A DNA stretch of 64,000 bases from Gracilaria domingensis (Eukaryota > Rhodophyta > Florideophyceae > Gracilariales > Gracilariaceae): NCBI GenBank assembly GCA_022539475.1, contig VCMS01000002.1:336672-400671 (forward strand), written 5' to 3'. This document shows, piece by piece, positions 1 through 64,000 of this stretch. The notes under the pieces are model-generated. The model was not told the origin of the DNA, ran no database searches, and saw only the letters and a list, made by a program, of their open reading frames with translations. Within the stretch, counting starts at the first letter, position 1, and every line of letters starts with the position of its first letter. The translations under genes and the position numbers were made by a program.

Positions 1-747
1 TTAGATAGTCCAGCAAAGAGAGAGATATTGCAAAAGCGAAGGGTGCAATGCCGACTAATATGGGAACTGCAGAGCGAGTTGGAGAGGATGCTGATGAAAT
101 CACATATCGAAGGGAAAGGGTGGGAAACTGAATTGACGAGAGTAGCGACGGTGATTCTTTTTCTCCTTTCCTTCCCAGGCCTTACTCTTGAAATCAGTGA
201 AGTGGATGAGCTTGCAAATGTGTTAGAAGGAAAAGAAGGGAACGGAGATTGTCTTATCAATTTAGGATGCTATGCTTTGCACTGTGGTCCATGTAAGAAA
301 TCGCAAGGTTTAGAAGAAAACGGAAAATACAGCGTTCATGTTGATGTCAAAGTTGCTTGTGGTGCCCAGGATTTAGGTGTGAGGATCGTCATCGATGTAG
401 AAAATAAATGTGCCGTGAAGCTCAAGAATGGCAATCAAGGGCCCTTCAAGTGGAAATGGTGGCGTGATGCGTTTCTAGGACGTCTGGAAGGGTTTCAAGA
501 ATGGAGAAGGGATGTTGGGGTTCCAGCGGTAAACTTTGACTCGATTAGAAGGAAAGACAGTGGTACAACCATTCAGCATTTTGTGGCTGTTACCCAGGCG
601 AAGTTTAGAACCTGGGGAGAATGGCCTCCGTTTCGAACAAACTTCTGTCGATTCGAGCTAGAGATTGTTGCAAGAACCTGGATCCGTAGCACCCAAGGCC
701 GCGTCTGTTACGAATTGGAAGAACAAGAACTCGTTCGGTATGAGTGA
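1..747 (+). CDS. unrecognised protein, open at the left edge
   Basis: The frame is open from base 1 and ends at 747, so the true start lies outside the window or further in; no ATG is forced. I do not recognise the product. It has a Cys-rich stretch (LGCYALHCGPCKK, near base 265), Trp-rich patches (WKWWRD, near base 455) and no Sel1 repeats. It overlaps by 8 bases the ATG at 740 of the downstream Sel1-repeat frame. It could be the front part of that same gene, joined through an intron: a GT donor-like site lies at 738. It could also be a separate gene. The sequence alone does not decide. Confidence 0.35.
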   Translation, partial: LDSPAKREILQKRRVQCRLIWELQSELERMLMKSHIEGKGWETELTRVATVILFLLSFPGLTLEISEVDELANVLEGKEGNGDCLINLGCYALHCGPCKKSQGLEENGKYSVHVDVKVACGAQDLGVRIVIDVENKCAVKLKNGNQGPFKWKWWRDAFLGRLEGFQEWRRDVGVPAVNFDSIRRKDSGTTIQHFVAVTQAKFRTWGEWPPFRTNFCRFELEIVARTWIRSTQGRVCYELEEQELVRYE

Positions 748-3147
748 ACTAGAACTGCTCAAGGTGAGACCGATATGCTACACTCATGCCACTGAAGATG
801 TGTTGAGAGATGCCTGTCTGCTTGTTAAGGAAACACTTCAGAAAGGATGGGATCCATGTGCTGTAGAACAGGTCGATGAGATTCAAGACTGCGAGGATAA
901 AAGCGTTGCAGAAAATACACTTCGTGTTGCAAGAGGCTTTGATGACTTGGGAGCGTTGGTTTATTACCAGAAAGCAGCCGTGGAACACGGGAGCACTGAG
1001 GGATTGAAAAAGAGTCTTGACATGCTTCGTCACAACGGGCAAACGGTTGAAGACTTCTCCAAAGCAATTGTACTCTTGCACAACTTCATGGGCACAGTTT
1101 TTTCGTGGCGAACGCTCCATCTGGAAGTAAACGAAGGTGGAGCTGAAGAAATTGATAGCTTGATTCTTCCAGAATGTGAACGATTGATGATGACTCTGAA
1201 GGACAACGAATTTGAAGTGGAAAAACTTTGTGTGCTAGTAGGAACCTGCTTGGTAACAAACGCAGGACGCCATGAAGTTAAAGGGACGTCAATGATACAA
1301 AAGCTGATCTTCTACTGCTTCGGTGGCAAGTCACAGCTGGTGAGCCATGTATTCATGACAAAGATTATGACCGTTATTGAAAACGAGGAGCTAGACAACA
1401 ATTGCACCTGCCCTTTGAGTGCATTCGCTCTTCAACGCTCTGCTCCTCCTGTAGTAACAGAAAACCAACGAACTCTAAGATCGATTCTTGAGCTTGTAGT
1501 TTCCAAATCAGGTCCACCGAAATTGGAAGCAAGTTCAACAAGGTTAGTGGGTGAGAGACGTTATTACAGGCAATTCAACTGGTCTAGGGGTTTCTTGCCC
1601 AATGACTCTACCTTCTCTTCTCACTCAGCAGACCCAGACCAGAATCATAACCCAGAAAATCGAGCTTTCTCGGATGCTTTGACGGGGTTGGGTGGACTGC
1701 TACATAATGGTGTCTTGGGAGTGGGAGTTGACAGTCGCCGAGCTTATGAATTATTCGACAGGGCCATCAGAGAGGAGAAAAGTTTGAACGCAATGGTGAA
1801 CATGGCATTGTTGCTGGAGACCGGTGGAGATGGTTTATCAGCTGACGTCCCTCGAGCTGTTACGTTGTACGAAACAGCTATCCGCGATGGGAATCGAGTT
1901 AATGCTATGGTGGACCTGGCTCTGCTATTGGAGACAGGCTCGGAAGACGTTGCAGCAGATCCTCGACGAGCAATGGAACTGTACGAAAGAGCCGTCAAAG
2001 CAAAGTCTGCGTTTGCAATGAATAACTTAGGGGTCTTATTAACGAGGGGTGCAGAGGGTATTCCTGTTGACATTCCACGGGCTGTCAAATTATACGAAGA
2101 TGCCATTGACGTGGGGAACTATTATGAGCCGATGGTTAATTTGGGTGCGCTACTGGCGAACGGAGAGCACTGTACGAGAGATGCGCCGCGTGCGCCCAGA
2201 TTATATGAAAGGGCTATTGCTGGGGGAATCATCCGGGAGCCATGGTGAACCTGGGGCATCTATTGGAAGAAGGTACTGAGGGAGTTCCAGCGAACGTGAG
2301 CAGAGCAGTTCAGTTGTATCAGAAAGCCATTGATGAATTCGGCAGTACAGTTGCGATGTTCAACTGTGGAACTTTGCTTCTCCGCGGTGCGCAAGGAATA
2401 GACGTAGATGCGCCTCGAGCTCTAGAACTGTTTGAAACCGCTATTGAGGGGGGGTATGTCGGATGTAAGTATCAGCTTGGAGTACTCTTGCGAGAAGGAC
2501 GGGAAGGAGTACCAGCAGATCTGCCGCGAGCGGCAAAATTGTTCGAGGAAGGCATCAACGAAGAGAAAGATGTATTGGCAATGAACAGTTTGGGCGTAAT
2601 GTTGCAGTACGGCAAGGGAGTTCCGCAGAACATACGCAACGCTAAGAAGCTTTATGAAAGAGCCGTCAGAGAAGGAGGTGTGGTGGTGGCCATGATGAAT
2701 TTGGCATTTTTGCTCAGAAGTGGTGAAGGTGGCATTGAAGTGGATGCAAACGAAGCTATTAGACTTTATGAACAAGCTATCCAGGAAGAAAAGTGTGTGA
2801 ACGTAATGCACGAGCTGTCGGTTATGTTTTAGAAGGGGGAAGGTGGGATAGCTGTAGACACAGGACGTACATTGGACTTCTTGAACATGATGGTAGACGT
2901 TTGTGGAAGTGTTGACGCCATGTGGGTTATTGCGTGGATACATGGAAAGGGCGAGAATGGAGTGCCAAGGAATATGGAGATGTCAAAGACTTTTGTGCGG
3001 CGCGCCATTGCAACTCAACAGCGTACAGAGAAAGTTGGTAACTTGGTAGAAGTGTCGAGAGGGTTTGAGGGACTTTATGGGTTTGAAGTAGACGCCGTCC
3101 TTGCATTGGAAATAGGTTTGCACATCGCGACGGTCATGGTGAAATGA
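740..3147 (+). pseudogene. Sel1-like repeat protein, broken
   Basis: The product is a TPR-like helical repeat protein of the Sel1 family; such proteins are scaffolds for protein complexes, and the partner here is unknown. From about base 1670 to 3050 there are some ten repeats of about 36 residues with the pattern A-x-x-LYERAI, AMxxLGxLL, G-x-EGVPxD and PRA. The first 300 residues are less regular. The first in-frame ATG is at 740. The reading frame changes once at the G-run in 2221-2226, where one more G would keep the repeat phase, and a TAG at 2830-2832 falls inside a repeat that otherwise continues to 3147. Two lesions suggest a young pseudogene, though a homopolymer sequencing error could explain the first. 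Confidence 0.7.
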
Positions 3148-4755
3148 TGCGTCCAGAAGTACAGAGCCCTGCACCCGTGTTCGAGAGAAAGAGAGAGAGA
3201 ACACAGAGGTTTGAAGAAGGTTTAGTTTACAAGAACTCTAATCAAATGTATACACTATCTAAGCCGATCGAGCATACGCCGCGAGTCGACTATCTGCCAA
3301 GCTCAGGATCAACTTAACCTACTTCCTGGGCAAAGGTTATCAGCTAGTGAACGCGGGCCGGGCGAGGAACAAAGATTCGAGGCAAACTGCAGACAGCAAC
3401 CGGGGCTTTTATAATGGTCGGATGGTGAGAAGCGCCGTGGATAGATTGGCATGGGAGAGGAGTTTTATCTGCATTCGAATGCCGTGGGTGTATTCTATTG
3501 GTAGCAGGGTTCTGACAGAACTCTGCCTGCATTGGTATCTTGTGGACTAACTCCTCCAGATGAGTGTAGCAGACCTAATTAGGAAATGGCCAGAAAGAGT
3601 GTTGGGTTTCACAGTGAAAGAGCGTTTCAACAGCAACGCTTTCCTACGGAACTAGACTGTTGCCTCCGTGTTACAGAAAGTATAGGAGAGAACTTTATTA
3701 GAAGCAGATTCTATTGTCTGTCTGCATTCTACTACGCTTCCCAATATTTCAATGCGTACGATAGCTCCATTGGTAGCAGAGTCGATTGTCTGTCTGCATT
3801 TGAACACCTTAGGAGCCGAGTTCTGTCTCAATTTGTCTACACTCCCTTGCATTTGAATACATGGACTCGCTCCATTTGAAAGAGATTCGAGTGTCTGCCT
3901 GCATTCGAAGAAGATCTCTGACACTTGAATGCAAACAGAATTATGTCAGAGCTCTGCTTCCAATAGAGGGTGTCGCAACAAGCCCCAATCGTACAATCAG
4001 GAGCTACGGAAAATGGTGAAGAGATCGCAACGCGACGCAGTTTTGATTGATTTGTTTCAGCGGAGTGAAAGCTATCTGAGACAGTAGCAAAGCAACGAGC
4101 TCATCAGTCATCGACCGGTACCGTCGGTACCGGTCGTGTCACGCTCAAATACGCCCACGACAGCTTCCTATAACAGTCTCCCCCGGACATGTAACGCAGC
4201 TGGCATCTTCTCTGCTCTGACTAGAGCCAACGGTGAGTAAGGGCTGCTTTAGAAACTAAAGAGTATTCCCGCTAGTTCGCAGCAAAATACCACGCTAAAG
4301 AAGTGACTTCAGAGCTGGATGTTCTTAGCCATGTTTAGGAGAGAAATCTTTTCATAAAGCTTTGCTTCAGTTTAGAGACGGAATTCCCTCTCGTTTACAG
4401 ATATCATGGGTAGCCTAATTCTAAGGAGGTACGGAGCGCTTCTATTCAAAGGAACGCTCTTCCATTTTCAAGGCGAACAACTCGCCGAACTCCGATGTCT
4501 CACAAAAAGAAGAATAGGTATTATGCGAATAAAGTAAGTTTGGTGATGTAGAGAGATATTGTTGCTTGCAAAGCCCACCAATGATTGTTCAGATCATTCG
4601 TGTTAACATCTCCAGAACAAATCGTGGGTCAGAAGATTCCCGTCGGTACAGTACTTCCTCATAGTTGGTACTGGTAGAACGATTCTTTCACGGCGGGCGT
4701 TAACGAATGCGATTTCCAAGACTTGAAACGATGAAGTATTATGGTCAAGTTGTAC
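3148..4755. repeat. gene-free spacer with diverged tandem repeats
   Basis: I see no convincing gene here. Bases 3480-3920 contain at least three diverged copies of a unit with the core CATTGGTAGCAG followed by a GTCTGTCTGCATT-like stretch; in the minus reading this gives the recurring string CRQTxESxxNGA. Copies lie near 3500, 3770 and 3870. A perfect 11 bp inverted repeat with a 3-base loop lies at 4112-4136 (arms 4112-4122 and 4126-4136). The rest shows nothing I can name. Confidence 0.5.
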
Positions 4756-5985
4756 TCAAGGCCACAACTCTGCACAATCACCAGTCTTCGAATTGCAGGA
4801 GAAGCCACCGGACCCAACATACCGCGGGTTTTTCACAGAGAACAGATTACCATAATCGCCTGCAGGACACATTTTTGACGTGCACATTCCACCTGCTACC
4901 TTTCCGAGCAGAGGACAGTACTTGTCCGGATTACTGACGGCCATTAGACTGGTTGCTACGCGACAAGCCACAGTGTCTCCGACCGCAGCTCGAGGAGAAA
5001 GCCGGGCCTTGTTGTAATTGAAACACATCGCTTTGCCGCTCTTTCTGAGCGTCTTCATGAAAGCAACACATTCAGGTTTGGACTTGTACGGGGACTTTTC
5101 TCCACATGCACTGCTGATTCCATCACATATTTCGGAAGCTGGAAGATTGAACTGCGTGTAGGGATCAGGAAAGTCTGGATAATAGAATTGGGCGCCGATC
5201 GCGTTGAACAGAAAGTTTTCGGCAACATACAATTCTTGAATCTTGGCGGAGCACGGAGCAAATGTAACAAATGTCTGTCGCGCAAGGAATGAGTCTCCGT
5301 CATAGTAGGTCTTTTCATAGCTTGCCAAAATAGAGCGAGCCCATGACAGACCTTCACGACTTCCGCCAGGAGTGGTTGAACTCCATGGCACATGCGAACC
5401 AGCGGCAGATTGTCGAGATACCAAGTAATCGACCGTCTTCTCCTTCCCACGAAGCATAAGCAGACCAATGCTTCCGAAAGCGACATTATCCACAAACAAG
5501 TTTCCCACAAACTTTTTGAAAGCTGAAACCGTCTGAGGTTGGCGGTTCTTCAAGAACAGATTGTCAAGCTTGTCCAAAGTTTTCCGTCTCTGGGTCCTCC
5601 AGTAATGCGGTGCGGAACACGAACCAGTGGAAGTGATCTCGGTGGGCTCCCATGGAAACTTGGGGCATGTTGAATTGAGTCCAGGGGAACCTTTTGAAGG
5701 GATGGACGGGCGGAATGGGTTTTTGATCCCACAGTAGGAGACACGAGCTGAGAAGGCGTACGCATTGGTCGCAAGCTGAGAGGCCGCAAACCGAGCGGCA
5801 TTTTGACACCAACATTGCTTGGCGTTGAACTCTCGCAGTGCGTCGCAGCAGAACTGCGGTTCCGCCTTGTCGGGTTGGCCGCAGGCCTCTATAAGCTGTC
5901 CGAGAGGCGGGCCGCAGTTTTGTGGTTTGGCGCGGGCGAGCGCGAGGAGTAAACCGAGAGAGCAAGCAAACGTTAAGCGTATCAT
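4756..5985 (-). CDS. secreted Cys-rich protein, LTP-like N-terminal part
   Basis: A 409-residue protein starting at the ATG 5985-5983. Residues 1-19 form a clean signal peptide (MIRLTFACSLGLLLALARA), so it is probably secreted or cell-wall bound. The first 85 mature residues have a spacing like the eight-cysteine fold of lipid-transfer and seed-inhibitor proteins: C, then AC, then FCC, then CWC, then C. The remaining 300 residues hold further cysteine pairs and no motif I can name. It has no introns and ends about 760 bases from the end of the repeat spacer. The function is unknown; lipid or wall binding is only a guess from the cysteine pattern. Confidence 0.6.
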   Translation of the reverse strand: MIRLTFACSLGLLLALARAKPQNCGPPLGQLIEACGQPDKAEPQFCCDALREFNAKQCWCQNAARFAASQLATNAYAFSARVSYCGIKNPFRPSIPSKGSPGLNSTCPKFPWEPTEITSTGSCSAPHYWRTQRRKTLDKLDNLFLKNRQPQTVSAFKKFVGNLFVDNVAFGSIGLLMLRGKEKTVDYLVSRQSAAGSHVPWSSTTPGGSREGLSWARSILASYEKTYYDGDSFLARQTFVTFAPCSAKIQELYVAENFLFNAIGAQFYYPDFPDPYTQFNLPASEICDGISSACGEKSPYKSKPECVAFMKTLRKSGKAMCFNYNKARLSPRAAVGDTVACRVATSLMAVSNPDKYCPLLGKVAGGMCTSKMCPAGDYGNLFSVKNPRYVGSGGFSCNSKTGDCAELWP

Positions 5986-6656
5986 GTTTTCAGAGAGAGA
6001 GAGGTATAGAGTACAAAGTAGAAGAACTGAGAATGGGAGAACCTATCGAAGGTAGGCGATGAAGCGCAAGGTCTATAAATGTCACAGAGTTCGGCAAACT
6101 CGTTGCACCAAGATTGCACATATTGAGATGTGACGGCCCGGTGCGACGAGCAAGCGCGCCCATGAGCAACCAGGCGGGCGTCCATATCATATAGCAGTGT
6201 CAACGGCCGTGCCGTTGGAAGCAAATTGTGTCACTGGACTCGCGCGGAGGTGGGGCAAAGCAAGCGCTCTGCTGACATTCAGGCCGCAGGCGCAACTGCC
6301 GCGCAAGCGCCGCGTACCGCGCCGGCAGCGCCAAGGGGCAGACCGCGAAGCGCGCAAAAAAGCTCGCCACAGAGCGCGCGGTGCGGCCGCAAGGGCGGAC
6401 GCGGAAGCGCGCGGCGGGGCGAAGGTGATGCAGCCGTCGCCACGCGGTGACCGCCCGCGCGGCGGCGCGCCAGCGGCTCACCGCCGCTCGCCAAAAAATT
6501 GCAACCGCGAGCAGGCCCCCACCGAGCCGCCACCAAAAAGCGCGCAGCGGCGCCGCCTCCCCCTTCGCCAAGCGTCCGGCCGCCCCACGCCACCGCCCCC
6601 CCCCCCCCCCCCACCCGCCGCCGCGTCCGCGCCCGCGTCCGCGCGCCTCCGTCGCC
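5986..6656. promoter_or_regulatory. divergent promoter region with a 17-base C run
   Basis: This 671-base spacer separates the secreted-protein gene (-) from the LON-domain gene (+). The half next to the LON gene is extremely GC-rich and ends in a run of 17 C (6596-6612) 44 bases before the ATG. The half next to the secreted-protein gene is AT-richer and starts with a GA repeat. Long open frames on both strands here are GC artefacts. Confidence 0.5.
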
Positions 6657-7946
6657 ATGTGCATCCTGTGCTGCAGTCACAAGCAACTCGAGCTTCCACA
6701 CCTGCCGCGCTGCGATCCGAACCAGCTCTACCATGTGGCGCACTTTGCAATCGCCGCAGGCACGCTCTTTCCCGGCGAGCGTTCGAGCATCGACGTGTAT
6801 GCCGCCAATTCGCTCCGCCTCATGGCTGAGATTCGCACCACCGGCCTTCGTCCTCTTTTCCATCACGAGCCGCAGTGGCCTGAAGCCACCCTTCTTTCGC
6901 GTGTCATAGCCGTGTCCGCAGAGCCCGACAGTCCGTATGGAGCCATAGTCGCCTTCTCCAAGCAAGGCCCCTCCATGACAGGCTTCGACAACTTTTTCCG
7001 CTTTCGCGTCGTTGTCGTTGGTCGCTACAAACTCGCGCGTCCCTCCAAGCTGCATTGCTCGTACCCGTGCGTGCTTGTATCGCTCATATGCGAGGAGCCT
7101 TCAATCCGCCTCCCGTGTCCCGATCGCGCTTTCCCCTTCCTCTCACCAACCCCTCTTCGCCGCTCCGCGCGCTCACGCATCATCACGCGTAGCACAGCCG
7201 CTGCGCTGAGATCCGCGCCACGTCTGCGGTCAAGCACCGAGATGGGAGGCCTCCGGTACTCCCATTGGCGATCTGTGCAACCCGAGGTGCTCGTCGCGCG
7301 CGCCTGCGCCGCCGCCGCGGAGCATGTGGATAAGTTCAGACCACTAGTTAAAGATGACGTTCCGAATGAACCTTGTCCGTCATGGTGGTCCTTTTGGTTG
7401 TGTCAATGTCTCTCGCTGTCCACACCACAGGAGTTCCTGTACCAGCTGCACAGCGAGACTTCTGTCGTGCGCCGTCTTCAACACTTCATCGACTTCGTGC
7501 GTGACGGCGAGGAGAGGAAGTCCGTTGATGATCGTGTGCGAACGGCACAGGTCAACAGAACGCCCACAGTTCGCAAGACCATTTCGAAGAAGCGCAAATC
7601 CACACCCGCATCTTCCGCGCTTCGCAAAACCGCCCAAATCAAACGGAGTAAACCGTCATTGCGGCTGGATGAAATCCTTGGTGGTGATCCATGGCCATCG
7701 TCACCGGCAAAGGGCTTCCAAAACGTTAACCTAACTCTTCCCTGCACCGGCAGGTTTCGTCCTATCCGTCCAGAATGCTGTGAGCTTCGAACAGACAAAC
7801 CCGTATCTGACGCCGGTGTGCGTCCTCCGAAATGCACGATTCGCCTCCAAACTAAACCCACCAACTGCATCGTCACCAATGTGAAACACTCAAACTCGGC
7901 CACCACACAAAAGAAGGCCTGCTCCCATAGAACAACTAGGCTATGA
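6657..7946 (+). CDS. LON substrate-binding (cereblon-like) domain protein
   Basis: A 429-residue protein if the ATG at 6657 is used; the in-frame extension upstream is pure Pro/Arg/Ala low complexity. Residues 1-150 look like the LON N-terminal domain: TLFPGE, then DVYAANSLRLM, YGAIVAF, a strand FRFRVVVVGRYKL and YPCVLVSLICEEPS. Residues about 235-285 add a helical part (WWSFWLCQC, then VRRLQHFIDF) resembling the end of LON-substrate-binding proteins. The tail (residues 295-340) is very basic and may be a nuclear signal. No AAA+ ATPase or protease domain follows, so this is not a Lon protease. No C-terminal CxxC pair like the cereblon CULT domain is seen. A role as a substrate receptor for ubiquitination is possible but inferred. 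Confidence 0.55.
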   Translation: MCILCCSHKQLELPHLPRCDPNQLYHVAHFAIAAGTLFPGERSSIDVYAANSLRLMAEIRTTGLRPLFHHEPQWPEATLLSRVIAVSAEPDSPYGAIVAFSKQGPSMTGFDNFFRFRVVVVGRYKLARPSKLHCSYPCVLVSLICEEPSIRLPCPDRAFPFLSPTPLRRSARSRIITRSTAAALRSAPRLRSSTEMGGLRYSHWRSVQPEVLVARACAAAAEHVDKFRPLVKDDVPNEPCPSWWSFWLCQCLSLSTPQEFLYQLHSETSVVRRLQHFIDFVRDGEERKSVDDRVRTAQVNRTPTVRKTISKKRKSTPASSALRKTAQIKRSKPSLRLDEILGGDPWPSSPAKGFQNVNLTLPCTGRFRPIRPECCELRTDKPVSDAGVRPPKCTIRLQTKPTNCIVTNVKHSNSATTQKKACSHRTTRL

Positions 7947-8082
7947 GATGAATGCTGCACGCAAAGTCTCTCGTGAATGTCACCAAAAAAACTACCTGCT
8001 TAGCAAGAGGTGCTCAACTTGATGGGATAAGTGCTTCGGCCGCATTGGAAAAAAGACAGGATGAAGCACAACGTTTCGCAAT

Positions 8083-9240
8083 TCAGCTTTGCCCCACTTG
8101 CTCGTTAACTGCTACCATAGAAAGCTTCGAATTGAGAACATCAATGTTTTTCTGAACCGCACCAATATTCGTTTCCAAGTTGCGCCGCACTTTCTCCACC
8201 AGAGCATTATTGGTTTGACTGCGTTTCTGTAAAGCATCGACTTGCTTATCAAGTACACGCAAGCACTGCATGAACTGGGCAGCATCATCCTGAAGCTGTT
8301 TCAAACAGCGAAGTCTCTGCACGACGATAGGCAAACTGTCGGCAACAGCGTGCCATTTTTCAATCTTCTGTAAAACACTAGCCATGCGTACTATCTCTGT
8401 TCCCATTTCATCTCGCAGCTCTGATTGAAGTATTCGCGCAATATCCTCAGCGTCCTTCTTCAGTCGCTGTGGAAGAGAATCGTCCGTGATGAGGCCGAGT
8501 CTAGTTTGTACATCTTCGATCAAAGGCGCCAGTGGAACTGTTTCACTTTGTTCGTCGAGACGTGGTATTCCCAGAGCGTTTTCCACGGCAGTTACTCGCT
8601 TTTCCAGCGCTTGCAATACGGCGACGTTGGGAGATATCATCTGCACGGTGACGGGCTGTTTCGCATGGGGATCGGACCGCTGCACTTCTGAGAGGGGCAG
8701 CGCTTTGTTAGGCGTAACTCGAATAGTGCGGTTTGGTCGCAATTCAGCATTGAGATTGTGCTCTATTTGTTGCAGTCTGGCTCGCAACACGGTCAAATCT
8801 GGCAGACTGGGTTCCGACGGTTGCTCGGGGGACGACGTGCATTCAGTGGCCAGCGTTTCCACCTCCGTGTACAGTCGTTTCAATTTATCGGATCGACTTT
8901 CAGAGGCCGGCAGTCGAGGCGCGGCAGTGTGGAAGGTAATGTGCTTGGACGGCAGGCGTTTGCTCTCGACGTAAATTGAATCCGAGAAGTCGTCCGCACC
9001 GGCGATAGGAAAGACACTTCCGGCGAACATTTCGAAGGCCTTGACAGGAGGAATGCGTTCCTCAACGATGTCATCATCGCCGTAGTACTCGCCCTCATCG
9101 TGGTGCTCCTCCTGGACAGCGGGCTCGACAGCGAACGAGGAGGAAGAGAGATCGAGCGGCTGGAGCGACTCGGGCGGAAGCGGGAGCGCCTCGTACACAA
9201 CGGGTTCGTCGTCGTCCTCCGGCGCGTACACCCACTCCAT
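8083..9240 (-). CDS. DCTN2: dynactin subunit 2 (dynamitin, p50)
   Basis: Dynamitin is the coiled-coil subunit of the dynactin shoulder, which links cytoplasmic dynein to cargo. The 385-residue protein starts at the ATG 9240-9238; a longer frame upstream is Ala/Arg-rich and unlike the family. Family marks in order are an acidic N-terminus with VVYEALPLP (like the PDVYE motif), DFSDSIYVES, KLKRLYTEVETL, LEKRVTAVENALG, then the C-terminal coiled coil with IEKWHAVADSLPIVVQRL, LKQLQDDAAQF and NNALVEKVRRNLETN. The order and spacing match animal and fungal p50. It shares a 294-base divergent promoter with Nup35. It is odd because red algae and land plants are generally held to lack cytoplasmic dynein. 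Confidence 0.8.
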   Translation of the reverse strand: MEWVYAPEDDDEPVVYEALPLPPESLQPLDLSSSSFAVEPAVQEEHHDEGEYYGDDDIVEERIPPVKAFEMFAGSVFPIAGADDFSDSIYVESKRLPSKHITFHTAAPRLPASESRSDKLKRLYTEVETLATECTSSPEQPSEPSLPDLTVLRARLQQIEHNLNAELRPNRTIRVTPNKALPLSEVQRSDPHAKQPVTVQMISPNVAVLQALEKRVTAVENALGIPRLDEQSETVPLAPLIEDVQTRLGLITDDSLPQRLKKDAEDIARILQSELRDEMGTEIVRMASVLQKIEKWHAVADSLPIVVQRLRCLKQLQDDAAQFMQCLRVLDKQVDALQKRSQTNNALVEKVRRNLETNIGAVQKNIDVLNSKLSMVAVNEQVGQS

Positions 9241-9534
9241 TGCGGCGAACGGCGGCGTCGCGCGCGGGATCTCTCTGCCGCGGCGGAGGCGCGCGGCGAC
9301 AGGCGATGGGCGGCAATGCTGACATGCGCCAGCGGCGGCTGGTATCGCGGTGCAACCCACGCCTGGACGCTGGCGGCGCCGCTGGCGCGCGTGTAATTAA
9401 CGCACTAATTAAACGCCGTCCGCGCCACTTAGAAGCGCGCCGCGTTCAAATTCGAATCGCGTTCCCTACAAAGTGCCGCGGCAGTGCAGCCCAATCCCCC
9501 CCGCCGCGCTCCCCTGCCTCCCGTCGTCTGCGCC
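9241..9534. promoter_or_regulatory. divergent promoter, dynamitin / Nup35
   Basis: A 294-base spacer between two genes reading outwards. Most of it is GC-rich, with an AT island at about 9396-9416 that contains two TTAA-type blocks (TAATTAACGCACTAATTAAA). A similar TTAAAC-rich island lies upstream of the inositol monophosphatase gene at about 26880-26930, so this may be a shared core-promoter element. Confidence 0.4.
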
Positions 9535-10422
9535 ATGTTCTCGTCTCCCAACTCCAAGCGAGAGGACCCTCCCATCCGCGAGCGTCTTCCAAACTATCTG
9601 CTCTCCGCCACGCGGACGCCCCACCCCGAGGATCAGCCACCGTCCTCCTTCTACACCCCGTCCAGACCCACCGCCCAACGCCGACTCTCGACGCGCAACG
9701 ACGCCCCCCCAGTCTTCGCGCCGCGCACCCCGCTCACGTTCAACGATCGTCTACGAACAGACAAGCCGCTGGAGGACCAACAACGCACAGCCCGCACGTT
9801 CACCCCATCTTCAAAACCAAGGACGCCGCATATTCCGCCAAACAAGTCCTTGCTGGATACTGGTCCTCCCAGCGTCCGCGTTTTGCGCTCTCCGTCTGCG
9901 TCTCCCGCTACTTCTCTCACTCCCAACTCGCTGTCCGCTCGCACCCCCACCCTCGGACCTCAAGATCGATGGATCACCATATTTGGCTTTGCGCCCGCCA
10001 TGGAGGCTCAAGCCCTCCGTGAATTCCGTCGTCATGGCGAGATAGTTCGCACCATCCCAGGAAAAGGCAATTGGCTCCACATACTGTATCGAACTCCTTT
10101 GCAAGCCCAAGTAGCACTTCAGCGTCCGTGGCGAGTGTTGGCTGGTTCCGAGACTATGATTGGAGCAGTTCCATGTACAGAACCAAACGTTGCGAAACTT
10201 GCTGACGAACAGATTGAGAAGGGCATGCTCATTGCTTCTCCGGGTGTCGCGCATGTTAGTCCTTTTTCGAACTCACTTCCTTTACCTGCCTCGCCTATTA
10301 ATCCGCTTAGTACTCCTGCTACCATGTTGAGGAGAGATAATCAAACTACAACACCGACTATTATCCGTACCCCGCAGAGACAGTCGGGCATTTTTGACTT
10401 TCTTTCTGGTCTATATGGATAG
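9535..10422 (+). CDS. NUP35: nucleoporin Nup35/Nup53 (MPPN RRM fold)
   Basis: A scaffold nucleoporin of the inner ring that dimerises through an unusual RRM and touches the pore membrane. From the ATG at 9535 it has 295 residues; the frame upstream of this ATG is Pro/Arg filler. Residues 1-140 are Ser/Pro/Thr-rich with several PRTP-type sites. Residues about 145-220 form the Nup53/35 RRM: WITIFGFAPAMEAQALREF, GNWLHILYRT, QVALQRPWRVL and METMIGAVPC-like end. The C-terminus ends in SGIFDFLSGLYG, which fits the amphipathic membrane-binding helix of this family. No intron. Confidence 0.85.
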   Translation: MFSSPNSKREDPPIRERLPNYLLSATRTPHPEDQPPSSFYTPSRPTAQRRLSTRNDAPPVFAPRTPLTFNDRLRTDKPLEDQQRTARTFTPSSKPRTPHIPPNKSLLDTGPPSVRVLRSPSASPATSLTPNSLSARTPTLGPQDRWITIFGFAPAMEAQALREFRRHGEIVRTIPGKGNWLHILYRTPLQAQVALQRPWRVLAGSETMIGAVPCTEPNVAKLADEQIEKGMLIASPGVAHVSPFSNSLPLPASPINPLSTPATMLRRDNQTTTPTIIRTPQRQSGIFDFLSGLYG

Positions 10423-11149
10423 TTTTTATCAACTCGTGTACATTCACACTCTGTGCTATCATGTTGACTGAAACCCCTTTTCGTCACATTTGCACGTCTT
10501 GCATCTTTTTTGTATCAAGTCACCTCCTGTTTCTCGCACTGTTCCCATTTAGTGCACCTACTGCGTCTTGAACGTGCAGCGCAGCGAATGGATGCCACCT
10601 GCAGACGTGACAGGTCGACTTCGAGCGATAGCCATCTCTGTTTACTTTGTCATGTACGATGAATGCAATAATGACCACGACCACATTTTCATAGAGAATA
10701 GATCCGAGCGTAAATTACCCTACTCATGCGCATTGCGCACGGTATCGTAATTCCATAGTCTCGTCTTGCCGGCTTCACTCTTTGCTATGACGGAGATAGC
10801 GGCATAGCGTTCATCATGATGTCAAAAGTACACGGCCCGGTTGTTTCCCCTACAGTACTACTCGCTTTGAAAATTTTGTGAATCTATGCCGACATCATGT
10901 CCTTTTTGAGTACAGGTAGTACGACGGCAGAGAGTTGCGACAAAGGAAGCGCAGGCACTCTCCGGTTTATGCGACAACCTCGTGTGCTGAGCTGGCGATT
11001 ACAAAGCTGCGCTGGAAGTGCCAGAGACTGTACCTTCGTAGTTGCAACTGCAGTCCCGCCAATCGAAAAGCATTGCCTTGAGATCGCTTCGCCTGCAGAA
11101 CGAACCTGATCTCCTTCTCGTTCCTTAGAAATCCACGCATAACCTCACT
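10423..11149. other. spacer without recognisable features
   Basis: This 727-base spacer lies between two genes on the plus strand. I see no RNA gene, strong hairpin or credible coding frame. It must contain the 3' end of Nup35 and the promoter of the proA-type gene, but no clear TATA box is visible. Confidence 0.4.
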
Positions 11150-12511
11150 ATGAACGGCTCGCAAACTTCTAAAATCTCAGCAATCGAGGCCCTGGCTCTT
11201 CGCGCGAGAAATGCCTCAAGGGCAATGCTTTCTCTCAGTGCATCAGACAGAAACAACGCTTTAGAGGCTGCGCACGAGCATTTACTGAACGCCAAAGATG
11301 CGATTCTCGTTGCGAACGACAGTGATAAGAAGGCTGCGCAAGATCTTCTGGCGAAGGGATCTCTTACTTCTGCTTCCGTGAAGAGACTTGATCTCGGAGG
11401 CAAGAAGTTTGATGCAATGCTGGAAGGTGTTAACTCTGTTGCCCGCTTGCCAGATCCTGTTGGAACATGTTCGCTTTCTCGGAAGCTCGATGATGGTTTA
11501 CAACTGTTTCGTGTCGCGTGCCCAATCGGAGTCATCTGCATTATATTCGAGTCTCGCCCGGAGGCAGCGGTTCAGATTGCGTCGCTGTCTATTAAGAGCG
11601 CCAACGCAGTCATCCTCAAAGGTGGAAAGGAAGCTGAGAAAAGCAACGCAATTCTTGTGCAGACAATCAGGAGTGCGCTGCAGGCTTCGAACGTCCCTGA
11701 GGATGCGGTTCAATTGGTCGCCACTCGAGAAGAAGTTAGAGAACTATTGGACCAAGCAAAGTATATCGATCTTATTATCCCCCGCGGGTCAAATAGCTTG
11801 GTGAGATTCATTAGTGAAAACACCAAAATCCCGGTCATGGGCCATGCTGACGGAATTTGTTCCGTCTACGTTGATGCTAGTGCTGATCCTGCGAAAGCGA
11901 AAAGTATTGTCGTGGACGCGAAGGCACAATATCCAGCTGTTTGCAACGCAGCTGAAACTTTGCTCATCCACAAAGACGCTGTTGAAGATATTCTTCCTTT
12001 AATTGGTCAAGGACTTGCGGATGCAAAGGTGAGCTTGCGAGCGGATGAGGTGTCTAAACAAATACTGGACAGAATCCCGGGTCTGATAGTAGAATGCTCG
12101 TCCCCCGGGGACTACAGGACAGAATTTCTGGAACTTAAGATGGCGGTGAAGGTCGTAGATTCTTTGTTAGATGCTATCGACCACATCAACGCCCATGGTA
12201 GCGGACATACAGACTGTATCGTTACAGAGAACGACTCGTCTGCCCAGAAGTTTCTGGCAATGGTGGACTCAGCAGGGGTATACCACAACGCGTCCACCAG
12301 GTTTGCCGATGGTTTTCGATACGGTTTTGGAGCGGAAGTGGGCGTGAGCACCCATAGAACACACGCAAGGGGTCCAGTTGGTCTTGAAGGGCTGCTCATA
12401 TACAAGTACAAACTGAAGGGGGGCGGTCATATCGTAGCCCCCTATGCGAATGGTGAAAAGCGATTCAAACATGAAGATACGCCCGAGGTTCTTCCTCCAT
12501 TTTACCATTGA
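11150..12511 (+). CDS. proA: gamma-glutamyl phosphate reductase (proline synthesis)
   Basis: The enzyme reduces gamma-glutamyl phosphate to glutamate-5-semialdehyde with NADPH, the second step from glutamate to proline. The 453-residue protein starts at the ATG 11150. Family marks: VACPIGVICIIFESRPE (residues 122-138), KSANAVILKGGKEA, LIIPRGSNSLVRFI, and the catalytic cysteine in YPAVCNAAETLL (Cys265). It ends with the family motif FGAEVGVSTHRTHARGPVGL. It is a stand-alone reductase, as in bacteria and yeast (Pro2), not fused to glutamate kinase as in the plant and animal P5CS enzymes. I see no transit peptide, so it is probably cytosolic. Confidence 0.95.
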   Translation: MNGSQTSKISAIEALALRARNASRAMLSLSASDRNNALEAAHEHLLNAKDAILVANDSDKKAAQDLLAKGSLTSASVKRLDLGGKKFDAMLEGVNSVARLPDPVGTCSLSRKLDDGLQLFRVACPIGVICIIFESRPEAAVQIASLSIKSANAVILKGGKEAEKSNAILVQTIRSALQASNVPEDAVQLVATREEVRELLDQAKYIDLIIPRGSNSLVRFISENTKIPVMGHADGICSVYVDASADPAKAKSIVVDAKAQYPAVCNAAETLLIHKDAVEDILPLIGQGLADAKVSLRADEVSKQILDRIPGLIVECSSPGDYRTEFLELKMAVKVVDSLLDAIDHINAHGSGHTDCIVTENDSSAQKFLAMVDSAGVYHNASTRFADGFRYGFGAEVGVSTHRTHARGPVGLEGLLIYKYKLKGGGHIVAPYANGEKRFKHEDTPEVLPPFYH

Positions 12512-13412
12512 CTGGTATCCTTACTACCCAAAACAACATGAAACTGACATATAATCGCGATACTAGCAAATCATGTGTAAAAATGTTGACCATTCTATGT
12601 GTGCCGCCATCACCATGATGGCAGTCGATGCGGTCAACTCAATGAGTCTTCTAACCTCAAGCCTCCGGTGAGGATGCCTTCCTAGTTTTTAATGTGTCGG
12701 TGTGAGCTTCCTTACAGCCTTTAAGGCTTCTACAACTGCTCAACGTTCAAGGGTCTGATTGCATGATATGCTATCAATGACGCAAGAACTCGTAGAAATC
12801 TAGGTTGCTTTTGCGCCGACCCATTTCATTGCATGCGTAATGATGATTACGTTGATCATAAAACAGTTTGGAACACCCATGCTTCCAACAGATCAGTATG
12901 TGCAGCTCCCAGCAAGCACCACTGTTGAGTGATGTCAGCAGCACAATACTTGCTGCCATATCTACACTGTGTGGGACGACTGTAGATTCTACAGTCGTCC
13001 CACACTCGTGTGCAACCCCCAGGGGCTCCAGGTGCTGGGACGTTTGCGCACAGCAGCGTGACAAAGCCAGAGAAATAGACAGCCCCATAGGAAGCAAGGC
13101 GGCCATTGTGTGGATTAAGGCCACTGGCCCACGCGCGTGGCAGAAATTTCCAATTTTGCTGTGCTCTTGTTGACGCAGGTAGAAAGGTACGGTCGTACCG
13201 TACGTAAGATATATATACCCCGGTCTTCTCTTCCGCTCCGAGATTTCCCAAACGTATTGGAACTGCGAACTTCTTGACGGTTAGTTTGCTCGACCTTAAG
13301 CTCTGTTTTCTGAAAGCTCGACGACTTGAACGTTCCTCCAGAGAGCGGCTGTAAAGGATTTGAACAGATAACTTCCATACCTCAACCCTCCGTGGAGCAA
13401 GGTTTTCCGGTC
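12512..13412. promoter_or_regulatory. spacer with an 18 bp perfect inverted repeat and a TATA box
   Basis: No gene is seen in this 901-base spacer. A perfect inverted repeat with 18-base arms and a single-base loop lies at 12969-13005 (arms 12969-12986 and 12988-13005). A TATA-like run ATATATATACC lies at about 13210-13220, some 200 bases before the start codon of the phosphoglycerate-mutase-like gene, and a short palindrome GGTACGGTCGTACC lies just before it. Confidence 0.5.
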
Positions 13413-14303
13413 ATGAGCTCAGAAGTTCAGATTGCATGCGAACTCGTTCCCGTCGGGACGAAACCGCTGCTCACCCCTGGAGCTTGTCAGAAGGTTGTTC
13501 ATCTCGTACGTCATGGGCAAGGAACTCATAATCGTAAGCTACCTCGTTTCTTGTTTTTCTGTTGGTCCAATCCCGACACTCTTTTCGTTCTAACTCAGGA
13601 GCAAAATCGATATTTGTACAGTGTTTGCTATGACGCACCCCAATGGGAGTTTGTGTCTGTGTACGAGAGGTAAGCCCGGATGCCCTTTTCTGAATGAAGA
13701 ACATTTTGACGCACACTTAACACAGAGAGGGCGTCTTCAAGCCGCAGGTGCTGGTTCTTGCTTGCTCCAGACAGCATCTCCTCCTGAAGTAGTGTTTGTT
13801 TCACCGTTATCTAGAACCCTTCAGACGGCAACGATTGCTCTTTCAAAGTGTCCAAATCTCAAAGCCCCTGTTCTCGCGGAAGAATCTATCCGAGAGCGCA
13901 ATGGCACTCACCCGTGCGATAAGAGGTCTCCGAGAGAACATGTAGAGGCTACGTATCCTACCGTAGACTTCTCTCGCATACAATACGGACCTGACCCGCT
14001 GTGGACAGAAGCCCGCGAAACCGAAGACGACCTTGCTGCCCGTGGCAAACAATTCTTTGCGAGTCTAATGGATCGACCAGAAACCACCTTCGCAATTTTT
14101 ACGCACAGCTCTTTTCTATTCAATACCATCAATCGCTCATTCGTTGCTTCTGATCCAAAAGGTAAGTTCACATCCACACAGCGTACTCTCGTATACATTT
14201 TTTGACCTAATATGTGCTCTTATTCATGAATTCCTGCGGTTCGGCAGTCACTCGTCGTTTCGATACCGGTGAGAGTCGGGTTATGCTTTTGACGTACACG
14301 TAA
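13413..14303 (+). CDS. phosphoglycerate-mutase-like phosphatase, two introns
   Basis: A histidine phosphatase of the mutase-like (plant/fungal SAV2148/PMU type) branch; the substrate cannot be told. Exons are 13413-13533, 13622-14161 and 14248-14303, giving 238 residues. The introns are 88 and 86 nt, with donors GTAAGC and GTAAGT and acceptors ACAG and GCAG. The RHG motif VVHLVRHGQGTHN carries the nucleophile His. EHFDAHLTQRGRLQA, VVFVSPLSRTLQTA and FAIFTHSSFLFNTI supply the other phosphate-pocket residues. The last exon reads RRFDTGESRVMLLTYT, the usual family ending. The first donor sits right after HN of the RHG motif. Intron choices are mine, made to keep all motifs in one frame. Confidence 0.8.
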
Positions 14304-14375
14304 GTCTATTGAGCGTGCTTGTAGAAGAATTGTTAGAGTACATGTGTACTGTGTCCATTGACTACTGGGTGAAAG

Positions 14376-17300
14376 TCATCGAGGTCTTATAGCGTTCACT
14401 GTGATTGGATGCAGTCCATCGTTCCTTGGTCTGATGACATCTGGAGCAGTATGATCATAGCTTAGCAGACCAACAAGCACATCTTCCGGGTTCACCTGCT
14501 TAAGTTGTTTGACGATTAGATCTGCGAGGTGCTCCCTTCGAATCCACCTCTCGCTTTCGTGCATCACCATGGATCTATTAACATGGACGATTTTTCTGCG
14601 CGGTGATCGAAGTGGGTCATTGCGCTGGTCAAAGAACACAACGAGATATTTGATAAATGACAAGGTGTATGTAGAAAGCACAACGGGTGTGGACAGAGCA
14701 ATTGAGGCTAGTGCTTCAAGACAAGCGTCTGAAGCTGCCATAGCTCCGTAACTCGGCGGCGTAACGAGTGAATTGGAAGTGGCCGACGTAGTCGATGCAA
14801 TGAGAGTCGGGTAGAATTGCGCAAGCCGAAGAAGTGGCACTAAGTTGGGATAGATGAGACGAATGAATCGATCTTGTATGAACGAGCCCGCGCAACTTGC
14901 AAGTGCGGCAAGCAATTTGCACGCATTTGTCACGATAGGCAGCTCGGCCCCCTTCTTATTTAGGGTTTCCACGAGATCCTCTACCTGTTGTGCATCTGTC
15001 CGTCCTCGGAGTTTCTTCTTCTTGAATGCCTTGAGCAAGCGACCACCGGCAGTTAACTTATCATCATCCAGAACTAGAAATTGTTCAGGTAAGAGCGGAA
15101 GAATTTTCGCAGCGTGTGGCAGCAAGAGTTTGCGCCTACTGCCAAGTAGTTTGACAGCCAAAGTAGCACATGCCAACGCTTCTGCGCGGAGCCTCCAAGA
15201 ACGTCCTATCAACAAGTCACGCATGGCCGTGAGCGTATCTTGCGCCAAGCCCTCAAACGGAGACTGCTTCTTGCTATCGTCTCCAGAGATATCGTCATAC
15301 TCTCCAGGGACATCTGGCTCACGGGTGAGTTGCTCATAGTCAGGGATGTCTTCCTCACTGTACCTGAGTATTGCCTTGCGCAACTGAGCACGGTCTGTAT
15401 CTGAAAGCCCAACAGATTTCGAAGAACCTTGAGCGTTCTTTGCAGCGTCTGACGAGTGTTCCCTGCCCATCTGAGCCAATGCCGTAGAAAGGACAGTGTA
15501 TACAGCGGGCAAGGATTGCAACGCTCGTTGATCCGTAACGCCAGCCAAACTATCACACAACTTAGCGAGGGATTTGTGCACCATGCTCGTCGCATCTTCG
15601 TTCAGAATATCAGGTTTCGCCACGATGAATATTAGTACATTCGTAGCCCAACGCTCTGAAAGATTGCTCAGCAGACGAGAAACAATGAAGTTGAGGTGAC
15701 GATGAATAAGACCTCGCACAGATGGGCAGCCAACCTGAGTAGCAACTGTAGCGAGTGCGGCGTTAGCAAATGGGCGAACTAATTGCTCGCCGTGTGCAAC
15801 GTCACGCAGCAGACTCATCATTGAAACAAGAACCAACCGAGTCGGTAGAGGACGGTGGAATTTGATGCACAGCTGAGAGCAAAGTTGAATCACGCTCGTA
15901 TACGCTTGCAAAAGACACATTTTGAGAGCTACGTGACGATCTGAAGCCTGAAGTGCGCTGGAAGAAACGTCATCAAACGCAGGTAAGAAAAAATCGTTTA
16001 GCACGGTGAGCAGCTCTTCTACCGTATCCAACACATCTATACTGGGCGCTTTGGTCAAAGCACCGCGAAGCAAAGCTGAAAGAACTAAGGCACAATGAGC
16101 CTTCTCTTCGTATGTGGCGGCGTTTGCGAAGAGATGAATCAGTTGGGGCATAATGGTATACAAACATTCTGCTCTTCCCATCCGAAAGGCTGCTTCTGAA
16201 GATATGTTTGAATAGCTTTGCTCATCAAGTGGCGGCGGCGATGGAATTGGCGGGGGCACGAAAAGCTGTTGATGTAGTGAACATAGCATAGACGAAAAGG
16301 TAGAATAGCCAAGGGAAGATAGAAATGAAGGTAATCGTCGCAACTCAAGAACTGAGTCTTCATGCCTCAAGGGAAAGAGAGCAGCCAACATGCCATGCAC
16401 AGACATCTGCAGACGCTCATCGTCGAAAGATAAGAAGCGGTCGACGGCACTTGAAGTAGACTCCGAAAGTTGACTCACAGCCTCATGACGACCGTACCGC
16501 ATCGCTATCGCTCGAAAAACGGTGAGCAATCTGCGGCACACCTCAGATCCAGACGACGCAAGCGAATGAACGGCGTGACCAGCACCGCGAGCGACAGCCT
16601 GAAAACGATCGGCGCACAGCACAAGCAAGCTCAGCGAAAATGAAGTGAATAACTGCTCAGACCTCCTAAACGAGCGAAGACTCAACACTTTGGCGATGAA
16701 GTTGGTAAACGTGACCCTAACGTCAGCACGCGCGTGTGACAGAGGTCCGCGATGGGAATACACCATAGTCAACAGGTGCATGGAAAAGCGATTCGCAGCA
16801 TTGGACACCCATTTGTGGTCGCGCTTCACGTTGATGGAGACACTGGGCGCCTCAGTTGCTTCGGTGGCCTGCTGTTGGCTCGGCACAACATCTCGCTCTC
16901 TTCTCTGCTGCAACGCGTCCGAAAACGAGAGTGGCGCAGTATGTGACAGCAAGGGGTTGACATCCAGCACATCCACAAACAGGCTCAAGACGCGAAACGC
17001 CGCCATAACCAAAGCGCCCTGCAGCTGCTTCGCGCCCGAGAGAACTGCGCAAAGTCGGCTGACCACGCCGGGCAAAACGGCAGCCCTGACGCCAAAGCCG
17101 CACGCGTCGCACAGCGAAAAGAGCGCATCGAACGCAGAGTGTCGCAGCGCGACAGCGCCACTGCCAGAGACGACATGCAGCGTCACATGCACGACATGGG
17201 CGACGGCCGCCGACTTGTGCGACGGCAGGCGCACGCCGGCCATGAGGCGCGACACGGCATCGAACAAGGCAACCTGCACGCGCTCCGCGCCAAACGCGTC

Positions 17301-17507
17301 GTGGCCGGGCCCGTCGGAGAGCAGCACGCTGAAGGTGTGCGTGGCGACGGCGGCCAGATGGGCGCGGATGGCGGGCGGCAGCTGCTGCGACGGCGGGCGC
17401 AGCTCGTTGAGCCGCGCGTCCCTCTCGGCGGGCGACAGCTGGCGCCAGTCGCGGGCGATCTGCTCCAGCTGACGCGCGAGCAACGCGCCCTGTCGCACCG
17501 GCTGCAT
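14376..17507 (-). CDS. TTI1: TTI1-like protein (TTT complex, PIKK co-chaperone)
   Basis: TTI1 with TEL2 and TTI2 matures the PIKK kinases TOR, ATM, ATR and others with Hsp90. This 1043-residue protein is built of HEAT-like helices throughout. Best-matching parts are near the C-terminus: SWRLRAEALACATLAVKLLG, KLLLPHAAKILPLL, and LPIVTNACKLLAALASCAG followed by SFIQDRFIRLIYPNLVPLL, which resembles the family segment about a cysteine and DFLxxRF before the LP. An acidic insertion (YSEEDIPDYEQL) sits just before, as in relatives. The first ATG is 17507-17505; the frame upstream of it has only TTG. RRP12-like HEAT proteins were considered, but the C-terminal signature fits TTI1 better. It is divergent from the sigma-factor gene. 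Confidence 0.65.
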   Translation of the reverse strand: MQPVRQGALLARQLEQIARDWRQLSPAERDARLNELRPPSQQLPPAIRAHLAAVATHTFSVLLSDGPGHDAFGAERVQVALFDAVSRLMAGVRLPSHKSAAVAHVVHVTLHVVSGSGAVALRHSAFDALFSLCDACGFGVRAAVLPGVVSRLCAVLSGAKQLQGALVMAAFRVLSLFVDVLDVNPLLSHTAPLSFSDALQQRRERDVVPSQQQATEATEAPSVSINVKRDHKWVSNAANRFSMHLLTMVYSHRGPLSHARADVRVTFTNFIAKVLSLRSFRRSEQLFTSFSLSLLVLCADRFQAVARGAGHAVHSLASSGSEVCRRLLTVFRAIAMRYGRHEAVSQLSESTSSAVDRFLSFDDERLQMSVHGMLAALFPLRHEDSVLELRRLPSFLSSLGYSTFSSMLCSLHQQLFVPPPIPSPPPLDEQSYSNISSEAAFRMGRAECLYTIMPQLIHLFANAATYEEKAHCALVLSALLRGALTKAPSIDVLDTVEELLTVLNDFFLPAFDDVSSSALQASDRHVALKMCLLQAYTSVIQLCSQLCIKFHRPLPTRLVLVSMMSLLRDVAHGEQLVRPFANAALATVATQVGCPSVRGLIHRHLNFIVSRLLSNLSERWATNVLIFIVAKPDILNEDATSMVHKSLAKLCDSLAGVTDQRALQSLPAVYTVLSTALAQMGREHSSDAAKNAQGSSKSVGLSDTDRAQLRKAILRYSEEDIPDYEQLTREPDVPGEYDDISGDDSKKQSPFEGLAQDTLTAMRDLLIGRSWRLRAEALACATLAVKLLGSRRKLLLPHAAKILPLLPEQFLVLDDDKLTAGGRLLKAFKKKKLRGRTDAQQVEDLVETLNKKGAELPIVTNACKLLAALASCAGSFIQDRFIRLIYPNLVPLLRLAQFYPTLIASTTSATSNSLVTPPSYGAMAASDACLEALASIALSTPVVLSTYTLSFIKYLVVFFDQRNDPLRSPRRKIVHVNRSMVMHESERWIRREHLADLIVKQLKQVNPEDVLVGLLSYDHTAPDVIRPRNDGLHPITVNAIRPR

Positions 17508-17939
17508 CGCGCCGCCGCGCGTCGAAGCCAACGCGCCGAAGCGAGCGCGGCGCGCGGCGCGCGCGCGCCGAGCCTTCGGCAAAGAGCCGCTTGATCCGGC
17601 GCCAGCGCGCGCCGTGTGCGCTGGCCGCGTGGGTACGCGGCAGCGTGGCGACGTGTTTGGGCGCGGAGCCGCCGATGCGAAGGGGCAGTATCTAGTAGGG
17701 CAGGGTCAAATCTGCGTGGTTGCACGCGCCGCTCGGAATTATCTCGTGGACGCCGAATCTCGCGCGCAGCACGCGCCCGGCAACGACCCTACGAAAAAAC
17801 CCGACAACGACAACCCTTGTCCGCGTAATGTCCGCCGGCAGGTAAAGCCCGCCTCTGGCTGCATCCAGGCACTCTCTCCCCCCTTGCGACGCTCCGTGCC
17901 CCACCACCGTTCGTCTTCCCCAGAGCTGCCTTGCCCACC
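17508..17939. promoter_or_regulatory. divergent promoter, TTI1 / plastid sigma factor
   Basis: A GC-rich 432-base spacer between outward-reading genes. I see no TATA box or strong hairpin. The open frames that cross it on both strands are rich in Arg, Ala and Gly and look like composition artefacts. Confidence 0.4.
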
Positions 17940-19169
17940 ATGAGTGCCCTTGCGTTCGCGCCTGCGCCGCTTCCGCTGCGCGACTGCACGCCGCTTCCGC
18001 TGCGCGACTGCACGCCGCGCCGTTCCAGAGCGCTGTCGCACGCGCCCGCGCGCATGGTCGTGGCGGCGCCGCAGGCCTCCCGCCCGAAGGCGGCTGCATC
18101 TCGCGCGGCCGCGCCCAATCGTCCGCGCTCGACCGGCCTGGATGACAACCATCTCTACTCGTACCTGAGGGACATTGGCACCATTTCGTTGCTGTCTGAC
18201 GACGAGGTTGCGACGTGCTCGGCGCACATTGCAAACTTGTCGCGCTGGGAGCGTGTCAAGGAGCAGCTGGATGCCACGGCTGCCCGACATACGCAGAAAC
18301 GTCGTTTGCTTACTTCGCGCTACCGACGACAATCAAAGCCAGTGCCGGCCGCTACTGTCAGTACTGCAGACTGGGCCGACGCCCTGCAGATGGACCGCAC
18401 CGTGTTTGCCGCCGCCTTAAGAGAGGCTAGGTTTTACAAGGATCGTTTGGTGGCCGCCAATTTGCGCCTCGTCGTGTCCATTGCCAAGAAGTATCAAGGA
18501 AGTGGCGTTGGTTTGACTGACTTGATTCAGGAGGGCAGCCTCGGCTTAATTCGCGCTGCTGAGAAGTTTGACGCCCAGAGGGGCTTCAAGTTCACCACCT
18601 ACGCCTCGTGGTGGATTCGTCAGGCCGTGCAGCGTGCTGTCGCTGATTCGAGCCGCGCCATCAGACTCCCAACCCATGTGGCCGACGCTGCGAAGAAGGC
18701 CAGACGTCTAGCCAATCAGTTCGAAAGAGAGCATAATTACCCACCTCGCATGGACCAACTCGCGGAGATTATGGGCATTAGAGAAGAAAGGCTCTCTTTC
18801 ATTCTCAGCAAAGCTGAGCAGACAGACACCCTGTCTCTGGACTGCCCGTTGTACCCGGGTTCCAACAGTTCTAGACCGGTATCTCTTGGAGACAGTCTGG
18901 CGGCAAACGGCTCTTCGCCAGAGGAAGAGGTGTCACGCGGTTTGCTGCGTGAGGATGTGGAGAACGTGCTACTCATGCTTTCCCCGAAGGAAAGGGAGGT
19001 GCTTCGGATGCGCTATGGTTTTGATGATGGCCGCACAAAGAACTTTGACGAGATTGGCAAGATGTATAGCGTGCCCGCCAGTCGTATTCGTCAAATTGAA
19101 GCGAGGGCCATGAGGAAGTTAAGACACCCTAATTTTCACCGATGTCTCTCAGAATGGTCACAGACTTGA
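17940..19169 (+). CDS. plastid RNA polymerase sigma-70 factor
   Basis: A nucleus-encoded sigma factor that directs the plastid bacterial-type RNA polymerase to promoters. It has 409 residues from the ATG at 17940. Residues 1-65 are Ala/Arg/Ser/Pro-rich, fitting a transit peptide. Region 1.2 is at about 70-92 (LYSYLRDIG). Region 2 is at about 160-245, with [46 protein letters not shown] and [10 protein letters not shown]. Region 4 holds [15 protein letters not shown] and the helix-turn-helix [21 protein letters not shown] 24-base tandem duplication (17967-17990 and 17991-18014) repeats the residues LPLRDCTP inside the transit peptide. No intron. Confidence 0.92.
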
Positions 19170-20543
19170 CTTGCTATTCCTATCTTAACTTGTTGGTTTT
19201 GATTTGTTCCCGGAGGTGTGTTGCCTAACTTTTTGCTATCTTGATGAGTTTGTTGCGTTTGCGTTATATAACGACGGCTTTGAGACATTGAAGAGATCAC
19301 CATATTTGCCGTCGGGGGGTTGGGTTGACGCAGTTCTTTCGTGTTGTTTTCTGCATCTTTAGCTCATGCTGAATGTTCTGAGCTTTCGAAGACTCTTTGT
19401 GATGTCACTTTCTCATCGTAAGAGTTCGAATAGATACACGCAGTTTTGTGCGTACGGCTTGCAGTTTGAATCGGATTTTATCTTCTTGGTGTTGCTTCGG
19501 TCGACTTTTTGATGGTGGCGGCTTGCGGCTTAATTGCCGGGAGCGTCATAGTGTTGTAGAGGCATGAAACCGTAACATTTTGTTTCCTAGCTACAGTATT
19601 TGAATTGATGAAGTCGCTTTTCTGTTAAAGGGTTATAGCCTTTGAACATCAACGGACATCTGTACCTCCTATGTAATTTACCCTAATGCGCTCTCGTACC
19701 GAGCGTATGTCTCTTCGCATTTTGCCTCCTGGAAATCATGCGCACACTGACTCGAAGAGTAGACCGTGATGGCGTCTTTGCTCCCTGTCTCGACACAGCC
19801 CAAAACGAGATATGAACAGTATCAATGTATATAGAAGAAACCATGTGTTAGGAAACACATCTAACATTATAGACATGGACGGTGGGCACTTCACGATCGA
19901 TACGGCCTTTTAGTCCAATGGGTCTCTCAAATCGTCGGCGATTTCTGTTTCCAATGCCCAAGGTTAATATCGTAGGCTTATATGATATAGAGAATAGCAC
20001 TTGCAAGCTCTACTACAACAGCGCCCCTCAACAAGAAAAAAAAACGTGATCAGTCATTATGCGCTTGACAACCGAACCAAGGCTACTAATCATATAAAGA
20101 ACACCATTCACCATCACACTATCATTAACAAACCCAATATGTTTCATACGGTTAACCAATGTATAATGCACAGCATTCCACAAAGCTTGCGAAATTCAGA
20201 CGAAATGAAGTCATACCAAATGCCATTCGAATCTAACTTCATTAGAAAACATGTAGACGAAGGAGGCTATCTCATGCAGCCAACTGGACTCGATTGTAGC
20301 ATTCATGTGCTACACACCCTTGGCGCGCTCTTAACGATAAAACCAAGGCTACGGTAGGATGAAGAACACAGTTCGGCATCACAGATTATCGTTGACAAAC
20401 TTGACTTGTCATATACGGAAGCGAAATGTATAAAGTGTTCCACAAAGCTTGCGCACGTCAAACCAAATGCTGTTCTTATATCCAACTTGAGCAGAAAACA
20501 TGTAGTCGAAGGGGGGCATTTTCTGTAGCCATACATGTTTCGA
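19170..20543. repeat. spacer with a diverged tandem duplication
   Basis: Bases 19170-20040 show nothing I can name. From about 20060 to 20575 there is a diverged tandem duplication with a period of about 260 bases: shared blocks are AACCAAGGCTAC (near 20077 and 20341), TTCCACAAAGCTTGCG (near 20174 and 20438), AGAAAACATGTAG with CGAAGG (near 20245 and 20489), and a block ending GTGCTACACA-CCTTG (near 20308 and 20558). The second copy runs into the last codons of the UPF3 gene. Confidence 0.6.
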
Positions 20544-21803
20544 TTACGGCATTGAAAGTGCTACACAACCTTGCTGCTCGTTCCTTGCCGAAACGGCGAC
20601 AGCACCGTTTCCGTTTTGACCAAACTTGCCACGGCCCTTTTGTCCACGCGCGTAGCGTGAGCGACCACTAGACCCACCTCTGTTGGAACCTCCCTTTCCA
20701 TTCGGGGCACCGTTCATAGACGTGGTGCTATTCGCGTATGGGGAGGAGTTAACAGAGTTGGCAGGTGTAGAAACATTGCTCTCAACGGGACGCATCTGGC
20801 CATTTCTTCGTTCAATGGCAGGTGACTTTGTCGACCCCCTGTCCTGTACAGGTTCTTCGCGCTTGGAAACATTGACATTATCGCCGCCGCGACGCTTCTT
20901 TCGACGCGTGTTAACCTTGGAGGATTCTGCGCGTTCGTTTGATTTGTTCGCTGGTGGTGCGGATGGAGGTTGAGGTGCATTGCCACGAGGCTTGCTACGA
21001 CCTCCTCGCACGGCGGCTTTTGCCTTCTTTCTCTCATCTCGTTCGCGTCGGCGTGCGCGCACGTCCTCCATGAGCGGAGTGATGACCTGTTTCTTTGCGG
21101 CGCTATTCTCGTTTTCATTTGCGCCGGGACGGGCGACAATGGTGGAGGCGGACGCAAGGGTGGCGGCAAGTTCGTTCTGCTCACGCTCGGCGTCGCCCTT
21201 GAGTTCGGCCAAAAATGTGAGGTAGTCGGGGTCGTTTTCGATGGTACCTTCCAGCGAAGAAGGAGGACGACGTCTGTTAAGAGGGGGAGTGGACTGGTAC
21301 ATGGCGCGCTCAACACGTGCGTAGTAGTCAGTGCCGCATTGAAGCGAGCTATCAACGGTCTTGGCGGTGTCAACGAACTTGAAGGCGTCAAATTGATGGA
21401 AGAAATTGCTGGCATCTTCCAGTTTCTCGAACGCCAAGTACGCAATGGAATGCCTGACAACCTGGGCGGAACGCTTGACAGCGCCAACAGCCTCAACCTT
21501 GCCTGGGTAGTACGCGGTCCACAACGCTTTATCGGCGCCGTTGGGGTCGGCATACGAGCTGAATTGCTCGGCCGTGAGCGTCGGAGGCAATCGTCGCACA
21601 ACAAGCTTAACGGCAATGGTAGGCGGAGGCGGTCTCTTCCTCGCTCTGTTTTTCGGGCGCGGGCGCGAACGTGTGGCAGCTTGTTGTGGGGGGGGCGGAC
21701 GTGGGGGCCGACGACGCTGACGGGCGCCGTTGGGCGGCGCACGAGACGAGCCCCCCGCACGGTCGCTGGCGGCACGACCTCGCCGAGCGGGAGCTCTATC
21801 CAT
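20544..21803 (-). CDS. UPF3: UPF3, nonsense-mediated mRNA decay factor
   Basis: UPF3 links the exon-junction complex to UPF2/UPF1 in nonsense-mediated decay. The 419-residue protein starts at the ATG 21803-21801. The Smg4/UPF3 RRM-like domain is at residues about 63-165: KLVVRRLPPTLTAEQFSSY, SIAYLAFEKLEDASNFFHQF, VEAVGAV-type linker, and the following VERAMYQSTP and EGTIENDPDYLTFLAELK. The rest is low complexity, with Arg/Lys-rich, then Asn/Ser/Gly-rich parts and RGG-like repeats near the end (GGSNRGGSSGRSRYARGQKG). The last codons lie in a duplicated non-coding repeat, so the C-terminus may be recent. Divergent from DPH5. Confidence 0.88.
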   Translation of the reverse strand: MDRAPARRGRAASDRAGGSSRAPPNGARQRRRPPRPPPPQQAATRSRPRPKNRARKRPPPPTIAVKLVVRRLPPTLTAEQFSSYADPNGADKALWTAYYPGKVEAVGAVKRSAQVVRHSIAYLAFEKLEDASNFFHQFDAFKFVDTAKTVDSSLQCGTDYYARVERAMYQSTPPLNRRRPPSSLEGTIENDPDYLTFLAELKGDAEREQNELAATLASASTIVARPGANENENSAAKKQVITPLMEDVRARRRERDERKKAKAAVRGGRSKPRGNAPQPPSAPPANKSNERAESSKVNTRRKKRRGGDNVNVSKREEPVQDRGSTKSPAIERRNGQMRPVESNVSTPANSVNSSPYANSTTSMNGAPNGKGGSNRGGSSGRSRYARGQKGRGKFGQNGNGAVAVSARNEQQGCVALSMP

Positions 21804-22104
21804 GATGACGGGGGTGCGTCGACGACTGGCGCTTACATTGGACGCTCGCTCGACTGGAATGGGGGGGATGCCGCGGCGAGTGGGCGAGGGTGACGCGCTG
21901 CGTCAGCTGCTGTCGCTGTGGCGCTGAACTGAACTGAATTTCGCGCGCGGCGCGTGGTGGTCGTGTGCTGCTGCTCGCGGTCGCGATTTTCGCCGTTTTT
22001 GCAGGCCGCTGTTGCTTTCCTCACCGTCACATGCCGCGGCCCCTGCGCTGCGTCTCTCAATCAAGTGGGCTCTCGTTTATGTACAGAGCGGCGTCCGTGA
22101 CGAT
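21804..22104. promoter_or_regulatory. divergent promoter, UPF3 / DPH5
   Basis: A 301-base GC-rich spacer between the UPF3 and DPH5 start codons. No TATA box is evident. It probably serves both genes. Confidence 0.4.
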
Positions 22105-22935
22105 ATGAGCGGCGAGTCAGGCCTGCACATCATCGGGCTCGGTCTTGGCGATGAAAAGGACATCACGCTGCGCGGGCTTGAGCTCATCAAGTCCGCCTCT
22201 CAAGTATTTCTAGAGGCGTACACCTCCATCCTCTCGGTTTCAGCGCAGCAGCTTCAGGATTTCTACGGCCGTCAGGTCACAGTTGCCGATCGCGAGTTCG
22301 TCGAAGAGCGCGCAGAGCTCATTCTTGACGCTGCCAGTCGCCCTGGTGGAGCCGCCTTTCTGGTCGTGGGTGATCCGTTTGGTGCCACTACTCATTCCGA
22401 CTTGTGGCTTCGAGCGCGCGAACGATCTATTCCCGTCAATGTCGTGCACAACGCCAGCATAATCAACGCCGTCGCTGTCACCGGTTTGCAGCTTTATCAG
22501 TTTGGCCAAGCCATTAGCATTTGCTTCTGGACAGAGACAGATCGCCCTACAAGCTACTACCCTAAACTGCTTTCTAATCGCAAGCTCGGTATGCATACTC
22601 TGTGTCTTCTTGACATCAAGGTAAAGGAACCCTCTCTTGAAAGCTTGGCGCGCGGCAAGAAGGTCTACGAGCCACCGCGGTACATGACCGTCAACCAGGC
22701 GGTGGAACAGCTGCTTGAGATTGACAGCTTGCTTGGGTGTAATGAGCTTGATGAAACATCCATGGCTGTCGGTGTTGCTAGGATTGGACAGCCAGATCAA
22801 CTCATCGTCTATGCTTCACTCGCTAAGCTCCTGAAAGTTGACTTCGGTCCCCCTCTACACTCTCTCATCATCCCAGCTCGCGACTTGCATTTTCACGAAG
22901 TAGAAGTGCTCAACTGCTTCAAACCTTCCCCATGA
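22105..22935 (+). CDS. DPH5: diphthine synthase (methyl ester synthase) DPH5
   Basis: DPH5 methylates the modified histidine of elongation factor 2 with S-adenosylmethionine during diphthamide synthesis. From the ATG at 22105 it has 276 residues, near the usual 270-290. Marks: LHIIGLGLGDEKDITLRGLE (residues 6-25), VFLEAYTSIL, LVVGDPFGATTHSDLWLRA, VVHNASIINAVAVTGLQLYQ, FGQAISICFWT and the C-terminal GPPLHSLIIPA before LHFHEVEVL. These cover the SAM-binding and substrate loops. An upstream in-frame extension lacks an ATG and was dropped. No intron. A stem-loop follows the stop after 13 bases. Confidence 0.95.
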   Translation: MSGESGLHIIGLGLGDEKDITLRGLELIKSASQVFLEAYTSILSVSAQQLQDFYGRQVTVADREFVEERAELILDAASRPGGAAFLVVGDPFGATTHSDLWLRARERSIPVNVVHNASIINAVAVTGLQLYQFGQAISICFWTETDRPTSYYPKLLSNRKLGMHTLCLLDIKVKEPSLESLARGKKVYEPPRYMTVNQAVEQLLEIDSLLGCNELDETSMAVGVARIGQPDQLIVYASLAKLLKVDFGPPLHSLIIPARDLHFHEVEVLNCFKPSP

Positions 22936-22948
22936 ACGTTACACTGCC

Positions 22949-22981
22949 ATCATTGGCATGAAGCAAAGATATGCCAATGAT
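22949..22981 (+). terminator. stem-loop after the DPH5 stop codon
   Basis: A perfect inverted repeat with 11-base arms (22949-22959 and 22971-22981) and an 11-base loop begins 13 bases after the DPH5 stop. It could shape the mRNA 3' end. In a nuclear gene this is only a suggestion; the label terminator is used for lack of a better one. Confidence 0.3.
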
Positions 22982-24579
22982 CTTGGTAGAAACTATAATA
23001 CACAAGCTTGTTGCTCCTTTCATGGCATTCCTTCTTAACAAGGGTTCCACATCAACTTGTCGAGTTCACTCATTGTTGGCTACAAATCTTGGTAACATCG
23101 GAACGGCAATCTTGTCAGTGACGAGCATCCGAACGGCATGGAGGGGCCCGGTCGATCAGGGGCACGTGCCCAATCTGCACTGCTGTTGGGACAGGAGCTG
23201 AACGATATGCGAAGCATATCCAATGAGACCAAAGGCAGTTAAGGTCACGAAAAGAATGTGGATCTCGTTTCGCACTACGTGCGCTCGCGTGGGACGGCGT
23301 TTGGGCTTGAAGAGAAAACAGTTTACGGACTTCAAAGGAGACTTCTTTCTCAATACTTCGGCATATGATAAAAGTTTTATGAAGGGACTAGTGGACAGCC
23401 GAGAATTTTGTCTTACAGGGCACGTGAAAACGAGATCCTTCTGTATATTTGTGTAGTGTGGAGGCTGCATAAACCGGCTGCAAAAGTATTGAAAACAACA
23501 ATAGTAGGGCTTTTTGCTCTGATATTCGCATGAATAGATGCAGTGGCAAAAGAAGGGAAAGAGCTCTACTTTGGCACTGACATCGGCGCAGCTTTCGACG
23601 AAGGGGAAAAAATACAGCAGCGGGCAAGCGTTGGTATCAAATGGGGAAACTGTTTCTGTACGTGTAGCTAAACAATTCTCGGATGGCGACAAGAAGCGGT
23701 TCTAAGTCAAGTTCCGTGCGAATGTTTGGAATATACGACATGTTGTCTGTATTCCAACCTTTTTTTGACTCCTTCAGTAAGCTTAAGTGTCCACCATTGT
23801 TGATCTTGCCATGGTATCACACGACCGGATAACTCCGATCGGTTGATTGGAACGGAACCATGATAACCTGTACAAGAAAGTACCACAAACTCCGTGATCC
23901 AGGCGAGAATGAACTTGGCCACTCTTTGACTAAGCGATCCAAACTCAGGACCGATTCTGTAACGGGTTCGCAAGAGAGTACAGAAACTACAAACAAAATA
24001 TACGCGAACAGGACCTGCATCTGGGGCGCAGAGCTTGCAATCACACCCAGCTTGTTCTTTTTTCTGTTTCCGGTTTGAACTGGATCTGGCTTTGGTATCC
24101 ACATCAGGTTTTCTCTGAATCATCACGAAAGCAAAACAAGCGGAATATAACGCTATATCAAAACTATCTTGTGGACTGGTGTTTCTTTCGCCCAGACATT
24201 GCCAGTTTACGATTGCACCTTTGATCCAGTACGCCTCATGTGACTCAAGCTGCTGCAACAGGCGCATAGCAGCAAAGCGCCTGTCCCACACGAAGCTGAA
24301 CGTTCTTTTCCGCGCATCTCACAGCGAGGCATACTACGCCTCGCTTGTACGATGAGATAAAGCGAGCAATCACAAGAAGAGTGTAGAGGTAGATGTAAAG
24401 AACTTGGTTTTCTTTTAGGTGATGTGTACGTGCAGCTTACGCATATCTATAGGGCAGAAGTTTGATTACACAGCTGTTTGTATCTGCCAGAGGGAAGAAA
24501 AAACTTGAACGGAGCATGACGGCGCACGAAATCCAAAAAAGAGTGGAGAAGAAGAAGAACGAGCAGAGGGAAGGTAGCT
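22982..24579. other. long spacer, no gene supported
   Basis: About 1.6 kb without a recognised gene. A frame on the minus strand (24267-23707, 186 residues from its first ATG) has a Cys-rich patch CDCKLCAPDAGP but no family resemblance. A second minus frame at 23156-23692 is similar in quality. A short stem GCGAGGC/GCCTCGC lies near 24322-24345. The stretch may hold decayed coding sequence. Confidence 0.35.
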
Positions 24580-25626
24580 TTAAGCCATGGAACCAGCCAC
24601 AATCTCAGAAATCTCCTGAGTAATAGCGGCTTGCCTTCCTCTATTGTACGTCAAGCTCAAATCCTTGCTCAATTCTTTGGCGTTGTCCGACGCATTGGAC
24701 ATGGCCGACATACGGGCCGCAAGCTCCGAAGCGACAGATTCTTGCAGGGTGCGTAGAATCTGGCCATTCAAATACAAGGGAAGGATTGCATTAAGAATTT
24801 GAAGTGGATCTTGCTCAAAAATCATGTCCGATGGGAAGGCTGGTGCATCGGCATTCTGAATGGTCTCCACCTTGACTCCCAATTTTCCGTCCTCCGTAGT
24901 GAGTTGAAAGATCTCGTCCTCGTCGGATTCAATTCCCTGAGGCGAGAGCGGGAGCATAGTACGCACAGAAGCTTCCGACGCAATGAGCGAGACGAAGCGC
25001 GTGTAGACCAACTCGACGCGATCGACGTCGCCAGACAGGTATTCCGCAAGCAGCTCTTCCGAAATAGCGGTGGCCTGCTCAGCCGTGGGCGCCTGGGTGC
25101 ACATAAAATGACGACGAATGACAGGCCCGCGGGACTTGAAGAACATCTGCCCCTTGTTGCCGACGGTAACCAGTTCAACCTCAATGCCCTGTTTTTGCAG
25201 CTCCTCCGCTCTGGCCTGGGCCTTCTTGATGACGTACGAGTTGTAGCCGCCGCACAGGCCGCGATCGCCACTAATGAGCACGAGCACAACCTTGTTCGCC
25301 TCGCGCTGCGCCAGCAGGGGCAAATCGGTGTAGTCTGTATTGAGGCGCTTGATGAGGTTTCCCAGCACCTGCTGCAGCGTCTCCGAGAACGGGCGCGTCC
25401 GCAGCACAGCGTCCTGCGCACGGCGCACCTTGGCGGCCGCGACGAGACGCATGGCGTCGGTGATCTTCTGCGTGTTCTTGACGGACGTAATGCGATCACG
25501 AATCTCGCGCAGTTGTCCGGCGCCCATGCGCACGGGCGCGGTGCGCGGACACACGACGCTGGTGCGCGACTGCGAGGGGACGAGGGCAACGCCCGTGAAT
25601 GAGGACACGAAACCGAGCGCGTTCAT
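24580..25626 (-). CDS. atpC: plastid ATP synthase gamma chain
   Basis: The central shaft of the chloroplast F1 motor. The 348-residue protein starts at the ATG 25626-25624. The first 33 residues fit a transit peptide, and the mature part opens with GAGQLREIRDRITSVKNTQK. Other marks are ITDAMRLVAAAKVRRAQ, VLISGDRGLCGGYNS and, at the C-terminus, LQESVASELAARMSAMSNAS plus LTYNRGRQAAITQEISEIV. The segment that carries the two thioredoxin-regulated cysteines in green plants is not there: the chain runs from DEDEIFQLTTEDGKLGVKVE without Cys, as known for red algae and cyanobacteria. No intron. It is followed on the same strand-side by the inositol monophosphatase gene, 238 bases upstream. Confidence 0.95.
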   Translation of the reverse strand: MNALGFVSSFTGVALVPSQSRTSVVCPRTAPVRMGAGQLREIRDRITSVKNTQKITDAMRLVAAAKVRRAQDAVLRTRPFSETLQQVLGNLIKRLNTDYTDLPLLAQREANKVVLVLISGDRGLCGGYNSYVIKKAQARAEELQKQGIEVELVTVGNKGQMFFKSRGPVIRRHFMCTQAPTAEQATAISEELLAEYLSGDVDRVELVYTRFVSLIASEASVRTMLPLSPQGIESDEDEIFQLTTEDGKLGVKVETIQNADAPAFPSDMIFEQDPLQILNAILPLYLNGQILRTLQESVASELAARMSAMSNASDNAKELSKDLSLTYNRGRQAAITQEISEIVAGSMA

Positions 25627-25864
25627 TTCGACGAGAGTGGCACAAGGAGAAGACGAAGGGGGGAAGCGACGGCGCGCGGGACAGCGCGTCGAAGGTAGCT
25701 GTCGCGACGCAGGCGGCGGACAAGCAATGCACGCGCGAGATGAACGGCGCAGCAGGGCGGCGCGCCAGCGGCGTGCGGCTCTGCGCGAGCTGCGCCGTTG
25801 AGCTCAACGCGCGCGGCGGCCAGCGCGCGCGCGCCACGTGGCCAGAAGTTGTGCCTTGAGGGCA

Positions 25865-26759
25865 TCAGAACAGGCGGTCGAGCAGCGCGGCGCGCAGCGC
25901 CGGCGTGAAGGCGAGCATGCTGCGACCGGTGAGCTCAAAGGGGCGGCGGCCGCCGCGCGGGTCGCCGCCGTGCACCTCGCCGCCGGCCTGCCGGATGAGC
26001 AGCACGCCGGCCGCCATGTCCCACGGCCACGGCCCGCGCTCGTACAGCAGGTCGACGCGCCCGCACGCCACGTTCGCCATGTTGAGCGCGCACGACCCCA
26101 GCATGCGCACGCACTGCGCGCCGCCGTCGAGCACCGTGCGCAGGTTGTCCACCACCCAGTCGCTCTTCTCCTTCGAGCGCTCCGAGCCCGCCTCCGTCGC
26201 CACGCACGCCGACGACAGCGACGAGACGCCCGAGACGTGGATGCGCCGCCCGTTCAGCTGCGACGGCGTCAGGTGCGTCGCCGTGAACAGCTCCTTGAGC
26301 AGCGGGTTGTAGATCACCGCCACGATGTGCCGCTTTTCGTACGTGAACGCGATGCTCACCGCGCACATGGGGATGCGGTGCACAACTGCCGAAAAACAAC
26401 CCTCTTGCAGTCAGTCGCCCGCTCACTCACCCGATCCAGCGCGCGCGCGCAGTGCACTACTTACAATTTGCGGTGCCGTCGATGGGGTCCACGATCCATG
26501 TGGGCGCGTCCGTCCACTCGGTGCCGCTCGCACTCTCCTCGCCAATGAACTCGTGATCGGGGAAGCGCTCGCGAATGCTGTCAAAGACCAGCGCTTCCAC
26601 CGCGTGATCGGTGTCCGTCACGGGGTCCGTCGCCGACTTGCGCCCATAGTCGTCGCTGCGCTCGGCGTTGAACGCCTCCTCGATCAGCGAGCCGCCCTTC
26701 TTCGCGATCGCCGTCGCGAACGACAGCAGCGATTCAGTGCCCTCCGCTGAGATATCCAT
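25865..26759 (-). CDS. inositol monophosphatase family, one intron
   Basis: A Mg-dependent phosphatase of inositol phosphates or related sugar phosphates. Exon 1 is 26759-26465 and exon 2 is 26385-25865; the 79 nt intron (26464-26386) has GTAAGT and GCAG ends. The spliced protein has 271 residues. Metal-binding motifs are GEES (73-76) and WIVDPIDGTANF (88-99, the last codon split by the intron), then VHRIPMCAVSIAF. The C-terminal motif is PWPWDMAAGVLLIRQAGGEV. Splicing restores the classic motif exactly, which makes the intron call firm. There is no transit peptide in front of the fold, so it is probably cytosolic. Confidence 0.92.
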
Positions 26760-27376
26760 GGCCGCGGTGCCCCCTCTTCGCGTCGTGCTTCCCCACCGGC
26801 CTTTGCGCGCGGACGAGCACTGAAACTAAAACTGCGAACGATTGATATTCCAATCGTTCGCAGTTTTAGTTTTAGTACGGAATAAATTAAACGCTGCATT
26901 GAATGCGCCATTAAACTAAGGTTAAATTGCGCGCACCTCATGGTCAGCACTTCCGCATCGTGCGCGAGGTCACAACGCCATGACGCAAAGTGTCAAACAT
27001 CCACAACTTGACGTGACGCGCTCATGTCATGCCGTGGTCCGCCGCTGCCAATGACGCGGAGAGTCGTGCCCTTGAAAGCTGTCAAAAGCTGGCCTGCCGC
27101 GCTCATCTCCCTTTCTCCGATTGCTCGTCAGTGCAAGCTGCTTCCCGAGCACCGCCGCCAACAACAAACCACCGCGAGTTCTTGTCAACGACGTGTATGA
27201 AAGCTAGCAGTTTGTCCCCGACATACACGTCACCGCCTGACGCCGCATCGACGTCGCCGCCATTTCGACCCATCACCATCAGCCCACTTGCAGCACAAAA
27301 TCGCATCGTCTATGTGTCAGACACTCGCCTTTTATATTTATAACAGCGCCAATACAGGAGCATAACACTAGAAAGT
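26760..27376. promoter_or_regulatory. spacer with a 22 bp perfect inverted repeat
   Basis: A 617-base spacer. A perfect inverted repeat with 22-base arms and a 6-base loop lies at 26823-26872 (arms 26823-26844 and 26851-26872), some 65 bases upstream of the inositol monophosphatase ATG. AT-rich TTAAAC blocks follow at about 26880-26930. It could be a factor-binding site or a small mobile-element remnant. Confidence 0.6.
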
Positions 27377-27943
27377 CTATTTGGAGCTGGCCAGCATCGC
27401 TCTGGGACACCCGCCACACTTCGAAACCTTCTCATCCACAATCGCAAACACATCCAACAGCTTGCCCGTATCAAGGTTTCTATTCCCGAGGCCAAACTCC
27501 TCACAGACCGCCCTCTCCTCGAAGAAGCCGTTGAAAGTCTGCATGCTCAGGCACCAATCTCGGTAGAACATGCGATGATTCACCACCACCCGGTGCGTCA
27601 AAACCAAATAGCAGAAGCACCACGCCGCGTTCTTCGGCGTCGTAGAGATACAAATGTCCGGCACCTGTTCCGCAATCGGTCCGTCGTCTCGTAGAGTACA
27701 CGGCGGCTTGAATTGCGTGCACACCCGACCGGATTGATCAATCAACGTCGGACAGCACGGCGACCCAATTGCCGACGCCGCGTCCAAATTGGACGGGCAT
27801 TGTGAATCGTCGCATCTCACACACGCCGATGGGCAGCATGCCGTACCCGTTAGTTGATTGTTTTCACATTCGGTGTCGAAAGCTGCATGTGTTGCAACTA
27901 CAAAAACGGCCGTCACCACCAAGATCGCGTACATGCACTTCAT
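27377..27943 (-). CDS. small secreted Cys-rich protein
   Basis: A 188-residue protein from the ATG 27943-27941. Residues 1-20 form a signal peptide (ending VVATHA). The mature chain has about 18 cysteines in clusters: TACCPSACVRCDDSQC, GSPCCP, then CWFC-like WCFCYL, and CGGCPRAM near the end. I know no family for it. Cysteine density and the signal peptide suggest an extracellular or cell-wall protein held by disulfides. A TATA box lies upstream. It has no introns. Confidence 0.6.
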   Translation of the reverse strand: MKCMYAILVVTAVFVVATHAAFDTECENNQLTGTACCPSACVRCDDSQCPSNLDAASAIGSPCCPTLIDQSGRVCTQFKPPCTLRDDGPIAEQVPDICISTTPKNAAWCFCYLVLTHRVVVNHRMFYRDWCLSMQTFNGFFEERAVCEEFGLGNRNLDTGKLLDVFAIVDEKVSKCGGCPRAMLASSK

Positions 27944-28082
27944 CGTGAGAGCACTAATGAGATGGAGAAAGGTGCGGAAGCCACTTGGTTTGTTGCTTTT
28001 GAATTCGATACGAGACGTGCGACGGGACGGTGGTGAACCGGGTGAGCGCGCGACTCTGGACGCACTATGTCAGGTGCTCGCC

Positions 28083-28090
28083 CTTTTATA
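28083..28090 (-). promoter_or_regulatory. TATA box of the small Cys-rich protein gene
   Basis: The minus strand reads TATAAAAG here, about 140 bases upstream of the ATG at 27943. It is the clearest TATA box in the window. Confidence 0.5.
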
Positions 28091-29792
28091 CCGCTAGCAA
28101 AGCTCTATAATCGTCAGTCGCCGCGCCGCCGCCCGCCGCCGCCGCCGCGCCACTAGATACTGACATGCATCATACGATGTTTGGTTTTATGCTACGCGCA
28201 GTTGACACCAATTACGTTTAACGTCCCTCTCTCGCTTTCTCATGTCATTCACCAGTCGCCACGTGGTGACGATCAAACTACGAGGCTTTGCTTTTTGAAT
28301 TGCTTTCCCGTGGCATGAGAAAGCCCCTTTTTTGGCGGGTAGACGTTTAGGGTTCATCCTATGAATGAGATGGCGAGGCGTTGAATTTGGATCGCTGCTG
28401 CATAGCGCGGTGCCATGAGGGCGTGTGTGTGGCGCCAATTGGAACATCTGCATGTGTTGCGAGTGTTGTGTGTGCAAAGGACGCGTGTGACGACGGGCCT
28501 TAACGGATGATGACGGCGGTGGCTGCGCGCGGACACGTCGGTTATTGCGGGTCGCCCGGACATGCATCGTCGTGCCACGTCCACGGGCTCCGTGCTCGCT
28601 CATACAGTAGGTTAGAAGGCTACTACGAGTACTGTACCTTCGCGTAGATAAGGCTAATCTTGGCCTGGCCCTTTCTTTCATCGCTGCCTTGAATGGAATC
28701 TTCCTCTGGACTGGGTTTCGTCCTGGTCATCATTGATCGTTGTTTCTTCTTCTTCAGGCAAGGCGAATTCAAACCCTTGCTGACGGTTTCATCGGTCAAC
28801 TTCCGACGGTTGCTCTATAATGGAGTAAATCGATTCAAGCCATTCGTGCTGTATCGTAACATGCACATCATGTGCCTCCAACCAACAATCTCGCGCGAAC
28901 TATCGTTCCATTTTGCGGGAATATCAACTTGTTTTCCAGCATCAACCCTTCAGCAACATCAACTTTTCTTCGCTCGAGACATTATTAATGTACACATACA
29001 TCCCGTCATGTGATTCCAGCCCCAGGGGCATAAGTTATGCCGGGCATAACTTATGCCCCTGGGGATATATAATATGCCGCATAACAGGTTTCATCGCATC
29101 AGGTTCAAAGTTTGAACCTGACTTGAACTTACATTCCCTGCGGAGCGTTGCTCCCGCCCGGAGCTCATATGATCAGCCAATAAAATTCGCTTCCGCTCTG
29201 ACAGATCATCTACCTGTACAGACTTGACAGACAACACAATTTTTGAGATCAGATATGAAGGTGCGGAGGTAGCTAGCCCTCGCCTACACCTTTGTAAATA
29301 ACTCTACCTTCGGTACCTTATGCAGGCAATGATTGGAGAGCTGGATGGTTCATTCATTCATTCATTCGTTCATTTTCATTCGTAATTTTGGAGGCGAAGG
29401 TAAGGATACCGTCGGTGCCGAAGGTAAAGGTTCAACCTCTAAGGTTATCCTTACCTCTTCACCTTTACAACTTCTATCACTATTAAGCGCCACTCGAACG
29501 ATTTAGGTTCATGGGATGACCCCACTACGTCCATCAAAGGGTAGCAGGAACGATAATATATAACGTCGGCAAGCGGAATCTGTTCATACTTGCTGGTCCA
29601 CATTTTGTCATTCTGTCTCAGTGGAGTTTCTTGACTGAGCGCTTTTTCGAAACTTTGGCGTGAAGAGTCTACCAGCAGCAGATATAGAGAGTTTAATCTC
29701 CTCCCGAAAGCGTCGTCCGAGGTGGATGCTTTTTGAGCTGAACAGATCTCAACCCCTTTTCACTGTCGTGATACACATTCTCGGAAAAAGGA
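28091..29792. repeat. long spacer with palindromes and simple repeats
   Basis: Bases 28120-28152 are a GCC repeat. A minus frame at 28187-28681 (164 basic residues) and a plus frame at 28693-29013 begin with ATGs 11 bases apart, but neither looks like a known protein. A perfect inverted repeat with 22-base arms and a one-base loop lies at 29020-29064, followed at once by an AT run GATATATAATATG that could be a TATA box. A 10-base palindrome lies at 29100-29120. A CATT repeat is at about 29349-29368. Confidence 0.5.
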
Positions 29793-30868
29793 ATGCAGAT
29801 CGCTGTGCCTGGATCTGGAAACGGTGGCTGCGCCACTGCGTTTGATTGGGCGAATCATGGCTACACCGTAAGTTTGTTCGACTTTGAATCCTTTCCTCAG
29901 ACAATTGCAGCAGTGAACACACACGGCGGCATCTATGCCGAAGGGCAACTTCAAGGTTTCGCACCGATCGCCTACGCTGGCCATGATATTGCACAAGCAT
30001 TGGATGGTGCCGATCTTATTTTCGCTGTCGGTCCAGCGTTCAGCACTCGCCCCTTTGCAGTAGCCTGCAAACCACATATAAAGCCTGGCCAGACTGTCAT
30101 CGTGTGTCCCAGCTCCTGTGGTGGCGCGATGAGTTTAAGAATGCAGCTGGTTTGGATCTGACCAGCACTAAACCGCTCGTCGCTGAGACATCTACATTGC
30201 CGTACGCTGTCCGAATTAGCGGTCCGGCTAAGGTTCATGTCTTCCTCAAGCTTAAAGGTGGCTTGTACATCTCCGCGTTACCATCCTCCGAATCGCAATG
30301 TGCCATCGACAAAGTCAAAAAAGTGTAGCCGGCGATGGGAGTAGCTACTAATGTAATGCAAACGATGCTGCAGAACGGCAATCCCATCATTCACCCAGCG
30401 ATTACGCTCTTGAATACTGCCGTAATCGAGGGTAAGGGGAGCCAGGTGTTGTTTTATGAGGAAGGTGTCACTCCATCCGTTGGCCGCGTGATAAAGGCTG
30501 TAGATGATGAACGTATAGCAATTGGGCACGCCTTTGGCGTGAATATCCTTTCTGACCCGGATATTGGCATCACGCAAGGCTATATGACCACGGCCACATA
30601 CGACGATGGTTACTCGAAATCTCCAGGATTTCGGGGTATCAAAGCCCAGAGCAGCCTCGACAATCGTTATTTTCACGAAGACGTGGGTTATAGTCTCGTC
30701 TTCATCAAGGACTTAGCACTCAAAGTCGGCGTGAAAACCCCGGTCATTGATGCAATCATCACCCTTGTGTCGAAAGTCATGGACCGAGATTACGGTGCGG
30801 AAGCTCCACGAACGATGGCATCGTTGGGTCTTGAGAGCAAGACGATTTCGGAGCTTCGCAAACTTTGA
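29793..30868 (+). pseudogene. opine (octopine/nopaline) dehydrogenase-like gene, broken
   Basis: Family enzymes reductively condense an amino acid with an alpha-keto acid using NAD(P)H. From the ATG at 29793 the Rossmann start is clear: MQIAVPGSGNGGCATAF, then GADLIFAVGPAF. The C-terminal part has ETSTLPYAVRISGP, NVMQTMLQNGNPIIHPAITL and LLNTAVIEG, the signature of the helical opine dehydrogenase domain. One base is missing at about 30130 relative to family phase (the frame changes before EFKNAAGLD), and a TAG at 30326-30328 stands where the family usually has Tyr-Pro. Two lesions make it a recent pseudogene. It is flanked by long spacers on both sides. Confidence 0.8.
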
Positions 30869-32380
30869 CTAGTATAGTCATGTCGTCGCGAACTGGTGTG
30901 AAGTTCTCAATTTCATTTTGACCTACGAGCTCCAGATTCTCTGGTTGCAACTGATGATTGATGTTTGTTAATCGCACCACAGCACTTAAGACGAAGGAGG
31001 CCAATGAAGGTACCTCTTCGAGCAACACATACCAGATTCCCTAACTTTGCGAGGAAGGAAGCTACTCGTGCATACATACGCTAAGCAATGTACGTGCAGC
31101 AATGCAACTTTTGTAGAAACGGTGAAGCTAATTTAGCTTCCACGAGTAGGGTTCCTCAAGACCCGACGATCTATAATACCTCTACACCGCACCCACTGAC
31201 CACTGCTCAGTAGCCGTACACACTACTGAGCTACAAAGAGAAAGCATGACGTATCTTTGTCGTTAACTATACTTCCCAAACGCTGCAAGCGCAAAATGCG
31301 CTTCCCGCTCTCGCTCTATCTATCTCCTCTTCTACGCGTTCAACAGTTCCATTACTGTTTATTGCAGAGCATCTCCGCTCGGAGGAAACTCTTCTTTTAT
31401 TCTGGAAGTGTTGTTTCGCTGGACAGCCACGTGAAGCAAAATCATCAGTGCAGTACTCAATAGGACATAATTCACTGAGCTTCTTGGCCTTTTTAAAGAG
31501 AGAGAACCTCCTCCGAGGCTCTACTGTGGTTTAGGTATAAGAAACTGCGGTCCACAATAAAGAAGAAGAAGAAAGAAGCGTTGTTATCGCTGTGCTACCG
31601 TTCGTTGACAAACCGCTTTGTTTTCATTTCCGGTACCCTTTTGTAGTTACTCTTAGAAATGATCTGACAGAGGCCATGCAGTTTGAGGGCCTCTTCAATA
31701 GAGAAAATATCTTCAGAGATGGATCTCCTGGCAGAACGGAATCAGACCTGTCGTAATAAAGAAGATGAAGTACTTTTTTTCCTGTCGCCTGGTTTCTACA
31801 CTCGCCCAGAAATTGAATCAGCACAAATAGATAGAGAGAGAGAGAATCTGCTCTGATTTTGTGGCTGCACCCCTGTACCTTTTCGTGGGAATCGGCCTGG
31901 GGAGAGTGAAGAACTCATCAACACACGTGCGCTCAATGCGGCAGCCCACTCGGCAACAGAGACGAATATGCAACGTCTGCCGAGTTTTTGGGTGTGTTCC
32001 TCGCATTGGGCACTTATATCAGATATATTCTGCAGCATCTCTTCAGCCCGATATCATCTCTGTGTCTCATTTCTCTAGATGCAATTCCTTCTTGGGCAGC
32101 GCAGGAGGAAGTGATCTATATAATTTAGCATAATATCTCTAACATCATTGCAAGCGGGCGATTCTCTTATTGTAGGTTTTCAGAAAGCCACAGCAAGCAT
32201 GCGCCAACTGTAGGTACCTTTGTACTTGTACAAGCATTGGAAGTATCGAATAGGGCACTAAGCAAGGGAATAAGAGTAGTTTTGTGTTACACAGGCAGCA
32301 TATCAGTGTCAGGCCACAACTGTGGAGACAAGCGCATAATACATATTATGTACATGTCAAACACAAACTTGGAGACTTGT
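30869..32380. other. spacer, nothing recognised
   Basis: About 1.5 kb without a credible gene. A GA repeat lies near 31828-31846. No strong inverted repeat or RNA gene was seen. Confidence 0.4.
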
Positions 32381-33196
32381 TTACGCATTTGGCGAGGCCT
32401 GCTGCACATTGTCACCTGCATTGATATTGGTAACGACATGACGATGTGCACCACTCTCGGAGTAGGAGATTGTTTGTGTGATATTGAGATTGAGAGCACT
32501 GTTATTCAGTGGAGGTATCACGATAACCAATGAAGAGGGACCAGCCGTTCGGGAACGAGAAATAAGTGCTTTAGCGTCCGAGGCTAATGACCTACTGCTG
32601 CGGTTCTTGCGCTCGCGCGTTCTTCTGGACTGGCTTGAGTACGACTGGCTTCGACGAAGAGAGCGTCTTTCACGACGACGGCGGGAGCGGGTGGGGTTTC
32701 CTGAAGCACGCCTTGGCAACGGCGTGGAAACTAGCGACGCAGCTCGTACGGCAGATACCTGCGCTGGTTGCACTACAGATGGCGTCTCAGGCTCAGGCTC
32801 AGGCTCAGACTCAGACTGCGGTTTCGGCGGCACAGCTGATTGCGCTGTAGATGGCTGTGGCAGCGGAGTCTCGAAGGATGGCACGGGCTGCGGCGAAACA
32901 GGTGGGGCGGGCGGCGGTGCAGGAGGAGATGGAACGGAAGCTTGTGACGATTCGGGAGTTTGTTGCGACTCGATAATTGTGTTCTGTGGCGGAATGTTGT
33001 GGGCACACTGCGAAGCACGCGTGCGGCGCTGGATTGAGGCGCAAGACACTACTGCGGACGGCGCCGCGGACGGAGCAGAAGAGAGTGCTAGGGTTGGTTC
33101 TGGTGACGCGATAAGCGAGAAACGGCGGTCGCAGATTCCATCTAGAAAGTTGTCAAGCGCATGGAGTTGAGCGGCGTGCTCCACGGATGAGGACAT
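32381..33196 (-). CDS. Pro/Ser/Arg-rich low-complexity protein
   Basis: A 271-residue frame from the ATG 33196-33194. The N-terminal 30 residues look ordinary (MSSSVEHAAQLHALDNFLDG). The middle is Pro/Ser-rich with an EPEPEPE run. Residues about 170-215 are an Arg/Ser-rich block (RSRRRRERRSLRRSQSYSS) as in SR-type RNA-binding proteins, but no RRM is present. The last 50 residues are hydrophobic and polar without low complexity. No family recognised. The overlapping plus-strand frame 32478-33170 is its shadow. Nuclear location is likely from the basic block. Confidence 0.45.
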   Translation of the reverse strand: MSSSVEHAAQLHALDNFLDGICDRRFSLIASPEPTLALSSAPSAAPSAVVSCASIQRRTRASQCAHNIPPQNTIIESQQTPESSQASVPSPPAPPPAPPVSPQPVPSFETPLPQPSTAQSAVPPKPQSESEPEPEPETPSVVQPAQVSAVRAASLVSTPLPRRASGNPTRSRRRRERRSLRRSQSYSSQSRRTRERKNRSSRSLASDAKALISRSRTAGPSSLVIVIPPLNNSALNLNITQTISYSESGAHRHVVTNINAGDNVQQASPNA

Positions 33197-34177
33197 GGTG
33201 CGAGGGCGCGAATGCGTAGCGTGATTGAGGGCGAGCGGTGGAAGAATGCAGATCGGGCAGCAAAGTCTCGGGGCGCATGCGAGGATGACCGCGCCATGTT
33301 GCTCTGCAGTAGCCGGGTCCTGGGTAGAGAGGCGCTGCGATGCGAAGTTGGGCTACTGTGTATCTCCGTATTTCGCACTGTGGCGCCGAGATGTTATCTC
33401 GAGTCTCAAGTTGAGACTCAACGCGCCGCCGCGACGAGGCTCATCCTCGACGGTCGTGATCCATCACGATGATCATCCTTCCCTTCCGGATGCTGCAAAT
33501 GGAACGGGGCCACGTGTCAGCGGCAGATCAAATCACTTGTACGGACCAACCTCTTGCTTGAATCAGCTCGAGTCCCCTTCACAACGCAAAATTCACATCT
33601 GCAGCATGTCATGTTCACGTCACCGCAGCAGGAGCGCCCCGCGCGTAGCCTTCCCACAGCCGACCCTTTGCGCCATGCGATGTACCACAGGTACCAAAGG
33701 TACCAAAGGAACAAAAGGTGCCCTCAAAGCTTCGACAGCCATCACAATAAGCTGTCGCTTCAAGCACCCGCCTGTGCATCCGAATGAACAATCCGCTTCA
33801 GCGCTCGGGAACTGCCCGAGTCGAACGCCGTGCCGCGGTGGAAGCACACCAAGTGCTTGGGGAGTTGCATCGCAGCCACCATCGTCGCGCGATAATTTGC
33901 TGTGCACGGCGCTTTCCACTCGGCGGTCGTAGCATAATAATATTGTAATATGTTAAGAAGATACACACGGCGCTTCCGCTTGACTTCCAGCGATGACCAG
34001 CGGCTTTCCCATCGCGATAGCTTCGCGATATAAAAACTAGTCCACCCTCACATCGGCTTCTCTCATCTAACGTGCCAAACGTGTCCGTCTTTTCCAACTC
34101 AACCTCCCCCACCACCGCCGTTTCAACCAAATCCGACACCGTAGCCATCACCGCCGCCACAAGGAAACGAAATCATC
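33197..34177. other. spacer with a small palindrome and a short tandem repeat
   Basis: A perfect palindrome GAGTCTCAAGTTGAGACTC lies at 33401-33419. A short repeat of GGTACCAAA-like units is at about 33688-33718. No gene is supported. Confidence 0.4.
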
Positions 34178-34489
34178 ATGATAGAGAACGTGAATATGGA
34201 GCGCCGTCAAGTATCAGTCGCCAAAACTTTGGCGTATTTGGATATGGTTAAGCATGAGTTGCGCGATGATATCCGCATCTACAACCAGTTTCTTGATCTC
34301 ATGCGCGAGTTTCAAGCCAAATCCATCCATACAAGGCAGCTTATGCGTCGCGTCGCCAAATTGTTTCATGGCCACGATGAGCTTATTCTACGATTCAACG
34401 ATTTCCTCCCCTCGGGGTACAAAATATCTGTTACCAGGGGGCCAAGAGGAAGGCTGATGACCAGCTTTGAAGAGCCGACGGGTTTCTAG
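34178..34489 (+). CDS. stand-alone PAH (SIN3-type) domain protein
   Basis: A 103-residue protein from the ATG at 34178, nearly all of it one paired amphipathic helix domain as found in the SIN3 corepressor. The match runs from TLAYLDMVKHELRDD through IYNQFLDLMREFQAKSIHTR, VAKLFHGHDELILRFNDFLP to SGYKISV, the order and spacing of a SIN3 PAH2. SIN3 proteins have three such domains and over 1000 residues, and nothing else of SIN3 is next to it. It may be a natural competitor that binds SIN3 partners, or a remnant of a larger gene. A possible downstream frame at 34467-34778 is unrelated in sequence. Confidence 0.8.
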   Translation: MIENVNMERRQVSVAKTLAYLDMVKHELRDDIRIYNQFLDLMREFQAKSIHTRQLMRRVAKLFHGHDELILRFNDFLPSGYKISVTRGPRGRLMTSFEEPTGF

Positions 34490-35120
34490 GGCGCACCACC
34501 TGCGCACCAACCTACTGCACGAAAACTCTACACCCCGATCTAGTTCCAAACGGAATAGCACGCTGCTAACTCCAATCCCATTGCCTCTCCTGCAGCACCC
34601 AGGCGCATGCGAGAAAGTTTCCCAGCAGTTTGGGAACGTTCTGCGGAGGGGTCCAAACGCACTTGCATCCGAAAATCGAGCACAAGAAAAGAATGTAAAC
34701 CAAAACCTGTTTCAGTCGGAAGCCACCAACCCTGATTTCGACAAATATCCTGTTGGAGAAGCCTCTTGGAGCAGATAGGCATATAGAGCTAAGCAGGCAG
34801 AAGTAGCTTGTTCCCAAAGTAAATCCTTTTCAACGTTTTGCAGGTATTCTTTGGAGAGATCACGACCACACATTGGAAGTGGTCCATCGCCACGGGCCAT
34901 CATGTGTTTCCTGTTCCGGGCCGGTGTCAAACTTACGCGATGTTTCCTCGTCACGTACCACTCGACGTAATGATGTCCCATCGATACGTGTACAATGATG
35001 CACTCGCACACTTTCTGCGACAGAAAGAGACCTGATTGTTGCCGAACGACGCATAAGAGCATAAGAACTCTTAAATCATTCTTCGCTGCGCTGTTGCAGT
35101 GTTTTCCTACCGGCATTTAT
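34490..35120. other. spacer, nothing recognised
   Basis: A plus frame of 103 residues (34467-34778) and short frames on the minus strand show no family resemblance. No repeats were seen until the foldback element begins at 35121. Confidence 0.35.
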
Positions 35121-35833
35121 GTTGCGGGACATCTTGCTGTTGAGTTCAATGTTTGAGACTTTGTCGGACTGTGAAAGCACGACAATGCTCCTACCACTAA
35201 ACTGCTCAAACCATCCCGTACATGTGCAATCTGTATTGCGAGAGAGGGCATGAACAAGTTTAGTGAGAACGTCTTGATCAACTGCACTTCGAACAGTTCA
35301 AAGCAGATCAAGACCTTCTTTTGTTCTCTCTTTTATGTTAAACTTGCGCGTTCATCTCTCGCAACGTCAAAATTGGAGCCCAGCGACCCACCCACTGATA
35401 ACACGTCCTTTTCTGCCAGGGCATTGGCCACCACCGGCAAACAAGTACCAATTTTGCCGCAATGAACACCCAAATATCCAACGTCTGTGCTTGTGAACGA
35501 AGGCATCCTGATCATCATGATTCCATCCTGATGCCATCATGATGATCAGAATGCATCGGTGGGTGGGTCACTGGGCTCCAATATCGACGTTGCGAAAGAT
35601 GAACGCGAGTGTGTAACGTAAAAGAGAGAACAAGAGAAGGTCTTGATCTGCTTTGAACCGTTCGAAGTGCAGTTGATCAAGACGTTCTCACTAAACTTGT
35701 TCATGCTTTCTCTCACAATACAGATTGCACATGTGCGGGATGGTTTGAGCAGTTTAGTGGTAGGAGCATTGACGTGCTTTCACAGTCCGACAAAGTCTCA
35801 AACAATAAACTCAACAGCAAGATGTCCCGCAAC
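35121..35833. mobile_element. foldback (MITE-like) element with 277 bp inverted arms
   Basis: The arms 35121-35397 and 35557-35833 are inverted copies of each other with roughly 90 percent identity by eye. The outer tips are GTTGCGGGAC and GTCCCGCAAC. The 159-base centre has its own 12-base inverted repeat (35509-35520 and 35537-35548). It encodes nothing credible: it looks like a non-autonomous foldback DNA transposon. No clear target duplication is visible at the ends. Confidence 0.8.
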
Positions 35834-37011
35834 CAGAGATAGGCCCAAATATATTGTATAGCCATTATATTTCAATACGCAAAAAACAGTATTGCCTTTC
35901 TTTTATCGAATTTTTGGACGTCATTTTTGATCAACCGACGCGGGTGGTCACAAAACCAAAGCAAAATAGAAATTACTGGAGAGTACCAGCCTAAACGGCA
36001 CAAGTGGTTAAGGTAGCCCCGTGATATATGCGATGAAGAGAACTTAAGTAGGAAAGCCCGTAACCCGCATAGATTGATGAGTAGCTAACCTACAGAAACA
36101 AAACCACCCAAAAACCATAATAGCACTTAGAGCTACCCACGTTTGTGCAGAAAACCGAATGATAAAGATGTTAGCAAGAGTAGCTACGTCTGAAGCGAGT
36201 TTATTTAAAAGCAGTACACAGCAACTTGCAAAAAAAAAAGAAAAAACAAAACTTTATTAAACTGCTTGGTAAACAAAGAGCTTGGTGACAGTGTGAAATA
36301 AACTTTGGTAAACAATAGTACCAACGCTGGGAAAGGAAGATCGGTGATGCCAAGAGAAAAAACGAGAAGAGAAGACAGACAGCGACTGACGAGAGTCGTT
36401 CGAAAAGAAGAACATGGTGCACTTGAGTTAACGTTTTGGAAAAGGCTTAACCTCTGGCGCTAAATACACGTTCCTAATACACTCTTTGTCTAAAGAGTGT
36501 GCAAAATATTTTTCTCTACCAGAAATTCTAATCTTGTTCTCCACGTTCGGCGCATGTACAGCAAAACCACTCCGCAGCAGAAGTGAAACCCACTCGCGTG
36601 CACCGCGTTCTCAAGATGTTCCGTCTTGCTCTCTTTAAAGATTGGCGCAGCGAAAGAGCTCTTTGATGACGTCAAAAATAACCAAACGTGACTATGGGCG
36701 GCATCTTCGTGACTGACAGACGGAGATCAGAGATGAACCCAAAAGAGGTTTTACGAACCGTAAAAACGGGAAACACAAAAAAATGAGGGAAGTAAAGGAG
36801 AAAATAGGCCTTCTGTACGAAACATACAGTCCGCAAAATTCAAAGCCCAGGGGAGCGCCGTAAACGCGTTTGGGCGATTGTAGTTTTTGCACGTCAATAA
36901 AAGACACGGCAATCTGTACTCACAGCAACGACACTGCAGGTCAAAAACCGTTACTTGTATGACACCGAATCTATAGCTACATATCAATAAAACACAGGTT
37001 TTGTCTACTAT
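35834..37011. other. AT-rich spacer, nothing recognised
   Basis: About 1.2 kb of AT-richer DNA without a credible gene. Poly-A tracts lie near 36226-36248. Confidence 0.35.
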
Positions 37012-38225
37012 AAAGGGGGCGAAAATTCAACGCGCACAAGAAAAGTTTTGTTGCGTTGCTAGCGATCCTTAGTTCCTTGTAGCACCACTTTTGCTGTCCA
37101 TGACAGCCAAGCATCTTTTCTTGATGCTATTATATAGTTTGATTAGATAATCGTCCTGCATTGCCGCCCAAGCCTCGAAGATAGCACCTTTTAGATCCTT
37201 AACATTCTCAAACGTCCTGTGATCTATGTACATTTTCCTAACCAGATTACCCCACACATTCTAAATAATATTGAGATCTGGCGAACCTGCGGACCAGGTC
37301 AGAGTGCTGACTTGATTCGTAGTCAACCAATTGCGAGTGTAGTGGGATGTATGTATCGGCGCGTTATCCTGTTGAAAGATAAAAGGGTGATTCTCTCCAA
37401 AAGTATCAGCAACAAGAGGAAGCAGACCATTCTTCAACATTTCACAATACTTCTCGGAATTCTGCTTTCCATCCAAGAACATTATATCAGACAGTCCATA
37501 AAAAGAAATTGCTCCCCAAACCATTACCGAACCTCCCCCATTTTGACGCGTCGAAAACCTGCGTGGTTCAGGGCGAATATCGTGCCAGTATTGTGCAAAC
37601 CCATCGGGGCCATCAAGATTGAAACTTTTTTCGTCAGAAAATATAACTTTTATCCAGAACGAATCTCCCTTGGTGATATGACGCCGATTACAAGTCACCC
37701 GATTTTCCATGTGCTTGAGAGTGAGCTTTGGAGCCTTGGTGTAGCAGTGGTATCGCAAATGGGGGGTCATGATGAAGAATTTGCTGAACGCGGCCCACCG
37801 ATATACTTAGTTTGAGAGGATTCTTCAGATCAGAAGCACTGTAGTTACCTGTACGAGCGAGGCGAAGTAGAAGGGTTTTGCTTCTCTGGCTGAGTTTTTG
37901 TGCGTTCGAACGCTTTGTGCAGCCACATGACGAGTTTTGAGGTTTCACAAACCGAGATATGGTAGAAGAAGCGCGACCAAGCTGCTCGGAAATGTTTCTA
38001 ATGGGAACCAATGCATGGCTGAGAGCAAGGATTTGTCCTTTCTCGACTTCCGTCAGATAGCCTTTGGATGGCATGATGCGGCGAAGTCAAGGCGGTTTAA
38101 ACACCTCCCACGTGATGCAGAGATCAAATGTGATCTATAAGGCACGCGGGAGGTGTTTAAATACCATGTCTTTTGGCGCGAGCGCAGCCATAAGTGTTTG
38201 TGCGCGTTGTATTTTCGCGTTCTTT
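37012..38225 (-). mobile_element. Tc1/mariner-type DNA transposon, decayed
   Basis: A transposon of about 1.2 kb with its transposase on the minus strand. Inner terminal repeats of 21 bases with one mismatch lie at 37019-37039 and 38198-38218; a TA just left (37010-37011) fits the target site. The outer right edge is less clear. A second inverted repeat with 14-base arms (38096-38109 and 38148-38161) sits just upstream of the transposase ATG at 38074. Two breaks in the transposase and one mismatch in the repeats make this copy inactive. Confidence 0.8.
37069..38074 (-). pseudogene. Tc1/mariner transposase (DDE), broken
   Basis: It starts at the ATG 38074-38072 with a helix-turn-helix DNA-binding part (GYLTEVEKGQILALSHA, then ISEQLGRASSTISRFV). 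The DDE catalytic core shows [14 protein letters not shown], then [22 protein letters not shown] and SPDLNII before NVWGNL. The frame changes once near 37770, inside the linker HYRRDP-like region around [13 protein letters not shown], and a TAG at 37263-37261 replaces the Glu that normally stands before NVWG. The stop hits the third catalytic acidic residue region. It is a plain transposon fossil. Confidence 0.85.
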
Positions 38226-38690
38226 TTGGCGCGTTCATACATTTTTAACGTAGGAAAGCTGGTACACGCGGGCTTTAAGGTTGAAACTTTCATAAAATGC
38301 TTGGGATAAAGAAGCTTTATATTGTATGTAAAGCGTATCTACACTACCGCCTACATGGTTGAGATATGGTACTTTGCCCAGCCGTTGCATTTTGTTTTTC
38401 GGGGACCCAGAAAGAGAGATCAATAGAAGATGAACAACAAAAAACCTGCCCACGCAAGTAATAGCGTACAAGCAAACAGATGACAATAAAAAACAAACAA
38501 CAAATATTACCGTAGGTGAACGGGAACACTTCAGAGCCGCAAGGTCGGTTAATAGTACTGTAGACAGCACGGAAGCTCTCCAAAAAGGAGTCGCGATCCC
38601 GCGCAGGCGACGTGTAGAGCAATCGGGATTTCGAGTTTGTGAAGTGTTCCCCCTCATGACACCTCGGCTTTCGGAGTTGCCTCTACAGCA
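38226..38690. other. spacer between transposon and LTR patchwork
   Basis: No gene or strong repeat was recognised in this stretch of about 460 bases. Confidence 0.35.
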
Positions 38691-41600
38691 AGGTTATGAA
38701 TTTAGGTGGCATTCTGACATCATATGGCATGGTAGCACCCGATGGCTTTGATGGATTGGTAACTGGTGGTGGCAGTGGATCGCGTGTACGCGTGTATGGA
38801 TTGGCTCTGTTATAGAGAAAATTGGATTGGTTTTTAGAATAAGTGGCCGCCAAGGCGGATCTGCACAAGTGCAACACGTGTGTAGCTCTGCCGTATTTTG
38901 CAATACTTAGTTTAATTATTTAGTTTAATTCGTGGAAACCTACTAAGGTGATGGCGACTTCGCCGTCACTACCACAAATTAAACTCAATCTTGTCCGCGG
39001 CTCTGACTTGAGAGCCTGCACGTAGTGCACAACTCCGCGAGGAGGGTTACGGCGTACAGTTTCGCTTATTTTATCCCGAAGGGATCACTCAGGTACTCTG
39101 ATCTAACACTCTGTTTGTCTTCGGACTGTGTTCGCACATTTACTTGCAGGTGTCTGCTACTCTGGTGTTCAGATATTGCATCGACTCTGCATAGAGGTCT
39201 GTCGCGTCGGTTCAATACACATCGTTACCCTCGGCGCATGTTTGTTGCCGCTTGTCGCACGACCCCGCCCTCGGGTTTGCCATTTTTTCTTTTCTTTCCT
39301 TTCCTCTTTTTTCCATCCTTTTCCTTATCTTTTCCCTCTTTTTCGAGGCACCTCGTCGACCTGGGTTCCTCCCCTTCGGCCTCCGATCTGTAGAGCAAAA
39401 CGTGCTCGCCCGATTCACGGGGATGGATTTCATAAACCCTTGGTAAGGATGATTCCGGGTACTCGGAAGGTATGAGTATTGGCCCACGGATGGGATGCTT
39501 TCGGCAGTATTGAGGTATGGCACCCTGAGGGGTCGGCCATGGCGTGGCGCAGATGAGTATTGGTCGCGTGTACGCGTGTGTAGGAATGGGTGTGTTCACA
39601 CATGTTTTGTTATGATTTTCGGATATTTTACTGGCCGCTGCCGCGAATTGTCACGTACACCACGTGTATGGACCTGCTTAGGTGTGCATTAGATTATTTA
39701 ATTTAGTTTTACTAATTTATCGGTTACGATACAAGAGGTGACCTCCAGGTCACCTCCTCCTTCAGTAAAGGGTAACCGAGTTCGGCTCTAAACCAAGTTC
39801 GCCTGCGCGAAGTGTACAACTCCCTTAGAAGGGTCACGGCGTACGGTACGGATTGCATTCATCCCTCGGGATCACTCAGGCAATACTGACCATTGTAGCC
39901 TTGCCTACGGGCTTATTTATTCCGTGTCTTCGGACTTTCTGTTTCTTTTACTGTGCAGTTGTACTGCTTTCACCACAATTGGTAGCGTTTCCGTCTCTGT
40001 ATAGAGTTGTGCCGCGTGGGCCTAATGCACAACCCCCGTCTCCCGTCGCCGGGTCTGTTGCCGCTTGTCGCACGCCGCGCCGAAGGTTTCTCCTTTGGTG
40101 TTCCCTTCTTTTTTTCCTTTTATGTAGGGCTTAAACCGCTCTACGGTACCTTTCCTCTCGACCATTCCGTCACTTTCCGCCGGATTCCTGGATCAGGCCC
40201 GTTCACCCCTCAACCTCCGTAGGTATATCCAGTACCACGGGCGGTCTTACACCCGCACTATCCGTGTTCGGAGGGCTCACCACTGAGTTTACCTCGTCTA
40301 GAGGGAAGGGACTCGAACCCCTTGAGAGACGATCCCATCGCTGGGGTTTTGCTCTACACGATTAGAGATTTCCGATTCTCGAACGGTTGCTTACAGATCC
40401 CCCCTTGGCGATTCCCGCCGTCACCTCCGTGGTATTTCCGAAGTACGGGCGGTTCTACATCCGCGCTATCCGTATACGGAGGGCTCTTCTGCTGAGTCTA
40501 CTTCCCAAGGGAGCAAGGATTTGAGCACCTTGAGTGTCATTTCTCCCAATAGTGATTTGCACTACACGAGGTACTTAGAGCCGAACACTCGGTTATCTTT
40601 ACTTCCCAGGAGGGTGGCCATCCGGGCAACCCTTAAGTAGAGATCACTATACTATCTTACAGTATCAACTGTACCGGTACACGTCAGGACAATACAATAC
40701 ACGTGTACTGTGCCCCTCGACTCAGAGGACAGTCCGCGTGAGCGGACACATCCATTACGTGGACAGCTGAAGTGTCCACCATCCAGGCCAACTAACTACT
40801 TTGTCCTGCGACAGTCAACGCAATCCTCACCATTCCGAGGTAACACTGCAGAAAACCTGGCAAACCTGCAAAACGCAGCGCGAGCACCCCCAGAATTTTG
40901 GGGCGTTTTGCTCTACACCTCCCCCTCCTCAAGATTCGGGTACCATCCCGAATCTACTGTAGAGCAAAACCCCTTTTGCAGGGAAAGCGGCTAATGGCGA
41001 CTCATGATTATTAGATCCGTTGTGACGGTAACACCCTCGGTTATGAGTATTGATAGGGAGCACTCGCCCAATTTGGAAATTCACCGGAGACGGGTATGGT
41101 TCCGGACACGTGTAGTATGGCTGCCCTGGGCAGACGCCCCGTGAGTCAAGGGGGTACAGTGAGGAACACGTGGCCAATACTGGCCACGGTGCCAGCAATG
41201 AATAGTAATCTAGGCTAGCTTAGTGCCATTATTTAGGCGACGGCGACCGCCGTCGCCCCCACGAAGTAAACCCCAACAACGAGAATCTTTGCTCTAACTA
41301 GCTCCGCTGGTGACCGATCCTACTTCATTGAGGAGGACATCGCCACCATTTCGGTATAGTTATCCCCCCTTGCCCGCCGAGGAACCACTGTCCGCACACT
41401 ACGGTGCTACTCTCTGTTTCTATTGTTTTCTTCTGTGTTCTTATTTCTACATTGTTTACCCACGGTTGTGGTGTGTTCCGCCCTGTGTATATAGGTTTAT
41501 TCAGCGCTGTTTTCGCAATCCACCCCTGTTTTCGGGCTCGCATCCCGTATACGCGGCCCGATCTCACCCTATTTCCCCTTCCCCTTTCCAACCGCTAACG

Positions 41601-41870
41601 CGGATCTTCCCACTCCTGTGGTGTGCCCTTCATACTTGGGTCCGCCGCATCGGTGAATTCTCTCACTTCACCTCCGTCTGTAAGGCAGAGAGAGGTCGCC
41701 TGGAGTTACGCCCGGCACGTGTCGACCTCAACGGAGGTCTCTTTTACTCAGCCGCCCAACGCAGGGAGCAAGGCTGAACACCTTGAGTGTTTAGCCCGCA
41801 TGCGGGTGGTTTTTTTTCGCCCGTGGAGTGGTTTTGCACTAGAAGTAGTCCCCCGACCTAGAAGTCGAAT
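38691..41870. repeat. patchwork of old LTR-like fragments
   Basis: Non-coding DNA made of related, diverged units. Units near 38750-39320, 39500-40358 and 41040-41870 share order: TATGAGTATTG, CGCGTGTACGCGTGT, an AATTTAGTTT-type AT block, CGGCTCT, then GTTGCCGCTTGTCGCAC. Ends with TTTTGCTCTACA occur at 40347-40358 and 40906-40917 on the plus strand and as its complement starting at 39389 and 40958. The last unit is followed by a CCCGACCTAGAAG stretch like the primer site of the retroelement at 62 kb. Two tandem blocks of about 200 bases lie at 40205-40400 and 40420-40615. I read this as nested solo LTRs and fragments of Ty3-like elements, old and broken. Confidence 0.55.
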
Positions 41871-41874
41871 TCAA

Positions 41875-43206
41875 GTCTGTCTCTTGCAGATGCTAGTTTT
41901 TGGCGGTGGTCGTCCAGAAAGTGGCAAGGGTTGTCCAGTAAATGTTTTGAAAAAATATCGAGATCAATTATTTCAAAATTTGAAGATAATTGCTTGGGTC
42001 GTCCAGAATCGCTGTGCAGTAAATACTGGTGGGGTTTCCACTCGTGCTAGTTCTTTAGTCGAGGGCTACCTGAACGGTATTTCGCGAAGTGTAGGTTCAG
42101 TTTCCATTAAGGTGCACGTTACACGATACCTTCTGCGGAATGATACCCTGCAACGCATGGAATACTGTTGCTAGTATAGATGATGTCCATTATGAAATCA
42201 TACCGTTTTATTCGTATCTATTCTTCTATCGACCGCTTTTGCTAACCACTACTTCGCCATATTACATGTACCATTTCCCCATGATGAAGCGGGTGTAGGC
42301 GCAATCTGCGGCAGATGCCGCAGAGGGCACCTGCACCAAATTGCGGTATCGGTAGAACGAATACGCACTCCGAGAGGATGAGGCGCGAAGCGCCTCATCC
42401 TCTCCGTTCCTCATGTAGGGAACCATGCCCAGATGCATGGTTCCCTACTTGAGGAACCTGCACCTGCAACTCGTGAGCTACGTCCGCATCAAAAGTCATT
42501 TACCTGTATACGCAAGCAGAAAGTATCCATAAGTTAGTCAATGATCCGTTGGATACATTTGAAATGCGATGGAACGTACAATTGATAAAGCAAAACAGAA
42601 ACGTTGCGCTAGAAAATTCTAGGGACCTAGTAACTCGCAAAAGGAAGAAGAAGAAGGCAAGGGATCCGTTAGATTACCAGCAATCCATTCATCATAAACC
42701 CCGAAAGGTCTCGAAGCGAGAACTCACAAGCAACGACACTGAGAATGTCCATGCAGCAAAAATACCACAAGATGCGATAAACGAGAGAGCAGCCTATGTC
42801 CCAACCAAACCAGAATCGTCTATTCTGAACACTCATAGATCCAAGATCGCCAAGAAACCAACTTGGTTTGTTGCGCAATAGGCTCTAGCTTCTCGCGTCT
42901 TGCGCTACTTTTGAAAAGTAGCGCAAGAGGCGAAGCTAGAGCCTATGGTGCAACGAAATGAACCATTGTTCGCGTACTTACAGTCGTCGCTTTGGGTTAC
43001 CGGGTTCCCGTTTTCACCCTTCAACTCGTTCTATATCTTGAACAAATAGAAGAAGTTGAAGGTGATTAGCTTATTTTCTGTCGTTTACATGTCGCAGAGC
43101 GCGAAGAAACGCGGTGAGGATTGGTTAGTTTAGAGCAAAGATACGTGGAAGGATATGGAAGAACGTACGAATAGACTGCACGGAATACATCCGTGAGATA
43201 CGGATG
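41875..43206. repeat. hairpin-rich direct repeat, copy 1
   Basis: About 1.33 kb that recurs in the same orientation at 62696-63998, roughly 90 percent identical by eye. It holds several perfect or near-perfect hairpins: 42306-42325 region (CTGCGGCA/TGCCGCAG), 42372-42404 (15-base arms, 3-base loop), 42411-42454 (13-base perfect core) and a longer imperfect one at about 42868-42953 that copy 2 lacks. A frame of about 100 residues is open in both copies, but changes between copies fall at amino-acid-altering sites as often as silent ones. Probably a non-autonomous element or an element end. Confidence 0.75.
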
Positions 43207-43207
43207 A

Positions 43208-43282
43208 CTCCGTCCTACTTTTTTCCGCCCTCTACTTTAAGGAGCCCCCATAAAGTAGAGGGAAGAAAAAAGAAGGACGGAG
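43208..43282. repeat. 32-base hairpin at the left edge of the cargo element
   Basis: An inverted repeat with arms 43208-43239 and 43251-43282, nearly perfect apart from one or two unpaired bases, begins directly where the 1.3 kb repeat ends. It may mark the left end of the transposon that follows. A matching sequence was not seen near 57.2 kb. Confidence 0.6.
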
Positions 43283-43558
43283 CGGAGTATAACGCGAGGA
43301 GGTGGATGGCACGGGTCACGACGGTAACGGTAGGTCGGACGTCGGAGGCGCGGCGGCGGCGGCGGAGGGAAGAGATCTATTTTTCTGTGCGAGATTGACA
43401 GGTGTACAGCGTACAACGTTGCGAAACCACAGGTTTATAACCAGTGGTAGATAATACGAGAAGTACACCCTTGTGTTTGTTGAGGTCGACGTGTACCTAC
43501 GTTCCTTTTTGAACGAAAGCACATGATTTAAACTCAAAATATATTTTCCGTTCTCAGC

Positions 43559-44056
43559 ATGACGTCGATCTTGACTGTCGCTCGACCTCCTTCTCCCTTC
43601 GGACGACCTTCCCTTGCAGTCTTTGTCGTCGTCTCTCGTTCATTTCTTCTTCCCATGGTCTACTACTGTACACATAAGAAGCGTGGGTGCCCTTTCGTTA
43701 CTCGCCGAGGAGTCTTATCTCTTCAACAGCATGTCAACCATTGCCCGTTTCGTTTGAAAGCAGCGCTGGAAGACGACAATAGGCGGCCCATTCGGAGAAG
43801 CAAGCGTCTCAAGCTTTCCGCGCCCGCGGCCGCATCTTTCGAAACGGTCACTGCCCCTTGTCGCCTTCCCGAGCCTCCGGTGTCCGAGGACATCGTTGAC
43901 CCCACTCCGTGCGCCCCTCCCATTCCGGACACTTCGCATTGTGGTTCTCCTTCCCGGGGTCCCGCGTCATTAGAGCGAGAACACGGAAGCAGTTCCCGCC
44001 CAGTGCCTTCTGAGGAGGCCCTCCGAGGGCCTCCTCAGAAGGCACCGAGTCGGTGA
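43559..44056 (+). CDS. transposase N-terminal zinc-finger frame
   Basis: A 165-residue frame from the ATG at 43559; the ATG at 43655 (MVYYCTHKK) is an equally good start. It opens with a C2H2-like finger (CPFVTRRGVLSLQQHVNHC) followed by a Pro/Ser-rich linker with a basic RRSKRLKL patch. Plavaka-type transposases of fungi begin in this way, with a finger and a disordered linker. A perfect inverted repeat with 20-base arms and a 3-base loop (44003-44045) lies in the last codons, 8 bases before the stop, and the transposase core frame starts right after, so the palindrome may be a later insertion that separated the two. Confidence 0.6.
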   Translation: MTSILTVARPPSPFGRPSLAVFVVVSRSFLLPMVYYCTHKKRGCPFVTRRGVLSLQQHVNHCPFRLKAALEDDNRRPIRRSKRLKLSAPAAASFETVTAPCRLPEPPVSEDIVDPTPCAPPIPDTSHCGSPSRGPASLEREHGSSSRPVPSEEALRGPPQKAPSR

Positions 44057-44063
44057 TTTGCAT

Positions 44064-46866
44064 ATGGATTATCTCACGGTTTGTCTGGCTTCAGTAGCTT
44101 CCAACCTTGGTCATCGTGAGGCGGACGAGCTAATTGGGCTACTTTGGGACCCGTTATTCTCGCAAAAGCGATTCAACGAGACCATAACAAGTTCCAAGCG
44201 CTATACAGAACTGAAGAAGGCCATTTTCGAACGATACGCCTCAAAGGACGGTTTCAATCGAAGAACTGTCTCGCCAGAAGGATATAAGTTCAGCGCCACC
44301 CTCTACACGAGAGACCCCGTTCAGAAACTTGTGAAACAGCTCCAGTTGGCTAACAACGAAAACACATTCTTCTACCCTATACCTCAGACCCACTCCACGA
44401 AAATATCTCACCCCGTGTCCGGCTCTCTCGCAAGAGACGCCACCTCAAAACTTAAGGAAATGGTCATGGGCTCTTTGGATAGTAGAATAGTGTGGTACTC
44501 CCAAGAAATAAGTTACAGTGAATCTTTCGTAGGTCTTCTGCAGGTATACAGCGATAAGTCTTCAACAACTCTAGAGCAAACATCGGTTACCGCCTATCCT
44601 CTTCACCTCATATTTTTCAACTTCTCCGACGAGCTACGCCGTAAGTGCATCCGTGATGACCTCACAGTAGTGGCATACTTCTCTACCACACTGATCGAGA
44701 TTTCCGCATCTGAAGCAGACACAATGCCATTCGTTTCCAGCAAGTCTCTACGCGAGTCCAGGATGCAAATCCTTCAAGAATCTCTTTGTCAAGTCCTGGA
44801 GCCCATTCTAAATCTCACGCAGAAAGGTTTTCAGTTCATCGGCGAAGACAAACTAAGTCGAGTGTGCCATCCTCTGCTTGCAAGTTATTGTGCGGATATT
44901 TTTCTGAGGCTTAGGACATTCTGTCCATTCTTCATGGGACCAAAACGGAAAGCCCGTGTCATAGATGCAAAGCCCCTCGCTCATCTTTATGCAGTTCTAT
45001 TCCTACCTCATTCAACGGACGTTCTCAAAAGCACACGAAAAGCATCCGAAACACATACACAGCTATCTTGCAACATGCACAAAAAGACGAGGCGGAAAGA
45101 CGTCCACGTCGTGCGAGGGAGAGGAGATCTCAAGCGGATACTCTGATGCGTTCAAATTCCATATCTCTCATTCCTTCGTTCCTCGAAACTTCCGTAAACC
45201 TTGGAATGATCCCGGGATTATCTCCATACAGTCTGTTCTCATTCGAACCATTACACAACTTGCATCTCGGCATCTCGAAGCTGATAAAACGGCCACAGTC
45301 GAGAGACTGCAGTCAGACACCCTGTGCACCACAATAGGAACATCTGCATCGCGTTCATTTCGAACGATACGCACCCACCTCCTCAACCATGCAAACGCAA
45401 TTCTAGATGCCATAGAACGCGATTCTCCTGCCAAAGGTTTACATATCGATTTCTCCACGCAGAATAAAGGCAAATCTTTGAATGTTATCTTCACAAAAGA
45501 AGGTCTCCGTGGAATGCTGGGGGCCAAAAACTACAAAGCACCTGACATGGTCCTCCCCTTCATAGGAGCATTCTTTGACATATGCTGTGGAGAACAGAAC
45601 GTTGCCTCAATCACAACCGTTTTCTCTCAGTACTCGGACTTGCTTTCGACCTCATTCAGATACAATCGTGACCCGTATTGGACGAAAAGCTCTCTCCTGT
45701 GTCTTAGTTCGGAGATTGAAGCCTTCAAGCGTTCCGCAACAAAGACTCTGGCGGATTTTCATCCCTCCAGACTGGGAACTTTGAAGTTTCATCTTCTCGA
45801 TCATCTCGTGGACGATATTCGCCGTCTGGGAAGTATCAAGTACTACGACGCAGGCATATACGAACATGCACACCTGCTATTTAAGAGACACTACAAAAAG
45901 ACGTCCAGAAGAACAGCAACGGCTGTGGAGGAGACTATTCGCTCCATTGAGCACGGACATGTTAGAAAGCAATGGAATGGCAATACTCCTTACCAGTGTA
46001 ATCCAGGTTTACCAGGAACTTCCACACAGCTTTCTCGATTTGAAATCAGAGGGCGGCGTTCTTTCACTTTACCAGCTCTTCAACATTGTGTTTCAAGTAT
46101 GTCCAGTTCAAAAACATGGACTGCTGTTAGAGAGATGTTCTCAAGTACGGACACAACGTCGATTCTTGACCAAATTGGTGAACAGGCCCTTCCTCCTTTC
46201 CTCAGTCTCGTGAAAGAAACACTGGATGATCACTCTATTGCATACTTCCCAGAAAAGACAAGGATAACTCTGGTGAATTCGGCCCTCATGAAAGGCGGCT
46301 TCGTTCCGACTCTTGAACACTTCGATTCGTCTTCTAAGGCACTTAAGCTGGGACGACCCAAATACCCCATCATCCAACGAGTCTTCGCTTCTCCAGCATT
46401 TGGTCCCAGTAGAAAGCCAAAGTTTTCCACTGTATTGGTAAGGGGAGAAGATTCAGAGACTTGGGTTGCCCAGGTAGTCGCTCTGATTCGAATATCTCTC
46501 CTTGATTCTGCACTTACCGCACCAGAGGTGGCATTCGTCCGGTATTTCGAGGTTTTACCCCCCGCAACAAACATCGACCACATATTGAAATGCATATCTT
46601 TACCGTGGGCTACAAACGATGAAAAGAACCACACTCTTCCGTTCCCTCGTCATTCCAAAGCGGAGACTATCGTAGAGTTAACTCCTTGGTACGGAATGGT
46701 TCCGGCTTCTGCACTACAGGGAACTGTCCATGTTGTTCGATCAAACTACCCTGCTCCACCTTTTTGTCCTCCACTTCAATGGTTTCAACACCGATTCTAC
46801 ATCAATCGATTCTATCATGATTCAGATGAAGGACCAACTGAGCACGTTGATCTTGTACAGCCTTAA
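44064..46866 (+). pseudogene. Plavaka/CACTA-like DDE transposase core
   Basis: Two overlapping frames: 44064-45146 and about 45100-46866. The first has LLQVYSDKSSTTLEQTSVTA (first Asp), YPLHLIFFNFSDELRRKC, VAYFSTTLIEI, and GEDKLSRVCHPLLASYCADI (second acid), in the order seen in Plavaka and other CACTA-superfamily transposases. The second frame has FHISHSFVPRNFRKPWNDPG, FTKEGLRGMLGA, KAPDMVLPFIGAFF, LKFHLLDHLVDDIRRLGSIK and YEHAHLLFKRHYKKTSRRT, where the family has its last Glu. The frame changes once near 45000-45130; a small intron is not excluded. Family naming rests on remembered motif order. Confidence 0.6.
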
Positions 46867-49173
46867 ACATTAAGGGCTCCATCCTCTACATGTTCACCTT
46901 GTGGTGCCTTTTCTTGTGATCCTGTGTTACTTCCGAAATCGTTCATGTCCATTTCCTTGAACTCCATATCCCCTTCCTCGCATTCACCAACGAAGCAATC
47001 GCTAATAGACCCCAATCTTCGGCTCACACTGTCAATAAAAAATTGTTCTTTCACAGTGAGGTAAAGTCTTCCGTTCGACAACATTCGGTATCCAAATGTA
47101 GCATCCCTCATGTCATTACCAAGAACCTTAGTCCAATCTTCCGTTGTCCTTCCAAAATTATGAAACTCGCTGGAATTGGTCCTCAAGACACGTTGCCTAG
47201 CATCCCCCAGAAAATTCTTTAAACACAGAGGTAGTAGTAGTCTTGTTTGACCGGGGCTCCGATAAATCGGGATCCCCGGCATGATATCCGGCATCGTTAA
47301 TGTAGCCCCCGATACAAGAAGGCGCCGGGACAATGTACATTTTGCTCTCCTTTCTATCCTGAGCCTGTCCTGGTTTGTTCCTCAGGTGCAGAAAGTCCGT
47401 ACCAGTCACAGTGACCATCATAGAAAACAGCTTGTACCGCACTGGAGTTGCTCCGAGACAGCCACTTCCATACGTTAAGTGTCTTTCCCTCCGGTTCGTC
47501 AGATCCGTGTATACCAAAGTTCCATAAAAATGACAGATAGTTTCCCCAGCCAATATCTTATGTTCCGTGAACACCCCCATACCAGCACGGGGATGTCGAA
47601 TCTTAGAAGATGCTACATGTAAGCGATAGCGATTGGCTTCAACAGTCAACAGCATATGCATATCCATTAGATTCAGAGCTCCTCGGTACTTCTCCTCCCA
47701 AAGATCTACAGTATGCTGTCCACACTTGTCGACAAAGTCCCAGTCCTTCCAGTATCTTCCTAGGGACTGAGTAATATGTGCAGGCATCACTTGGTACTGG
47801 GGGTAACCAAATGGAGCCTCCCATTCAAGCCTACCACGGTCCCGATGTGGAACCCGTTCATAAGTCCTTGAAGCCGCATCCACCACCTCCTGTTCAACCA
47901 GGATGTCATTCTTCCCCCCGCGAATAACTTCGGCCATAAGAGTCGTTATATGGTGCTTCGCATGGCTGAAACATGGCCTATTCTTCTCGCGCCCCAAGAA
48001 CTTCCTATGCTTTGTCAGCGAAAGGCACGCCATACCGGTAGAAAAAGTTCCCGCGAACATGTCCATGACAAGATCACCCGGTCTTTTGAAGCGACATATC
48101 GACTCATTCATCAACTCTCTGGACTTCTGCTCCGGTCTTATGTACTGCCCACTTGGTACTGAACTACCTGGCTCATGTACCTTCCATGTCAACCACTCCC
48201 CCGCTCTCGGTTTTGGCACCCGGTCAATTACATTCCTGTTAGCCGGGAAAGTAGAAGGAATGAAATTGTTCTCCTCAAATGGAGTAAGACTGGTTTCCTC
48301 CGATGGTCGCAATCCACGCTTCACCCCATGAACGGCGTACTCCGTTACGGGCTGTATCCCAAACTTTCGTGGATTCCCTCCAACATTACTTCGATCCCGG
48401 ATGAACACCAGTGGATTCCCATCCACTTTAAACGAAGGCATGAGTTCTGGTTTACCTTCGCTTCCAGCTTCATCTTTCGTACTCGCCGTTTCCGAAAGTA
48501 TCCTGTGCCAAACATGAAACTGTGCCATGGCACAGAATATAATGAAGTGCCCACCTGACCGAGGGGCGGAACTTATTAAGTCAGCCGTACGGATCATGTC
48601 ATCCTCACTGAAGACATCGTGAGCACTATTCCGTTTGTTCCTCTTCCTTCGAGTGTTAAAAGGAGGGTCTGTTAGGACAGGCTGTGCCTCACCCCATAAA
48701 ATCTCACTCTGATGCACAAACGTTTTGTGTGTCTGCCTCAGGTCCTTCATGTCACAGTTGTAGGCTACAAAGTGTGACTTTCTCATCCCCTTCCACACCT
48801 TGTCCATATTCATTCGAAGGAGACTGGATATCCCCTTCATTGGCGGCTCAATACCAGTCTTTTGGATGTTATAACCGGCAACCCGAGATTCATGCTCCGC
48901 AAGATTCACCGGCTTCTCGAAGTCGTCGCTATCGGAGCTCACGAGGTTCATATACACTCGACGAGGTGGGGGTGGGGCAAACTTGGTCGAAGAAGGTTCG
49001 GCATTACCGGAAGTTTTAGGGGTTTTCGTCAGTTCAAAATCAGGTTTCGCGTGAATGCCGACATGGAACCCTGCCGCATAACGCATATCCTGTATCGGTT
49101 TCCATGGCAACTCCGAAAACTTCCGAAATCGAGCAGGCAACTCACCGGAGTCAGAACCAGATACGGTATCCAT
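46863..49173 (-). pseudogene. DNA amino-methyltransferase (beta class) fused to SET domain
   Basis: It starts at the ATG 49173-49171 and is convergent with the transposase. Residues 165-410 are a bacterial-type N6-adenine/N4-cytosine DNA methyltransferase: motif IV PVLTDPPFN (DPPF 169-172), then HFIIFCAMAQFHVWH, motif X-like RPEQKSRELMNESI, and motif I LVMDMFAGTFSTGMA (371 onward). Motif IV before I marks the beta class. Residues about 521-650 form a SET domain: GMGVFTEHKILAGETICHFYG and IGGYINDAGYH. The main frame of 658 residues ends at 47197; a second frame (to 46863) carries on from the same place, so one frame change lies near 47200-47250. The pairing of a DNA and a histone-type methyltransferase is unusual. 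Confidence 0.75.
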
Positions 49174-49510
49174 CCGTATCTCCGAAAACTCGATCTAGTT
49201 CCTCATCTGATCAGCCCGTAAGCTATAGAGGCTATCGTGCGTGCATATTGTTTCGAGGTCTGTCAAAAAATTCCTTAGCCATTATTCGGAGGTTTGTATC
49301 GCATTCATCACTCAAAGTCTCCACCGATCCACTAGTACTGCTCTGTGGCACATCCTGTGTGAATCGAGTACTCTGGCTCCGCGGGGCATAACCAGACTCC
49401 CGTGTCTCTAGCGCTGTATACTTCAACGCCTGCATATTCATGTAAATGTATGATTTCACCATGTGCTGAACGTTCGTGTATCCAAGATGAGACGCAAAAC
49501 AACTCCATGC
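49174..49510. other. spacer in the cargo element
   Basis: About 340 bases between two minus-strand genes. It should hold the promoter of the methyltransferase-SET gene. Nothing else was recognised. Confidence 0.35.
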
Positions 49511-50155
49511 TCATACGACCTCACTGATAGCGAATCCCAGTCGATCACAGTTGTCTTTGGAGAACGACGTAAAAGTGGGTATGTACACAGATGGTGCATG
49601 GTTCACTTTTCGTTTCTTTTTCGGTTGTTTCTTCTTCATCATTCGGATGTTGTCGTTCTCTCCCATTATGTGGCCGAGGTATGATAAGTATATAATGACC
49701 TCAAATGGGTTCACAGCTGTTGGTGGGATGAACACTGTCGTCTTCGGAACCTGCTTTCTCCTGGTCATGAAATAGCCAACCAGGCATCGCACCGGTAGGT
49801 ACATACCCATATCCATAGAGAGAAGGAAAAAATCGCGGAGTCTCTGGTCCTCATCTCCGTCCTTCGTGTCAAGAAGCTTCGTTACAAGATATCGTTGTTC
49901 CACAGGTTTGTTATTTACAACACTCTTTCGCAGCTGTTGCAGTGTCAAGTTCTGCAGGTTCTTGGAGTTAGTGGCCTCCTCAAACATCTTCCTTGCCTCC
50001 GGAATATCCTTATAGTTCTCGGCGCAGAACTCTATTAGCCCTCAAAACCCCACGTCCCGTGGCCGATCAGGGCCTCCATCGCTGTTTGCCAAAGCATCGC
50101 GAAGAACCAAGAAAAGTCTGACATATGCATGGAACGCCGGAGGCGGAGCACTCAT
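49511..50155 (-). pseudogene. unrecognised small protein with SV40-type nuclear signal
   Basis: Reading from the ATG 50155-50153 gives about 214 codons with one in-frame TGA roughly 37 codons in. The downstream ATG at 49987 gives 158 residues. I recognise no fold. The C-terminal part has the basic string KKKQPKKKRKVNHA, which includes the classic nuclear signal PKKKRKV. The middle is helical and hydrophobic (LRDFFLLSMDMGMYLPVRCLVGYF). Its start faces the palindromic region, and it is divergent from the ParB-like gene, so the two may share a promoter. Confidence 0.4.
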
Positions 50156-50221
50156 GTCGATAGGATGTATCTCCTCTCCATCATCGGTGGAATCCATCGC
50201 TTCAGCGCAAACAACGGAGGC

Positions 50222-51073
50222 GAGCCTTTAAATGGCGACTTACGCTGGGCACCCCCGCTTTCGGCAGCTCCTCCCAGCGCACTGCCAGTCTCGTCCGTAT
50301 CCGTGTCCGCTCGGTGCGATAGCGTCGCGTGTCGGCCACGTCGCGATTCGGAGCTATTGCAAAGGTCGCGTATTGTGCTAAAAGTCGGGGATCAAGTGGG
50401 TGTGAAGCGCTAGTTTTCTCTAGTTTGATATATGTGCACGGCGTGTGCAGCGAAATCACTGCCGGAAGTGCCAGGAGGAGTGTTTTGGGAGGTATCCGGA
50501 GGGTCCCAGAATGTGGCCAGAACGTGCCCGCGGGCGGGGGGGGGGGGGTCGGTCGTGTTAGGGTAGGTACCCTAACACGACCGGACCCCTCCGCCCGCGG
50601 GCATAAAATCGCACATTTTTCAAAAAATCGCCCAAAACGTGCCCGCGGGCGGGGGGGGGGGTCCGGTCATGTTAGGGTACCTACCCTAAGACGACCGACC
50701 CCCAACGCCCGCGGGCACGTTCTGGCCACATTCCGGCGCCTTTCCGGGACCTCCCAAAACACGCCGCTTCGCAGTGATTTCGCTACACCCGGCCTCCGGT
50801 ACGTTGGCGCCGCTGTCCACGTGTATTGGCGGGAGTAGGCTGTACATGAAAGTGAATGAGTGTACTCTTGAGTACTATGCAAAGCATTTGAAGAGCATGA
50901 TTAGAGAGCGCGACCATTGCTCGCGTGAGTCATCATTGCGCGAACTCCACGACTCTAAAGCGTACAATCAGCGTGCGAGCGGCCACGGACAGGACACGGA
51001 CGAGACTGGCAGTGCGCTGGGAGGAGCTGCCGAAAGCGGGGGTGCCCAGCGTAAGTCGCCATTTAAAAGGCTC
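50222..51073. repeat. nested palindrome between divergent cargo genes
   Basis: Outer inverted arms of about 87 bases lie at 50222-50308 and 50987-51073 and face the two divergent genes. In the middle, 50445-50788 is a second inverted structure of about 344 bases with tips GCAGCGAAATCACTGC and its complement. Its core has two G runs (13 G at 50536-50548 and 11 G at 50651-50661), a perfect 15-base palindrome (50551-50582) and a related imperfect one near 50664-50696. The inner part looks like a GC-rich MITE inserted in a mirror-image promoter. Confidence 0.7.
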
Positions 51074-51225
51074 GCATCCGTTCTTGTATCGTCCAGAGCG
51101 AACGTATTGTTGATATACACCTTTCACTGCAATAGCTGTTCAACATGAAGCCAACTCGTGTTTGAAAGCGTACGCAAAGCGTGACTCCTCGCACTCGGCG
51201 GAGCACTCGATCATTGCAAGGTGGA

Positions 51226-53279
51226 ATGCAGGTTTCTCTGCAGATGGATATTGAGAATGAAGGAAAGGTGATAGTCGGGGAAGCGTTGTTGCATGGAATT
51301 GGAAGTGTTCTACGCCGCGAGTTGCACGGGAAGCAATTGGACCCAGGTCTTGTAGTGGTTCATAATATTCTCATCAGTCGAAACGGTCAGACGTTCTACC
51401 CTTACCGGGCGGAGGGCTTGGATCTTCCACAATACATCCAGGATCCCCGGACGGCCACTCCTTGGGATGAGAAAATGATGGAACCGGTGGCAGCCAGCAT
51501 TCCGGCGTCCAAGCAAGGAACGGTGAGCGCTATGAGTGAGGTGATGACGCCGACAAGCCGCACGGAGGCAATTCGAAGTTCATCAACACCGAGAGGTAGC
51601 GCATCAGTAGCACCTCCGCGGGCAGGTCCGTCGTCTGTTACGAAGCAGTCTATGGAGACGAGAGCATCCCCAGCTACGAAGCGGACAAGTCAAACAGAGT
51701 CTACCTCCGCTACGAAGCCCACTCCGTCGAAAAGAGCATCTCCTGCGATGAATCAGACCGTCGACACAAGGGGAACTTCTGCGTCGAAACAGACGGTTCA
51801 GCACGAGATGGCTGTGCAAGAAGAGGAAGATGAGATCATAAAAGGTCCCCTTCCAGACGCGGATGCGCAATCCGCACAAGGAGCTGGTCCATTTGTACCC
51901 AAACTGCACCAGAAACTGCGGAGCAGCAGGACGATGACGTTGTGCTTCTGTCCGCAATAATAACGCGTTCAAGTGTTTCTGGCGAGCGGTCTGGAACACA
52001 AGGGACACCTACTCGGAGTAAGAGGTACAGATGAATTCGTCAGAAGGTACCAAAGGTGAACCTCAATCACTACCGGATGGTTGTTGTTACTGTTGACATC
52101 ACTCTGGTGGACACTCCGCCCAATTTACTCCGTGGAGTAAGTAAACGCCACGTTGAAGCCCTTGTGAAGAGTATGGAGAAGCGGGGGATATTGCAGTCGA
52201 TGGGTTCTCCAGTGGTGGCCTTACAAGATGCTACTACGAGAGAGAGGGTTACTGACAAGGGACGCCTAACGAAGAAGTGCTTCATTGTAGATGGTTTGCA
52301 TCGTCTGAAAGCTATACAAATTTAGGCAGCGACTGGTGCACCGAAGTGGAAGCGATTAGCCAAGTTTTGGCGTTGCAATCTGCTGATACGAAGAGATGGG
52401 AGGCCCATTGGAATGAAGGAATTGTTATGTGTTGCTTCGTACCTCAATGAGTCGACGAGTACCATGCGAAGGATGATGTTTGCAGACAAGATACACTCTA
52501 TAGTTAGTGTGGTCGCCATTCTAATTGAAGATGTTGAGGGGGTGACGCCGGCAGACGTGTATCCTGCAGAAGTGACAGAAGTGTTGAAGGAGAGCCAACT
52601 GATTGGGACTGTGCAAGAGCGTCAGTATCTGAGATATGCCAATGTTGCCCTGCAACTCATGTCTCGTGAGGGAATGCTGGCCCATTTCGAGGATATATGT
52701 GAGAGTGTGAGTGACATAGGTCTCACACATCTGTCCCATACTCCGCTTTATGTTTTGGATGCCGAGGAGTTTCCCTTCATTCTTGATTGTCTTCAGATGT
52801 TTCTATTGAAGGGCAAGTCGACGAAGACAAAGCAATGGAAAAGCTTTGAGGAGGTTCGAGGTTTCTTTTATGATAGAGCAGTGTCTCTGTTCCGCGCGGC
52901 TCGAGCAGTGAGGAATGAACTGAACGAGGAACAGTCCATGGAAGTGTTCCTGAAACGCGAAGTCAGTCTTTCTGCTCCATCAAATGAAGATGACGTTGAA
53001 GACCCAGACAACAACGCAGCTGTGTATCAGTTCCTTTTGGGACAAGTTGTGAACTTCAACACATTGCTGCGTGTTCGGAGCAGGACGAACTCAATTAGAA
53101 CTGCCACGACTTCCGTTCAGAATCGATTGCGGACGATGCTCAACGTAATTTCGCCCCCCGCACCAGTGAAGCAGTCCGTGACGAAGAGGAGGACTCCCGT
53201 TGCTGCTGCTGCAACATCTGCCAGTGAAGAAGGGGAGCCGCGAAAAAAGTGCACGAGAACGGGCGCAGGTGGGTTATAG
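51226..53279 (+). pseudogene. ParB-like nuclease-fold protein with long disordered N-terminus
   Basis: The first ATG in frame is 51226. The first 245 residues begin with a short ordered part (IGSVLRRELHGKQLDPGLVV) and continue as Ser/Thr/Pro-rich linker to 51960. The ParB/sulfiredoxin fold follows in another frame: VSKRHVEALVKSMEKRGI, VVALQDATTRERV and FIVDGLHRLKAIQ (to 52322), where DGxHR is the family box. A helical region runs on to 53279 after a TAG at 52323-52325. So the gene carries at least one frame change, one further stop near 52032 and the TAG. In bacteria such domains bind or cut DNA and often pair with methyltransferases. The role here is unknown. Confidence 0.55.
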
Positions 53280-55062
53280 GGAAATTGAGCACGGCCGAAA
53301 TCGAGGTGCCAAAGAAGTTCTGGATAGCTCTGAAGAAGAACAGCGGGCTCCGCCGAGGAAGAAACGGAGAAAGACTTTCACAAAACAGATGAGATCTACT
53401 CTGAACAGCATGACACCGGATGACCTGATGTCTCAACTAAATGAACATGTGCTGAGAGGAAGGTCGATGAAGGTTCAGTTCGTGGCATTGGGAGAGGGAG
53501 CGAATGCAGAAAACGCAGGCAGTTCTGCATTTGTGGATGACGAAGAGCTTCTTTCTGTGACAGTTCCACGGGTTGTCACCGTCGAGAAAGAGGCTGCGCC
53601 AGACGACCAGCAAGAGACAGGTGGGGAGTCATTTGATGACGAGTTACCTACAGCTCTTCCGGAATCTGAGGAGCACGGACTTGTTCGAAGAGACCCATAT
53701 AATGGCCCACCGAACCCATCATGGTGCGGGTATGTCAGGCTGAGACCGCAGAAATGGCAAGGGAAGAACGTAATTGAGCACAAGGACCCCTGGCTCAGAG
53801 TCATTCACTTGCCGAAGGGACATAGGTCGGAGCTGCTAAGTGTCTCGAATCTCAGAGATGTACACCATCTTGTCTTTTGGCACGCTGCAAGGGCTGAACA
53901 TCGCCTACGGGCGGAGACATTTGGTATGCAGTATCCTCGTACTCGGCCGACAGGTATGGATGATGAGGAAGTGCTGTGGGTTGCTGCGAAGGAGCATGAA
54001 GAATTTGGGCAAATGTTCTTCGCCCGAATGCAAGCTGAGCTAAGGCAGAATGAATATTGCGTGCTTGATGGCTTTGCGACGGATAATGGTGTCCCTAAAT
54101 GGGAGGAGTTGGAAGAAGTTCAGGAGTTCAGAGATGTGTCGGGGAAGTTGGTGGACTTCTTCGAGAATGAGTATGGAGCGATGCCGGATATACGGAAAGG
54201 GGAGGAACAGAAGTCGTTTGTTCAAATAATCAACGATGATGAAGGATGGAAGGACGGTAGCGATTGACCATTTGAGGGGAGAGTGATGTCGACACGTTGG
54301 GGTACGGTGGAGAAGCCGGAGGATAATGAGGAGCTCAGGTGGGTTGTAAGGTGGCGTGCTTTACTTGATGTTCGAATGGGTACAATTGCTGCGGCTTTGG
54401 GACTATGGGACAATGAAAGGGAAGCTGTAAAGATGTACACTCCGAAAACTGGTGGTCGATTTCTGGGGACGACGAGAAAGTGCAAGCGCCAGACGCTGCA
54501 CACTGACTTCAGTGGTCTGGTTACGAAGGAAACAATGAATACAGGTAACCCTGGAGACTTTGTAATGGCCTCTGGGAAAGAGGGCTTTCCTCTCTGGGTG
54601 AGCGCTGGAAGCCATCAACTGGTGGGGATGAACAACCAACAGTTGCGAGTGATGTCGGAGGTGTATCCAGCGAAGAAGATAATCATCCCACCGTACTCTG
54701 TATTCGTGGGCCGTGGTGATGTGACACATGCTGGAGCAAGTGGGAAGGACAAGGTGGATAGGCCCGAGTCTATGGATTTGCTGGTTAGATACCACATGTA
54801 CATGGTACCAGAGGGCTACGCACTACCTGATGCTGTTCATCGGGTGCGGGATTTCCGACCCACGTTTGTCAATGGTGACGAGGAGGAGGAGACGGAGGAT
54901 GAACTGTTGTCCGATAAGGAGGGTGGGGCGGTTGACATGGAAGAAGACCAAGTGGTCGTGGAGATTGGTGTGGAAGCGGACGCCGGTAGAACCGAAGTGC
55001 TCGAGAGTAGTAGTGATGACGATTTGCCAATAATGAGGCTGCGAGCGCCTCGAAGTGGATGA
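53200..55062 (+). pseudogene. 2-oxoglutarate/Fe(II) dioxygenase, perhaps fused to ParB part
   Basis: The frame runs 53200-55062 with a TGA at 54265-54267. Its first ATG is 53389, but coding-like sequence with the basic block PPRKKRRKTF precedes it, so the protein probably began in the ParB-like gene. The dioxygenase core is downstream: RKCKRQTLHTDFSG supplies HxD, then GDFVMASGKEGFPLWVSAG, IIIPPYSVFVGRGDVTHAGA supplies the distal His, and LLVRYHMYM the Arg for 2OG. The C-tail is acidic (EEEETEDELLSDKEGG). TET/JBP-type DNA oxidases of fungal transposons belong to the same broad class, but I cannot place this one; protein or RNA substrates are also possible. Confidence 0.6.
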
Positions 55063-55326
55063 GAATGAGATGATTAGAAAATTATGAGTGTCTTGCGAGT
55101 ATTAAGAGTATTATACTATTACAAGGCTATACATATGAACATAGAAAAGGTGCGGCCGGCTGGTAATTGAACAAATGTCAAACGTCTTTGGTCCAGTTGC
55201 GTCTAATTGCAACATGCCAAATGCTCGGTATCGTTAACATCATTGGTGGCACCATTCACTTCGCAATTGAACATGTAGCGTCCTAACACTTCTGAAACTG
55301 CACTTAAGGTTGCTTTTAAGAGAAGT

Positions 55327-56238
55327 ATGAAACTGAGAAGTATATGCAGTTCCTGTCTATGCGGTATTTGTGGCAGTATGGTGACTATATCAGGAAAAAT
55401 GCCAGAGGAACAGAGAGACTTGGCGGAAATTTCACCCAATACCTTGTCTAAGTCCATATATGCCAATGGTTATGGTATATTAAGTTCCGTTGATGGAACG
55501 TTGAGAAGAGAAGGAGAGTCAATTCCTGAAGAAGTTGTGAAGTGTATGAAGTTCATTGACGAACGTGTTGGTTTCGGACTTGTCACAGGGGCTGATATGG
55601 GCGAGGTGGAGGGGAAAATGGAAGGACTCGGAGACTATAAGTTTGGTGTCTCGGCGAATCATGGAGCTTTCCTCCCTTTCTCTGACGAGAGGGAAATTAA
55701 GGCTGCATTCAATGATCACACCCTTGACCACAGTGTTGACGGACTACTGTTCCTGGAAAGGGATTTGAATGGGAGGCATGGTATTGTGAATGATGATGAG
55801 AAGGGGTTAGTGGAGACCAGAAGTGATAGTGGCCTTCCAAATTTCGTGTACAACAAACTGTGGCAGTCGAGAGAAGAAGTGGATTCTGCTATTGGGGACC
55901 TGTTGCAGAAGATGGATGCGTTTGTTATCTATCCCGGCGATAAAAGTTGCGAAATTGTGGACAAGCGATACACAAAAGGAAGCGGAGGAGAAAATCTTGT
56001 GGATAATGAACCGAGATTTATTGATACGGATGACGTCGTGACGTTCGGAAGTGCTTTGAGCGACAGACCTTTGCATGAGGTAGGCGTGTACGGCGTTCAC
56101 CTCAAAGAAGATTGTATCCCGGGTGGAGTACACAACCTGTTCGAAAGCGTGGAGGATGTACATTCGACAATTATGCTGGTGGCTCTGTTGTACGGCTACG
56201 AGGAAAAGCAGCACGATAAAAACCACCATGAATCATAA
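55327..56238 (+). CDS. HAD-superfamily protein lacking the nucleophile Asp
   Basis: A 303-residue protein from the ATG at 55327, intact. It is a paralog of the gene facing it at 56298-57158. Aligned blocks are YANGYGILSSVDGTLRREG, IPEEVVKCMKFIDERVGFG, SANHGAF, SDSGLPNFVYNKLW, and VTFGSALSDRPLHEVGVYGV. HAD enzymes need DxDGT; here the first Asp is Ser (SSVDGT), and the motif IV region reads GSALSD where the paralog has GNASND. It is therefore probably a pseudoenzyme, or a decaying copy. The overall layout resembles the type IIB group that includes trehalose- and sucrose-phosphate phosphatases. Confidence 0.6.
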   Translation: MKLRSICSSCLCGICGSMVTISGKMPEEQRDLAEISPNTLSKSIYANGYGILSSVDGTLRREGESIPEEVVKCMKFIDERVGFGLVTGADMGEVEGKMEGLGDYKFGVSANHGAFLPFSDEREIKAAFNDHTLDHSVDGLLFLERDLNGRHGIVNDDEKGLVETRSDSGLPNFVYNKLWQSREEVDSAIGDLLQKMDAFVIYPGDKSCEIVDKRYTKGSGGENLVDNEPRFIDTDDVVTFGSALSDRPLHEVGVYGVHLKEDCIPGGVHNLFESVEDVHSTIMLVALLYGYEEKQHDKNHHES

Positions 56239-56297
56239 AAGGGTATTGAGATATATACGACACTTTTATTACTGGGATCTCATATCCTAGCTAAGTA

Positions 56298-57158
56298 TTA
56301 CAGACATCGTAGCACTTCACAAATTCCAAGAGCATTTCTAAACCATTGACACTTGCATTTTCTGTACCCGTACAGTTCTGCCACCCTTCTGATGGTCTCA
56401 TGCACGTCCTCCACCCCATCAACAAGATATGTTACCGCTGCTGGATGGTCGTCTCCCTTCACATGAACTGCCAGGGTTGCTATTTCATATAGAGGGCCAT
56501 CATTGGAAGCATTCCCGAAAGCAACGATTAAATGTGTGTCGAACTGGGGGTCGTTTTCAACCAAGGCTAGCGCCCCACTATTTTTCGTGAAACGAATGTC
56601 CGCTATGTCACAGTTTTCATCTTGAGGGTACGCAACCAGGTTCGGAAAGGATGTCAACACTTTTGAAATACCGGAGTTAACTTCTGTTTTCCACTTCGAC
56701 AGTCCATTGTACGTGAAGTTAGGGAGTCCACTGTCTTTTCTAGTGCTCACTACTGCTTGTTGACGCTCTTCGTGAAGTCCGTGCGATTCATTTAAGGAGA
56801 GTGCAAGTCTTTCAAGTTCGGCTGCACATCTTTCGTAGCCTTCCCTGTCAAGGTCGTGATCAATTTCGGTACCATTGGATAATCTCACCCGTGCGCCTTG
56901 GTTTCCAGAGATGCCAAAAGTGTAGCCACCCAGGTGCTCCATGAAACTCTCGGCATCCTCTATATCTCGCCGAGTAGCAATTCCGACACCAACGCGTGCA
57001 TTGATGTACTTCATGCATTTGACTGTTTCGGCAGGAATATTCTCCCCAGCTCTTTTCAGAGTACCGTCAATATCACTAATCACGGCGTAGCCATTTTCGA
57101 ATATTTCGGTAGCCAGCTGCTCAGGAGTTACTTCTTGGGCTCTAACTTCTGAGTTATA
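56298..57158 (-). CDS. HAD-superfamily phosphatase, trehalose-phosphatase-like
   Basis: From the ATG 57158-57156 it has 286 residues. Motif I is AVISDIDGTLKRAG (DxDGT complete), followed by VGVGIATRRD, FGISGNQGARV, and motif IV LIVAFGNASNDGPLYEIA. Its layout fits type IIB HAD phosphatases that act on sugar phosphates. The frame stays open upstream of this ATG into sequence that belongs to the neighbouring retroelement, so the junction lies within a few tens of bases of the start. The stop is 60 bases from that of its plus-strand paralog. Either the gene is cargo of the transposon or it was caught at the junction. Confidence 0.6.
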   Translation of the reverse strand, partial: YNSEVRAQEVTPEQLATEIFENGYAVISDIDGTLKRAGENIPAETVKCMKYINARVGVGIATRRDIEDAESFMEHLGGYTFGISGNQGARVRLSNGTEIDHDLDREGYERCAAELERLALSLNESHGLHEERQQAVVSTRKDSGLPNFTYNGLSKWKTEVNSGISKVLTSFPNLVAYPQDENCDIADIRFTKNSGALALVENDPQFDTHLIVAFGNASNDGPLYEIATLAVHVKGDDHPAAVTYLVDGVEDVHETIRRVAELYGYRKCKCQWFRNALGICEVLRCL

Positions 57159-57219
57159 CATGTTTTGAAGGCTAGAGCGTATCTGCGTACAGAATGGATC
57201 GGACAACTGCTCTCTTATC

Positions 57220-57808
57220 ATCTCCTCAGGAGTAATAGGCACAAAGAACCCGACGGGGGTTCCGTGGATTCGGTAACGAATAAACCATCACACACGTCAC
57301 CATCTATCGTCTCGATCAAACCATCCTTGGTCATAACCATAAAACACGGTATCTCCAAGTCCTCCGTTGCGGATGTATAAGCGTTAGTCTCTAGACGAGA
57401 AAGGGCATCTGCTTGGCAGTTCAGAGAACCTTTCTTGTAGTGAACTTCGAAGTCCAATTCCGGTAAATGGAGACGCCAGCGCATTAACCTGCAAGAGGAT
57501 TCCGATATTCCGAAGAGCCAACGGAGAGCCGAATGGTCGGTATGCACCACGAAATGAGTACCCATTAAGTAGGATCGCAGTATGTTCAATGCCCAGACGA
57601 CGGCTAAACGTTCTTTCTCAGATACTGAGTAGTTCTTCTCATGAACATTCAGTGTCCTTGACCAATAGCCAATCGGTCTACGAGTTCCGTCTCCGAAGGT
57701 TTGGAACAAAGCGCAACCAACTTGGTAGGGACCAGCGTCTGTGTCAATCGAATATGGTAAATCAGGAGTTGGTAAGGCCAAAACTGGTGGTGACGTTACA
57801 GCGTCCAC
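57220..57808 (-). mobile_element. RNase H part of the Ty3/gypsy-like fossil
   Basis: Recognised by PYSIDTDAGPYQVGCALFQ, GYWSRTLNVHEKNYSVSEKE, VVHTDHSAL and LNCQADALSRL, the standard run of a Ty3-type RNase H domain. Confidence 0.8.
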
Positions 57809-57853
57809 AAGGGACTGAAATGCAGAAGCTTCCGCTTCCCTGAAGGGTTCCAG

Positions 57854-58741
57854 CTAAACTGGCCTGCCCTTCTTCAAAAGCTCGTTAAGGGGAGCCAAGA
57901 TCTCTGCAAAATTCGGAACGAATCCACGATACACGTTACAAAGTCCAAAAAAAGAACGGAGTTCCGTTTGATTCGTCGGATGCTTAGCTTCCTTCAAGGA
58001 CTTCACACGAACTTTGTCAATCGAAAGCTTTCCGGGACAGATCGTATGTCCAAGATACTGAACCGAATCGGTGAAAAAATCGCACTTCTTTGACTTTAGA
58101 GTTATTCCGGCATCGCGGAGAACACGCATGATTTCTCGCACATGAGACAAATGATCGTCCATGTTGCTGGAAAAGATGATGATGTGATCAAGGTATACCA
58201 AACAGGTCTTCCACTTGTATGGAGCCAGTAGAATACCCAATGCTCTTTGGAACGTAGCGGCCGCATTTGTGGGCCCAAAGTGCATTCGTTTGAAACGATA
58301 CAAGCCTTGATGGCACACGAAACCAGTTTTGTCACGGTCTTCCTTGCGGATAGGAACTTGCCAATATCCCCAGTTCGCGTCGAGGGCCGTGAAAACCTGA
58401 GCACTACCAAGTGAGTCAATGCATTCGTCCATTCGTGGAATGGGGTAGACGTCCTTAACTGTAACCGAATTGAGGCGACGGTAATCAATACAGGTTCGCC
58501 ACGATCCGTCCTTCATAGGAGCTAATACTACCGGTGATGCCCAGGGGGATTGTGCCGGTTCGATGACTCCAGCCTTAAGCATCTTCTCAACTTGAGCTTC
58601 TTCCTCTTCCCTAGCCTTAGGGCCAGCCCTGCAAGGGTGTTGCGCTATCGGCCGAGTGTTCGGAAGTAGATCAATTATGTGCTCGGTAATCGAGATCTTT
58701 CCTAGGGAACCATCCAACATCGGGGTAAACTCCCTCAACAT
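57854..58741 (-). mobile_element. reverse transcriptase part of the Ty3/gypsy-like fossil
   Basis: Recognised by GVIEPAQSPWASPVVLAPMK, RTCIDYRRLNSVTVKDVYP, ALDANWGYWQVPI, FKRMHFGPTNAAATFQRA and YLGHTICPGKLSIDK, a typical Ty3-type reverse transcriptase run. Confidence 0.85.
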
Positions 58742-59331
58742 ATCTCACGATGAGTGTCTGGTACATGTTCCAGATTCAATTCTTCCAATTCCTTAACAGG
58801 ATACTTCTGGTCTTGTGCAGGGGGACTAGCCTTTGCCTCAGACTCTAATGATGCGTTTGGCGTACCGACATCCGAAACGGTTGCGATCATCTCCTCTTTC
58901 CCCTTCTCAGGGTGTTGTACGCCGAGTACGTCCGCGAGGGTAACCTTTGTAGGTATTACAGAGGCCGGATGGGACATTACTGAACCAATAACCTATTGTT
59001 TGGTTAAACATTGAGGTTTAGGCCCCAAATTGGCTATCAAAAGCTTAAAAGGCTTCTGAGGTTCAATATGAACAACTCCATTATCGAGAGCAAGACGACG
59101 AGAATCATACAATGATTGTATCGGCTGCACGACACGTAAACCATGTTGGTCCGAGCTCACAGTGACCCAAGTTTGGAACTCCGCCGGAATCGAAATTGAA
59201 CGGGCGCACCGTAAACGAGTAGAACTTCTATCTATGTTTGGAACATCCTGTGCGGCAGGGAGAAGAACTTAACGCTTGAAAGCTTGCCGAATCGGCTTCC
59301 GAACAATCGGTATGGTTGAACCATCTTCCAT

Positions 59332-59877
59332 TTACACACATTTGGAACCCGGACGAATCGCTTCGACGAACCTGTGGCAAAGGTCGCAGCCCAGGATAAC
59401 GGGAGCTGCTAGTGATTCGCATACGAGAAATTCCAATTGGACTGTACATTGGCCGAGCTGAACCATCAGGTCAACGAAGCCTTCTGTCCGCAACAGATTG
59501 TTGTTTGCATCGGCAATATCCAGCGATGGAACTTGACGAATCAACGACCGAAACGAGGCAGGTAGCAACGATTTAACCAAAAGCTTAGGACCAGCTCCTG
59601 TATCTAGAACGGATAACTGTCGAACCATAAACTGGTTAGACAAGCCAAGGTCAGCGTAAAACTTGTAGTTACGCTTGGCTATGACCATAACCCCATCCGG
59701 GACACGGCGATTTCTATACCGCACCCACGGCCGACGCAGGACACCAAAGTGTCTCGAGTTCACGTCGGATTCCGCCGATTTCCTAGTAAGGATCTTGACT
59801 TGGAAGCGAGGCGATGAGGCCTCGGGCGCCACACTCCTCGACTCTGTGAGCGCCCCTTCGTTCAGGGAGACTCCCAA
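59332..59877 (-). mobile_element. aspartic-protease-like part of the fossil
   Basis: The block LSVLDTGAGPKLLVKSLLP resembles the DTGA active-site turn of retroelement proteases, and VILGCDLCHRF fits the later ILG strand. Confidence 0.65.
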
Positions 59878-59879
59878 AA

Positions 59880-60209
59880 TTAGTTATTCGGAGCCAAATC
59901 CACCGAAGCGGTTTTGCCTCCGTCTGAGGACTGAACGACCTCAGAGGTTTGAGCTCCTTGAGATACCGACGCCGCGTTGGAGACCGATGCAACGGTATTC
60001 GGCAAGAACAGCGAACGGACCTGTTGGTAAGACAAATTCGGAACGCGCGCACGTTCTTCTTCCCTAAGGGACTCATAAGCTTCGATAATCTTCGACATAT
60101 CTTTCAGATTGAACTGACAGTGGGTTGGAACATGACCACGATGGTAGCAAACATGGCAGATAAGCGTTGACCTATCGAAGGGTGGACGGGTATCCGTACG
60201 GTTATCCAT
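59880..60209 (-). mobile_element. CCHC zinc-knuckle part of the fossil
   Basis: The block CHVCYHRGHVPTHC matches the C-x2-C-x4-H-x4-C knuckle of nucleocapsid regions. Confidence 0.65.
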
Positions 60210-60371
60210 CTGATGTTGCGAAGTAATGTTATCCCGCCAGCCGGGTCTCCTGAAACGTGTGGTGTCGTTGGCGTATGGGACCTTCGGTGGTACGACCTGT
60301 GTTACCGCGTACAGAGCCGGGTCTTTCTCGGAGGAAATTGAAGTCGACGGAAACTACGTATTAAGCAAGGA

Positions 60372-61894
60372 CTATCTGCCTTGGCTTTGAGCCAAATGAA
60401 CATTGTCCACTCCTGAATTTTCCGTAGAACGGTGGACTAACGAGAGTGATGGTGAGTTCTCCACATAGAGCATACCAGAAGACCGATGTTTAGGGTGTTG
60501 GCGAGCACGCAAAGCATCTCCCTCTGCCTGGGCGAACTGAACCAGTTCCAGGTAGGTTGCCTTACTGTCGGATTCCCGATATCGGGACACAAGTGTTCTG
60601 ATGGCAGGATCTAAACCATCGCAAAACAAAGCGCATCGCTCATGGTGAGAATACACATTTCCCCAACGAAGGAAAGCCTTATTGAGGCCAGTCGAATGAA
60701 GCGTTTCCGTTTCTCCGAACTTCTGTTTGTATCGCGTAGAGCCAAGATGGCAGACTGGATCGCCGCATCGGTGGCGTATGACCTCAGAAGGTATTGAAAA
60801 GCTCCCGGCCAACAAGTTACACCTCCCTCCGAGGCACGGGAAACTTCCGTGACGCAGCGAAACTGATCTTCAGCCATTTCTTTAAGGAAATACGTTAGTG
60901 CCACGAAAGCCTGGGCTTCACTCATCATGAGTATGTTGGCTTCCGATACGAAACGCGCGAGAAAGTCCAGTACCGAAATTGGGTCTTCACCACTGAAAGC
61001 GTGATCCTTCATAGTGAGGTCTATCCTCTTGATACAGTCCTTCACACGATCTGTCCCACGGGGAGTACGATCGAGTGATGAATCGTCTGAGCGATAATAT
61101 TGATACGATAACAGTTTCCGAAACAGGATGTTAGAGGGCTTCAACTCTTTGAGTCCAATGTGCTTCCTACCGTTCTCGCGGGTCATGATGGTGCCGTGCG
61201 CAGCATAGGTAACCTTGGACCGTGTCGGTCGTTCGCGGCGGTCACGATATCCATCATTGAACGAGTCAGATGACGAAGTAGTAGAACTGTCCGAGTCGGA
61301 GTCAGAGCGAACCAAACGGTCTTCATACGTAGTCGGTCGGTCCTTTCGGAACTTCCTTGAAGAATGACGGATTGAAACCCGAGGGCGGGCATTTTCCCTT
61401 GCTTGGGCAGCAATGAACTCTTCATCTGCCAGGAAAGTAGCCTCGAGTGTATCGATGCGACTCTGGGCTCGCTCCATCATACTCTGGAGAGTCTCAAAAC
61501 GAGTTTCGATATTCGATACGAATATGGTCGGGGCACTGAAACCTTCCAACATGGAATTAATATCCTTACGCACGGTGCGTAGTTCTGCACTAACATCCAT
61601 AACTTGGGCTTCCTTGACACGAGCTCGGAGAGTCTGAATATCCTGCAGATGATCGGTATTCGATATACGGAGAACCTGCACATGGGTCTTCAACTTTTCA
61701 CCCTCATGTACGAGAGAACTTAAATGGGTAGATATCAAAGCTAACCCTTCAGCCTGGGTAGCGGGGACATCCGGGGTCTGTTTCCCTTGTGCCGATGTCG
61801 GCTTTTCCTGAGTAGGATTCCGCGACACCTGCTTCGACGCGCGGGCGGCGGAGCGCTTCGAACCATCATGAGATCGCTCTGAGGGGCCAGCCAT
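60372..61894 (-). mobile_element. gag-like part of the fossil
   Basis: A coiled-coil stretch (61500-61750) is followed by a helical part with FSGEDPISVLDFLARFVSEA, which resembles gag capsid-type regions of Ty3 elements. Identity as gag rests on position and this block. Confidence 0.6.
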
Positions 61895-62060
61895 ATCAAC
61901 CAGACGTGGTCCGACTGATTACCTCAGTACAAACAACAAACCAAGGCCAAACAATGGCAACGAAAGCAACAAAGATATCCAAACTGGACAACAGTAAACC
62001 AATCGAAAACGATCAACAACAAATTCACACCAACTGTGGTTAACGCGTTCCTAAGCTTCT

Positions 62061-62075
62061 AGGTCGGGACACCAA
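62061..62075 (-). other. primer-binding-site-like sequence
   Basis: Reading the minus strand, TGGTGTCCCGACCTA starts 2 bases inside the LTR edge. A TGG start next to the LTR is usual for a tRNA primer site. A diverged copy of the same stretch follows the LTR-like unit at about 41850-41866. Confidence 0.6.
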
Positions 62076-62077
62076 TT

Positions 62078-62693
62078 TGTGGAGCAATCCCAGAAAGGGA
62101 AAAGCCAGCGAGGCAGTTCGAATCCCCGCTCTCAAGAGAGGTTCGCACAGCGAAAGCGCACCCCGTATCCTCCGGTGTGGGTGTAAATCCACGAGGACTT
62201 TAGGCTATACCATCGGGTTGAGAAAGAGTGCCCAAACGGGAAAACGGCCAGAAAAGGCAGACACAGTAGTTTAGATCGTAGTTGACCAATGACGGTATCT
62301 GTAGCCAAACGTAGACATCCAAAGGTGAAAAAACCAAATAGAAATAGACGGTAATGAACCGAACCAATGGAAAAACAAAAGAAAAAACAAAGACAAACCC
62401 AAGTACTGGGGCGGAGAGAAAGTACCGGTCGGTAAACAAACATTTGTGCACTTCACGAGTCACAAGAAAAAAAAAAGAAAAACAAGACAAATGATTGTAT
62501 GCAGTGCGTGCGCTCTCCTGGTTGGAGCCGGGGGATAACTAGACCGTGCTGCGGTAACTCGCTCTGCGAGGAGTTGGAGTCGTCGCGCAGGCGAAATAGT
62601 TAGAGCCGCACACTGGGCTACCTTTACTAGGTTGGCGATGGCCTTGAGCCATCATCTAAGTAGTAGAATTGGCGGTCCTGTAGAGGGTTATCA
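62078..62693 (-). repeat. LTR (5' side) of the Ty3/gypsy-like fossil
   Basis: The plus strand starts TGTGGAGCAATCCC and ends near ATCA at 62693, giving TG...CA ends and about 616 bases. It shares blocks with the LTR-like units at 39-41 kb: the CGCGCAGGCGAA block, TTGAGAG near a TTCGAATCC, and the TTGCTCCACA end. The right edge directly abuts copy 2 of the 1.3 kb repeat. Confidence 0.6.
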
Positions 62694-62695
62694 AC

Positions 62696-63998
62696 GTCTG
62701 TCTCTTGCAGATGCTAGTTTTTGGCGAGGGTCGTCCAGAAATTGGCAAGGGTCGTCCAGTAAATTTTTTGAAAAAATATCGAGATCAATTATTTCAAAAT
62801 CTGCAGATAATTGCTTGGGTCGTCCAGAATCGCTGTGCAGTAAATACTGGTGGGTTTTCCACTCGTGCTAGTTCTTTAGTCGAGGGCTACCTGAACTGTA
62901 TTTCGCGAAGTCTAGGTTCAGTTTCCATTAAGGTGCACATTACACGATACCTTCTGCGGAATGATACCCTGCAACGCATGGAATACTAGTGCTAGTACAG
63001 ATGATGCCCATTATGAAATCATACCGTTTTATTCGTATCTATTCTTCTAGCGACCGCTTTTGCTAACCACTACTTCGCTATATTACATGTACCATTTCCC
63101 CATGATGGATCGGGTGTAGGCGCAATCTGCGGCAGATGCCGCAGAGGGCACCTGCACCAAATTGCGGTAACGGTAGAACACATACGCACTCCGAGAGGAT
63201 GAGGCGCGAAGCGCCTCATCCTCTCCGTTCGTCATGTAGGAAACCATGCCCAGATGCAGGGTTCCCTACTTGAGGAACCTGCACCTGCAACTCGTGAGCT
63301 ACGTACGCATCAAAAGTCATTTACCTGTATACGCAAGCGGAAAGTATCCATAAGTTAGTCAATGATCCGTTGGATACATTTGAAATGCGATGGAACGTAC
63401 AATTGATAAAGCAAAACAGAAAAGTTGCGCTAGAAAATTCGAGGGACCTAGTAACTCGCAAAATGAAAAAGAAGAAGGAAAGGGATCGGTTAGATTACCA
63501 GCCCACCATCATCGTAAAGCGCGAAAGGTGTCGAAGCGAGAACTCTCAACCAAGGACACCAAGAATGCCCATGCAGCAAACATACCTCAAGATGCGATAA
63601 ACGAAAGAGCAGCCTATGTCCCAACCAAGTACCAGAATCGCCTATCCCGAACAGCCAGAGATCGATCTTGAGAGACGAAATGAAATTGGTCGTTTTCCTG
63701 TATACGCAAGCAGAAAGTATCCATAAGTTAGTCAATGCTCCGTTGGATACAGTTGAAATGCGATACAACGTACCATTGATAAGAGCAAAACAGAAACGTT
63801 GCGCTAGAAAAGTCGAGGGACCTAGTAACTCGCAAAAGTAACCCAAAGTCTTTTTCCTGCCGTTTACATGTCGCAGAGCGCGAAGAGACGTGGTGAGGAT
63901 TGGTTAGTTTAGAACAAAGATACGTAGAAGGAAATGGAAGCACGTACGAAAAGACTGCACGGAAAGACTGCACGGAATACATCCGTGAGATACGGATG
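62696..63998. repeat. hairpin-rich direct repeat, copy 2
   Basis: Second copy of the repeat at 41875-43206, same orientation. Both begin GTCTGTCTCTTGCAGATGC and end ATACGGATG. It keeps the 15-base hairpin (about 63193-63225) but lacks the long hairpin of copy 1. Instead a block of about 145 bases (63319-63465) is repeated at 63693-63838. The window ends 2 bases after the copy ends, so what follows is unknown. Confidence 0.75.
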
Positions 63999-64000
63999 CT

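What the first reader, a model, noticed from the sequence alone, without database searches (positions are those of the whole stretch)
43207..57165. DNA transposon locus carrying a set of epigenetic-type enzymes
A Plavaka/CACTA-like transposase sits with a DNA amino-methyltransferase-SET fusion, a ParB-like protein, a 2OG/Fe(II) dioxygenase and HAD phosphatases in one block of about 14 kb. Fungal transposons with TET/JBP oxygenases are known; this mix of a DNA-mark writer, a histone-type writer and a possible eraser in an algal element is, to my knowledge, not standard. The element may mark its own chromatin to escape or exploit silencing. Shared mobility is inferred from proximity and the absence of host genes.
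Basis: partly seen in the sequence, partly recalled or inferred. Interest (0 to 1): 0.9.

Follow-up and report, generated by a model that had tools for sequence, protein, structure and literature searches.

The report
Giant Plavaka transposon with chromatin enzymes
A very abundant jumping gene of about 23 kilobases in a red seaweed carries, between its own ends, a fused enzyme predicted to methylate both DNA and histones, suggesting that the element writes its own chromatin marks.

Summary
The block is real and part of one mobile element. The window copy is a decayed member of a DNA-transposon family (about 23 kb when complete) in a 77.9 Mb genome, very probably Gracilaria domingensis. Ends are fixed to the base (CGTCTGT..ACAGACG): 555 left and 573 right ends with up to 2 mismatches, control 0. 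Nine of nine tested 10-kb copies (of 12 listed) have exact 2-bp target-site duplications, and 4 of 6 duplicated short copies sampled inside keep cargo pieces, so cargo moves with the transposon. The methyltransferase-SET gene is under purifying selection (dN/dS 0.38; 0.91 and 1.15 in shifted frames) and has relatives in Chondrus and Pyropia. Weak points: the dioxygenase is motif-level only, ParB support is weak, an 'eraser' is not supported, only 1 of 10 long copies tested outside a targeted scan has matching duplications, and linkage in other algae could not be tested. Most likely a Plavaka-type transposon that writes its own marks; activity and sign are inferred.

The parts
41874..42823 (+). 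Left end of the element; terminus AGTCTGTCTCTTGCAG (family: CGTCTGTCTCTTGCAG)
   Evidence: 10 left ends compared start at the same place, 9 with C as first base, this one with A; flanks all different
42824..43067 (.). Local rearrangement not seen in the sister copies compared; part is an inverted piece of the element (inversion read by eye)
43531..46866 (+). Plavaka transposase gene, frame-broken here; open over 1100-1101 aa in 5 of the 11 copies compared
   Evidence: Pfam PF18759, ORF survey; start projected from copy C108
46863..47238 (-). Remnant of ORF514 (514 aa in copy C108), function unknown
   Evidence: no family match
47239..50197 (-). DNA amino-methyltransferase-SET gene, SET C-terminus lost by a 2.6-kb deletion at 47238/47239; 1055-aa open frame in copy C164
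   Evidence: PF01555 3.6e-15, PF00856 1.4e-7 in copy C164; dN/dS 0.38
50227..50302 (-). Inverted arm just upstream of the methyltransferase-SET start
   Evidence: 99% complementary to 50992-51067; same orientation relative to both starts
50526..50716 (.). Two long palindromes (GCCCGCGGGC ... GTTAGGGTAssTACCCTAAC ... GCCCGCGGGC), the second with one change
   Evidence: 1154 exact inner palindromes in the genome, control 0
50992..51067 (+). Inverted arm upstream of the ParB-like/dioxygenase-like start
51145..55062 (+). ParB-like plus dioxygenase-like fusion gene, broken into several ORFs here; one 1240-aa open frame in copy C69
   Evidence: ParB-like PHROG 7e-4; HTD...H...R pattern shared with P0030, but the second H is K in copy C69
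55327..56238 (+). HAD-type phosphatase-like gene 1
   Evidence: PF08282 4.7e-5; only 0.085 in copy C69
56298..57173 (-). HAD-type gene 2, 5' part cut off by the truncation
   Evidence: HAD-IIB 4.2e-12 in copy C69; 45% identical to gene 1
62695..64000 (+). Left end of a second, 10.5-kb copy that runs out of the window (contig C2:399366-409872)

Best explanation
A cut-and-paste DNA transposon with a Plavaka-type transposase, about 23 kb when complete, with ends CGTCTGT..ACAGACG and 2-bp target-site duplications. Between its ends it carries an accessory module: a DNA amino-methyltransferase fused to a SET histone-type methyltransferase and, divergently, a ParB-like protein fused to a dioxygenase-like domain. 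Both genes start next to copies of the same 76-bp arm around an array of palindromes, so they are probably co-expressed. Inferred mechanism: the methyltransferase-SET protein writes an amino-methyl mark (6mA or 4mC) and a histone mark on the element's own DNA, with the ParB-like partner or the palindromes giving self-targeting; the marks keep the element expressible or recognisable as self. Shown: ends, duplications, cargo inside transposed units, the fusion, conserved motifs, selection on the methyltransferase-SET gene. Inferred: enzyme activity, which mark, self-targeting, anti-silencing outcome.
For: Fixed ends: 10 left and 6 right ends compared; 555 and 573 ends genome-wide with up to 2 mismatches, controls 0. 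2-bp duplications in 9 of 9 tested of the 12 listed 10.1-10.8 kb pairs, plus C158. Of 6 duplicated short copies sampled inside, 4 (C8, C60, C26, C16) hold cargo pieces. AT/AT ends: 27 ordered pairs against 3 in reversed order; 5 at 21.5-23.7 kb where about 1 is expected, and 4 of those 5 match both a methyltransferase-SET and a dioxygenase/HAD1-region probe. Cargo places sit at constant distances from element ends in 6 of 9 dioxygenase/HAD1 places. Methyltransferase-SET dN/dS 0.38 against 0.91 and 1.15 in shifted frames, 7 copies. DPPx in 26 of 26 rows, SET tyrosine motif in 22 of 26 by script plus P0024 by eye. One relative, P0026, has a ParB-like N-terminus on methyltransferase-SET; ParB-adenine methylase fusions occur in bacteria (PMC5512222, passage). 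6mA and H3K4me3 co-occur in permissive chromatin of several eukaryotes (PMC12695648, passages).
Against: Of ten copies of about 19 kb or more tested outside the AT/AT scan, 1 has matching 2-bp flanks, and that one (C6) is internally rearranged. Mis-assembly or recombination between near-identical copies could cause this but was not shown. Two of the six duplicated short copies sampled (C32, C65) gave interior sequence that matches no fetched copy. Selection on the ParB/dioxygenase-like gene (0.69 against 1.13 and 0.83) is weak, and on the HAD genes absent or unclear. No methylation, histone or expression data. The ParB-like and dioxygenase-like parts could not be modelled (pLDDT 35 and 37). 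C158, which has a duplication, lacks the module and the array.
Confidence: 0.55

Rival explanations
1. The module serves defence or competition rather than self-expression: the methyltransferase labels the element as self while the ParB-like part nicks unmarked DNA, a modification-restriction-like pair.
For: A ParB domain fused to an adenine methylase has nicking activity in Bacillus cereus (PMC5512222, passage); P0026 joins ParB-like and methyltransferase-SET parts.
Against: The ParB assignment is weak; no nuclease feature was tested; SET is not needed for such a pair.
Confidence: 0.15
2. The methyltransferase-SET protein silences: the element represses itself or its copies and so limits damage to the host.
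For: In bdelloid rotifers a bacterial-type amino-methyltransferase of the same Pfam family marks transposons for silencing (PMC8885841, abstract and passages).
Against: Nothing here tells activating from repressive marks; 555 left ends do not suggest tight self-control (my inference).
Confidence: 0.15
3. Host or passenger genes captured by chance and carried along without benefit to the element.
For: The HAD genes and the 396-aa ORF show no clear selection; the short copies sampled have lost much of the cargo coding sequence.
Against: The methyltransferase-SET gene is under purifying selection between copies, and a symmetric regulatory region joins it to its divergent partner.
Confidence: 0.13
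4. Chance pile-up of unrelated repeats.
For: The window copy is rearranged and truncated.
Against: Same order and orientation in sister copies, common ends, constant distances and duplications.
Confidence: 0.02

Closest known systems
TET+ Plavaka and other TET/JBP-carrying fungal DNA transposons (Iyer 2014, recalled and not held; Kojima 2025, PMC12730594, introduction and passages seen)
   Same: Plavaka-type transposase, 2-3 bp TSDs, an epigenetic enzyme carried inside the ends
   Different: Red alga; about 23 kb; DNA methyltransferase-SET writer; no TET/JBP match; ends CGTCTGT..ACAGACG instead of TGT..ACA or CATCA..TGATG
HarbingerS and MuDR transposons with SET genes in Phytophthora (mentioned in PMC12730594, introduction)
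   Same: DNA transposons carrying a SET gene
   Different: Other transposase families; that text mentions no fusion to a DNA methyltransferase
Plavaka giant repeats of Amoebidium (PMC11244446, passages)
   Same: Large repeats, up to 50 kb, with a Plavaka transposase
   Different: Cargo described there as tandem intron-poor genes, many of them tyrosine recombinases
N4CMT of bdelloid rotifers (PMC8885841, passages)
   Same: PF01555 amino-methyltransferase joined to a chromatin domain in a eukaryote
   Different: Host gene with a chromodomain reader, used against transposons
'Adenine specific DNA methyltransferase' of Chondrus crispus (P0006)
   Same: Same methyltransferase-SET architecture, 34% identity
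   Different: Genomic setting unknown here

Membership tests
Plavaka DNA transposons | Plavaka transposase domain | tested here: met
   PF18759 1e-18, score 68.1, cut-off 26.3
Plavaka DNA transposons | Terminal inverted repeats and 2-3 bp TSD | tested here: met
   7-bp perfect inverted ends; 2 bp in 9 of 9 short copies tested; mostly not in long copies
PlavakaA or PlavakaB (fungal subgroups) | Termini TGT..ACA or CATCA..TGATG | tested here: not met
   CGTCTGT..ACAGACG; subgroup definition from PMC12730594
CMCT group | C(2)C and H(3-4)H motifs in the transposase | not tested
   -
TET/JBP-carrying transposons | TET/JBP dioxygenase gene | tested here: not met
   No Pfam match up to E 10 for the domain or its relative P0030
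2OG/Fe(II) dioxygenase | Double-stranded beta-helix with HxD...H...R | tested here: inconclusive
   Pattern by eye only; fold model pLDDT 37; no meaningful PDB match
ParB superfamily | ParB N-terminal domain | tested here: inconclusive
   PHROG ParB-like 7e-4, 0.015, 0.076; no Pfam match
Beta-class DNA amino-methyltransferase | Catalytic DPPY/F before the SAM motif (permuted) | tested here: met
   PF01555; VLTDPPF precedes FAGTFST
SET methyltransferase | SET domain with catalytic tyrosine motif | tested here: met
   PF00856 1.4e-7; GEELYFDY, in copy C164; the window copy has lost this end
6mA or 4mC writer | Methylation of DNA | not testable with these tools
   -

The most novel reading that the evidence does not exclude
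A self-labelling transposon: the palindrome array is a parS-like cis site bound by the ParB-like partner, which brings the methyltransferase-SET enzyme so that one protein writes a DNA mark and a histone mark on every copy, including deletion derivatives that keep the array. In contigs C2-C9, 10 of 12 end-paired copies hold an exact palindrome, among them all 10 shorter than 21 kb; C158 is a counter-example, and shared descent of short copies could also explain it.
Probability: 0.22. Interest if true: 0.92.

Novelty: new variant of a known kind. Interest (0 to 1): 0.74.

Why it matters
Transposons that carry a possible mark eraser (TET/JBP) or a SET gene are known. A transposon carrying one polypeptide that joins a bacterial-type DNA methyltransferase to a histone-type methyltransferase, with more than 500 copies of each end in one genome, would be a natural system in which a selfish element couples DNA and histone marking. 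It would make it testable whether a mobile element writes permissive or repressive chromatin on itself. I found no report of it in the open-licence PMC library (ten searches); subscription papers, preprints not in PMC, and Repbase could not be searched.

Tried and rejected
Fold models of the dioxygenase-like and ParB-like parts had mean pLDDT 37 and 35, so no fold search was run. PDB profile searches gave only chance-level matches and the single-sequence search none. Relatives in viral contigs: none by the methyltransferase-SET profile or by P0030; in phages 4 records matched the methyltransferase part only. The 50227-51067 region was first taken for an inserted MITE; sister copies have it too, so it was counted as part of the element. 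A dehydrogenase resemblance of the 396-aa ORF rests on a GxGxxG pattern by eye; best such PDB match E 0.86; not claimed. Duplication tests on long copies mostly failed: C34, C29, C23 and C5, C157, C91, C137, C69 and C164; C6 (21.4 kb) matched but is rearranged. Of six long AT/AT pairs probed, C167 matched one of two probes and C295 one probe, which covers the HAD2 start and the sequence to its right. Interior samples of the duplicated short copies C32 and C65 match nothing else fetched, and the longest C65 ORF has no Pfam match. Contig-length matching of transposase and methyltransferase hits found no shared contig. Iyer 2014 is not held. ORF514 (0.69 against 0.48 and 1.77) and the 342-aa ORF (0.68 against 0.94 and 0.89) gave no clear selection signal.
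Full report
WHAT WAS CHECKED. The window is contig C2:336672-400671 of a 77.9 Mb, 680-contig genome.

THE ELEMENT. A 2-kb query from the finding was scored at 40 of 665 candidate places; 39 (one of them the window itself) match over nearly the whole query, the others at 94-96%, and the fortieth matches in part. Queries from the methyltransferase-SET and dioxygenase/HAD1 parts gave 40 of 40 scored matches (of 274 and 379 candidates), the window at 100% and the rest at 96-98%. Comparing ten fetched copies moved the borders outward. Ten left ends start at the same place, 9 with CGTCTGTCTCTTGCAG and the window copy with A for the first C; six right ends finish ..GCAGAACACAGACG, one with a change a little further in; a partial copy in front of C69 has no right end; flanks differ. 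The first seven bases of the two ends are inverted repeats. Genome-wide, with up to 2 mismatches, there are 555 left and 573 right ends and none for the reversed control. Pairing 92 left and 98 right exact ends on contigs up to C65 gives 48 pairs below 40 kb, with clusters near 10.3, 13.8 and 22.8 kb; a few pairs reuse a right end and are spurious. Their mean and median lengths (15.1 and 13.5 kb) times 564 ends would be 10-11% of the assembly, a rough figure.

MOBILITY. Exact 2-bp duplications flank 9 of 9 tested copies of 10.1-10.8 kb (AT, GT, TG, CC, AA, AT, CG, AC, CA; 12 such pairs are listed), where about one in sixteen is expected by chance. C158 adds a tenth. At 13.7-14.5 kb 3 of 5 tested have them (8 listed), and at 21.3-22.9 kb 1 of 5. 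Five more copies of about 19 kb or longer have none. So the long copies mostly fail. An independent scan asked for AT on both sides: 87 left and 100 right ends, 27 ordered pairs, 3 in the reversed order; 5 pairs lie at 21.5-23.7 kb against about 1 expected (Poisson P 0.004 under rough assumptions). Four of those five (C178, C301, C409, C155) match both a methyltransferase-SET and a dioxygenase/HAD1-region probe; C167 matches one. Interiors of six short duplicated copies were sampled. Four are deletion derivatives that keep cargo pieces: C8 and C60 share a junction inside the ParB-like gene joined to a HAD1 remnant, C26 has another junction and a methyltransferase-SET piece, and C16 keeps ParB-like and both HAD parts. 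Two, C32 and C65, show sequence that matches nothing else fetched. As a further check, of the listed cargo places on contigs C1-C65 other than the window, 5 of 7 methyltransferase-SET and 9 of 9 dioxygenase/HAD1 places have an exact element end on the proper side within 25 kb; 6 of the 9 lie 5546-5568 bases from the right end. Cargo therefore lies inside units inserted by transposition. Mis-assembly of 23-kb repeats would explain the failures in long copies but was not tested.

THE GENES. In sister copies the window's fragments become long open frames: transposase 1100 aa; ORF514; methyltransferase-SET 1055 aa; ParB-like plus dioxygenase-like 1240 aa; two related HAD genes; and, to the right of what the window keeps, a 396-aa and a 342-aa ORF without a convincing family match. 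The methyltransferase has the permuted order of bacterial beta-class enzymes, with PDB sequence hits to DpnA and CcrM (4e-8 to 2e-6). SET sequence hits are weak, best to KMT2A (E 0.13), which does not fix a histone site. Twenty-five relatives were found, 19 of them with both Pfam domains precomputed, including Chondrus crispus; the Pyropia yezoensis one has no recognisable SET. DPPx is in 26 of 26 rows and the SET tyrosine motif in 22 of 26 by script, with P0024 a 23rd by eye. One relative, P0026, carries a ParB-like N-terminus (PHROG 6e-5). A bacterial ParB-adenine methylase fusion with nicking activity is described in PMC5512222 (passage). The dioxygenase rests on a pattern read by eye; outside this genome only P0030 matches it.

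SELECTION. Against a single reference copy, methyltransferase-SET dN/dS is 0.38 in frame and 0.91 and 1.15 in shifted frames (7 copies). Transposase 0.63 (0.78, 1.33). ParB/dioxygenase-like 0.69 (1.13, 0.83). ORF514 0.69 (0.48, 1.77), HAD1 0.69 (0.62, 1.11), HAD2 0.58 (0.68, 0.47), the 396-aa ORF 0.92 (0.89, 0.73) and the 342-aa ORF 0.68 (0.94, 0.89) show no clear signal. Counts are pooled over copies and not independent.

REGULATORY REGION. The two fusion genes point away from each other. Each start is preceded by the same 76-bp arm in the same orientation, which looks like a duplicated promoter. Between the arms lie palindromes GTTAGGGTAssTACCCTAAC nested between GCCCGCGGGC palindromes, 2-6 per copy (up to 3 changes) in 7 of the 11 copies examined; of the other four, C158 has lost the region, C137 holds 6012 N within its fetched 20 kb, and C400 and C8 end before it. 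The inner palindrome occurs 1154 times exactly, control 0. Of the 18 clusters among the first 50 places listed, 10 are inside end-paired copies, 6 lie on the inner side of a single end within 16 kb, 1 is the window copy and 1 could not be placed. All 10 end-paired copies under 21 kb in C2-C9 hold an exact one; the two longer ones do not. Shared ancestry of deletion derivatives could also explain this.

MECHANISM. The simplest reading is a Plavaka-type transposon with a writer module. 6mA lies between H3K4me3 nucleosomes in several eukaryotes that carry AMT1, a methyltransferase of another family (PMC12695648, passages including part of the abstract), so a permissive self-mark is a reasonable first guess; in bdelloid rotifers an amino-methyltransferase of the same Pfam family works in silencing (PMC8885841, passages), so the opposite sign is open. 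Activity, target and sign are all inferred.

COMPARISON. PMC12730594 (introduction and passages) reports TET/JBP genes in Plavaka and ten other transposon lineages of fungi, and mentions SET genes in HarbingerS and MuDR elements of Phytophthora; its two Plavaka subgroups have other termini. The present element shares the transposase domain and the short duplications but has different ends and a different cargo. I therefore call it a new variant, not a new kind.

Noticed in passing
window 57218-59877 (-): Retroelement-like ORFs (reverse transcriptase and RNase H-like by eye) begin 45 bases after the truncated end of the element; the right 4 kb of the element is not found further on in the window.
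   Followed up: partly
C108, C157, C91, C137, C42 copies, left 6-7 kb: The left part of these copies is 99.4-99.7% identical to C108 while most of the rest is about 88-97%, with a sharp step; C69 changes at a different point. Gene conversion, recombination or assembly effects could explain it.
   Followed up: no
L097 (contig C65:185500-188500): The interior of a 13.2-kb copy with matching AT flanks holds 3 kb unrelated to any fetched copy, with a 489-aa ORF without Pfam match; two other AT/AT pairs have almost the same length (13213 and 13216), so this may be a subfamily with different contents.
   Followed up: partly
window 43208-43282: A 35-base imperfect hairpin (89% complementary, 5-base loop) upstream of the transposase; sister copies match it in reverse too.
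   Followed up: no
L028 (contig C69) 1-3955: The left end of one copy follows directly on the right part of another copy, head to tail.
   Followed up: no
copy C69, dioxygenase-like domain (P0002): The second histidine of the HxD...H pattern is lysine in this copy but histidine in the window, C157 and P0030.
   Followed up: partly
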